NCBI GenBank assembly: GCA_947589735.1
Contig: CANQCR010000013.1
Coordinates: 1-42,238 of the forward strand
Length of the DNA: 42,238 nucleotides
Direction: 5' to 3'
From: an uncultured Bacilli bacterium
Lineage (GTDB): Bacteria; Bacillota_I; Bacilli_A; RF39; UBA660
The notes beneath the pieces are model-generated. The model made no database searches, was not told the origin of the DNA, and saw only the letters and a list, made by a program, of their open reading frames with translations. Below, in pieces: positions 1 to 42,238 of the stretch (position 1 is the stretch's first letter; each line of letters begins with the position of its first letter). The translations under genes were made by a program, and so were the position numbers.

Positions 1-34
1 TATTTATCTTATCATCATAACTTAATTTACTCAT
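1..34 (-). CDS. Partial CDS, possible IS3-type transposase OrfA start
   Basis: An ATG at 34 on the minus strand, preceded by a GAGG site, opens a frame reading MSKLSYDDKIN before it runs off the window. That start resembles the N-terminus of small helix-turn-helix OrfA proteins of IS3-family elements, which often begin MSKLSYEDK. Only eleven residues are visible, so the identification is an inference from that short match. It follows directly after the terminator hairpin at 40-70, so it looks like a separate transcription unit. It could equally be an unrelated HTH protein. Confidence 0.35.
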   Translation of the reverse strand, partial: MSKLSYDDKIN

Positions 35-36
35 TT

Positions 37-70
37 AAAAACCTCATTTCTTTGTCCAAGAAATGGGGTT
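37..70 (-). terminator. Rho-independent terminator after the 94-465 gene
   Basis: Arms at 40-52 and 58-70 pair over 13 positions with one mismatch (AACCCCATTTCTT against AAGAAATGAGGTT on the minus strand), with a short loop and a run of T after it in the minus direction. Confidence 0.7.
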
Positions 71-93
71 CATATCAAAGTGATGTATTGTTT

Positions 94-465
94 TTATTTT
101 TCTTTAGATGGAAGACAAAGCTTTATTCCTTCAATTATTTCAGGGTGAACAAATTCACTCAAATAAACATCTAGAATAGTTTGTCCACTTGGTAAAGAAG
201 CAACTGTTTGAGCAATCATTTCATATGGCAAATTAGCTTTAAGCATTGTCATTACTTGTAAAGTTTCATCAATTAAAGCTCCTCTAGCAAAATCATCGGC
301 AGCCTGTTTTTCTACAAAAGCGCCCCATTTTGCTTGTGAAACTTCAGAATCTAAAACAGCCGAACCTGCGTTTATCCAATAAGCTACCTTAGCTTGTGCT
401 CTTTCTTTTTCAAATTGATTCATTAAGTTAATAACTTCTGTCTTTTCCATTTTCCCTTGCACCAT
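94..465 (-). CDS. Small hypothetical protein
   Basis: A 123-residue soluble protein of unknown function. It has no signal peptide or membrane segment and looks mostly helical. It has a charged N-terminal helix (around QFEKERAQAK) and a C-terminal part rich in Ile, Leu and Pro. I do not recognise the family. The start is uncertain: the first ATG (465) has no spaced Shine-Dalgarno, while a second ATG at 450 follows AAGGG by three bases, giving a 118-residue product. It is monocistronic, between its own terminator on the left and about 100 bases of non-coding sequence on the right. If the left-edge frame is a transposase, this gene sits next to a mobile element, but nothing in it looks like a transposition gene. 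Confidence 0.6.
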   Translation of the reverse strand: MVQGKMEKTEVINLMNQFEKERAQAKVAYWINAGSAVLDSEVSQAKWGAFVEKQAADDFARGALIDETLQVMTMLKANLPYEMIAQTVASLPSGQTILDVYLSEFVHPEIIEGIKLCLPSKEK

Positions 466-549
466 CTTTCTAATTTAATCTTAACACAATTAATTTTGCT
501 TTTCAATGGTTAAAGTATTATAATTATTTGGTTTCTATTTTTTTAATAA

Positions 550-569
550 AAAACTAGATTTCTCTAGTC
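550..569 (-). terminator. Terminator of the 564-992 gene
   Basis: ACTAGA (553-558) pairs with TCTAGT (563-568). It is followed in the minus direction by TTTTTTATT. The TAG stop of the gene lies inside the stem. Confidence 0.65.
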
Positions 570-992
570 TTCTTTATTATTTTTAAGTTTGTTATTAATA
601 TCTGTAGTATTCTTCCAAATCATTATGGTAATAAGAATAAACTCAAACATAAGTCTTAAAACTATATTGCCAAGAATTAATGTTGATAAGAAACTAACAA
701 CATCTACAAATATAAATGAGAATGATACTAATGTAATATATGTTGCTAAAATAATGTATATTACCTTTAACACATCTTCAACTAACATTTTACGAAAATT
801 GAAGAAATCTTTTAGCCATGTTAAAAATTTGTTTGGCATGTGTTTATCTGGCTTAAAGAAAACAAAGTAAACTACTATACCTCCAATAATAGCAACAACT
901 AAAGATATTATCATCCAAACTTCTATACCTGTTGCAAGACTATTTACACTATCTAAATCATAAGAACCTTGACTATAACTATAACTATGCAC
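564..992 (-). CDS. Small membrane protein of unknown function
   Basis: About 142 residues. A good ribosome site, AAAGGAG, lies eight bases before a GTG at 992, so I start there rather than at the upstream ATG (1025), whose frame runs through the ribosome site. After a Ser/Tyr-rich N-terminus come three hydrophobic segments: one around WMIISLVVAIIGGIVVYFVF, a second around VIYIILATYITLVSF, and a third near LRLMFEFILITIMIW. A basic loop lies between the first and second. The C-terminus is a short polar tail (NNKLKNNKED). It is a lone gene with its own terminator. No known domain is visible, and the role is unknown. Confidence 0.6.
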   Translation of the reverse strand: MHSYSYSQGSYDLDSVNSLATGIEVWMIISLVVAIIGGIVVYFVFFKPDKHMPNKFLTWLKDFFNFRKMLVEDVLKVIYIILATYITLVSFSFIFVDVVSFLSTLILGNIVLRLMFEFILITIMIWKNTTDINNKLKNNKED

Positions 993-1147
993 CTTAAAGC
1001 TCCTTTCCTTACTAAAATTATACAATTATTTTTTTTATTTATCAATTGCACAATTAACTATTACATTTTAATGATTCATATATTTAGTCTCACTTTTTCA
1101 TTTTTACAATCAAACATTTTCCGATACTTAATAAATTACTAGATAAA

Positions 1148-1888
1148 TTATTCATTTTTTAATTCATCTACTGACAAATTGTATTTTTTAGCAATTCTGT
1201 TTTCAAATTTTTCATCATAATAACTAAACATTTTATGAATTATATCATCACCAAGTTGTCTAATTTTTGAAAAGTCAGACATTAGATTCTTAAATTGTAT
1301 ATCACTTAATGTTTCTGATAAATATCTTATACATAAATAACTTAAATCATAACCATTATAATCTTCATTAATGAAAGACTTTCCGTGATCTAAACTATTC
1401 ATCTGTGGTATTATTTTTGTTTTTTCTCTTACATTAAAGTAGAACTCTTTAAAAGCATCATCAGTTAAAGAATCTTTTTCTCCTGACATAAGTTGAGCCA
1501 TACCTTCATCATACCAAACGATTCTTTTTGAATAATCATTGTTCAATATATACTTCATATATAAAATATGAAATAACTCATGACTAGAAGTATACAATTT
1601 TTCTAATTGAAATTCAGGATTTATATAAGCATTTACCATTCCATTATCATAAGTTCCCTCAGCATATTTAGGTAATGAATCTTTCTCACCTCTTATAGAA
1701 TAGATAAACTCCCTAAACTCTTCAACATTATCAAAATAGTTAACAGTTATTTGTTCATTATTAGAAATATCAAAAAATAATTTAAATTCTTTGATTTTTT
1801 GATCGAGTAAAGAAACCGTCGCTTCAGCTAGATTTTCTAGGCTTTCTGAATAATTTATTTGACATAAACTTGTTTCTAATTTTTTCAC
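1148..1888 (-). CDS. Gluzincin-type zinc metallopeptidase (peptidase MA-like)
   Basis: About 246 residues. The zinc motif HELFH sits near residue 103, and a downstream WYDEGMAQLM supplies the usual third ligand Glu. This HExxH plus WxxEGxA spacing is typical of peptidase MA-like gluzincins. There is no signal peptide, so the protein appears cytoplasmic or is released another way. I choose a GTG start at 1888 because AAGGTG lies six bases upstream; the reading frame could begin three codons earlier at another GTG. It is a single-gene unit with long AT-rich flanks. The substrate is unknown. The catalytic motif is clear, but the family name is an inference from it. Confidence 0.7.
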   Translation of the reverse strand: MKKLETSLCQINYSESLENLAEATVSLLDQKIKEFKLFFDISNNEQITVNYFDNVEEFREFIYSIRGEKDSLPKYAEGTYDNGMVNAYINPEFQLEKLYTSSHELFHILYMKYILNNDYSKRIVWYDEGMAQLMSGEKDSLTDDAFKEFYFNVREKTKIIPQMNSLDHGKSFINEDYNGYDLSYLCIRYLSETLSDIQFKNLMSDFSKIRQLGDDIIHKMFSYYDEKFENRIAKKYNLSVDELKNE

Positions 1889-2097
1889 TATTAACACCTT
1901 GCCTATTTTGATTTATATGCACATTAATTTACTCATGATATTTTCGTCATCCTACTATTAATTATAACATACAAAAAGGCATTTTTTAAATGTCTTATAT
2001 TTTGATGATATTTTTATTTATACACAATAATTATCATTGCTACTCATAAAAATTTTATCTTCTTTTTAATAGTGTAATAAGTATTATCATCAAATGG

Positions 2098-3078
2098 TTA
2101 TATCGCCTTTATAACTAATCTTTGGCCGATACTTAAATTGTTGTTTGTTAGATTATTTATTTTTTTAATGTCATTAACAGTTGTATTATATTTTTTCGCA
2201 ATGCTATATAAAGTATCACCTTTCTTAACCGTATAATAAGTATCATCATCAGATGTTGATACTACCTTTATCATTAATCTTTGACCAATACTTAAATTAC
2301 TACTCGTTAAATTATTTAATCTTTTAAGCTCATCAACAGTTACATTATATCTCCTTGCAATGTCAAATAAAGTATCACCTTTCTTGACAATATAATAAGT
2401 ATTATCTTCATTCGCATTCATCGGTAATGATTTTATAGTTAATTTTTGGCCAATACTTAAATTATTACTTGTCAGATTATTTAACTTTTTAATCGCATCA
2501 ACGGTCGTATTATATTTTCTCGCAATAGCATATAAGTTATCACCTTTCTTAACAATATAATAATCATTAAGAAGTCCTAAATAGCTTTTAATCGTATTTG
2601 CAATTACATCAACGGCAGTATCCATTTCATTATTTAAAGCACCATACCGAATAATAATACTAGGGTTAACATTGTCCCTAAAAATAGCCTCATAATCTTT
2701 AATAGGATTAGTATTGGAACGTCTTTGATAATACTTGCTAATAACAAAACCATTCTCTTCTAAATTATTAGCTAATCTACTAGCTAGAGCATCATTACTC
2801 CTTAATGGATAGATAATCTCAATACCCTCTTCATTACTAACCCCGTTTGATATAACTAGGGGACTACTACCTAATTTCTTAATAAAATTAACTCTATTTT
2901 CGTTAGATATATCTACATCATTATTGCGCACCAAAATATTAGATACACCAATATCATCAAGCTTATTACTTAATAATTGACTAAAGCGCAAATTAAAGTC
3001 TTTCGCTTTCTGTCCATTATAACTAGTACCTACCTCACTACCTCCTAATTCTGGGTTAATAATAACCTTATAATCCAT
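2098..3078 (-). CDS. LysM protein with a degenerate amidase_3-like domain
   Basis: 326 residues. Residues 1-170 follow the layout of an N-acetylmuramoyl-L-alanine amidase (amidase_3), but the zinc and catalytic positions are gone. The usual GHGG is ELGG, the SIHxN position reads SNGVS, and the usual catalytic Glu near the end is Arg (IIRYGALNNEMD). Three LysM domains follow, each starting YYxVKKGD and ending LSIGQ(K/R)L, at roughly 173-216, 227-271 and 282-325, joined by Asn/Asp/Ser-rich linkers. LysM binds glycan backbones of peptidoglycan. There is no signal peptide, so surface location would need another route; coat or cortex proteins of spore formers are one precedent. Start ATG with AGGTGA. 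Likely a wall-binding pseudoenzyme. Confidence 0.8.
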   Translation of the reverse strand: MDYKVIINPELGGSEVGTSYNGQKAKDFNLRFSQLLSNKLDDIGVSNILVRNNDVDISNENRVNFIKKLGSSPLVISNGVSNEEGIEIIYPLRSNDALASRLANNLEENGFVISKYYQRRSNTNPIKDYEAIFRDNVNPSIIIRYGALNNEMDTAVDVIANTIKSYLGLLNDYYIVKKGDNLYAIARKYNTTVDAIKKLNNLTSNNLSIGQKLTIKSLPMNANEDNTYYIVKKGDTLFDIARRYNVTVDELKRLNNLTSSNLSIGQRLMIKVVSTSDDDTYYTVKKGDTLYSIAKKYNTTVNDIKKINNLTNNNLSIGQRLVIKAI

Positions 3079-3111
3079 ACAATCACCTAGTAATAATTTA
3101 TTCTGATGTAA

Positions 3112-3144
3112 GAAAAAAGTTCTAGGATAATCCCAGAACTTTTA
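3112..3144 (-). terminator. Terminator of the glycosylation operon
   Basis: Arms at 3115-3127 and 3131-3143 form a 13-bp stem with one G-U pair and a three-base loop, followed on the minus strand by a T run. The stop codon of the preceding gene (3142-3144) overlaps the stem. Confidence 0.85.
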
Positions 3145-5427
3145 TATAGCTTTTTCACTACTATGTAAAACATAATAAATTAAACATACCATAAGTGGTA
3201 AAGATATAATATATGGCATTGCATATCTAAAATAGGTATTAGCAGGACCAGCAATATTAGTTAAGATAAATGATAAGGCAATAAAAATAAATGGTAAATA
3301 TTGATATTTTTTCTTTACAAGTAAAAGAACAAATAAGAACATACAAATCCAGCCAGTAAAGGCAATATTGACAAGTAATCCAACAACTGGTATGTGTGGA
3401 AATAATTCCCCATAATTACTTAAAATTTTACGAAGTGCGGATAAACCATTATAGTGATAATCAAAACCGGCGTCAGCCAATTTTTTATTATATTTATAAT
3501 ATAAATACCACATCGTTTTACCAGGATAGAAATATCCATATGTATTAGCAATTGTCGCATCAATATAAACAATAGGTCGTTTTAATAAACCCTTACTCCA
3601 AACCTTAAAATAGTTAATTAAATCTTCTTTCTCGGTATAGATATTATATTCATTTTTAACAGGATCAGAAAGCCTTGGATTATAGCGTTTAGCTAAAGTA
3701 TCAAAGTTTAAAACTTTATCAATTATCTTTTTATCTTCTTCCTTAAAATCACCTGGATATTCTTTAGCATAACGAGCTGTTTGTTGAAAAGGAATAGATA
3801 ATATCTCTCTTACACTAGTATTACTTATTTTTAGTGTAGGAAGTAAGACTTTGTTATATCCGATGTAACATACCATAATCGCTACTAAAATAGTTAAAAT
3901 AGCTTTTCTTTTTTCTTTTAACCAAATTAATAAGAATGGGAAAGATAATATAACTGTATAAATACCATTATTACGCGTTAAAACAACCATTAAAATAACA
4001 ATAAAGACTTCAACATATTTTTTTAAGGTTTGGTGATGGCGAATCAAATCATACATCTTAATACAATATAGTAAGATAAAACAACAGAAAATCATATCCT
4101 TATTCGTTCCCATCGCATAAAATGGATACATTGGAACTAAAGCATAAATTGCTAGAACGATAAACAAAAACTTATTGTTTACGCCTTCCTTTTTCATATA
4201 GGAAATAGAATATGACAAACACATGATAACAACAAACATTTGAATAATCGTATACATAAATAGTCCCAAATTATCGCTACCAATGATATGACCTAATTTA
4301 AAGCATCCACCTAATAATAAGGTGTGCAAAATAGGATTAAAATTAGTAATAGTCATATTAGGATCAAGTAAAATAACGGAATCCATATATCTTGTATGCA
4401 TACCCATTATTTCTTTAATCTGATTAGCCGGATCATAACCCATTATAGCTGGATAATAACTAATGATATATGGTACATAACAAATTAACATAATAATAGC
4501 GCTAACAAGCATTGGATGTTTATTAAAAGTATCCATAAACTTATTTTTAATCTTTAAATCTTTAATTTTACTGTGACACATAAAATCATAAGCGATATTA
4601 ATAGCTACGTAAAATAAGAAGTAGTACCCTACTATTTTAAAGATAGAAAAACCTAAATAAATAAGATTACCAAAAACGAGACGGGCATTACCTACACTAG
4701 CGTAACTATAGCCTAACACCATAAACAAACTAAATAATAATGCTAGTAACTTAAAGAAGATATGCCCTTTATATTTATAAAGAAATAATTGATAATATTT
4801 ATATGTACATATAAATACAATAACTGATATAAAGAAGTTATTGTGACTGCCCTGTTTAAATATTTCTGATAACCTACTTCCATCATTTATTTTTAAAAGC
4901 AAAGTTAATGTTGTAATAAGAGCTAAGGCAATATATATGATAGTATTATTAATTTTAAAATTAACATTAATATTTAATTTACTATTGTTATCTTTAAAGA
5001 CAAAAAGTTTTTGAGCAAAATAATTGACAACAAAAAGAAGCATTTCTACTGGCATTTTAATAACCGTGGCGATAGGAAGAAATAAAATCATCATATCAGC
5101 GTCAAAATGACTAGCTAAAACCTCAACAGCAAAGCCGCTTATAAGTGTTTGAATAACAACTAAAGCGTAATATTTAACCAACGTTTTAGGATCAGCCTTA
5201 CCACTATTGTTTTGAAACACGGCATTACGATTTAAAAGATAATTGACAAAAGATGATATAACTCTTGCCATAATCGTCGCAACTAAAATAGCCGAAGCTA
5301 TTTTTTCATTTAGAAGCATTTTAAAAATCGTAAATAAAGTTATGTCTAGAATAAAAGAGAAACCAGCTACCATAATATATTTAATAAAGGTTATGTTTTT
5401 AGCGATTAGTTTTTTTATGGTTTCCAT
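3142..5427 (-). CDS. GtrA flippase fused to a DUF6020-like GT-C membrane domain
   Basis: 761 residues, very hydrophobic. Residues 1 to about 145 look like GtrA (FIKYIMVAGFSFILDITLF, four membrane helices), the family thought to flip polyprenyl-phosphate sugars. The remainder has about a dozen hydrophobic segments and a long extracellular loop near 545-640. It resembles DUF6020 proteins (the stretch around YYPAIMGYDPANQIKEIMG with a conserved acidic pattern), which are presumed GT-C glycosyltransferases using lipid-linked donors. So one polypeptide probably both delivers the lipid-sugar and uses it. Its start overlaps the DUF2304 gene by 29 bases and has an AGGGGG ribosome site, pointing to coupled translation. 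The acceptor (teichoic acid, glycolipid or protein) cannot be read from the sequence. Confidence 0.8.
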   Translation of the reverse strand: METIKKLIAKNITFIKYIMVAGFSFILDITLFTIFKMLLNEKIASAILVATIMARVISSFVNYLLNRNAVFQNNSGKADPKTLVKYYALVVIQTLISGFAVEVLASHFDADMMILFLPIATVIKMPVEMLLFVVNYFAQKLFVFKDNNSKLNINVNFKINNTIIYIALALITTLTLLLKINDGSRLSEIFKQGSHNNFFISVIVFICTYKYYQLFLYKYKGHIFFKLLALLFSLFMVLGYSYASVGNARLVFGNLIYLGFSIFKIVGYYFLFYVAINIAYDFMCHSKIKDLKIKNKFMDTFNKHPMLVSAIIMLICYVPYIISYYPAIMGYDPANQIKEIMGMHTRYMDSVILLDPNMTITNFNPILHTLLLGGCFKLGHIIGSDNLGLFMYTIIQMFVVIMCLSYSISYMKKEGVNNKFLFIVLAIYALVPMYPFYAMGTNKDMIFCCFILLYCIKMYDLIRHHQTLKKYVEVFIVILMVVLTRNNGIYTVILSFPFLLIWLKEKRKAILTILVAIMVCYIGYNKVLLPTLKISNTSVREILSIPFQQTARYAKEYPGDFKEEDKKIIDKVLNFDTLAKRYNPRLSDPVKNEYNIYTEKEDLINYFKVWSKGLLKRPIVYIDATIANTYGYFYPGKTMWYLYYKYNKKLADAGFDYHYNGLSALRKILSNYGELFPHIPVVGLLVNIAFTGWICMFLFVLLLVKKKYQYLPFIFIALSFILTNIAGPANTYFRYAMPYIISLPLMVCLIYYVLHSSEKAI

Positions 5428-5770
5428 TTTCTAACCCCCTAACCTTATTTTCTAAAATACCTATTTCTTGACTTAGGGTTGTTATTTGACTTTTTTGTTC
5501 AGCTACAACCATCGTTAGAAGAAGAATGATACCTACGATGACGATAAAGCCAAACAAGAAAATCATATTAGAAATCGTTTCTATTCCCATCACATCGGCA
5601 ATAAAGCGCAAAATACCAGGAATAAAAAGAAGAATGATTAAAACAATATCTAAAGACCACCATAATAAAGCATGCTTAAAAAGCATTTTCTTTTTCTTAA
5701 CGGCCCATAAAATAAATAGAAAACCTAAGATGCAAATTATTAACATCGAAATTGTTAAGTTACTACTCAT
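5399..5770 (-). CDS. DUF2304 family membrane protein
   Basis: About 123 residues with three hydrophobic segments (ISMLIICILGFLFILWAV, a middle one around IVLIILLFIPGILRFIADV, and FLFGFIVIVGIILLLTMVV). A C-terminal coiled coil follows (QITTLSQEIGILENKVRGLE). That layout matches DUF2304, a small protein commonly encoded beside GT2 glycosyltransferases and GtrA. The ATG at 5770 is preceded by GGTGA at a good spacing. The alternative in-frame GTG three codons earlier lies inside that site. It overlaps the end of the glycosyltransferase gene by eight bases and the start of the GtrA fusion by 29, so the three are translated as one unit. Probably a membrane scaffold for the glycosyltransferase; the function is not established. 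Confidence 0.8.
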   Translation of the reverse strand: MSSNLTISMLIICILGFLFILWAVKKKKMLFKHALLWWSLDIVLIILLFIPGILRFIADVMGIETISNMIFLFGFIVIVGIILLLTMVVAEQKSQITTLSQEIGILENKVRGLENGNHKKTNR

Positions 5771-6494
5771 TTTTATCACCTACTTTTTTAGTTGTTACGC
5801 CAGCAATAACAATGGCAATACTTACCTTTATCATATAATAAGCTGGTTTAAAAATATTGGTTGTAAGAGATGATACACCATCAAGACGTGGCTTCATTTT
5901 TACAGGTATTTCCGATATCCGATAACCTCTTTTAATTAGTTTAGTAATGGAATCTGGTTCTGGAAAATCCGTTGGATAGTCTTTAGCAAATTCTTTAATT
6001 ATCTTAGCGTTACTAGCTCTAAAACCACTCGTTGGATCATATATCTTTTTACCAGTTAATATTTTAATTAAGAAAGATAAAAAGTTAATCCCACAACGTC
6101 TTATAAATGTTGATTTAAACTCACTTAATTCCTTAACAAAACGAGAACCAATAACAATATCATTACCATCTTCAATTTCTTTAATCAAATCTTTGATATA
6201 AGAAGCATCGTGTTGTCCATCACCATCATACTGAATAGCAATATCATAGTTATTATAATAAGCATATTTATATCCCGTTTGAACAGCGCCACCAATACCT
6301 AAATTAACAGGTAAATTAATAACATTAAGATTATTCTCTTCACATATTTCTTTTGTATTATCTAAAGATCCATCATTGATAATAACATAATCAAGAGTAT
6401 ATTTTTTACCTAACTTAGCGTCTTTTAAACTATCAACCGTTCTTATAATATTCAAAGCTTCATTATAAGCAGGAATAATTATTAAAACCTTCAT
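5763..6494 (-). CDS. GT2 glycosyltransferase, dolichol-phosphate-mannose-synthase type
   Basis: 243 residues. The GT-A fold signatures are clear: IPAYNE near residue 8, the nucleotide-binding INDGSLDNT, the metal-binding QYDGDGQHD, and the later GSRF and DPTSGFRA stretches. This type moves a sugar from a nucleotide donor to polyprenyl phosphate at the inner face of the membrane. There is no C-terminal membrane domain, so it probably relies on the DUF2304 and GtrA partners encoded just downstream. Start ATG with AGAGGTG eight bases ahead. First gene of the three-gene operon, driven by the promoter at 6539-6566. Confidence 0.9.
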   Translation of the reverse strand: MKVLIIIPAYNEALNIIRTVDSLKDAKLGKKYTLDYVIINDGSLDNTKEICEENNLNVINLPVNLGIGGAVQTGYKYAYYNNYDIAIQYDGDGQHDASYIKDLIKEIEDGNDIVIGSRFVKELSEFKSTFIRRCGINFLSFLIKILTGKKIYDPTSGFRASNAKIIKEFAKDYPTDFPEPDSITKLIKRGYRISEIPVKMKPRLDGVSSLTTNIFKPAYYMIKVSIAIVIAGVTTKKVGDKNE

Positions 6495-6538
6495 TAAAAC
6501 ACCTCTAATTCTTTACAAACTCAAGCCAAACTACTAGT

Positions 6539-6566
6539 ATTATACTATTATTTACCAATTTTGCAA
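6539..6566 (-). promoter_or_regulatory. Sigma-A promoter of the glycosylation operon
   Basis: On the minus strand, TTGCAA (6561-6566) and TATAAT (6539-6544) are 16 bases apart, about 45 bases before the GT2 start. Confidence 0.6.
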
Positions 6567-6570
6567 ATTA

Positions 6571-6599
6571 AAACATATCTCCTTTTAAAAGATATGTTT
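6571..6599 (-). terminator. Terminator of the protease gene
   Basis: AAACATATC (6571-6579) pairs with GATATGTTT (6591-6599). The minus-strand continuation is a short T/A-rich run. The stop codon of the protease overlaps the outer stem. Confidence 0.6.
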
Positions 6600-7590
6600 A
6601 AGCTCCTAATTCAATATAAGTTTCATCCTCTTCTAAACCACGAATATAAGTTATTTTAACTCTATCACCAATCTTATGTTTATACAAAAGATATCTAAAA
6701 TGGCTAGTATCCCGTACACTTACATCATCTAACTTTATAATGATATCGCCCTTTTGTAAAGTATGACTAGATGACTTATCCAAAGTAGCATTAATAACAA
6801 TACCAATATCATTATCCGCAAGTTCTAATCCAAGATAAGGCCTTTTTATTTGTTCGCCTTTTTCCAAAGAATCGGTATAGAGTAATACTTCTTCAATTGG
6901 AATAGCAAACCCCATACCCTCAATTTCATCTTGAACTAATTTAAGAGAATTAATACCGATAACTTCACCATTGATATTAACTAATGGGCCACCACTATTA
7001 CCGGGATTAATAGCAGCATCAGTTTGAATGACACCCATCGTATAATCTTCACCATGATTGTTTATTTTTACTTCCCGATTAAGTCCCGAAATAATACCTT
7101 TCGTTACCGTTCCGATATACTGAAGTCCTTCTGGTGAGCCCACTGTAAAAACGGTATCACCGATTTTAACATCATCACTATGACCAATTGAAGCAACTAG
7201 TGGGACATCTTCTTTAGCAATTTTTAATACCGCTAAATCCATCGGCTCATCATAACCTAAAATAGTAGCTTCGACCTCTTTTAAATCATTAGTCATAACA
7301 CTGATGCTATCACTTTTCGTTATCACATGGTTGTTAGTTAGAATATAGCCATATTTATCATCTGTTTTATAGATAAAACCTGATCCAACGCTACCCTCAC
7401 CATCCAAGCGATAAGACGCAATTAAAACCACCGCATTATATACTTTGTCGATGGCTTCTTTAATTGTATTTTCTTCAACAATATTAATATTTTTCGTTAT
7501 TTGATTCGTATTTTTTTGATTAGCATCATTAATATATCCACCTACAACTATTGATAATACTACCAATCCGATGAAGTTTAGATATTTAAT
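6598..7590 (-). CDS. HtrA/DegP-type serine protease with PDZ, probable ATT start
   Basis: Trypsin-like protease of about 330 residues: His in LTNNHVI, Asp in PMDLAVLKI and Ser in NPGNSGGPL (about H88, D118 and S199 counted from the proposed start). A PDZ domain covers the last 80 residues. The N-terminus is a membrane anchor or signal segment, so it acts outside the cytoplasm in envelope protein quality control. No ATG, GTG or TTG has a spaced ribosome site. AGGAG lies eight bases before an ATT at 7590, which gives MKYLNFIGLVVLSIVVGG, a proper basic-plus-hydrophobic signal. The first conventional option, a TTG at 7566, would remove the charged end and has no ribosome site. The AGGAG overlaps the stop of the Abi gene, so the two are probably translationally coupled. 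Confidence 0.85.
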   Translation of the reverse strand: MKYLNFIGLVVLSIVVGGYINDANQKNTNQITKNINIVEENTIKEAIDKVYNAVVLIASYRLDGEGSVGSGFIYKTDDKYGYILTNNHVITKSDSISVMTNDLKEVEATILGYDEPMDLAVLKIAKEDVPLVASIGHSDDVKIGDTVFTVGSPEGLQYIGTVTKGIISGLNREVKINNHGEDYTMGVIQTDAAINPGNSGGPLVNINGEVIGINSLKLVQDEIEGMGFAIPIEEVLLYTDSLEKGEQIKRPYLGLELADNDIGIVINATLDKSSSHTLQKGDIIIKLDDVSVRDTSHFRYLLYKHKIGDRVKITYIRGLEEDETYIELGA

Positions 7591-7601
7591 ACCATCATCT
7601 C

Positions 7602-8531
7602 CTAGTCATTACGATCAATATCACGCCAGTTTAATGGGAATCCAATTTGTTCTAAAATCGATTCTACCCGAACAACTTTAAGGCGTCCGCCTAAAAGATC
7701 AATTTCATACGATATTTCGTTCATCATATTCCGAAATTCACGTTCATCAAGCATAATTTTTAAAATGATAATTACAGCAAATAAATCATTTTTGCCATAA
7801 ATATATTCATCTTCAATCTTCGGTATATTTAAACTAGTATGATATTTACTATCCGGTATCACCCGTTGTGTCCTATGGTCATACAAAATTTCCTCATGAG
7901 CACATAAATTACGATAATTAGATAACACATTTAAATAAATAGCCAAAGTTGATGGATCAGTGTTATAAAAGTCACTGATAGCTGTCTGATCTTCATCTTT
8001 TAAAATTGTATATAATTCTGATACAATTCCAAAAGATAAAACTTTAACTAAAATCCATAAAGGGATATAACCATAATTACTCAAATAGTGAAGAGTAGCT
8101 GTATGTTGCTTACCATTAACCCGAATTTGTCGCCGCATTTTATCCAAAATATCATGAACTTGTCTTACTTTCATCGGATTTTGCGTAAAGTTATCAACGT
8201 TTAAATAGTCTTTCTCTTTAAAACCATATTTTTTAGATAATTCATAACTGATTAAAGATTTAATATTATTTTCAACAATTAAAATATGTTTAAAGAAAAT
8301 ATTACGTAAATTACGATCGAAAGAAAACATAGCGTATAACTCTTCAAAGGTTGTACCCGTATAAAACTTATTTTCTCTATGCATAAATAGGTGACGATAA
8401 CCACTAATAAAGAAGTAATTTTCACGAAGTAAAATTCTTTTAGTAAACTCCTCATCATTAATGATTAAGCCCTTAGAACGTAAAATCTCAATCTGTTCAT
8501 CTAAAGTTTTAAATACCTTAACTGCTGGCAT
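7602..8531 (-). CDS. Abi_2 family (AbiD/AbiF-like) HEPN protein
   Basis: 309 residues with the features of the Abi_2 family. The N-terminal part (LDEQIEILRSKGLII) is followed by the family's NYFFISGYRHLF stretch, and then by the FDRNLRNIFFKHIL region. A C-terminal RNLCAHEE fits the RxxxxH signature of HEPN ribonucleases. Members of the family cause abortive infection in lactococci by RNA damage. Here the gene is embedded among chromosomal housekeeping genes rather than in a phage or plasmid block. It has AAGGTGA before its ATG and ends at the ribosome site of the protease gene. The upstream gap is only 58 bases, so there is little room for an associated non-coding RNA. The defence role is by family; the catalytic residues are visible. 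Confidence 0.85.
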   Translation of the reverse strand: MPAVKVFKTLDEQIEILRSKGLIINDEEFTKRILLRENYFFISGYRHLFMHRENKFYTGTTFEELYAMFSFDRNLRNIFFKHILIVENNIKSLISYELSKKYGFKEKDYLNVDNFTQNPMKVRQVHDILDKMRRQIRVNGKQHTATLHYLSNYGYIPLWILVKVLSFGIVSELYTILKDEDQTAISDFYNTDPSTLAIYLNVLSNYRNLCAHEEILYDHRTQRVIPDSKYHTSLNIPKIEDEYIYGKNDLFAVIIILKIMLDEREFRNMMNEISYEIDLLGGRLKVVRVESILEQIGFPLNWRDIDRND

Positions 8532-8589
8532 ACTATCACCTTATACAAATTATAGCATAAAAGTATCTAAAATAATATTGATATTCACT

Positions 8590-9234
8590 TTATTCATAAT
8601 ACTTGACAATACCCTTTACTATTTTTAAAATCATCTGATGGCGTGTTTCTTGATCTAGTAGTTTAGCCCGGTCTAAGCTATTTGATAAGAAACCTAGTTC
8701 AATTAACACACCCGGTACTTTTACTCTTTCATACATATATTGACCCTTTAATTCCATACTCTTTCGCTCACTACCTAATGCTTGCTCTAAAACGGTAGCT
8801 ATTTTAGCATTTGATGCATTAATATTATCATAAAAAACTTGCGCTCCCGACCACTTGGATGATATCGTCGCATTGAGGTGAATAGATATAAACATATCAC
8901 AATTACTATCATTAATTATTTTAGCGCGATTGGCAAGATCGCTTCTTTTTCGAAAGTAGGCACCATTATTGCTTAAATCATAATCATCATATCTTGTCAT
9001 ATATACTTTAGCGCCAACGTTTTCTAGCTCGCCCATCAACTCATAACCAATTTCTAGATTGATATCTTTTTCTAAAATATCTTTATACTTTGTCCCGCTA
9101 TCCACCCCACCATGGCCGATATCTAAGTATATACTTTTACCTTTTAGGGGGGCATTATAACTTTTAACATTGATAAAACTAAATGTACATATACTAATAA
9201 TTAATAAAAAGTAATAGTATTTAAGATTGTCCAT
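8590..9234 (-). CDS. N-acetylmuramoyl-L-alanine amidase, CwlD-like
   Basis: 214 residues. An N-terminal hydrophobic segment (YYFLLIISICTFSFI) acts as signal or anchor. The single amidase_3 domain keeps all zinc and catalytic residues: His in LDIGHGG, Glu in DILEKDINLE, His in SIHLNA and Glu in LIELGFLSN. It cleaves the bond between N-acetylmuramic acid and L-Ala of peptidoglycan outside the membrane. Its size and bare one-domain layout match CwlD-type amidases, which in spore formers prepare cortex for muramic-lactam formation, but no other sporulation gene is in view. AGGTGAG precedes the ATG. It makes a useful contrast with the degenerate amidase at 2098-3078. Confidence 0.85.
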   Translation of the reverse strand: MDNLKYYYFLLIISICTFSFINVKSYNAPLKGKSIYLDIGHGGVDSGTKYKDILEKDINLEIGYELMGELENVGAKVYMTRYDDYDLSNNGAYFRKRSDLANRAKIINDSNCDMFISIHLNATISSKWSGAQVFYDNINASNAKIATVLEQALGSERKSMELKGQYMYERVKVPGVLIELGFLSNSLDRAKLLDQETRHQMILKIVKGIVKYYE

Positions 9235-9261
9235 ATCTCACCTAATAAATCTTATGATAAA

Positions 9262-9295
9262 TAAAAAAAAATATCAGTTTAACGCTGATATTTTA
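9262..9295 (-). terminator. Terminator of the pseudouridine synthase gene
   Basis: AAAATATCAG (9267-9276) pairs with CTGATATTTT (9285-9294) with an eight-base loop. On the minus strand a run of eight or more T follows. The stop codon lies in the stem. Confidence 0.8.
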
Positions 9296-9943
9296 TTTAA
9301 ATAAGTTAAAAGGATATTGATTAGGTAATGGCAAAGAATATGTCATAACCTCTTTCGTAACGGGATGATGAAAGGATAAATAATAAGCAAATAAAGCGAT
9401 TTGCTCACCCTTTTTAGCCTCTTTGTTATATCTTTGATCACCGTATAAAGGATAGCCATGATGAGCCATTTGAACCCTTATTTGATGTGATCTTCCGGTT
9501 TCAAGATCAACTTCAACAAGACTTAAACGATTTTTAGTAGCTATTTTTTTAAATGTTAATATAGCTTCTTTACCTTTATCATTAACACTAACCATATTGG
9601 TTTTAACGTCCTTTAAAAGTTTATCTTTTAAAGTAGCTACAAGAGGTGGTTCATTTAAAACAACCGCATAATATTTCTTAACAAATTGATGGGTTCTTAT
9701 CTCTTCGCTTAATCTTGATGCGGCCTTACTGGTTTTAGCAAAGACCATTACCCCCCCAACAGGGCGATCTAGGCGGTGAACTATGCCTAGGTAAACGTTA
9801 CCAGGCTTGTGATATTTCTCTTTTAAATAGGCTTTAAGTATAGTCTGCATATCCAAATCTTTACTATCATCAGCTTGCGTTGGAACATTTACCTTTTTTA
9901 AAACAACAATGATATGGTTATCTTCATATATAATATCAATCAT
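9293..9943 (-). CDS. RluA-family 23S/tRNA pseudouridine synthase
   Basis: About 216 residues, the catalytic domain only, with no S4 domain. The catalytic motif HRLDRPVGG carries the essential Asp. Most relatives read HRLDKDTSG, so the RPVGG variant places it with the RluD-like short proteins of Firmicutes. Other family stretches are ETGRSHQIRVQMAHHGYPLYGD and LFAYYLSFHHP. It converts uridine to pseudouridine in rRNA or tRNA; the target site is unknown. The start at 9943 (MIDIIYEDNHI) fits the family's N-terminus and overlaps the end of the methyltransferase gene by eight bases, suggesting coupling. A longer frame with nine more residues is possible but reads as out-of-family sequence. Confidence 0.85.
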   Translation of the reverse strand: MIDIIYEDNHIIVVLKKVNVPTQADDSKDLDMQTILKAYLKEKYHKPGNVYLGIVHRLDRPVGGVMVFAKTSKAASRLSEEIRTHQFVKKYYAVVLNEPPLVATLKDKLLKDVKTNMVSVNDKGKEAILTFKKIATKNRLSLVEVDLETGRSHQIRVQMAHHGYPLYGDQRYNKEAKKGEQIALFAYYLSFHHPVTKEVMTYSLPLPNQYPFNLFK

Positions 9944-10811
9944 TACTCTGCCATCTTCCATATATGCCACAAGGTAGAATTAAATCATTGTTACTAATAG
10001 GAATTCCAACCTCACCCGCATCAACTTCGCCTTGGTATTTAATAGCTAACGTTGTTTTTAAAATATTATATAAAACGGTACTAGAAATACCTGTTGTATA
10101 AGCATTGATTAAAAAGAACAAAGGCTCATCACTTAAAATATTCATACAAGCTTGAATTAATTTATCAAGATTATGTTCAAACTTCCAAACTTCGCCATTA
10201 GGTCCCCGGCCATAGCTTGGTGGATCCATAACTATAGCATCATACTTACGATTACGACGAGCTTCTCTTTCAACAAACTTTAAGCAATCATCAACAATGA
10301 AGCGAATATGGCAATCGTCTAAGTGACTTAAGTGCATATTCTCTTTCGCCCATTCCGTCATACCCTTAGATGCATCAACTTGAACGACTTCAACAGCCCC
10401 CGCTTTAGCACAAGCCATTGTTGCTGCCCCAGTATAGGCAAAAAGGTTTAAAACACGAATAGGACGTTTAGCGCCTTTTATTTTGGCCATCATAAAATCC
10501 CAATTAGTGGCTTGTTCTGGAAATAAACCTGTGTGTTTAAAATTGGTAGGGCTAACTTTAAACGTTAATTCTTTATAAGATACTGTCCAATATTCTTTAA
10601 GTTCTTTATGAAACTCCCAATGCCCGCCACCATTATGACTACGAAAATACTCGCCATCAGGCTTTTGCCATAAAGGTGAAGTCATATCAATATTCCACAT
10701 CGCTTGTGGATCGGGACGTCTTAAAATAACGTCTTGCCAACGCTCTAATTTTTCACCATTTCCAGCATCAAGACATTCATAATCTTGCCACTCATCACTA
10801 ACACGTAACAT
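9936..10811 (-). CDS. SAM-dependent rRNA methyltransferase, RlmI/RlmK C-terminal type
   Basis: 291 residues. The class I methyltransferase core shows motif I (VLNLFAYTGAATMACAKAGA), the acidic VQVDASKGMTEWAKEN and the catalytic-loop VMDPPSYGRGPNGEVWKFE. These match the family of RlmI-like rRNA cytosine methyltransferases (Methyltrans_SAM). It lacks the N-terminal PUA domain of RlmI and has instead a short N-terminal region rich in Trp. GAGGGG precedes the ATG. It forms a two-gene unit with the downstream pseudouridine synthase, so both probably act on ribosomal RNA. The exact modified base cannot be told from sequence. Confidence 0.85.
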   Translation of the reverse strand: MLRVSDEWQDYECLDAGNGEKLERWQDVILRRPDPQAMWNIDMTSPLWQKPDGEYFRSHNGGGHWEFHKELKEYWTVSYKELTFKVSPTNFKHTGLFPEQATNWDFMMAKIKGAKRPIRVLNLFAYTGAATMACAKAGAVEVVQVDASKGMTEWAKENMHLSHLDDCHIRFIVDDCLKFVEREARRNRKYDAIVMDPPSYGRGPNGEVWKFEHNLDKLIQACMNILSDEPLFFLINAYTTGISSTVLYNILKTTLAIKYQGEVDAGEVGIPISNNDLILPCGIYGRWQSND

Positions 10812-10850
10812 ACTTATCCCCTCGCTAGTAGTATATCATAGATTTTTTTA

Positions 10851-10884
10851 TTTTAAAATAAAAGAGGCTATGATACCTCTTTAA
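10851..10884 (-). terminator. Terminator of the SDR/flavin reductase operon
   Basis: AAAGAGG (10861-10867) pairs with CCTCTTT (10876-10882). Minus-strand sequence after it is TATTTTA-rich. The stop of the flavin reductase gene overlaps. Confidence 0.65.
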
Positions 10885-11503
10885 AAACCTTTTTAGGTGC
10901 TCCACAAATAGGGCATACAAAATCATCCGGCATTTCACCCTCATGAACATAGCCACAGATAGGACATACATATTTTTTTTGATTAGATGTTTCACATTCT
11001 TCCTCTGATGCAATATATGTAGGAGCTTTAGCTGGACTTTTTCCCTTTTTTACTTGATGATAATAAGCATAGGTCATCGATTCTTTAGTACTAAGTTTAT
11101 CAGCACTAATAACTTCACCAATAAAAATAGTGTGCGTATTCATATCAACTTGTTTAATTAATTTACACCGCATATAACCAATGGCATCTTTTAAAATAGG
11201 ATAGCCATCTACTTCCACTATATCCATCTTTTCAAACTTATCTACTTCAGCACTCGTCTTAAAGCCAAACGTTCCAATAACATTATTATCAATATCAGTT
11301 GGTAAAATCATACATACAAACTCTTTACTCTCATTAATAGCTTGATTAGTAAAATTGTCAACATTAATACTTATAGCAAGCGTTATGGGACTCGAAGTTA
11401 TTTGTATAACACTATTAGCGATACATCCAACATCGCGCTTATCCTTTTTACTGCTAATAACGTATACACCATATGATAAATCTCTTAATACATCTTTATT
11501 CAT
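10868..11503 (-). CDS. Flavin reductase-like protein with C-terminal rubredoxin domain
   Basis: 211 residues. Residues 1-150 are an FMN-binding split-barrel domain of the flavin reductase family (LSYGVYVISSKKDKR, then the VNVDNFTNQAI region). After a linker, residues from about 170 form a rubredoxin domain with two Cys pairs, CPICGYVHEGE and CPICGAPK. This fusion corresponds to high-molecular-weight rubredoxin (Hrb) of anaerobes, which passes electrons from NAD(P)H-dependent enzymes to flavodiiron proteins that remove oxygen or nitric oxide. No flavodiiron gene is in the window. Its ATG overlaps the SDR stop by one base (TAATG), so it is coupled to it. Suggests an anaerobic host. Confidence 0.88.
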   Translation of the reverse strand: MNKDVLRDLSYGVYVISSKKDKRDVGCIANSVIQITSSPITLAISINVDNFTNQAINESKEFVCMILPTDIDNNVIGTFGFKTSAEVDKFEKMDIVEVDGYPILKDAIGYMRCKLIKQVDMNTHTIFIGEVISADKLSTKESMTYAYYHQVKKGKSPAKAPTYIASEEECETSNQKKYVCPICGYVHEGEMPDDFVCPICGAPKKVFKEVS

Positions 11504-12246
11504 TAATTCATCGCCGCCCCATCTACTTGTAAAATTGCTCCTGTTATATAAGAAGCTAGGTCACTTGCCAAGAATAAATAAGCATTAGCAAGTTCTTCTG
11601 GTTCACCCATTCTTCCTAAAGGAATAGTTTTAAGAAGTGGTTCAATATACTCTTTAGGTAGGTTAGATACCATATCGGTATTGGTAACACCAGGACTAAC
11701 AGCATTAACCCGAATATTATACTTACCAAGTTCTCGAGCTAAGGATTTCGTTAAGCCATTTACAGCGTATTTAGACATCGGATAGGCAACCCCACGAGGT
11801 TGACCATATAGACTAACCATAGAACTGGTATTGATAATAACGCCTTTCCCCTCTTCTTTCATATACTTAACGATTTCTTTAGAACATACAAAAGCGGCTT
11901 TCATGTTAATGTCCATTGTCTTATCAAAATCAGAAACAGTATACTCTTCAATCGGAGTAGTAGCACTAACTCCAGCATTATTAACTAAGATATCAATATG
12001 GCCATATTTATCAACAATACTTTTAAATATTTCAGCAACTTCATCGTCTTTACATAAATTTGGACAATATCCCGTCACTTCATAATTTTCATTTTCATTG
12101 CGTAATAAAGAAATAGCATTATTGATACTTTCTTCACGACTACCAAATAAAATTACTTTAGCTCCATTATCTAGAAACTTTCTTACTATTGCAAGTCCAA
12201 TTCCACGTGTTCCCCCTGTTACAATTGCAACCTTATCTTCTAACAT
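11503..12246 (-). CDS. Short-chain dehydrogenase/reductase, FabG-like
   Basis: 247 residues, classical SDR. The nucleotide site TGGTRGIG is at 10-17, NNAG occurs near 90, and the catalytic Ser, Tyr and Lys sit in INTSSMVS and YPMSKYAVNG. NAVSPGVTNTDM and the C-terminal ITGAILQVDGA are also typical. The Gly-rich turn followed by a basic residue favours NADPH. Closest in layout to 3-oxoacyl-ACP reductases, but the other fatty-acid genes are absent nearby, so the substrate is open. It is translated together with the flavin reductase-rubredoxin gene downstream, which suggests a shared redox role. Confidence 0.85.
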   Translation of the reverse strand: MLEDKVAIVTGGTRGIGLAIVRKFLDNGAKVILFGSREESINNAISLLRNENENYEVTGYCPNLCKDDEVAEIFKSIVDKYGHIDILVNNAGVSATTPIEEYTVSDFDKTMDINMKAAFVCSKEIVKYMKEEGKGVIINTSSMVSLYGQPRGVAYPMSKYAVNGLTKSLARELGKYNIRVNAVSPGVTNTDMVSNLPKEYIEPLLKTIPLGRMGEPEELANAYLFLASDLASYITGAILQVDGAAMN

Positions 12247-12254
12247 ATATCCTC

Positions 12255-12719
12255 CTATTTACTTATAACTAATTTGTCATGTCCGTCAAATAATTCTTTG
12301 GTTCCTAAGGCAAAATCATCAAAGCCATAAATAACAACTTTATATGGAACATTTTTATACTTGACATAACCATTATCTTCATCCAGCTTAAGATTAATTT
12401 CAATGCCTTTTTCAAAGTAGTAACTATAAGTCTTACTAACAAGCCATTTATTAATACCTAAAAAACTATTATCGATGTGTAAACTGACAATATTAAGCGC
12501 ATTGTTAATTAAAGAAGCATAAACTGTATCAGGATCACCATCAGTTAACATCACACACCTCTCTTTGACATCCAAAAGGGGTGTAGTATTATTAAATTGT
12601 TCATATAAATCTTCATATGTTAAATCGGTCATACAAACTTTATTATCAATATTAAGTAGTTCTTTAATAATACTCTCTTCATCTTCAAAAGATGAAAGAA
12701 TATAACTAGCTAAGGACAT
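12255..12719 (-). CDS. Hypothetical protein, partner of the 12706-14340 gene
   Basis: About 154 residues. Soluble, no recognised domain. The start at 12719 (MSLASYIL) has GAGGTGG nine bases upstream; a GTG four codons earlier lies inside that site. The N-terminus is acidic and helical; the C-terminal half looks beta-rich (YSYYFEKGIEINLKL, then YKVVIYGFDDFALGT). It overlaps the preceding large unknown gene by 14 bases and is nine bases from the SDR, so it may be co-transcribed with both. I do not recognise it. The tight overlap suggests that it and the larger protein act as a pair. Confidence 0.6.
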   Translation of the reverse strand: MSLASYILSSFEDEESIIKELLNIDNKVCMTDLTYEDLYEQFNNTTPLLDVKERCVMLTDGDPDTVYASLINNALNIVSLHIDNSFLGINKWLVSKTYSYYFEKGIEINLKLDEDNGYVKYKNVPYKVVIYGFDDFALGTKELFDGHDKLVISK

Positions 12720-14340
12720 TCTGCTTACCACCTCGTCTTAATTGAGCATCAGAAAGTAGAGCATCAATATAAGTTTTTACTTCATAAGAATATTCTTTTC
12801 CACTGATAGCTCTTTTGATATCTTGTTTCCAACGTTCCATATTCTCTCGATGATAAAGGCGTTTAACGTCAACTTTCTTACCATCATCGCCACCACCTTT
12901 CATTAAATCAATGATTTCCGGTTTGCTCAATTTTGATAGTTCAATAAAGTTATCAAGAGTCATAATGTATGTCGCTGTTGATGGTACAAAAATTGAGCGG
13001 TCATTTTCCATAGCTTCAAAAACAACCTTTTTTGTTGGATAAATGTAAGCATGATAGCCAGCGAACTTATTAATACCAGATAAATGATATAAATAATCTG
13101 ATGAAGCTAAGAACTCTTTTCCAATTGCTAAACGTCTAGCCCTTTCTTTAGATTCTAAAGAAGCATCAATTGATTGTTGACGATGATGCGAAGGTAATTC
13201 TCTTTCCTTATCATCTTCACCTTTAGGCATTAACTCCCAGTTAGCAGCCAATTCACTATCTTCTTCCCATTTCGCGTATAACTCTTCTAAACGATCTTGG
13301 TATTCTCTTTTACTAGTATCAAAAGCTGCAATTTCTTCATCTGTATAACCATTAGCTTTTAAAATCGTCATCAATTTTTTTACATCCATCATTACAACAC
13401 TATAATCAGGATGCCGAGCAATTAAGGCATTATATTCTCGTTCGATATCTTCAATATGAATAACTTTTTTCTTATTAGTATTAGGATCAATAACGACGAT
13501 ACTAGGATTATACTCAGGATAAAGAAGACGATAAGTCTTAACAAAATGTAAATATTTATTAACATAAGTAGCACTACCATCGACAAGATTACTAACCTTT
13601 TCCGTAAAAGCACAAGCATCTAGGGCACTATAGCAAGCAATTAAACAAAACTTATCATAGTCAAAGCAATCAACTAATGCTTTTGTATCAAGTTCACGGT
13701 TAAAAATATTACCACAAAATTTTAAAGAGTAAACTAAAGAACTTGTGGAGTCAATCTTTAATTGAATAAAATGTTGGAAAGTAACATATTTAGATGTTGT
13801 CTTTAAGAAGTAATCATAGTTCTCTTTCGCATCACGATAGTATTTCGAAGCTGGTCCATTTTCCTTAATATCATTTAAACGCTTAATTTCATCCCGTAAA
13901 AATGTCCTAGCCAAGTTAATAACATTTTCATAAGAATCATCTTTTACTCCCTCAAAAGCTTCTTGAGCATACTTACAGTTTATTAAACTAAGCATTAATT
14001 GACGTACAAACTGGCCATATGAGAAAGCAACCCTTCTTTCACCTTTATCATAATCGACATTCAAAGCTACTTTAGGATAAAAATTAGTAATCGGAATAGC
14101 TGAAACAATAGCTGATCTTAAAGGTTTAAAATAATGTTGATTTAAAAACTCAGTATAAGCATTTTTACCATTAACTTCTCTAGCATTCATAACAAGGATA
14201 TCAACACTTGGCTCATCTAGATCATAGCCTCCCCCTAAAGTCCACTCACTATCATAAAAAGAATCTGGATGGAATAACTCTTCAGCGGGGAACAAGTCTT
14301 CAAAGCTTTTAGGTTCAGCAGGTATTTCTTTTATTTGCAT
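12706..14340 (-). CDS. Large hypothetical soluble protein
   Basis: 544 residues, no membrane segment or signal peptide and no motif I recognise. The N-terminus is acidic and Pro-rich (PAEPKSFEDLFPAEELFHPD). The middle is mainly helical, with many Tyr and Phe residues. A charged segment follows (around DKERELPSHHRQQSIDASLE), then a Gly-rich basic piece near the C-terminus (MKGGGDDGKKVDVKRLYHRE). GAGGGAGA precedes the ATG, and an extended -10 (TGTTATAAT) lies about 30 bases upstream at 14370-14377. First gene of a probable operon with the 12255-12719 gene. Function unknown. Confidence 0.7.
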   Translation of the reverse strand: MQIKEIPAEPKSFEDLFPAEELFHPDSFYDSEWTLGGGYDLDEPSVDILVMNAREVNGKNAYTEFLNQHYFKPLRSAIVSAIPITNFYPKVALNVDYDKGERRVAFSYGQFVRQLMLSLINCKYAQEAFEGVKDDSYENVINLARTFLRDEIKRLNDIKENGPASKYYRDAKENYDYFLKTTSKYVTFQHFIQLKIDSTSSLVYSLKFCGNIFNRELDTKALVDCFDYDKFCLIACYSALDACAFTEKVSNLVDGSATYVNKYLHFVKTYRLLYPEYNPSIVVIDPNTNKKKVIHIEDIEREYNALIARHPDYSVVMMDVKKLMTILKANGYTDEEIAAFDTSKREYQDRLEELYAKWEEDSELAANWELMPKGEDDKERELPSHHRQQSIDASLESKERARRLAIGKEFLASSDYLYHLSGINKFAGYHAYIYPTKKVVFEAMENDRSIFVPSTATYIMTLDNFIELSKLSKPEIIDLMKGGGDDGKKVDVKRLYHRENMERWKQDIKRAISGKEYSYEVKTYIDALLSDAQLRRGGKQNVLS

Positions 14341-14369
14341 AATCTCCCTCTTTTCAATATAACTATCAT

Positions 14370-14378
14370 ATTATAACA
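14370..14378 (-). promoter_or_regulatory. Extended -10 promoter of the unknown pair
   Basis: TATAAT at 14370-14375 with TG one base before it on the minus strand. The -35 position reads TTTGTG, a weak match 17 bases away. Confidence 0.5.
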
Positions 14379-14508
14379 CAACTTTGATTTTACACAAACT
14401 ATAAAATTAATCTTGATCTATTTTCATAGCGACATTCCAATATCATCCTTTACCATCCTACTACGATTATATCATACTTTATTTTATTAAAATATTTAAG
14501 CCAACAAA

Positions 14509-14528
14509 AAACCCATAAATATGGGTTC
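14509..14528 (-). terminator. Terminator after rpsI
   Basis: AACCCAT (14510-14516) pairs with ATGGGTT (14521-14527), with a short loop; the minus strand continues TTTTTTG. Confidence 0.85.
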
Positions 14529-14531
14529 TTC

Positions 14532-14942
14532 TTATCTCTTACTAAATTGTGGCGCACGACGAGCAGCTTTTAAACCCGGTTTCTTACGTTCTTTAGCGCG
14601 TGAGTCACGAGTTACAAAACCAGCTCTTTTTAAAATAGCACGGTAACTATCTTCATTACCTTCATTAGCAGCATCGTATTCAAGAAGTGCACGCGTAATA
14701 CCTAAACGAATAGCACCCGTTGCTCCTGTAGAGCCACCACCTGTAACTTTAACTTCGATATCAAATGTATTTTCATTATTCGTTGCAACTAATGGTTGCA
14801 TTAAATCCATAACTTGAGTTTCGTATGGTAAGAAATCTCTTACATCACGACCATTAACAGTAATTTTTCCTTTACCAGCTGTCATTTTAACTTGAGCAAC
14901 TGATGATTTTCTTCGACCTGTTCCGCAATATACTTTTGCCAT
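14532..14942 (-). CDS. rpsI: 30S ribosomal protein S9
   Basis: 136 residues, the family's usual size. It begins with the [14 protein letters not shown] stretch that opens S9 proteins and has [17 protein letters not shown] in the middle. It ends in the invariant basic tail ([18 protein letters not shown], then QFSKR), whose C-terminal Arg reaches the P-site tRNA. Cotranscribed with rplM eleven bases upstream, the classic L13-S9 pair. A terminator follows immediately. Confidence 0.97.
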
Positions 14943-14953
14943 ACCTAACCCTC

Positions 14954-15388
14954 CTATTTAACTTCCATAACTTCTGGTTTTTGAGCCATATGTGGATGCT
15001 CCTCACCAGCATATACGAATAATTTTTTATACATTTGACGTCCTAGTCTTGTTTTTGGTAGCATGCCTTTAACAGCTCTTTCAATCATTTCAACTGGGTA
15101 TTTTTCAATCATGTCACGAGCTGTTCTTTCTCTTAAGCCACCCGTATAACCACTATGGTTATAATAAATCTTGTCATCTAATTTGTTACCTGTTAGGTTA
15201 ACTTTAGAAGCATTAATAACGATTACACAATCACCGCAATCAACATGTGGTGTATATGTAGGTTTATGCTTTCCTTGTAATACGTTAGATGCTTTAGCAG
15301 CTAAACGACCTAGGCTAACACCCGTAGCGTCGATAACATACCAATTACGTACTACATCTTCTTTTTTTTGCATATATGAATTTTTCAT
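14954..15388 (-). CDS. rplM: 50S ribosomal protein L13
   Basis: 144 residues. Family features include [44 protein letters not shown] and the end [19 protein letters not shown]. It binds 23S rRNA early in large-subunit assembly. GAAAGGA precedes the ATG. A short leader with a hairpin (15413-15435) sits between the promoter and the gene, in the place where Firmicutes carry the L13 autoregulatory leader, so feedback control by L13 is likely. Confidence 0.97.
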
Positions 15389-15412
15389 AAATATCCTTTC
15401 TCCATTACATAA

Positions 15413-15435
15413 AGTAAGTTTTCCCAGGACTTACT
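15413..15435 (-). promoter_or_regulatory. Putative L13 leader hairpin
   Basis: AGTAAGT (15413-15419) pairs with ACTTACT (15429-15435) around a nine-base loop on the minus strand. It lies 25 bases upstream of rplM in a 5' leader of about 75 bases. Position and gene fit the ribosomal-protein L13 leader of Firmicutes. I matched it by location, not by full consensus. Confidence 0.5.
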
Positions 15436-15467
15436 AAATGTGGGATTAATAAAATGTACCAACTAGA

Positions 15468-15496
15468 ATTGTACTAAAAAACAATAGAAAAGTCAA
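15468..15496 (-). promoter_or_regulatory. Sigma-A promoter of rplM-rpsI, overlapping the trpS terminator
   Basis: TTGACT (15491-15496) and TACAAT (15468-15473) are 17 bases apart on the minus strand. The -35 box falls in the loop of the trpS terminator hairpin. Confidence 0.75.
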
Positions 15497-15515
15497 CAGA
15501 ATTCTATTGTTTTTA
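15476..15515 (-). terminator. Terminator of trpS
   Basis: Arms at 15477-15489 and 15502-15514 (AAAAACAATAGAA with TTCTATTGTTTTT) form a 13-bp stem with a 12-base loop, ending in a T run on the minus strand. Confidence 0.85.
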
Positions 15516-15527
15516 TAATATTTTACG

Positions 15528-16544
15528 CTACTTATCAGGATTATTTTCAAAATAATCTAATTTCATATGTTCTCTTACACGCATCATTACTTCTTCAGCT
15601 CTTTTTTTAGCAGCTTTAGTACCCTCTTTTAAAATAGTATCTACTTCATCAGGATGTTCTTCATAGTAATGACGACGTTCTTGCATGGGTCTTAAATACT
15701 CGGTTAAAGCTTTAGCTAACTCTTTCTTACAAGCAACGCAGCCCCTTGCGCCTTTCTTACATTCTGCACAAATTGTATCAACATTGTTATTAATTAATTT
15801 ATGGTAGTAATATACCATACAAACATCGGGGTTAGCCGGATCATCTTTTTTAATTTTGTTAGGATCCGTTACTGCACTCATAACTTTTTTTAAGATTTCC
15901 TCTTCGGTATCAGCAAGATAAATAGCATTATTTAAACTCTTGCTCATTTTCTCATTGCCATCTAACCCTTTGATTCGTGGCGTCATACTTAAGTAAGCAC
16001 TAGGTTCCTTTAAAGTCTCACCATAAATATGATTAAACTTTCTTACAATTTCTCTTGTTTGTTCAATATGTGGTAACTGATCTTCACCAACAGGAACTAA
16101 ATCACCATCTAAAGCCGTTATATCAGCAGCTTGGCTTACAGGATATCCTAAAAAGCCATAGGTAATACCTTCACCTTTCTCACCGAATAATTCTTGTTTT
16201 TGACTAACCTCATTTTTAGTCGTCGGATTACGATAAAGACGCGCTACCGAAACAAGATTCGAATAGTAAACTGTTAGTTCAGCTACCTCGGGAATTAATG
16301 ATTGAATATAGATATGGCTATGTTTAGGATCAATCCCCGCTGCCAAATAATCAAGTGCAAGTTCATGAACATTCTTGCGTACCTTTTCGGGTGCTTCAAA
16401 ATTATCCGTTAAAGCTTGAACATCAGCTATTAAAATATATGTATCATAATCGTATTGTAAATCAACACGACTTTTAACAGACCCAAAATAGTGGCCCAAA
16501 TGCAAACGCCCTGTTGGACGATCGCCAGTTATAATTGTTTTCAT
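15528..16544 (-). CDS. trpS: Tryptophanyl-tRNA synthetase
   Basis: 338 residues, the normal bacterial size. Class I signatures are RLHLGHYFGS (the HIGH motif) near residue 14 and GNEKMSKSLNN (KMSKS) near 197. GEDQLPHIEQTREIVRKFN and ITGDRPTGR are also typical of the TrpS group. It charges tRNA-Trp. A Cys-rich segment, CAECKKGARGCVACKK, in the C-terminal half may bind a metal, as seen in some bacterial TrpRS. Only 76 bases separate it from the upstream gene and no T-box is visible, so control differs from metG. Confidence 0.95.
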   Translation of the reverse strand: MKTIITGDRPTGRLHLGHYFGSVKSRVDLQYDYDTYILIADVQALTDNFEAPEKVRKNVHELALDYLAAGIDPKHSHIYIQSLIPEVAELTVYYSNLVSVARLYRNPTTKNEVSQKQELFGEKGEGITYGFLGYPVSQAADITALDGDLVPVGEDQLPHIEQTREIVRKFNHIYGETLKEPSAYLSMTPRIKGLDGNEKMSKSLNNAIYLADTEEEILKKVMSAVTDPNKIKKDDPANPDVCMVYYYHKLINNNVDTICAECKKGARGCVACKKELAKALTEYLRPMQERRHYYEEHPDEVDTILKEGTKAAKKRAEEVMMRVREHMKLDYFENNPDK

Positions 16545-16620
16545 AAATCTCTCCTTCTATAATTTATTCAAAATAACTATAAAAGGCACCATCGTTTTAT
16601 TTCCACTATATCACCCTTAA

Positions 16621-17874
16621 TTATTTTTTATATACGCCAAACAAAGTGTTCTCATTAAAAGATAATTCACTTGTCTTAACAACTGTTTTAATACCGGTAT
16701 AATCGCTATACATTTTAATGGTATCACCATCTTTATAGAAAACATAATCTTCTTCAAAATCTATTTTATGGTAATCATCGGTATTAAATAATTTTCTTTT
16801 TAGTTTCTTCCATTGAACGAAACTTCGGTAAACATCGTATCCATCTTCTTTTTTCTCATAGAAATAATAAAATCCGGATAACTTATTACCTATTTTATCA
16901 AAAGATGCATAATTTGTATACGTTTCCTTTGACGTTTTAAATAGAATTCTATTGTTAGCCTTAACAGAAGTTATATAAGACCACTTACCATCATAATAAC
17001 TAATACCCCTGCTAGCACTTCCAATCGCTTTAATTTCCCCTTTATCTAAATCAATCTCATATTGTTTTTCATTATTTACATCATATACATAAGCTTTATG
17101 ATTAACAAAGCCTTGAATATAAGCATCAAAAGAAATATTATCGGGAGCTTTCAAGATTTTCTCTTTACCTGTAGTTAAATCAACAACGTAAAAAACCCGA
17201 AAATTCTGATTATCACTGTAGTCTGCAGTTATATAGTAGTTTTCATTAAAGGCACTTATCTCACGCTTATAGATATCTTCATCAAAGATATCAACGTTTT
17301 TAGTTGCGTCATTAAAGATAATAACAATGCCTTTTAAAGTTGATAAAGCAATAATATAGTCGTCAGGAATATTTTTAGGATAATAAGTTATTTTATTTTC
17401 TTCTTTAGCGTTTGTCTCATCATCTTTAAACATTTTAGGATCATATATCTTTTTATCCAACTTTGATATATAAGCATCTAAATCTTCATCAACACCGGCT
17501 ACCTTTTGATAATTTTCATAAACCCCATCTTTATAGCAGACGAAATCAACCTTAACATCATCCTTTAAAAGAGGAAGTAAGCATTGATATTCATCATCAT
17601 AATAGATGACATCATCAACAATGCGATTATTATTATCAAACTTATGATAAAACTGGTAATTGTATGTTATTCCATCTTTCGTTTTTATTTCTAAATAGTA
17701 GTTATCATGTTCATTTTGCTCATCCTTAGTATATATTTCCTTAACACTGTAATCATTTTTAACTGTGTAATTATTAGTATATCCTTTTGATAAAAAATGA
17801 ACACAACAAAAGGTGAGAATAAGAACGATGAGAATAACGAAAAAGAATCTTATATATCTTTTATAACTAACCAT
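16621..17874 (-). CDS. Membrane-anchored extracytoplasmic protein, possible beta-propeller
   Basis: About 417 residues from the ATG at 17874, which has GGTG just upstream; the longer frame adds 15 hydrophobic residues without a ribosome site. A short basic end (MVSYKRYIRFF) is followed by one membrane helix (VILIVLILTFCCVHFL). The rest is extracellular, rich in Tyr, Asp and Lys, and mostly short beta-strands of the form xYxYDxxxxKxxxID. Its repeated strand pattern suggests a propeller, but I could not count blades. No family recognised. The terminator at 17923-17946 belongs to the neighbouring upstream gene, so this gene has its own transcript. Confidence 0.6.
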   Translation of the reverse strand: MVSYKRYIRFFFVILIVLILTFCCVHFLSKGYTNNYTVKNDYSVKEIYTKDEQNEHDNYYLEIKTKDGITYNYQFYHKFDNNNRIVDDVIYYDDEYQCLLPLLKDDVKVDFVCYKDGVYENYQKVAGVDEDLDAYISKLDKKIYDPKMFKDDETNAKEENKITYYPKNIPDDYIIALSTLKGIVIIFNDATKNVDIFDEDIYKREISAFNENYYITADYSDNQNFRVFYVVDLTTGKEKILKAPDNISFDAYIQGFVNHKAYVYDVNNEKQYEIDLDKGEIKAIGSASRGISYYDGKWSYITSVKANNRILFKTSKETYTNYASFDKIGNKLSGFYYFYEKKEDGYDVYRSFVQWKKLKRKLFNTDDYHKIDFEEDYVFYKDGDTIKMYSDYTGIKTVVKTSELSFNENTLFGVYKK

Positions 17875-17922
17875 AAACACCACTAAATATATTATATAAG
17901 AAAATATATAAAGTTGCAATTA

Positions 17923-17946
17923 AAAAGGTATGAATACATACCTTTT
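17923..17946 (-). terminator. Terminator of the PH-domain/thioredoxin operon
   Basis: AAAAGGTATG (17923-17932) and CATACCTTTT (17937-17946) form a perfect 10-bp stem with a four-base loop, ending in T on the minus strand. Confidence 0.85.
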
Positions 17947-18409
17947 ACGCACCAAAATTACTTGTTTGATTATCTTGATTCATCTTAACATATCGCTTCT
18001 TTTGTTCCATGATGGTCTCTGTTATAGCGGTTTCAATTTCGGCAACAGCTCCCTTAGAAAGATTTGATAAAGTAATGATTTCTTTAATAGTATCAATAAC
18101 TACTTTACCCCAAATAATGCCTGTGGCAACCGTTAGGTCGTTAAACATATCTGGTGTAATAGAAATAAATAAGTAACCGAATAAAACTCTTTTTTGCGCT
18201 AAAAGAAGTCTTTTATTAGTTACAGCCACTACGTAGGTATTGAACATTTCTAAAGATGATAATCCTTTTTGGCCAACAAAGGCATATAAAACTTCTTCAC
18301 CCTCATTTAAATGTTTTTCAATAACTTTACTGTGAGCTTTAACCCGCCAACTAATGGTACCAGGATTCCTTTTTTTGAAGGCCATAACCTTTTCATAAAC
18401 GCTTTCCAT
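17945..18409 (-). CDS. Bacterial PH-domain protein, YokE-like
   Basis: 154 residues. The stretch LNEGEEVLYAFVGQKG, then VVAVTNKRLLLAQKRVLFGYLF and the later GIIWGKVVIDTIKE, match the bPH fold (YokE-like, bPH_3), in which the TNKRLL strand is the hallmark. A helical tail with Lys/Gln follows (IETAITETIMEQKKRY). Cytoplasmic, no membrane segment. Such domains are poorly characterised; binding to membranes or proteins is only inferred from the fold. The gene is nine bases from the multi-thioredoxin gene upstream and is the last of that operon. Confidence 0.7.
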   Translation of the reverse strand: MESVYEKVMAFKKRNPGTISWRVKAHSKVIEKHLNEGEEVLYAFVGQKGLSSLEMFNTYVVAVTNKRLLLAQKRVLFGYLFISITPDMFNDLTVATGIIWGKVVIDTIKEIITLSNLSKGAVAEIETAITETIMEQKKRYVKMNQDNQTSNFGA

Positions 18410-18418
18410 AATATCCTC

Positions 18419-19714
18419 CTATCTTATAATACCCAAGTCCTTAAGCTTTTCTTCTAATAAGCTTTTATCAATAAGACCAATCATATAATCAGTCATTTGA
18501 TTATTTTCAAATATAGCAAATAATGGTGTTGTTAATTTTTCCTCTTTAAGTCCTGCTAATTTTAAAAATTGTTCAACATTCAATAGATCATTTGTCGTAA
18601 TTTTATAATCATAAATAGTTAAATTGTTTTGCAAACCAATTTTACCAATAATTGGTTTAACACGATCACAATAATCACAATTATCAGTTTCAAATAAAAC
18701 CATTGTTTTGTTAGCCTCTAAAGCAATATTTTTTAACTGCGCAAAATTAATATTGGTAAAATTTTTAGCGCTATCCTCATCAATAAAACCATTTTCGGAG
18801 GCTATTTTATAATAATCTTCACGTGTATTAAAGCCCTCAACAATCTGTTTTATTTGCCCTTCATCAACAAAGATGATAAGATTATCTTTTTTTTCATTGT
18901 AATTTAGTCTATGAAAAATATTCATCTGCTGTGATAACGACAAGAGGTATCCAGTGATATAATCATATTTAATGGAATAATCATTACATAAACTTTTTAA
19001 CATTTCATTATGATTAATAGTATCAGGATTATCAATGGTTGTCAAATAAATAATAGCTGGATCCATCGATGTTATCATATCATTGAAACGATCAATATTG
19101 CCTTTCACATCGCCATCTTTTAATGGAATAACGACATTATTCCTTAGAAATGTTATAATTTCATCTTCGGTTTTACTTTGATAACCATTATAATAATTAA
19201 CGGTTTTCTTCTCATTTATAATAACAACAGTATCTTTAATACGTCTTAAAGATAACTCTTTTCTAATTTCATTTTTCTTTAAAACCGTAAGTTTTTTCGT
19301 GTTAACATATAAATATCTAACGTCATATTTGCTTAAACATTCTTCAAGATAATCATTCGCTTTCGTATCAGTTCCAAAATAGATAACACCAATTTGATTA
19401 TCGTTAACGAAAGCATTATATTGCTTATAAATATCTTTAGAAAAATAGCCTTTTAGTAATCCATAAATTAAAGAGGCAATAATAAGGCAAGTAAAGAAGA
19501 CGAGGACAATCATAATATTTCTAATTTGCCTTTGAGCATGTAAGAAAACAGCAACACTATTATCCGGTTTAATTTCTACAATATCAATGGCACGATTTTT
19601 ATGATTATATTTTTTTTGTAATTCGATATTTTTTTCAATGCTAAGTGGAGAACCACAATTTTCACAGATAATATCATACTCACTATTATCATAACCACAT
19701 TTATCGCACCGCAT
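18419..19714 (-). CDS. Zinc-ribbon, single-TM protein with thioredoxin-like domains
   Basis: 431 residues from the ATG at 19714, which has GAGGGTG upstream (a longer frame lacks a ribosome site). Residues 1-22 are a zinc ribbon (Cys 3, 6, 17 and 20). One membrane helix covers about 66-88. Outside it lie two thioredoxin-like segments without CxxC (around 105-200 and 215-315) and a final one with the active-site motif CDYC at 346-349 (NKTMVLFETDNCDYC). The ribbon should be cytoplasmic and the redox domain outside. Third of three neighbouring genes of this design. Partner proteins that would reoxidise or reduce it (DsbB, CcdA or VKOR) are not in view. Confidence 0.75.
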   Translation of the reverse strand: MRCDKCGYDNSEYDIICENCGSPLSIEKNIELQKKYNHKNRAIDIVEIKPDNSVAVFLHAQRQIRNIMIVLVFFTCLIIASLIYGLLKGYFSKDIYKQYNAFVNDNQIGVIYFGTDTKANDYLEECLSKYDVRYLYVNTKKLTVLKKNEIRKELSLRRIKDTVVIINEKKTVNYYNGYQSKTEDEIITFLRNNVVIPLKDGDVKGNIDRFNDMITSMDPAIIYLTTIDNPDTINHNEMLKSLCNDYSIKYDYITGYLLSLSQQMNIFHRLNYNEKKDNLIIFVDEGQIKQIVEGFNTREDYYKIASENGFIDEDSAKNFTNINFAQLKNIALEANKTMVLFETDNCDYCDRVKPIIGKIGLQNNLTIYDYKITTNDLLNVEQFLKLAGLKEEKLTTPLFAIFENNQMTDYMIGLIDKSLLEEKLKDLGIIR

Positions 19715-19724
19715 ATATTCACCC

Positions 19725-20582
19725 TCAATATTTAATAAACTCTTGCTCTTTAAAATAGTTAATATATTCTTCGAGACTCTTAGCCCCTTCAACATAATCA
19801 GCTATTTTGCCATCTCTAACAATAAATAAAGTTGGCATTTCAAATACACCTTCCGTAATTAAAGCTTCGTTATCATAGCCTAATTTTGGTAAGTTAGCAA
19901 TAAAATCTTCAGCTTCATCCCGTGTAAAATCATTAACATCAAGATAATTAACAGTAAGTTTATACCCTTTCGCAATATTACTTAAAAGTTGTTTGCTAGC
20001 TGAACAATATGGACAAGAGATCTGACCAATGACAACAATGCTATCCTCATCAGCATCAAAAATTTTAACATAATCGTCATAATTGATAAAAGTTAGATTT
20101 TCGGTTGGTTTATAGGTTGAACCTTCTTCCAACATACCAGCATCAATTAAGAAAGTAATTAATTTATTGCTACCAACAAACTTTTGATTTATCGCAACAA
20201 GATTACCTTTTTGAGTTATGGCTAAAACTGGTACATTCCCATCTATTCCTAGTTTATCTTCAATCTCTTTTTTTTCTTTTTTACTAGCCTTATGGGCATC
20301 AATCAATACATAATTAAGTTTATAATCTCTTACGATTTGCCTTACATACTCTAATTCTAAAACATCTTCTTCATCATTACTAGTACTATCATAGTAGTAA
20401 ATAAGACTCATATCTTCACTGCTATAATATTTATTAAATTCACTGTCATCTGATTTTCCAAATTTTTTAATTCCAAAGTATAAAAGTAAAATAAGCAAAA
20501 TGCTAGCTAAAGCAAAGCCAGCAAATTGCCATATATGCTTCTTTTTAGTTGTAACATTTTGCTTATTATTTTTTGTTGCCAT
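19725..20582 (-). CDS. Membrane-anchored double thioredoxin-like protein
   Basis: 285 residues. A Lys/Thr/Asn N-terminus (MATKNNKQNVTTKKK) is followed by a membrane helix at about 17-38, so the rest is outside. The first thioredoxin-like domain (about 58-150) has no CxxC, but keeps the NVPVLAI turn that corresponds to the cis-Pro loop. The second (about 162-285) carries CPYC at 190-193 and the FEMPTLFIV cis-Pro turn. A catalytic and a non-catalytic domain in one chain resembles PDI-like oxidoreductases. The ATG is two bases from the stop of the upstream relative and the start MATK is shared. Middle gene of the chain. Confidence 0.78.
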   Translation of the reverse strand: MATKNNKQNVTTKKKHIWQFAGFALASILLILLLYFGIKKFGKSDDSEFNKYYSSEDMSLIYYYDSTSNDEEDVLELEYVRQIVRDYKLNYVLIDAHKASKKEKKEIEDKLGIDGNVPVLAITQKGNLVAINQKFVGSNKLITFLIDAGMLEEGSTYKPTENLTFINYDDYVKIFDADEDSIVVIGQISCPYCSASKQLLSNIAKGYKLTVNYLDVNDFTRDEAEDFIANLPKLGYDNEALITEGVFEMPTLFIVRDGKIADYVEGAKSLEEYINYFKEQEFIKY

Positions 20583-20584
20583 AA

Positions 20585-21622
20585 TTATTTAGAAAATCCG
20601 TATTTCTTTAGTAATTTAGTATAATCAGATTCTTCGACAGTATCACCAGATGAAGATGATTTCTCTAAGATATAATCAACAATTTCATTATCTTTGATAA
20701 CTAATAAAAGAGGTACACTAAGAGATTCATCTTTAACATATGATTCTTCATCATAGCCTAATTTCTTTAAGTCCGTATCAATAAGTGAGTTTATCTCATC
20801 CTCATCTAAGTAAGTTGCCGATAAATAATTAACAACAAAATTATCTTCTGTAGCTAATTCATTTAACAAAGATCTAACTTCAATACAGCTATCACAAGCT
20901 ATCGTATCTAAAAGAACCAAGTTAGCTTCCTTACGTTCAGCCAAGCTTTTAAACTCATCATAATTGATATCAATTAATTTAGTTTCTTCTTTATAAACAG
21001 CATCTTCTGGAAGAGCACCATTCTTACTTAAGAATTCAACATATGGTTTTCCGTCTAAATAACCATTTTGCCGATCAACAATCGTGTTATCTTTAACAAC
21101 AACCGTTGTTGGCGTTGAACCTTCAATACCTAAAGCCGTCATAATTTCTGATAATTCACTTTTTGTTAACTTACTTGCATCTAATTCAAAATATTTCATA
21201 TCATAGTCTTTGACAATATTTTGGAAAATTGGCTTTTCCATTGCGCAATAGCCACAAGTTGAACTTGCAAAGTAGATAACATTCGTTTCTTTAGAATCAA
21301 TAGCCGCATAGAAGTCTTTTAGCGTATCCGTACTTAAATCACGTTCAGATTTTTTTACACCAACTTCATGATCATCACTACTATATGTATTAGCACTATC
21401 AGCTTTTCTTTTATCAAAATCACCTAAAATAGCAAAGGCGATAATAGCAGCTAATAAAACAATAGAAGCAACACCCACGATGATATAACGTGTCTTATCA
21501 CTCATTTTTCTTTTAATAGGATTTGCCTCAACCGTTTTTGTAGTTTCAACCGTTTCTTCTACTTTTGGAGTACTTTTAGAAGCTTTGGTTGTTTCTTTCT
21601 TAGTTTCTTTTTTTGTTGCCAT
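20585..21622 (-). CDS. Membrane-anchored double thioredoxin-like protein
   Basis: 345 residues. A long cytoplasmic tail rich in Lys, Thr and Glu is followed by a membrane helix (about 46-66, YIIVGVASIVLLAAIIAF). The first external thioredoxin domain has CGYC at 123-126 and a STPTTVVV cis-Pro loop. The second has CDSC at 243-246 and SVPLLLVI. Both are therefore potentially active, unlike in the downstream relatives. First gene of the operon, with AGGTAGGG before the ATG and a TATAAT-type promoter at 21676-21681. Probably works in extracytoplasmic disulfide exchange. Confidence 0.8.
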   Translation of the reverse strand: MATKKETKKETTKASKSTPKVEETVETTKTVEANPIKRKMSDKTRYIIVGVASIVLLAAIIAFAILGDFDKRKADSANTYSSDDHEVGVKKSERDLSTDTLKDFYAAIDSKETNVIYFASSTCGYCAMEKPIFQNIVKDYDMKYFELDASKLTKSELSEIMTALGIEGSTPTTVVVKDNTIVDRQNGYLDGKPYVEFLSKNGALPEDAVYKEETKLIDINYDEFKSLAERKEANLVLLDTIACDSCIEVRSLLNELATEDNFVVNYLSATYLDEDEINSLIDTDLKKLGYDEESYVKDESLSVPLLLVIKDNEIVDYILEKSSSSGDTVEESDYTKLLKKYGFSK

Positions 21623-21675
21623 AAAAATCCCTACCTTTCGTTATAATGTTTTGCCTTTTATGGTTAACTAAATAT

Positions 21676-21681
21676 ATTATA
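21676..21681 (-). promoter_or_regulatory. -10 box of the thioredoxin operon promoter
   Basis: TATAAT on the minus strand, about 55 bases before the first gene. No convincing -35 box is seen at 17 bases. Confidence 0.45.
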
Positions 21682-21725
21682 TCATATTTATAGGCTTGAT
21701 TTCTATTTTTTCATAAAAATCCTTA

Positions 21726-22133
21726 TTATTTTATCAGTTCTTTTTGAAGACAATATGGGATAACCTCATTTTTTAAAGTATTAGATAAAATATCTGTGCC
21801 ATAATCGGAATTATACCATAAGAATTTTTCAATTTCATCGGATGTTTGAAGATTACCTAAAAGTTTTCCTTCATATTTAAAAACGTAAAAATGAATAGGT
21901 GTAATACCATCACTTGTAGCAATTTCATCAAACTCCATCACAAGCGTAAGTTTATCTTCATCAAATATAGCTTCACTACCCAATTCTTCATGACATTCCC
22001 GAATAGCTGCATCTTTAGGAGTTTCCCCATCTTCAACGCTACCACCAATCATCTGATAAGTTGACCGTTTACGAGGTTTATCGATTAATAAACTATTATT
22101 ATCAAAAAACATTGTTCCAACCACTTTTTTCAT
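21726..22133 (-). CDS. NUDIX hydrolase
   Basis: 135 residues with a complete NUDIX box: GGSVEDGETPKDAAIREC followed by HEELG fits Gx5Ex7REUxEExGU. It hydrolyses a nucleoside diphosphate linked to another group; the substrate cannot be told. It follows tsaC by nine bases and is probably in the same operon, which might suggest nucleotide clean-up alongside tRNA modification. No membrane segment. Confidence 0.88.
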   Translation of the reverse strand: MKKVVGTMFFDNNSLLIDKPRKRSTYQMIGGSVEDGETPKDAAIRECHEELGSEAIFDEDKLTLVMEFDEIATSDGITPIHFYVFKYEGKLLGNLQTSDEIEKFLWYNSDYGTDILSNTLKNEVIPYCLQKELIK

Positions 22134-22142
22134 TATTTTCTC

Positions 22143-22763
22143 CTAATCATTAATAACGCGAAGGATATCTTCTTCACTAATGGTTCCCTCACGTAATATT
22201 TTAGGAACACCATCAACAACTTTTACAACAGTTGATGCGACACCAGAAAAAGGTTCATCGTCATCTAAGTAAAAACTGACTGATGAGCCAAAATCATTCA
22301 TAATTTCATCCATATTTATTCCAACTTTATGATCGGCAATATTAGCGCTTGAGGTAGCTAAAGGTACTCCTGCTTTTTCAACTAATTTTAAAGCAAGCTT
22401 ACCACTTGGCATTCTAACCCCAATCGTTTTTGTACCGGCCGTAACAATATCAGGTACAAGATCATTTTGCTTTAAGATAATCGTAAGTGAACCAGGAAAA
22501 AAAGCATCCATAATCTTCTTTTCAACATCTGTAATATCTTTGGCAACCATTTTAACCATATCATAATTAGATACTAAAACACTTGTTGGTTTGGTTGCTT
22601 CTCTTTGTTTAGCCTTATATAGTCGGCGTATAGCTTCTTCATCAAGAGCATTCACACCAATGCCATAGACGGTTTCTGTTTTAAAAACAACAACCTCACC
22701 CTCTTGTAACTTCTTGGCTGGTTCATCTAAAAGATAATCATCATTTATTTTTAAATAATTCAT
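22143..22763 (-). CDS. tsaC: L-threonylcarbamoyladenylate synthase
   Basis: 206 residues, a YrdC/Sua5 domain only. Recognisable blocks are VVFKTETVYGIGVNALDE, KPTSVLVSN, FFPGSLTIILK and GVPLATSSANI. It makes threonylcarbamoyl-AMP from threonine, bicarbonate and ATP for the t6A37 modification of ANN-decoding tRNAs. The Sua5 C-terminal domain is missing, so it belongs to the short TsaC form. AAGGAG before the ATG. Head-to-head with metK, with about 220 bases of shared upstream sequence. Confidence 0.92.
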   Translation of the reverse strand: MNYLKINDDYLLDEPAKKLQEGEVVVFKTETVYGIGVNALDEEAIRRLYKAKQREATKPTSVLVSNYDMVKMVAKDITDVEKKIMDAFFPGSLTIILKQNDLVPDIVTAGTKTIGVRMPSGKLALKLVEKAGVPLATSSANIADHKVGINMDEIMNDFGSSVSFYLDDDEPFSGVASTVVKVVDGVPKILREGTISEEDILRVIND

Positions 22764-22807
22764 ATAACGCTCCTTTTACCTCTATATTATATCAAATATT
22801 TTCATCA

Positions 22808-22836
22808 TTGACATTACCAATAAATGACGTTATAAT
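22808..22836 (+). promoter_or_regulatory. Consensus sigma-A promoter of metK
   Basis: TTGACA (22808-22813) and TATAAT (22831-22836) with a 17-base spacer. Transcription should start just before the riboswitch. Confidence 0.92.
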
Positions 22837-22845
22837 TATTTTAAC

Positions 22846-22929
22846 ATCTTATAAAGAGTGATGGAGGGACTAGCCCAACGAAATCACACCAACCTATTAA
22901 ATTAGGTGGTAAAGCTAGAACGATAAGAT
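22846..22929 (+). promoter_or_regulatory. SAM-I-clan (S-box-like) riboswitch, compact form
   Basis: P1 pairs ATCTTAT (22846-22852) with ATAAGAT (22923-22929). P2 has GTGAT (22858-22862) with ATCAC (22883-22887), capped by GGG/CCC around CTAG (22870-22873). P3 spans 22888-22910. The AGGGACTAGCCC and CGAAATC blocks match S-box cores, and CTAG (22915-22918) is the expected pseudoknot partner of the P2 loop. I see no P4 hairpin before P1. It precedes metK, the classical target. Confidence 0.85.
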
Positions 22930-22964
22930 AACTTTAAGCTCAAGTTATCTTGGGTGTTTTTTTA
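22925..22964 (+). terminator. Expression-platform terminator of the metK riboswitch
   Basis: AAGATAACTT (22925-22934) pairs with AAGTTATCTT (22942-22951) around a seven-base loop, followed by GGGTG and a T run. Five bases of its left arm also form the right arm of riboswitch P1. Confidence 0.85.
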
Positions 22965-22986
22965 TGAGATGCGAAAGGAGAATTAT

Positions 22987-24009
22987 ATGAAATTTTATAC
23001 TAACGAAATTGTCTTTCGCGGTCATCCCGATAAAGTATGTGATCAAATTAGTGATGCCATTTTAGATGAATGCTTAAGGCAAGATAAAATGAGCCGTTGT
23101 GGCATTGAAGTTATGGGAGGAAAAAGTAAAATATTTATTACCGGTGAGGTTACAACCAAAGCGAAAATTGACATTAAAGCAATCACTAAAAGAGTTTTAG
23201 AAGATGTTGGTTACCGAACTGATTACGAAATCATTGATAATTTAGGTGTTCAAAGTTCTGATATCGCTTTAGGGACAAATGATGATGTCGGTGGAGCTGG
23301 CGATAACGGAATGATGTTTGGCTATGCGACTAAAGAAACACCAAATATGCTTCCTAAAGCAATGGTTATCTTACAAAAATTTAGTCAAGCCTATGATGAA
23401 TTAAGGAAAAAAGATAACCGTTTTTTACCTGATGGTAAAGCTGAAATAACGGGGTTATATGAACAAGATAAATTAATCAAAATTAAGTATTTTACTATTT
23501 GCTACCAAAATACCGAAGAAAATCGTGAACTAACTGATGCTATCTTAAAAGATATAGCTAACAAAATATGCCAAGAATATAATATGACAGTTGATGAATA
23601 TCTTATTAACCCAACTGGTCGCTTCAAAATTGGTGGCTTTGATGGCGATGCTGGACTTACTGGTCGCAAGATTGTCGTTGATACATATCAATCATTCGCA
23701 CCCGTTGGTGGTGGAGCATTCTCTGGTAAAGATCCTACAAAAGTTGACCGTTCAGGTGCCTATAAAGCCAGAGAGTTAGCTAAAAGAATTGTGAAAGAAA
23801 ATGATGATATCAATTGGTGTGAAATTCAACTAGCCTATGTGATAGGTAAAACTAAACCCGTTTCAATTTTTATTAAGACTGATAATGGTGAAATAGAAGC
23901 TGATGCTAAAATGTATGAAGAATGCAAGCTTGTAAATATTATTAACGACTTGAATCTTAGAAACATTTCCTACGAAGAAAAAGCTCGCTTTGGTCATTTT
24001 ACAAATTAA
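22987..24009 (+). CDS. metK: S-adenosylmethionine synthase (short form)
   Basis: 340 residues, shorter than the common 380-400. Family stretches are GHPDKVCDQISDAILDE, GAGDNGMMFGYATKE, GRFKIGGFDGDAGLTGRKI and GGGAFSGKDPTKVDRSGA, plus the FGHFTN end. It makes SAM from methionine and ATP, so it is both the product and the supposed target of the leader riboswitch. The start is the ATG at 22987, after AAAGGAG; a longer in-frame extension upstream lies in the leader. The shortening is in loop regions, and the binding motifs are intact. A bidirectional terminator follows. Confidence 0.95.
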   Translation: MKFYTNEIVFRGHPDKVCDQISDAILDECLRQDKMSRCGIEVMGGKSKIFITGEVTTKAKIDIKAITKRVLEDVGYRTDYEIIDNLGVQSSDIALGTNDDVGGAGDNGMMFGYATKETPNMLPKAMVILQKFSQAYDELRKKDNRFLPDGKAEITGLYEQDKLIKIKYFTICYQNTEENRELTDAILKDIANKICQEYNMTVDEYLINPTGRFKIGGFDGDAGLTGRKIVVDTYQSFAPVGGGAFSGKDPTKVDRSGAYKARELAKRIVKENDDINWCEIQLAYVIGKTKPVSIFIKTDNGEIEADAKMYEECKLVNIINDLNLRNISYEEKARFGHFTN

Positions 24010-24032
24010 AAAGACTGCTTAGGCAGTCTTAA
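24009..24032. terminator. Bidirectional terminator between metK and the 24029-24430 gene
   Basis: AAGACTGC and GCAGTCTT (24011-24030) form a perfect stem with a four-base loop, T or A runs on both sides, between convergent genes. Confidence 0.85.
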
Positions 24033-24430
24033 ATTTTATAATAGCGAGGCCAAGGATCTTTATTTTTAGGTACTTCTAACTGATCTGACAATTCCTTAGG
24101 AACTTTTTTAAGTGGCATATCAGATTTAAAAACACGACCCTTATCCATATCATAACTGAAGATACCAAAGTTGCCATCCTTGCGAGAAAAGGTTGGTCCA
24201 AAATGATCTAATTCACCGATAAGCCCACCGCTCCATTCACACACTAAATTACCTTTGTCATCTAAAGCATATACTTCAACAAACTCAGTAGCTACATCAC
24301 TAGGATATTTACCTTCAAGGGTGCTATAACGGTCAACTTTCCAAACATAATGTCCATCTTGATTAAACTGATAAACAGTGTTTTTAGGCATATTATAAAC
24401 GTCTAACTGAACTTCTTTTGTGGCTGGCAT
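24029..24430 (-). CDS. Hypothetical protein
   Basis: 133 residues from the ATG at 24430, which has GGAGAGTG upstream; a start five codons earlier is unsupported. No membrane segment. The protein is rich in Tyr, Trp and Asp, and begins with a strand-like stretch (YQFNQDGHYVWKVDR). I do not recognise a family. It is convergent with metK and shares its terminator. Confidence 0.6.
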   Translation of the reverse strand: MPATKEVQLDVYNMPKNTVYQFNQDGHYVWKVDRYSTLEGKYPSDVATEFVEVYALDDKGNLVCEWSGGLIGELDHFGPTFSRKDGNFGIFSYDMDKGRVFKSDMPLKKVPKELSDQLEVPKNKDPWPRYYKI

Positions 24431-24532
24431 TTTATCACTCTCCATTTGCAGTAATTATACCATATATCTTGATGATTGTTAATCTAAGTTGATAACTTTA
24501 AGACTTGAAGTGTAAAGTAATTACTATTTTTA

Positions 24533-24541
24533 TGTTATAAT
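24533..24541 (+). promoter_or_regulatory. Extended -10 promoter
   Basis: TGTTATAAT at 24533-24541, about 34 bases before the membrane-protein gene. No good -35 box, which the TGn extension can offset. Confidence 0.5.
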
Positions 24542-24574
24542 CAGTATAGTTAGTTTTATATGTGAGGGATATTT

Positions 24575-25915
24575 ATGCTAGAAATAAAAAGTGATAAGAT
24601 GTTTAGTGCTACTAGTTCATTTATAATTAGTATTGTTTTAACAATTATTGGGGTTTCTTTAATCAATTTTAAAGGAGAACTATATTATCAACTAATTAAT
24701 ATTTTTACACTTGCTATTCTCTTTTTATCAATTAAGCAATTCGTCAACTTCCTTTTGGGAAAGAAGAAGGGGCAAAATATCAATTTTGCCAAATGCTTTT
24801 TAAATCTTATCTTTTGTTTAGGTTTAACTATTTTTAAAAATATTCCCTTATCAATTTTACCGCTTATTTTTGGTATATATTTATCTGTTAATGGTCTTGT
24901 TAAACTGATTAACTATCTCATTCTTTTAAAGCACAAAACTAAAGGGCGTCTATTGGAACTTATATCTAGTTTATTTTACTTTATTATTGCTATTCCAGTT
25001 GTTCTAGCTCCAATTAAAAATATTAATCGCTTTGTCATTTTAGTAGGATGGTACTTTATCTTCCTTGGAATGACTTATCTAGGCGATTTCATCACCTTCT
25101 TAATCCCTAAAAAATTAAAAAATAAAATTAAAAGAAGCTTTAGAATAAGCTTACCAGCGGTTATAGAGGCCATTATTCCTTTTACCGTCTTAAGCGAGAT
25201 TAATTATTTAATTGATAGAGATGAAGAAGATGGTTCTTTACTTTTCGATGAAAAGGAAAATGTTGATGAACCCGATATGGAAGTATTTGTTCATACTTCT
25301 AATCGTGGCTTTAACCGGATGGGGCATGTTGATTTGTATTATCAAGGCAAAGTCATTTCCTATGGTAATTATGATGATACTTCCTTTCGCCTTTTCGATA
25401 TGATTGGCGATGGGGTCGTCTTTACCACTAACCGAGAAAAATATATTCCCTTTTGTATCCAACATAGCGCTAAAACGTTATTTGCCTTTGGTTTAAAATT
25501 AACCGAAGCTCAAAAGAAAAATATCGATAAAGAAATAGATAAACTATTTAGCCAATTAGTTGAATGGCAACCACCTTATGTTGCAGATTTAAAGGTAAAG
25601 AAAAAAGTAGATAAAAGCCAATATACTGATTATGCTAGTGTATTAAATCAAAAAACGGGAGCCAAATTTTATAAGTTTACATCCGGTAAGTTTCAAAAAT
25701 ATTTTGTTTTAGGTGCGAACTGCTGCCGATTAGCTGATTTAATTATCGGTAAAAGTGGCATTGACTTACTAAAGATGAATGGTATTATTACTCCCGGAAC
25801 TTATTACGAATATTTAAACCGGGAATATCAAAAGAAAAATAGTATGGTTGTAAGTCGCCATATTTATAATCAAAAAGTTCAAGATAAAAAGCTAAATAAT
25901 AAAAAAGAATACTAA
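24575..25915 (+). CDS. DUF308-like membrane protein with permuted NlpC/P60-like C-terminal domain
   Basis: 446 residues. Residues 12-178 contain about six hydrophobic segments in the paired pattern of DUF308/HdeD. After an acidic linker (around RDEEDGSLLFDEKEN), residues 236-400 carry a strand with MGHVDLYYQGKVISYG (His251), and later VLGANCCRLADLI (Cys383/384). His before Cys with these surroundings is the circularly permuted NlpC/P60 layout (LRAT/YiiX-like thiol enzymes). That is an inference from motif order. It could cleave or form amide or ester bonds near the membrane. The Cys-rich half is probably cytoplasmic if the membrane part has an even helix count. Own promoter and terminator. 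Confidence 0.65.
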   Translation: MLEIKSDKMFSATSSFIISIVLTIIGVSLINFKGELYYQLINIFTLAILFLSIKQFVNFLLGKKKGQNINFAKCFLNLIFCLGLTIFKNIPLSILPLIFGIYLSVNGLVKLINYLILLKHKTKGRLLELISSLFYFIIAIPVVLAPIKNINRFVILVGWYFIFLGMTYLGDFITFLIPKKLKNKIKRSFRISLPAVIEAIIPFTVLSEINYLIDRDEEDGSLLFDEKENVDEPDMEVFVHTSNRGFNRMGHVDLYYQGKVISYGNYDDTSFRLFDMIGDGVVFTTNREKYIPFCIQHSAKTLFAFGLKLTEAQKKNIDKEIDKLFSQLVEWQPPYVADLKVKKKVDKSQYTDYASVLNQKTGAKFYKFTSGKFQKYFVLGANCCRLADLIIGKSGIDLLKMNGIITPGTYYEYLNREYQKKNSMVVSRHIYNQKVQDKKLNNKKEY

Positions 25916-25936
25916 CTTTCATGTTAGTATTTTATT
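25905..25936 (+). terminator. Terminator, left twin flanking the STAND gene
   Basis: AATACTAAC (25908-25916) pairs with GTTAGTATT (25923-25931), then TTATTT. Confidence 0.8.
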
Positions 25937-25956
25937 TATCTAAATGATTTCTAATA

Positions 25957-25965
25957 TGATATAAT
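25957..25965 (+). promoter_or_regulatory. Extended -10 promoter of the STAND gene
   Basis: TGATATAAT, TATAAT at 25960-25965. The leader before the gene is about 95 bases and AT-rich; I see no structure in it. Confidence 0.5.
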
Positions 25966-26069
25966 ATACTAAAGTATTTCTTAACCATATTTATCCCAAA
26001 ATAGAGATAACTAAAATATCAAAAAAAGAAATGCAAAATTATTATATATTAAAGGCGGAGGTTTAAGAT

Positions 26070-29000
26070 ATGTCAAAGTTTGCTAGCAAAGGAAATGTTA
26101 AAAATATTCCGGCAGTAAAAATGTTTACGGATCGTGAGGAACCACGTAAAGCCTTTTGGGCGAAATTTAATGAAGCAGAAGACTTAATTTTAAAGGAAAA
26201 AATTTCCAATAAAATCCAAGTTATTTCCTATTATGGCTATGGAGGAATAGGTAAGAGTTCTCTACTTTTAAAATTGCAAGAAGAATTACAAGAAAAAAAG
26301 CCCGAAATTAAATATTTATTTTTTGACTTTGAAAAATTCAGCGAACTAAATAATAATATTTTAGAAATATTAAAGGTCCTAAGGCAAAATTTAAAAACTA
26401 AATATAATTATAGCTTCCCCATTTTCGATTTGGTTGTTTATGTTTATGAAACTAAACTAGGAAAAAATGTTACGAAACCAGAACTAAAAAATATTTTTGA
26501 TGAAAATAAGGAATTATCTTTTTTAAAAGATTTTTTATCAGAAATCCCAATTATTGGTATGTTTACAAAAATTATTTATCTAAGTGAAAGTGGTAAAAAT
26601 ATTTTAAAGGAAAGATTTAATAAAGACTTAAAAAAGAAATTAATGACTTTAGAAAATTCTTCAATTGAAGAAATTAAAGCTGATTTAGTTTCTTATTTCG
26701 CGTTAGATTTAAAGGAAAATATTTTAAAAGAAAATAAACCATTTGTATTATTTATTGATACTTATGAAAAATTGGTTAATGAGTTTGATAAAGGTAATGC
26801 CCTAGATAATGATTTATGGCTAAGAGGTGATAATGGTTTATTAGTGAATTTACCAAACACTCTAGTTGTCATCGCCGGACGGGAAAAATTGAAATGGGAA
26901 GAACTTGATAAAGATTGGCATAATTCTTTAGAACAACATTTATTAGGAAATCTTTCATTTTCAGATACCTCATACTTTTTAAAAAATGCCTCAATCAAAG
27001 AAGAAGATTTAATTCACCAACTATATGATTTAACCCACGGATATCCAATGTATTTAGATATGTGCGTAGATATTTATCATTCTTTAATTTTCAAAGGAAA
27101 ACAGCCATCTATGAAAGATTTTGGTGAGGACACTACCATTTTAATCAAAAGATTTTTAGTCTATATGGATGATAACGAAAGAGATTTTGCAACTATGTTA
27201 GCTTTCGTGCCATCGTGGACTGATGAAACAATTGAAAGTATAGCTAAAAGTATGGATATTAATTTTTCCTACTCTCTATATGAAAAAGTCAAGAATTTCT
27301 CTTTTATAGTTAAAGAAAACGATACATATAAAATTCAAGAGACGATTAAAGATATAATCATAGCTAATACTCCCAAAGCATTGGTTAAAAAGTATAATCA
27401 TTATAAAGAGGTAAGCACAGATTTAAAAATCACAAATATTCTATCTCAAAACAATAATATAAACTTAGAAGAAGAATATAGTCTAGATTCTTATGAATCA
27501 AAGACAGCTTTTAAAAAAGTAATTGGCAGTTTATTATATAATATAACTAAAAGTAATAAAGATGATTTTAGTAAAAAAGTTCAATATTTGATATCCAAAA
27601 TAGATTTATATGAAGAAAAATTTCAAGAAGTTATTAATTTAAAAGATTTTGATAATACTTATTTAGATAAATTAAATGATTTTAAAGATCAAAAAGAATA
27701 TTATATCTTAGGTTGTTATTACACTTTTTCTAGATCTAACAACTTAAAATATATACGAATTTTAAAAGAAAATAATTATGATTATCAATCATTAATAAAA
27801 AGATTAATTCGCTATACTTATGGTTATATTGATAGAGATGAATATAACGAATTAAATGCCCTATTTAAACAAAATGATGATTTGTATACCATAAAATTTT
27901 TAAGTTTAACACCTAAAGATCATGATTCATATCACACTAATAAAGAACTTTGGCAAAATAAAATTTTAGATTATACTGGAGAATTTGATTCATTTTACTT
28001 AGAAATATTATTAGAGTCTTATGAACTAGAAGATATTAAAAAAAAGAAAGTTAATAAAGAAAGCCCATCTGATTTTTCTTCAGAAATTTTTGCTTCTTTT
28101 GATGAGATAGCAGCAGATGTCAAAAGTCTTAACTTGGATATAGCTGCTGATGCTGATGATTATGAAACTTTAACCAAGGAAGAAAAATTTAAAATAGATA
28201 AATTAAATAAAATTAAATTTATTATTAAAACATTAAAAGATAATCCTCAATTATTAAATAATAAGATTTTAGAATATTTACTTCGTTTTAATTCTTATAA
28301 TTACGGTGTAGAAATCCAAAAGCTTATATTCGATTACATAGATTCAATTAAATATATTGCCTTAAATTCCTCTGATCTTAGTTTGATTGATGCTTTTTAT
28401 GTTATTTATAAACAATATTGTGGAGGAGAATTCAATTTAAGTTACGCTAATATTACAGATAAAGATTGGCAAGAAAAAATCTTTGAAGCTTTGAGGAAGT
28501 TTAGAATCAAATATTATGAGCTACTTGGAAGTGATGCTTTTGTTTTAAGTGAAATAAGCATTTTAGAAGATAAGCATAAATTAATAACGAAGCCAATTTT
28601 GTTTAATGATTTGCTTGAACCTGTCGCACAAAAATTTGGCTTAAATAGTTTACAAGTTCTTAATTGTTATTATTTATTAACTAAAGAAGTAAAGAATATA
28701 ATCGCTGATAAAAAATACACAGGAAAATTGTTAATTACATTATTCGATTATTTAAATAAGTGGGGAACAGATATAGTTAAAAATTTCCCAGATAATGATT
28801 TTAAGTACGGATACTATGAAGATTTAGTTGAAGTAAGTTATAAAGTTATGGTTGATTGTTATACTTTAGTTGCAGATAAAGATATCAAAGACTTAATGCG
28901 TAGCCGAATAGTACAGTATACTAGTGAAACTTTACGATTATATGATGGTAAAAATAAATATACTTATGCTTTTGATTTTGCGCTTTTAAATATTAAAGAA

Positions 29001-29726
29001 TATTTAAAAACTAATGATAAAAAATTATTATCTTCTATAAAACATTTGGGTAATTTAGTTATTGAAAAAGGTTATACTGATGTTAGATTAGATAAGTTTA
29101 TGACTTACTTTGCTTTATTTACTATTTTAGATTATATTATTTATTTAGAAGATAGATATTCATCTAAGACTAAATTTGCCTATAAGTTTGAGTTCGAACA
29201 TGATGATGCTCGAGGACTAGCCTCTGACTATCGTTATGCAGATGTACGCGAAAAGGAAAAAATTGGCGTTTTATTAGCACATCTTTTATTAAATAAATTA
29301 CTTAATCAAGTTCCTAAATTATTAAATGATTCCAAAGAAATAATAACAAAAATAGAAAATGGTGAAACTTTAGATTTACCTGAAGAAAGCCCTATTTATG
29401 TTTGTTATAATTTAATAGATTTATTCTATAATATGTATTCTAATCAATTTGTTTTTACAAGTAGTTATCACTACTATCCATTTGGTTTCTATTTAAATAT
29501 TGTTGCGACATTGATTAACCAATTAGGTTTTAATTTAATAGGTGAAGTTGAAAGAAAAGCGAAAAAATTTCACTTTAGGAAACATGACGATAGTAGATTT
29601 ATCTATTTAAATGACCTTAATAAATGTTTAAAAAGAATAATAATAAATAGTACGGATGCTGGTTTAACAGGATACAATGTTATAGACAAAATTAAGGCTG
29701 AAGGCTATATAGGGATTTTTCATTGA
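26070..29726 (+). CDS. STAND-class NTPase with long helical C-terminus
   Basis: 1218 residues. After a short N-terminus ending in the MFTDREEPRKAFW lead-in comes an NTPase core. The Walker A motif GYGGIGKS is at 56-63, Walker B PFVLFIDTYE has its Asp near 230, and VVIAGREKL at 267-273 supplies the sensor GR pair. A winged-helix-like segment follows near 375-440 (DDNERDFATMLAFVPSW). The last 750 residues are helical, acidic/Lys-rich repeats without a clear motif. This is the layout of STAND signalling NTPases that sense something with the C-terminal repeats, as in Avs and related phage sensors. No effector domain is seen at the N-terminus, so a partner or a different output is needed. GGCGGAGG is before the ATG. 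Solitary, own promoter and terminator. Confidence 0.8.
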   Translation: MSKFASKGNVKNIPAVKMFTDREEPRKAFWAKFNEAEDLILKEKISNKIQVISYYGYGGIGKSSLLLKLQEELQEKKPEIKYLFFDFEKFSELNNNILEILKVLRQNLKTKYNYSFPIFDLVVYVYETKLGKNVTKPELKNIFDENKELSFLKDFLSEIPIIGMFTKIIYLSESGKNILKERFNKDLKKKLMTLENSSIEEIKADLVSYFALDLKENILKENKPFVLFIDTYEKLVNEFDKGNALDNDLWLRGDNGLLVNLPNTLVVIAGREKLKWEELDKDWHNSLEQHLLGNLSFSDTSYFLKNASIKEEDLIHQLYDLTHGYPMYLDMCVDIYHSLIFKGKQPSMKDFGEDTTILIKRFLVYMDDNERDFATMLAFVPSWTDETIESIAKSMDINFSYSLYEKVKNFSFIVKENDTYKIQETIKDIIIANTPKALVKKYNHYKEVSTDLKITNILSQNNNINLEEEYSLDSYESKTAFKKVIGSLLYNITKSNKDDFSKKVQYLISKIDLYEEKFQEVINLKDFDNTYLDKLNDFKDQKEYYILGCYYTFSRSNNLKYIRILKENNYDYQSLIKRLIRYTYGYIDRDEYNELNALFKQNDDLYTIKFLSLTPKDHDSYHTNKELWQNKILDYTGEFDSFYLEILLESYELEDIKKKKVNKESPSDFSSEIFASFDEIAADVKSLNLDIAADADDYETLTKEEKFKIDKLNKIKFIIKTLKDNPQLLNNKILEYLLRFNSYNYGVEIQKLIFDYIDSIKYIALNSSDLSLIDAFYVIYKQYCGGEFNLSYANITDKDWQEKIFEALRKFRIKYYELLGSDAFVLSEISILEDKHKLITKPILFNDLLEPVAQKFGLNSLQVLNCYYLLTKEVKNIIADKKYTGKLLITLFDYLNKWGTDIVKNFPDNDFKYGYYEDLVEVSYKVMVDCYTLVADKDIKDLMRSRIVQYTSETLRLYDGKNKYTYAFDFALLNIKEYLKTNDKKLLSSIKHLGNLVIEKGYTDVRLDKFMTYFALFTILDYIIYLEDRYSSKTKFAYKFEFEHDDARGLASDYRYADVREKEKIGVLLAHLLLNKLLNQVPKLLNDSKEIITKIENGETLDLPEESPIYVCYNLIDLFYNMYSNQFVFTSSYHYYPFGFYLNIVATLINQLGFNLIGEVERKAKKFHFRKHDDSRFIYLNDLNKCLKRIIINSTDAGLTGYNVIDKIKAEGYIGIFH

Positions 29727-29739
29727 TATAAATTATGAA

Positions 29740-29778
29740 TTTAAAAAAAATACTAACCTAATGTTAGTATTTTTTTTG
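29740..29778. terminator. Bidirectional terminator, right twin flanking the STAND gene
   Basis: AATACTAAC (29749-29757) pairs with GTTAGTATT (29763-29771), with A and T runs on the two sides. Arms identical to the hairpin at 25908-25931. Confidence 0.85.
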
Positions 29779-29780
29779 GC

Positions 29781-30419
29781 TTAGTGCCACTTAATATTTT
29801 TAATATCTATTAATTCAGTATCTTCAAACTCTAGTTTAAATAGCTCTGGTGCATCCCAATTTCCATCAAAGACTAGTCTATCCTTAAAGTATATCTCAAC
29901 TAATTTAGTTACTTCATTTAATCTAACTGTGCACCATTTACTAAACATCGCACTTAATGCTGTCCCATGTGATACAAGCATTACTTTTTTACCGGCATTA
30001 GCTTTAAGTAAACCATCAAATCCAGATTTCATTCTATCGGCAACCTCATTTAATGATTCACCAAGTGGCAACTTATAATCCCAATTACGAAATTGATCTT
30101 CAAAATAATTATCAGGGAGATTCATCGTACCATCAAGGCCAAATTTCCTTTCGCCAAAACGTTCATCAACCTTTATTTTAATATGATTATTTAAAGCGAT
30201 GTATTTAGCTGTTGATATAGTTCTAACATAATGTGAAGAATAGATAACATCAATATCTTGCAAATCTTCGTACATACTCATTTTTAAAGCACGATCCTCA
30301 CCTTTAACACTTAAAGGATTTTTTTCGTTTCTAACTTGCTCACTTTCATTGGCATCATAAGTTTCAACTAAATCTTTAAGCGGCCTAGAATGCCTAGAAA
30401 TATAAACAATTGTTTTCAT
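29781..30419 (-). CDS. Histidine phosphatase superfamily protein
   Basis: 212 residues from the ATG at 30419 (AGAGGTGAT upstream). The catalytic His is in VYISRHSRP near residue 9; the second is in MLVSHGTALSAM. SSHYVRTISTAKYIA corresponds to the phosphate-pocket Arg. Family members remove phosphates from small metabolites, sugars or proteins. The substrate is open. It follows the HD-domain gene by 12 bases and is likely translated with it. Confidence 0.85.
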   Translation of the reverse strand: MKTIVYISRHSRPLKDLVETYDANESEQVRNEKNPLSVKGEDRALKMSMYEDLQDIDVIYSSHYVRTISTAKYIALNNHIKIKVDERFGERKFGLDGTMNLPDNYFEDQFRNWDYKLPLGESLNEVADRMKSGFDGLLKANAGKKVMLVSHGTALSAMFSKWCTVRLNEVTKLVEIYFKDRLVFDGNWDAPELFKLEFEDTELIDIKNIKWH

Positions 30420-30431
30420 AGATATCACCTC

Positions 30432-30851
30432 TTATATATTCATACTATCTTTTAACTTATTTATTAACTTTTGACAATTTTTATATACAGTGGAATCTTT
30501 TCCGTATCTTTCCTCAATATCTTTTAATCTTCCATCATAACCAACATCATTACCATCTTTATCGATTTGCATATCAGCTTGATTTAAAATATCTAAGTAT
30601 AAAGATGTATAACTAGGATTAGCTTCCCCATGATAATAAACTTCTTGCCAAAACTTAAAACCACTATTTTTTAATATTTCTCCTCCGATAATGTTATGAT
30701 TTGTTCCATCAGTAAACTCATACCCAATGTCATGAACATAGCCAATTAAGAAACAATTATTAATTTCATCAATACTTAAATGTTTACTCCTGGCAATTTC
30801 AACCATTTTTCTTGAAACGGATATAGAATGTTTTATACGATTATTATTCAT
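30432..30851 (-). CDS. HD-domain hydrolase
   Basis: 139 residues. Metal ligands are His8 (IKHSISVS), the HD pair in GYVHDIGYEF, the His in TNHNIIGGE and the His/Asp in YYHGEANPS and NQADMQ. A small HD-domain phosphohydrolase, probably acting on a nucleotide. It precedes the histidine phosphatase in the same operon, so both may act on one phosphorylated metabolite. Confidence 0.82.
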   Translation of the reverse strand: MNNNRIKHSISVSRKMVEIARSKHLSIDEINNCFLIGYVHDIGYEFTDGTNHNIIGGEILKNSGFKFWQEVYYHGEANPSYTSLYLDILNQADMQIDKDGNDVGYDGRLKDIEERYGKDSTVYKNCQKLINKLKDSMNI

Positions 30852-30950
30852 TTTTATGCCTCCGTTTTTATTATCAAAACAACCTACTATCTAAATAATA
30901 GCATATTTTTAACTTTGAAGATACCACAAACAAAAAATATAAAGAAATTA

Positions 30951-30979
30951 TTGAGAATATTGTTAAAAATTGTTACAAT
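30951..30979 (+). promoter_or_regulatory. Promoter of the JAMM-like gene
   Basis: TTGAGA (30951-30956) and TACAAT (30974-30979) with a 17-base spacer, 22 bases before the ATG. Confidence 0.75.
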
Positions 30980-31000
30980 GAAAATGAAAGTAGGTGTACG

Positions 31001-31747
31001 ATGAAGTTTGATGTTCCAAAAGATGTAATTAACACCCTATTTAGTGCGGGATATGAAGATCAAATAATTGATACGGTTATGGCTTGTGAGGGTATGCCTG
31101 ATACATCTATTAGTGATATTCCCCTTTCTCCAACCCAGATGCAAGATAGTCGTGATCACATCATCATTTCACCTAACGTGTATCAGACATATCTTCAGTT
31201 TTTACAAAGGATAAATAATAGTGAGACCGCTAAAGAAATTCCCTTTTTTCTTTTAGGGAATAGAAAAGAAATTGACGGAACGCAATATGTCGTATTTGAA
31301 GAAATTGTATTTGATATGAAAGAAGCCTTATCGGATACAAGGGTTTCTGCTAACATCGATAGTTTTCAACAACTGTTAGCAGATGATAATTTTTCTATCG
31401 TTTCGATTGGCCATACCCATGGTAATGTTTCAGAAAATCAAAAAAATGTGGCTTTAGCTAGAAAATTACCTATGGCACTAAAAGATAAATATGACATTAG
31501 AGATACCGGATTAAATGTATCTGTATCTGATATTTGGCAACATGAAGCGTTTAAGGCGCTAGCTAAAAATAATGCACCTAATAAAGAAATATTCCAAACC
31601 GTTATTATGTATAACGGCGATATGGTTATTCTTGGGAGTGATGGCATAACGAAAACTAATGACGTTGTAGCTCTAACAGAAAATAACGAAAAAATCGCCA
31701 TTAAAACGGGGATGGAATCGCAAACTTTTGGGGAACATATCAAATAA
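31001..31747 (+). CDS. JAMM/MPN-like metalloprotein
   Basis: 248 residues. FEEIVFD supplies a possible catalytic Glu, IGHTHGNVS the two His ligands (HxH), and SVSDIWQHE the SxxD ending: the three parts of a JAMM motif in the right order. The gap from the HTH to the SxxD is about 38 residues rather than the usual ten, so an insertion separates them. The N-terminal 60 residues are an extra region. JAMM proteins cut isopeptide or peptide bonds after ubiquitin-like tails, or trim small peptides; no ubiquitin-like protein or E1/E2 is nearby. It could also be a structural MPN protein. AGGTG precedes the ATG; 72 bases from the phosphoesterase gene. Confidence 0.6.
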   Translation: MKFDVPKDVINTLFSAGYEDQIIDTVMACEGMPDTSISDIPLSPTQMQDSRDHIIISPNVYQTYLQFLQRINNSETAKEIPFFLLGNRKEIDGTQYVVFEEIVFDMKEALSDTRVSANIDSFQQLLADDNFSIVSIGHTHGNVSENQKNVALARKLPMALKDKYDIRDTGLNVSVSDIWQHEAFKALAKNNAPNKEIFQTVIMYNGDMVILGSDGITKTNDVVALTENNEKIAIKTGMESQTFGEHIK

Positions 31748-31794
31748 AATGGTGAAAATTAAGATAATTTATAATCATATACTAAAAGTGATAC

Positions 31795-31800
31795 TATAAT
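31795..31800 (+). promoter_or_regulatory. -10 box before the phosphoesterase gene
   Basis: TATAAT, 20 bases before the ATG. The -35 region (TAATCA) is weak. Confidence 0.4.
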
Positions 31801-31819
31801 TTAGATGAGGCGTGAATAG

Positions 31820-32542
31820 ATGTTTGGATTTAATTTAAATAAAAAGGAAAAATACTTTAATTCTCTTATAAAAGATAGCGTACAAGATGAAGAAAATTTA
31901 TATGGTTTTAACTCTAAATATGTGCATCAAGAAGATAGACTATATAAAATGTATGGTAACTGTGATTCTTTTAATAAAAAATTAAAGTTAATTATAATTA
32001 CAGACACGCATAATGCTTTAAATGATGAACAATTTAAAACCTTTTTAGATGCCCATCCTAACTATGATTTATGTTTACTATTAGGTGATCATAGCGCTAG
32101 AGATATTGAAATAATTTTAAAATATATCAATAAAGATAAAATTTATGGTCTATTAGGTAATCACAATTTTGATTATTTAGAGCAATATTCGATAAGAAAC
32201 TTAAATGGTTATAAAATAACCGTTAATGATGTGTCTATAATTGGTATGCAAGGAAGTTTTAAATATAAACCTGGTGATTTCCCATCTTTTAGTCAACTTG
32301 ATAGTATCTTATTTGTCGATAAGATGCCTAAAGCTGATATATTAGTTACTCATGATAATAGATTTGATGAAAATATGAAAAATAATCCTGCTCATCAAGG
32401 ATTATTTGGCATTACTTATTATTTATATAAGAACAAAGTGCCTTTTCATATTCATGGTCATTTGCATAATAACTATACTTCAAGCTTAAAAAATGGTACT
32501 AAAGAAATATGTGTTTTTATGTATCAATATATAGAATTATAA
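31820..32542 (+). CDS. Calcineurin-like metallophosphoesterase
   Basis: 240 residues. The metal-binding blocks are IIITDTHNAL (the DxH motif), LLLGDHSARD (GDH), LLGNHNFDYLE (GNHN), ILVTHDNRFDE and IHGHLHNNYT (GHxH). All ligands are present, so it is an active phosphoesterase, cytoplasmic, of unknown substrate. GAGGCG lies before the ATG. It follows the JAMM-like gene but has its own -10 box. Confidence 0.85.
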   Translation: MFGFNLNKKEKYFNSLIKDSVQDEENLYGFNSKYVHQEDRLYKMYGNCDSFNKKLKLIIITDTHNALNDEQFKTFLDAHPNYDLCLLLGDHSARDIEIILKYINKDKIYGLLGNHNFDYLEQYSIRNLNGYKITVNDVSIIGMQGSFKYKPGDFPSFSQLDSILFVDKMPKADILVTHDNRFDENMKNNPAHQGLFGITYYLYKNKVPFHIHGHLHNNYTSSLKNGTKEICVFMYQYIEL

Positions 32543-32565
32543 TTTTTAAATAACTAAAAGAATAA

Positions 32566-32604
32566 ATAAAAGAGTTAGCAAAAGTATTTTTCTAACTCTT
32601 TTTA
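32566..32604 (+). terminator. Terminator of the phosphoesterase gene, between convergent genes
   Basis: AAAGAGTTAG (32569-32578) pairs with CTAACTCTTT (32592-32601) with a 13-base loop and a T run. The rest of the 180-base gap up to metG shows nothing else I can identify. Confidence 0.75.
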
Positions 32605-32723
32605 TCATCAATTTTCGTCCGTCCAATATCAGATTTATAAATGATTATATTTAATTTCCCAACCATTTTAATTTTTGTGGTTAACATTTAAATTATATTA
32701 ATTCTTTTATACGAAATGTAATC

Positions 32724-34364
32724 TTATTTTTTATTTTGATTTAAAATTTCAACTTCTTCGCTTATTTTAGCTTTATCGTATCTTTCATATAATGGTTTAA
32801 TATCTTTACTTAGTAAAATATTTGAAATAGTCTTATATTCCCAAGTTGTTACTTTGTTATTCAAATACTCCTCTACTTTTTCACAAGAAAATGGTAAATA
32901 TGGTTTTAATAAAGTATTAACATTAGAAATAATATTTACACAATTAAATAATACACTATTACACTTATTTATATCGGTTTTAGCAAGAATCCATGGCTGT
33001 TTTTCATCAAAATATTTGTTAGCATAATTAATAAAATCAAAAATTTTATTAATTCCTTCTTTTACATCTCCATTATCAATGTTGCTTCCTACTTCTTCAA
33101 ATAAAACTTTTATTTTTTCTTCTATTTCTTCATCGATAGTAGAATCTTTTAAACTTCCATCAAAGGATTTATTTACAAACAACAATGTTCTATTGATAAA
33201 GTTACCCCATTTACCTAATAATTCCCCATTAATGGAATTGATAAAATCATTCCAAGTAAAATTAAAATCTCTTTTTGCAGGATCGTTAACTAAAAAATAA
33301 TATCTTATAGCATCAGCGGGAAATTTTTCTAATAAATATCTTATTGATATATAATTACCTTTACTTTTTGATAGTTTTTCTCCTTCTATCGTTATGTATT
33401 CATCAGAAACTATCTTATCTGGTAATTTATAGTTTTCTTTTGTTCCTAATAATAATGCTGGAAAGATAATAGTATGAAAAGGAATATTATCTTTAGCATG
33501 CACTAAATATATTTTATTATCTCTATCTTTTTTCCAAAAATTTTCCCAATTAAGATTATTCTGTTCACAGTATTTCTTACTAGCAGTTACATATCCCCAA
33601 ACATTTTCAAACCAACCATAAACTTTCTTATCTTCGTATCCTTCTATTGGAATATCAATTCCCCAATTAAGATTGCGAGAAGCACATCGATCAGGTATAC
33701 CTTCTTTTAAATATTTTTCAGTAAATAAAACGGCATTTTCTCTCCAATTGTTTTTGTTTGAATTAACTAAATTTTTTAAACTGTCTTGAAATTTTGATAA
33801 AGAAAAATATAAATTTTTAGTTTCTTTAATACTAGTTGGATTGCCACAAATAGCACATTTTGTTTCTTTCACGTTATTAATTTCTAAAAGGCTACCACAT
33901 TTTTCACATTCATCGCCTTTAATATTGACACCACATTTTGGACAAATACCAATAATATAACGATCGGCTAAAAATAGATTACAATGCTCACAATATAGCT
34001 GTTCTTCTTTCTTTTCGTATAAATAACCATAGTCATAATATTTATTAAATTGTTCTTTTACAAAATCTTTGTGATAAGAATCATCAGTCCGGTTATATAA
34101 ATCAAAACTAAATCCCAAGTCCTTAAAGTCTTTTGAAAAGTTTTCGTGACAAAGATCAACTATTTCCTTTGCAGATTTCTTTTCTTGTAATGCTTTAACA
34201 TCTATTGGTGTCCCGTGGCAATCACTTCCAGATACTAAAAGCACATTATTTCCTTTTAATCTATGATATCTTGCAATAACATCACCAGGTAAGCTACTTG
34301 CGGCATGACCTATATGTAAATCTCCATTTGCAAAAGGCCAACTAATTCCTATTAATATATTCAT
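32724..34364 (-). CDS. metG: Methionyl-tRNA synthetase
   Basis: 546 residues from the ATG at 34364, which has AAGGAAG upstream. HIGH motif: GDLHIGHAASS near residue 16; KMSKS motif: EGEKLSKSKGN near 327. Two zinc knuckles lie between (CEHCNLF, CPKCGVN, CEKCGS and CAICGN), as in the four-Cys MetRS forms. The C-terminal part is the anticodon-binding helical domain; no tRNA-binding EMAP/Trbp111 domain follows, so it is a compact form. Control is by the T-box at 34382-34672. Confidence 0.93.
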   Translation of the reverse strand: MNILIGISWPFANGDLHIGHAASSLPGDVIARYHRLKGNNVLLVSGSDCHGTPIDVKALQEKKSAKEIVDLCHENFSKDFKDLGFSFDLYNRTDDSYHKDFVKEQFNKYYDYGYLYEKKEEQLYCEHCNLFLADRYIIGICPKCGVNIKGDECEKCGSLLEINNVKETKCAICGNPTSIKETKNLYFSLSKFQDSLKNLVNSNKNNWRENAVLFTEKYLKEGIPDRCASRNLNWGIDIPIEGYEDKKVYGWFENVWGYVTASKKYCEQNNLNWENFWKKDRDNKIYLVHAKDNIPFHTIIFPALLLGTKENYKLPDKIVSDEYITIEGEKLSKSKGNYISIRYLLEKFPADAIRYYFLVNDPAKRDFNFTWNDFINSINGELLGKWGNFINRTLLFVNKSFDGSLKDSTIDEEIEEKIKVLFEEVGSNIDNGDVKEGINKIFDFINYANKYFDEKQPWILAKTDINKCNSVLFNCVNIISNVNTLLKPYLPFSCEKVEEYLNNKVTTWEYKTISNILLSKDIKPLYERYDKAKISEEVEILNQNKK

Positions 34365-34381
34365 TTTTATCACTTCCTTTC

Positions 34382-34416
34382 AAATAAAAAACTCTTAGGA
34401 ATAATATTCCTAAGAG
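34382..34416 (-). terminator. T-box leader terminator of metG
   Basis: CTCTTAGGAAT (34392-34402) pairs with ATTCCTAAGAG (34406-34416) with a three-base loop and a run of T on the minus strand. Confidence 0.9.
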
Positions 34417-34672
34417 GTGAATATATCACGTTACCACTCTTATTTCATTAGTATATCTCTATACTAATCTCATTAACCTACTTATGTCTTAGCATAGTTA
34501 TAGGTCTGTGCTATAACAGGCACACCTGTAATGACTTACTTAATTTCAGTCACTCACCCTTGAGGGCCATGTTCGAAAAATCATTACATCCTCATTTTCA
34601 CCTAACTGAGTTCTCTAAAATGCTTATATTTTTCTACTTCTTCCTCGCACTGGTTTTGGCTAACGATTTAGA
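34382..34672 (-). promoter_or_regulatory. T-box riboswitch, Met specifier
   Basis: The minus-strand leader has the AGAGA-type Stem I features, GAAC-ATG-GCC as the specifier region (AUG at 34568-34570), the T-box core GAGTGGTAACGTGAT (the usual form is UGGNACCGCG) and the terminator. The four bases TGGT pair with the ACCA end of uncharged tRNA-Met. Uncharged tRNA should allow antitermination. This accounts for most of the long gap before metG. Confidence 0.92.
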
Positions 34673-34700
34673 TTGTACTTTATTTTTTATACTTTGTCAA
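34672..34700 (-). promoter_or_regulatory. Sigma-A promoter of the metG T-box
   Basis: TTGACA (34695-34700) and TACAAT (34672-34677) with 17 bases between, just before the T-box. The 150 bases from 34701 to 34850 hold nothing else I recognise. Confidence 0.85.
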
Positions 34701-34850
34701 ATTATACTTATATAATGATTTTAAATTATCAAAGTATTCTTTTAACTTAATTGTTTCTATAATATGATAATATGTTTTATTATATACCATGTCTTAATAA
34801 TAAATCTATCATTCTATTTTCTATTCTTAAAAGACCTCTTTAAGCATTTC

Positions 34851-35948
34851 TTAATTGACTTCATCTTTCATATCTTGGATTTTACCTAATTCAATGTCTT
34901 TTGATACTTTGAATAATCTTTCATATTCTGATAGTAAATCAATTAACTTATTCCAATTTTTAGGATAACCACCTTTGCCAGATATAATTTTTTGACTATT
35001 TTCAGTATCTATTTTTATATTCCATGACACATTGCTATCACCTGAATAAGTATCTTCCCAGTCATTTATTATACTATAAAGTCTTGTTATAAAATCAGTA
35101 TAATATTTTTCTGGTATAGGTGTTGCTAAATCAGATATTGACTTACCATCTAAATTATTTAAATCTGCAAAAAGCAAGTCATAAGTTCCAAGTCTTTCGG
35201 CATAATTTAAAGATAAAACATAATTATTTTTTTCATTTTGGATGCCAACACCTACTGATCCTTTTATTACGGAATTATTTGATGGTTTAGGAATATTAAT
35301 ATTTGGTACTCCATACACTCTTTGTGGTACATTAGCTTCTGGTTCTATATCATAGTTCTTTTTAAGAAAATCTGGTATTCCATAAAGCTCATAAGGAATA
35401 TTATCTTCGGGTTCGATATCATAGTCTTCATCATCTTTTACAAAGCTACTAACATTAAAATATTTTTTTAATATTGCTACCACTTTATCATAATTTGATG
35501 GGAAATTATTAGAACCACTAGATTTTTTATTTTGTTCAACTAATTCTATATGCCATTGAGTTCCATCCATAACTCCAGGATTATTATATCTTTCATTCCA
35601 ATCCTTAATTTCAGGTAGTATTTCTTCCATAAATTTTTTATAATATTCACCATTTTGTGAAAGAATATGAATATTAGGATCATTCTCATCATTATTAACA
35701 AGTTTACCATTTTCTGAATATCCAAATCTAAATTCATAACTATCTTTATCATTATTTACAAAATAGTAGTATGAAGGTCCAAAATATCCACCTTCAAATG
35801 CCGAAAAAATAGTTTTTTGATCTGTTCTCTTTTCTTCCTTTTCTTGTTCCCATTGGTTTCTCATATTATCTGGTATTCCATAAACAAATTGTGGTACATT
35901 ATCCTTTTCATCAATTTCATATTTATCTTTTTTACTAAATAAACCCAT
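34851..35948 (-). CDS. Duplicated-domain protein with three NVPQxVYGIP-type motifs
   Basis: 365 residues from the ATG at 35948, with GGAGAG upstream; a TTG five codons earlier lies in the ribosome site. The motif (Y/E-D/E-I-D/E-P/E-x-D/A-N-V/I-P-Q/Y-x-V/L-Y-G-I/V-P) occurs at residues 10-26, 176-192 and 199-215. Two copies of an unrecognised domain surround it, about 47-164 and 226-345, aligned by YYKKFMEEI/YYTDFITRL, by a shared DWxxxY, by WHIELVE/WNIKIDT and by NFPSNYDKV/GYPKNWNKL. No membrane segment or signal peptide. It is the last gene of the cluster with the zinc ribbon, radical SAM and VirD4-like genes. The short conserved motif could be a recognition or modification site; that is inference. 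Confidence 0.75.
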   Translation of the reverse strand: MGLFSKKDKYEIDEKDNVPQFVYGIPDNMRNQWEQEKEEKRTDQKTIFSAFEGGYFGPSYYYFVNNDKDSYEFRFGYSENGKLVNNDENDPNIHILSQNGEYYKKFMEEILPEIKDWNERYNNPGVMDGTQWHIELVEQNKKSSGSNNFPSNYDKVVAILKKYFNVSSFVKDDEDYDIEPEDNIPYELYGIPDFLKKNYDIEPEANVPQRVYGVPNINIPKPSNNSVIKGSVGVGIQNEKNNYVLSLNYAERLGTYDLLFADLNNLDGKSISDLATPIPEKYYTDFITRLYSIINDWEDTYSGDSNVSWNIKIDTENSQKIISGKGGYPKNWNKLIDLLSEYERLFKVSKDIELGKIQDMKDEVN

Positions 35949-35967
35949 ATCATTACTCTCCAAACTT

Positions 35968-36597
35968 TTAACATATTTTTTTTATTGCATTTATAATATT
36001 ATCAATATATTCTTTTTCCTCTAAACAAATAATACCATTATTTGAATATCTATCATTTTTATCTCTTAATTCTTTTATATCGTGACCATCGATTACTCCA
36101 TTTTTCCATTTGCTTTTATCGACATCTTCTGCATATACTTGATTTTGATTACACATAAATTCTTCTAATGAGCCAAGAACAAAATATAAAGGGTCATCTA
36201 CACTTTTATTTCCATTTAAAATTTCAACAATTTCATCATATACAAATTTTTTTCTTCCACCCATGATGAAGTCTCTATCATTTTCATAATCATAATTATT
36301 TAAATAATCTTGTAGTTCATTTAGGTAATTGATTGCCAAATCACTACTATTAATTTTATTTTTTATATGATAACCATAGAATTTATTAGCAAGATCTTCT
36401 CTTTTTAACCTATGTGAATTATTCTTTGAAATATCTATAGCTTCATAATTACAATATGGACATTTTTGTTTGTGATGTAATAATTTATCCTCGTCTTTCT
36501 TAGTTTTAAATAAATAATTAATACTATTAACAATTACTTGTTGACTTTCTTTGCCACATTTAGCACATTTAACTAATTCGCTACTAATATCACTCAT
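35968..36597 (-). CDS. Zinc-ribbon hypothetical protein
   Basis: 209 residues. Cys pairs at 11/14 (CAKCGK) and 46/49 (CPYCNY) make an N-terminal zinc ribbon with a Lys-rich insert between them. The rest is helical and charged, with an acidic YENDRDFIMGGRKKF stretch and a C-terminal helix ending KKIC. No known domain otherwise. The ATG is three bases from the stop of the radical SAM gene, so the two are translated together. It may bind the substrate or a nucleic acid; unknown. Confidence 0.7.
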   Translation of the reverse strand: MSDISSELVKCAKCGKESQQVIVNSINYLFKTKKDEDKLLHHKQKCPYCNYEAIDISKNNSHRLKREDLANKFYGYHIKNKINSSDLAINYLNELQDYLNNYDYENDRDFIMGGRKKFVYDEIVEILNGNKSVDDPLYFVLGSLEEFMCNQNQVYAEDVDKSKWKNGVIDGHDIKELRDKNDRYSNNGIICLEEKEYIDNIINAIKKIC

Positions 36598-36600
36598 TCA

Positions 36601-37695
36601 TTAATCCTCGCCCTCATATATATCTTTGATGCAAAAATTAGGTATTCTATCATCAAAATTAAATGTATGGAAAGAATCTCCCAAGCAATATTTCCATTTA
36701 GAACATTTATTACACTTTTCACATTTTAATCTATTATCACTTCTAAATAATTCATATTTATTTTCCCAAACATCAACAAAACTATCTGTTTTAATATTTC
36801 CTTGAACAAATTCTGGTCGTCTTTCAACATTTGGACAAACAAATATATCGCCATTACTTAATATACTTCCAACATATAATCCCGTCGTGCAAAAGAAATA
36901 GGTATCTCTAATTTCTTTTTCCATTGGAATATCCAAATAATGACTACAACCATATTCAACATTCATAATGTTTTCTTCCCTTTTTTCTTTAATAAAATTA
37001 AATAGCCATTTATATTCATCCTTATCTAACAAAATATCTTTATTACCTTTTGCTCGACCTATGGGATCTACATTTATAACTCGCCATGAAATAATATTTA
37101 ATTCTTTCATAAGATTATATAAATCTTCTAATTCATTAAGATTTTTCTTATTTGCAACAGTTGTAACTTGAACGATTTTTATTGAAGGAACTTTTTGTAA
37201 TTTTTTAATATTTTCAATGATTCTATCAAATGATCCAGGTACTTTTCTAAAGCTTTCATGGGTTGCTTTTAAACCATCAAGACTTATAGAAATTGTTTCC
37301 ATATTAGTCATATTCATTTTTTCAAGTATGTCATCATTTATTAGCATGCCATTTGATGTCATACCCCATCTAAAGCCTAATTTGTTAGCATAATCCATTA
37401 TTTCAAATAAATCTTTCCTAACTAATGGCTCTCCACCTGTCACATTTAGTAAAATATCATTGGGATTATAGTGCTGTGAAATATCTAACAATGCTTTTTT
37501 TAAATCTTCTGCACTAATTTCATCTTTTGGAGTAAAATCTCCACAACTACTACCACAATGTTCACATCTAGCATTACATCTTGATGTAACTTCCAGAAAT
37601 AAATCTTTTAAGATAGGGTTTTTATATAACTTTTGTCTATATTCATATAACCTTTCTAGATTTTTTATTTTAATTTGTTTTATTCTATCGTTCAC
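36601..37695 (-). CDS. Radical SAM/SPASM peptide-maturation enzyme
   Basis: 364 residues. The [4Fe-4S]-SAM motif CNARCEHC is at 40-47, then GGEP near 87-90, and SISLDG in the barrel. The C-terminal SPASM region has Cys around 270 to 355 (VCPNV, CEKCNKCSKWKYC and NFCIKD), enough for auxiliary clusters. This is the layout of enzymes that modify ribosomal peptides, anSMEs and quinohemoprotein-type maturases. There is no PqqD-type recognition domain visible. Next to it lie the zinc-ribbon and the repeat protein, the most obvious possible substrate. The specific chemistry is unknown. Confidence 0.88.
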   Translation of the reverse strand: MNDRIKQIKIKNLERLYEYRQKLYKNPILKDLFLEVTSRCNARCEHCGSSCGDFTPKDEISAEDLKKALLDISQHYNPNDILLNVTGGEPLVRKDLFEIMDYANKLGFRWGMTSNGMLINDDILEKMNMTNMETISISLDGLKATHESFRKVPGSFDRIIENIKKLQKVPSIKIVQVTTVANKKNLNELEDLYNLMKELNIISWRVINVDPIGRAKGNKDILLDKDEYKWLFNFIKEKREENIMNVEYGCSHYLDIPMEKEIRDTYFFCTTGLYVGSILSNGDIFVCPNVERRPEFVQGNIKTDSFVDVWENKYELFRSDNRLKCEKCNKCSKWKYCLGDSFHTFNFDDRIPNFCIKDIYEGED

Positions 37696-37722
37696 TTACA
37701 ACACCTACTAACTATTATTCAT

Positions 37723-39051
37723 TTAATCATCTATTTTAAATTGTTCAAATTCTGATTTTTCATTATTGTTTTGTAATTTACGCATTTGTTCTTCTCTATC
37801 TAATTGAGCAATTTTATCATCGATACTTTTAATTAAATCATCAAATTTGCGTGAATCTCCAAATTCCGTTTCAGAAAAATCCATATTTCCTAAGTGTTGT
37901 GCCTTTAAATCTTCGACCCATTTTTCTAAATTAAATAGTTTTACACCATTTGTATTTAATTTAGGATATTCAACATTACTTTCACTTAAAGGAAGCGTTT
38001 CAAATTCTTTTTCAGTTTTTTCTTCTACATTATCAATAACCACGCTAATATCTTTATTACCAACGGATACTAAATCACATAATTTTGGCATATAAATATT
38101 ATATATTTTTGATAATTCTGATACGGAACGAGTAGCAATATATGTTTTAATATTTCTTGAAATACAGGAACTTAAAATATCAACTAAATCATTACATTTT
38201 TCAATAATGTCAAAATTATCTAATACTAAGTTAAATTTATTTTTAGTTTTTAAATCAACAAGTATTGCATATAATTGTTCAATAAACATTGCTGCTAAAC
38301 TATTTAATGTTCTATTTTCATCTCTTGCAATAAAAATTATGGCAGTTGGTTTATTAGCAACATCTTCAAAACTAAAAGTAGTTTTGCTCATTAATTGTGA
38401 TAATTTTTCTCTTGATACAAATAATCTTAACTTTTGCCTAGCAACTGACAAAATACTTCCCTTTGTATCTCTTGGTGCAAAAAATGTAGTTGATGCAAAA
38501 ATATATGGTTTTGATGCTACGCCCTTTGCTTTAAAATACTCAGTAATATAATCAGATTCACCAATTTTTTTACTAACACCATTGAACATATAATCAGCAC
38601 TATTTAAGTTTACTTCGTCTTCTTTACCATCTTCAAATAGTCCTAACGTTACACCAGTAAAGAAATCAGATGCAGTTAGTGTCCAAAATGGATCGCTATT
38701 GATATTTTCATAAAAAATAATTTTACCTATTTTTTCAAGATACTCTTGTGCTTTATCTCCATTACCATTTTTAAATAAATTATATGGATATTCTAATGGA
38801 TTCCATCCTTCACTTTTATCAAAATCTCTTAAATTAATAATTATAGTATTATAGTTATTATCTTTTAACTTATCATAATATCTATTTAAGTATTCCTCTT
38901 TTGAATCTAGAATAAATAAACTTTCCTTTTGATCAATAGCCTTTTCAACAATTGGGAATAATACATTTGTAGTTTTCCCAGATGCTATATCTCCTTCAAC
39001 AATTAAATTTTTATGTGCATCAAGCACTTTTTCTAACATTTCTTTTTTCAT
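37723..39051 (-). CDS. VirD4/TraG-like P-loop ATPase without membrane anchor
   Basis: 442 residues. Walker A GDIASGKT is at 20-27. The GWNPLEYPYNLF stretch and SDPFWTLTASDFFTGVTLGLFED match VirD4/TraG coupling proteins, and FNLVLDNFDII supplies Walker B. It lacks the usual two N-terminal membrane helices and no other type IV secretion gene is present. C-terminal residues 390-442 are acidic and Gln-rich. Coupling proteins pump substrate into a secretion channel; a soluble one may move or load a protein or peptide by another route. The start has GGAGGAATT. First gene of the cluster with the radical SAM enzyme. A short decayed coding stretch lies upstream. Confidence 0.82.
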   Translation of the reverse strand: MKKEMLEKVLDAHKNLIVEGDIASGKTTNVLFPIVEKAIDQKESLFILDSKEEYLNRYYDKLKDNNYNTIIINLRDFDKSEGWNPLEYPYNLFKNGNGDKAQEYLEKIGKIIFYENINSDPFWTLTASDFFTGVTLGLFEDGKEDEVNLNSADYMFNGVSKKIGESDYITEYFKAKGVASKPYIFASTTFFAPRDTKGSILSVARQKLRLFVSREKLSQLMSKTTFSFEDVANKPTAIIFIARDENRTLNSLAAMFIEQLYAILVDLKTKNKFNLVLDNFDIIEKCNDLVDILSSCISRNIKTYIATRSVSELSKIYNIYMPKLCDLVSVGNKDISVVIDNVEEKTEKEFETLPLSESNVEYPKLNTNGVKLFNLEKWVEDLKAQHLGNMDFSETEFGDSRKFDDLIKSIDDKIAQLDREEQMRKLQNNNEKSEFEQFKIDD

Positions 39052-39103
39052 AATTCCTCCTTCTTTTCCACTTTCATTTGCTTTTTAATAACTTTTATTA
39101 TTT

Positions 39104-39294
39104 CTACTTTCTTTTTTCATATACGCCTATTTTAATTTTTAGGTCTTCTGCTTCAATTATTATATTAGCGCCCCAAATATTTATTGATATCATCTATTTT
39201 TGATTTGTCTACTTTGTTGAGATTTAAAGAGTTTTTAATCCATTATTATCAATAATATTTTTTTCAGAATTAATAGAAGCGACATGTTCTATTA
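39104..39294 (-). pseudogene. Coding remnant upstream of the VirD4-like gene
   Basis: Reading the minus strand from the Fic stop, three frames join into one protein-like stretch: EHVASINSEKN, then LNLNKVDKSKIDDINKYLG, and then NIIIEAEDLKIKIGVYEKRK with a TAG at 39104. Two frame changes would be needed. A complete small frame (MISINIWGANIIIEAEDLK and onward, 39104-39193, 29 residues) could alternatively be an intact mini-gene, but it has no ribosome site. I favour a decayed gene; unsure. Confidence 0.35.
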
Positions 39295-40290
39295 TTATAC
39301 TTTGTAATACATTTGATTTTTACTAGTAGGTTTATTAGGATTAGTCATTTTTATTAACCCATTTTCGAGAGCTGGTTTTAAATAATTATCTCTAAATGAA
39401 ATACGAGATTTCATATTTAATTTTTCCATTAATTCAGATGTAGTCATTGCCACACCAGTTTCCATTACATCTAACAATTTATTAACATATGAACTAATAT
39501 GATTTGCTTGTACACTTGTACTATTCATTAAATCCTCTAATATTTCATCAATCATTTTTAACATGAACTCTATAAATTCTGTAGAATTACCATTATGATC
39601 ACAAGTGGCAATAGATGAATAGTATTCATTTTGATATTTTTTTATCTGAGATTCAATTGGAACATATTCAAATATTTCTTCCCAATTTGATAATAAAACA
39701 TTTTGCCATAATCTAGCGATTCTGCCGTTTCCATCTTTAAACGGATGAATAAATACAAATTCATAATGAAATACTGATGATAGTATTAACGGATGCACTA
39801 CACCGTTATTATCTTTCAACCATTTAAATAACTGTTTCATTAGTTCATCAACTTGTTCGGGCGGTGGGCAAATATGAATACAATTACCATTTTCATCAAA
39901 TACTCCTTCATTACCTTTTCTAAAATCTCCAGATTCATCAACTGTAAGATAAGTCATTACACCATGAACTTTTTTTAAATCTTTAATCGAATATGGATTC
40001 ACTTCTTTTATTAATTTATATGCCTCATAAGCGTTTTTTACCTCTTGTATCTCATCTTGAGGGCCAATTACTTTTTTACCATCAATAATATCTTTAACTT
40101 GATCCAATGATAATGAGTTTTCTTCAATAGCTAATGATGAATGAATAGAACGAATTCTATTATTTCTTCTTAAAATTGGCATTTTATTTAGACTTTTATA
40201 ATTATCCAATTTACCAATTTTTTTCATTATGCTTGATACTCTATCTAACATAATATTAGTAATATCAAATGGTGGTATATATTTATCCAT
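39295..40290 (-). CDS. Fic-domain AMP-transferase
   Basis: 331 residues. The catalytic motif HPFKDGNGRIAR is at 182-193. An inhibitory-helix-like SSLAIEEN lies at 51-58, with the expected Glu that blocks the ATP site (variant of SxxxEG/N). A C-terminal winged-helix region (about 270-331, ending NQMYYKV) is common in this class. It would attach AMP, or another nucleotide part, to a Ser/Thr/Tyr hydroxyl of a target protein. No antitoxin partner is adjacent, consistent with the inhibition being internal (class II). A strong promoter and three spaced ACATAC repeats lie upstream (40320-40397). Confidence 0.88.
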   Translation of the reverse strand: MDKYIPPFDITNIMLDRVSSIMKKIGKLDNYKSLNKMPILRRNNRIRSIHSSLAIEENSLSLDQVKDIIDGKKVIGPQDEIQEVKNAYEAYKLIKEVNPYSIKDLKKVHGVMTYLTVDESGDFRKGNEGVFDENGNCIHICPPPEQVDELMKQLFKWLKDNNGVVHPLILSSVFHYEFVFIHPFKDGNGRIARLWQNVLLSNWEEIFEYVPIESQIKKYQNEYYSSIATCDHNGNSTEFIEFMLKMIDEILEDLMNSTSVQANHISSYVNKLLDVMETGVAMTTSELMEKLNMKSRISFRDNYLKPALENGLIKMTNPNKPTSKNQMYYKV

Positions 40291-40319
40291 ATGAAATCAT
40301 CTCAATTTTCTATAATTGT

Positions 40320-40348
40320 ATTATATCATTTAACAACACTATAGTCAA
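40320..40348 (-). promoter_or_regulatory. Sigma-A promoter of the Fic gene
   Basis: TTGACT (40343-40348) and TATAAT (40320-40325) with a 17-base spacer, about 30 bases before the start. Confidence 0.85.
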
Positions 40349-40355
40349 TTATCTT

Positions 40356-40397
40356 GTATGTTTTTTTGTATGTTTTTCTGTATGTTAATAAACATAC
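40356..40397 (-). promoter_or_regulatory. Iteron-like operator upstream of the Fic promoter
   Basis: ACATAC repeated three times on the minus strand with a 12-base period (40356-40361, 40368-40373 and 40380-40385). The last is part of an inverted repeat: GTATGTT (40380-40386), four bases, then AACATAC (40391-40397). The array starts eight bases upstream of the -35 box, where an activator or repressor would sit. Confidence 0.6.
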
Positions 40398-40416
40398 TTT
40401 TCTATATGAACAGAGA

Positions 40417-40440
40417 AAAAATAGCAATCGAATGCTATCT
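40417..40440 (-). terminator. Hairpin terminator after the decayed genes
   Basis: ATAGCA (40421-40426) pairs with TGCTAT (40433-40438) with a six-base loop; the minus strand continues TTTTTTC. It follows immediately after a stop codon at 40441-40443. Confidence 0.6.
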
Positions 40441-40560
40441 TTATAGTTTATAAATTTGTTTGTAAATGGAAATCCCTTTATTAATAAAGTCTTCAGCCAA
40501 GTTTTACAAACATTTTGCTTTTTGTGATTTTTCATTGCTCGAAATCTCGCAAGCCTAATT
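40441..40560 (-). pseudogene. C-terminal gene remnant
   Basis: On the minus strand a frame reads EISSNEKSQKAKCL, an in-frame stop, then NLAEDFINKGISIYKQIYKL and TAA at 40441, directly followed by a terminator hairpin. The composition and the position before the terminator fit the tail of an inactivated gene. The family is not recognised. A different frame of 69 residues across the same region has no ribosome site and looks like chance. Confidence 0.4.
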
Positions 40561-40567
40561 TTATAGA

Positions 40568-40942
40568 CTATTTACTATAATGGTTCTTGTATTTCTTACC
40601 ACTTCCACAAGACCCTTTTTGAGCATATTTTCACTATATTTGTACATATAGTATTATGGCATTTAGCTTTATTTACAGGCATTTAGTACATTTTATTATC
40701 CATATTATTTGTATTATAAATATTACTGATATTTGGTTCATTGTGGACAAAATCAGCAACTAAATTCAGTTTTACTTCCAATGACATTATATTACCTCTT
40801 GATTATTTAAGCAATGATTAATATTTTTAACTTATGCTATCGCAATTATATTGAAGAATTATTTCAGCTACCACATCAATTCTTATTTTGTTAAATTTTC
40901 ATATAATCTCATAAGTTCAACCACACAATCAGACTCAGTCAT
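40568..40942 (-). pseudogene. Decayed SEC-C domain gene
   Basis: Pieces in several frames on the minus strand: MTESDCVVELMRLYENLTK from an ATG at 40942, then KIRIDVVAEIILQYNCDSIS, then MSLEVKLNLVADFVHNEPNI from an ATG at 40787 (AAGAGG ahead), and last the tail QKGSCGSGKKYKNHYSK ending at 40568. The tail is a SEC-C zinc motif (CxCGSGKKYKxCC) with its first Cys now Gly and the last two now His-Tyr. Stops and frame changes lie between the pieces. A related tail is at 42131-42232. This accounts for most of the gap between the Fic gene and the lipoprotein gene. Confidence 0.6.
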
Positions 40943-40979
40943 AGTTTTCCAATATTACAGCTTTATTTAATTAAGACAA

Positions 40980-41006
40980 AAAAGAGTCAATAATATTGAC
41001 TCAATT
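40980..41006 (-). terminator. Terminator of the lipoprotein gene
   Basis: GAGTCAATA (40984-40992) pairs with TATTGACTC (40994-41002); the minus strand continues TTTTTTG. Confidence 0.8.
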
Positions 41007-41010
41007 AACT

Positions 41011-41691
41011 TTAATAGTTATAAGAATATGCTTGGTTAATATAAACTTTATAATTATCGAAACTAACATCTTTATAACGCTTATCATATGGAAAATGTAG
41101 GGTAAAGTTACCAGATCTGCCAGCTTTTACATCCAGTTGAAGATCATCATCATATCCGACTACTTTGTTCTCTTTATAATATACAACACTAACATCCATG
41201 TACTCAATGACATCATCAGATTTGTTTTTTACCTGTACTATAATATCTTCGCCGTTATTATTGTGAGTTAACTCTAACTTATCAAAATAAGAAATATTGT
41301 CTGTTTTTTCCACATCAACATAGATTTTATAGTTGTTAAAAGAATCTGGAGTTCCATATATTTCAGTAGCAATTTCGGCTTTTGGTCCTACCGCTTCTAA
41401 CATATCATTACCATTGCCAACAATAGTTCCGTTGGCGTCATAAAATTCTACTTCAATGCTCATATCAACTGCTACATTGTTGCCATTTGTAGCCATAACT
41501 ACAAGCTTTCCATCAGCTGTAATTGCTCCACTACTAGTAATATTTTCCGATAACTTCAAATCCTCCTTTGAATCAGAACCAGATCCTGAAGAGGTATTTG
41601 TGCCTGTAGAACTAGGCTTTGCATTATTGTTACATCCCGTAATGATAATAAGGGCAACCACACTAAAAAATAAAAATAATTTTTTCTTCAT
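41011..41691 (-). CDS. Lipoprotein with FxLYD-like repeat domains
   Basis: 226 residues. The signal peptide MKKKLFLFFSVVALIIITGC ends at a lipobox, so the mature protein is lipid-anchored on the outer face of the membrane. A Ser/Thr/Gly-rich linker follows to about residue 45. Two beta-rich halves come next, each with the pattern of an FxLYD domain (VEFYDANGTIVGNGNDMLE and VVYYKENKVVGYDDDLQLD) and a terminal YKIYVDV/YKVYIN strand. Function unknown; such domains are common in Gram-positive surface proteins. AAGGAG precedes the start, and the promoter is at 41716-41744. Confidence 0.82.
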   Translation of the reverse strand: MKKKLFLFFSVVALIIITGCNNNAKPSSTGTNTSSGSGSDSKEDLKLSENITSSGAITADGKLVVMATNGNNVAVDMSIEVEFYDANGTIVGNGNDMLEAVGPKAEIATEIYGTPDSFNNYKIYVDVEKTDNISYFDKLELTHNNNGEDIIVQVKNKSDDVIEYMDVSVVYYKENKVVGYDDDLQLDVKAGRSGNFTLHFPYDKRYKDVSFDNYKVYINQAYSYNY

Positions 41692-41715
41692 ACGTACCTT
41701 ACTCCTTTCATACTA

Positions 41716-41744
41716 ATTATACATTATTTATAAAAAAATGTATA
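41716..41744 (-). promoter_or_regulatory. Promoter of the lipoprotein gene
   Basis: TATACA (41739-41744) and TATAAT (41716-41721) with a 17-base spacer; the -35 box is only a four-of-six match. Confidence 0.55.
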
Positions 41745-41760
41745 TATTTTTCCTTTATGT

Positions 41761-42013
41761 TTAGCATACTTCAGTATTTATAGCATTTATAATACTTACT
41801 TTATTATTGTTATTTTCAATAGTTTCTAGACTATGAATGTTGGTATTGATAGTATTTGTGCTATTATTGTTACTGTTTATTTGCAACCATTTATAATCTA
41901 AAAAATTATCTAATAATTTTTTTTAAATTTAAATATTTAGTAATTCTGGATTCTAATTCAACTTTTTCAATATTATAAAATTTTTTTCTTAAAAATTTAA
42001 AAAATGTTAACAT
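41761..42013 (-). pseudogene. Broken Asn-rich small gene with an A8 tract
   Basis: From an ATG at 42013 the minus strand reads MLTFFKFLRKKFYNIEKVEL and on to LNLKKNY, then stops. In the next frame it continues LLDNFLDYKWLQINSNNN and a long Asn/Ile/Thr-rich run to EVC at 41761. The switch is at an A8 run (41917-41924 on the plus strand as T8). A nine-base run would rejoin the frames. The start lies inside a hairpin (42002-42032) with no ribosome site. The Asn-rich run resembles those before the SEC-C tails. Probably non-functional; low confidence. Confidence 0.35.
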
Positions 42014-42032
42014 ACTTTATTCGTTAACATTT
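42002..42032 (-). terminator. Hairpin, probable terminator
   Basis: AAATGTTAAC (42002-42011) pairs with GTTAACATTT (42023-42032); the minus strand continues TTTTT. It would end transcripts from the SEC-C tail at the right edge. Confidence 0.65.
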
Positions 42033-42130
42033 CCTTTAATTTCAAACGATTTTTTAGTTTTTTTGCAAACCAATTGCAATTTACAAATATTTTATTTTTT
42101 TAAAATTGCTTGTAACCCTTATTTTACGGG

Positions 42131-42232
42131 CTACTTACCACAACAGTTCTTGTATTTCTTACCACTTCCACAAGCTCAATTTTTTTCTGGACTATCAATA
42201 TTATTAGTATTTATAATATTATCAATATTTCT
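42131..42232 (-). pseudogene. SEC-C tail remnant, second copy
   Basis: The minus strand reads RNIDNIINTNNIDSPEKN, then TGA, then ACGSGKKYKNCCGK and TAG at 42131. It is a SEC-C zinc motif whose first Cys codon position is TGA. A TAA stands just before this stretch, so nothing longer can be followed inside the window. It resembles the decayed copy at 40568-40942 (both have an N-I-x-N-T-N-N run before the motif). Confidence 0.5.
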
Positions 42233-42238
42233 TTAAAT

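Follow-up and report, generated by a model that had tools for sequence, protein, structure and literature searches.

The window analysed here, a contig of 42,238 nucleotides from an uncultured Bacilli bacterium, probably carries a splicease-like modification pair on an island, in which the radical SAM/SPASM enzyme P0003 acts on its neighbour P0001 at three X-Y-G-x-P tags (Table 1). In the proposed mechanism, part of the tyrosine would be cut from the P0001 backbone, as in the cyanobacterial splicease, and the reaction would run with neither a PlpY partner nor a Nif11-type leader; the N-terminal extension of the enzyme, mostly absent from TIGR04103 enzymes, may replace PlpY. The products would be electrophilic ketoamides in the linkers between the globular domains of P0001, and their use might be protease resistance or the covalent capture of a partner. 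The host genome comprises 1.44 Mb in 26 contigs and is estimated to be 95% complete; its nearest named relatives are Bacilli assemblies, several of them from ruminant gut samples.

Table 1. Genes, tags and domains of the locus, numbered from the first letter of the window.
Feature	Position	Strand	Remarks
VirD4-like ATPase	37723-39051	minus	
Radical SAM/SPASM enzyme (P0003)	36601-37695	minus	
Zinc ribbon + helical domain (P0002)	35968-36597	minus	
Repeat protein (P0001), ORF opening at TTG 35963	34851-35963	minus	
Tagged protein P0001, likely ATG start	34851-35948	minus	X-Y-G-x-P tags, three in number; small alpha/beta domain, present twice
Tag 1, VPQFVYGIP	35871-35897	minus	predicted splice site V27-Y28-G29
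First, diverged domain copy of P0001	35466-35834	minus	22% identity to second copy
Tag 2, IPYELYGIP	35373-35399	minus	predicted splice site L-Y-G
Tag 3, VPQRVYGVP	35304-35330	minus	predicted splice site V-Y-G
C-terminal domain of P0001	34908-35300	minus	predicted Mago nashi-like fold, pLDDT 89.8, Z 10.4 to Magoh

A sequence-only reading of this DNA had described four consecutive genes on one strand with short gaps, and all four open reading frames were found again, separated by 27, 3 and 4 bases. P0003 matches the Radical SAM and SPASM models of Pfam, both above cutoff; its CxxxCxxC motif is formed by C40, C44 and C47, and further cysteines (C250, C269, C287, C325-C337 and C355) lie within and ahead of the SPASM region. 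The cluster motif is preceded by 39 residues, which is also the median of the P0003 clade, as against 17 in TIGR04103. PADLOC matched P0003 solely to viperin-type radical SAM models, as would be expected from the domain they share.

The ATG at 35948 (MGLFSKK, with GGAG upstream) is more likely to be the start of P0001 than the TTG at 35963, since homologues begin at that point. The three copies of a short motif noted earlier in this protein were confirmed and are not due to chance, because composition-shuffled sequences give just 0.00005 such matches per sequence. In a protein search of the host genome, X-Y-G-x-P tags were confined to P0001. The protein has no NCBIfam or Pfam match, so no Nif11 or nitrile-hydratase leader was detected, and it likewise did not match the TIGR04134 lipoprotein family in NCBIfam. 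Its two domain copies appear, from their sequences, to be homologous. The C-terminal copy, modelled from 13 sequences, is predicted to adopt a Mago nashi-like fold, the model aligning with Magoh at 3.3 A over 113 residues with 8% identity; the best non-Mago structure reached a Z score of 7.7 and the following one 5.2. To our knowledge, this fold is known solely from eukaryotes, and its predicted presence in P0001 says nothing on function.

A standard RiPP cluster was rejected, in agreement with the sequence-only reading, because neither a leader nor a transporter or peptidase could be recognised next to the pair in the window. Nothing pointed to a phage system either, viral contigs having given only 8 relatives, distant and partial. 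Elsewhere in the window, the protein at 31001-31747 has, by eye, apparent relatives near the same pair in loci L056 and L060, and the metallophosphoesterase at 31820-32542 has one in L060; the recurrence of these genes near the pair suggests a larger island. A Fic-family protein is encoded at 39295-40290, upstream of the VirD4-like gene.

Genome contigs were scanned with the enzyme, which gave 80 loci, 75 of which were used (L055-L129); they came from Bacilli, Clostridia, several candidate-phylum bacteria, a Methanocella archaeon and others. In genes no more than 600 bases from the enzyme, the distance taken as near, the strict tag motif occurred 32.2 times per 10,000 residues, compared with 0.94 at larger distances (34-fold), and its 178 matches compare with about 9.5 in shuffles; the motif was shaped after viewing examples, so that these figures describe the pattern, with the near-far contrast and the shuffles as controls. 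A tag match lay beside the enzyme in 46 of 73 loci with the strict motif and in 61 with the loose one. The residue after the tyrosine is glycine in 132 of 156 tags, and some tags read Y-A in place of Y-G.

The tags are carried by unrelated scaffolds. Among them are WXG100-type proteins (their WXG100 matches being below the Pfam cutoff), in which arrays like VQPKYGV occur, and other proteins whose arrays resemble VQPLYGVPTPPD. Lipoproteins carry tags as well, as do short proteins that combine a signal peptide with a membrane helix at the C-terminus, and small peptides in tandem that have YGCPNS close to their C-terminal end. In Parabacteroides, Phocaeicola and Treponema, the partners of TIGR04133 enzymes are TIGR04134 lipoproteins, whose EYGSP, EYGTP or CYGMP tags lie at the lipobox or just past it. 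The earlier proposal that the YGIP-repeat protein goes with the SPASM enzyme and is a candidate substrate gains support from this recurrence over many phyla, and the repeat is the likely site of modification; as judged from gene neighbourhoods and motifs, P0003 and P0001 appear to be a well-supported enzyme-substrate pair. A YGxP that occurs inside another zinc ribbon (ELWKYLYGEPTY) was discounted as a tag on visual inspection. Small peptides with YGCPNS or YGCPDS, tandem in several cases, were seen in L118 (3556-4321), L110, L111, L114, L117 and L124; they adjoin longer enzymes of about 530 residues and resemble classical RiPP precursors. In genome G141 and two relatives (L067-L069) the enzyme is present with no visible tag protein, and a conserved gene of 66-68 residues lies directly downstream of the enzyme relative.

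PlpX, a splicease demonstrated by experiment, is reported to excise tyramine from an X-Y-G motif and to leave an alpha-keto amide, with PlpY as its partner (PMC11002830; PMC10533398), and its family is identified in the paper as IPR026482. We read PlpX as belonging to TIGR04103, because of this identifier and because the cyanobacterial TIGR04103 loci of this analysis hold precursors that end in QPLYGV and match the Nif11 model, together with a small PlpY-like gene. In a thinly sampled tree with few outgroups, several of them on long branches, the TIGR04103 clade and the clade of P0003 and TIGR04133 were joined at 100/98 against the other sampled SPASM proteins. The two sister clades have in common SPASM radical SAM enzymes with cluster-binding cysteines and an X-Y-G motif in the adjacent substrate, down to QPLYGV in both (the tags of L075 read VQPLYGV). 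They differ in that the P0003 pair has no PlpY and no Nif11 or nitrile-hydratase leader, in that P0001 is a multidomain protein, and in that P0003 scores only 97.1 bits against TIGR04103, far below the cutoff of 725. No PlpY-like gene was detected among 5,247 open reading frames of the window and the loci, the best E values being 0.68 and 0.9. On the TIGR04103 side of the tree, L171 and L167 have neighbours with MVYG and CYGAPPP; this side may include other chemistry, because TIGR03913, whose name refers to a GDL-motif peptide, gives scores near those of TIGR04103.

Another close family is TIGR04133, the best profile for P0003 at 310.1 bits, which shares its clade, an X-Y-G-x-P partner and a similar N-terminal extension. 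P0003 nevertheless falls below the cutoff of 425 bits, and the TIGR04133 partner differs from P0001 in being a lipoprotein that bears a single tag close to its lipobox. The literature searched yielded no paper that mentions TIGR04133 or its lipoprotein by name. The suggestion that the locus represents a new system needs amending, as motif and phylogeny point to known splicease chemistry.

The fate of the tags in genomes where the enzyme was not found agrees with the pairing. All 11 enzyme-linked P0001-like proteins have intact tags. In G093 the tags read YGKT and LYDIP, in G176 the P0001-like protein has lost them, and G617 holds an untagged, degenerate copy. The absence of the enzyme from these three genomes is likely, not certain, because they are 68%, 86% and 89% complete. 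Five further genomes of the same genus have neither the enzyme nor the P0001 gene, so that the pair looks acquired.

On this comparative evidence, tyramine splicing would be the best-supported chemistry for the tags. The reading is weakened by the scores of P0003 below both the TIGR04103 and the TIGR04133 cutoffs, by the missing PlpY-like gene, by the loci with no visible tag protein and by the Y-A tags. Several of these points would fit an enzyme that acts on the same tags by other chemistry (tyrosine crosslinking, epimerisation or oxidation), its kinship with PlpX reflecting a common recognition of the motif and a different reaction. The distance of P0003 from TIGR04103, its higher scores against the heme-synthesis radical SAM families (heme b synthase and NirJ), the lack of PlpY, the existence of Y-A tags and the closeness of TIGR03913 to TIGR04103 all speak for this alternative, which we consider unlikely in view of the motif common to both clades, the support for their grouping in the tree and the prevalence of glycine after tyrosine, which matches the XYG motif of PlpX. 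The heme-family matches might also indicate a heme-type or other small-molecule radical SAM enzyme that lies beside the repeat protein by accident; this is hardly credible, given that these matches are all far below cutoff (the heme b synthase one reaches only 161 of the 500 bits required), that the tag-protein neighbour recurs across phyla and that genomes in which no enzyme was found have a damaged tag or none.

The soluble VirD4-like ATPase, which the sequence-only reading had included in a four-gene system as a possible loader or mover of the modified protein, is a separate, optional neighbour outside the core modification pair. It matches the T4SS-DNA_transf model of Pfam at 55.3 bits, above the cutoff of 20.1, and the profile of the CD1115-family VirD4-like conjugal transfer proteins at 132 bits. 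The latter match covers the P-loop ATPase core, but the window protein has 442 residues, scores below the family cutoff of 250 bits and has no recognised conjugation genes nearby. One system of four genes would explain the short gaps in the window, the VirD4-like gene directly upstream of the enzyme in L056, L057, L060 and L062, and the P0001-like genes that come directly after a VirD4-like gene in G093 and G176 as well. It is, however, very improbable: the VirD4-like gene adjoins the enzyme in just 5 of 75 loci, one of them truncated and all in the closest clade, so that most enzyme-tag pairs do without it; L055 retains no more than a remnant of it, beside an intact enzyme and intact tags. 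Genes of the VirD4-like type are found apart from the enzyme too, including short ones with other neighbours, and inspection by eye of the window's listed open reading frames, some of which were family-scanned, revealed no recognisable relaxase or secretion-channel gene. A second short VirD4-like gene lies in the host genome (G000:C24, L048 7959-9236) and is followed by a protein of 1,132 residues.

The remaining gene, encoding the zinc ribbon P0002, is probably a split-off part of the substrate, since the tagged protein of L055, L056 and L062 has a ribbon of this type fused to its N-terminal end. The structure model of P0002 is poor (pLDDT 64.9).

A wider reading, possible but held with less than even confidence, is that TIGR04133-like enzymes of Bacillota, Bacteroidota, Spirochaetota, candidate-phylum bacteria and some archaea carry out leader-independent editing of protein backbones, with lipoproteins, secreted proteins and linkers receiving ketoamides at their X-Y-G-x-P tags; these would act as a reactive tag for proteins that are ordinary in other respects. 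Part of these findings may already be recorded in the survey that Scott and colleagues published in Chem in 2022, the title of which mentions peptides and proteins. The splicing reading predicts that each spliced tag lowers the mass by 135.08 Da. If it is true, tyramine splicing would be a protein modification of many phyla, beyond small peptide natural products, and would extend to lipoproteins of gut Bacteroidota and to surface proteins of candidate-phylum bacteria. It would also provide splicease tags that need neither a leader nor a partner protein.
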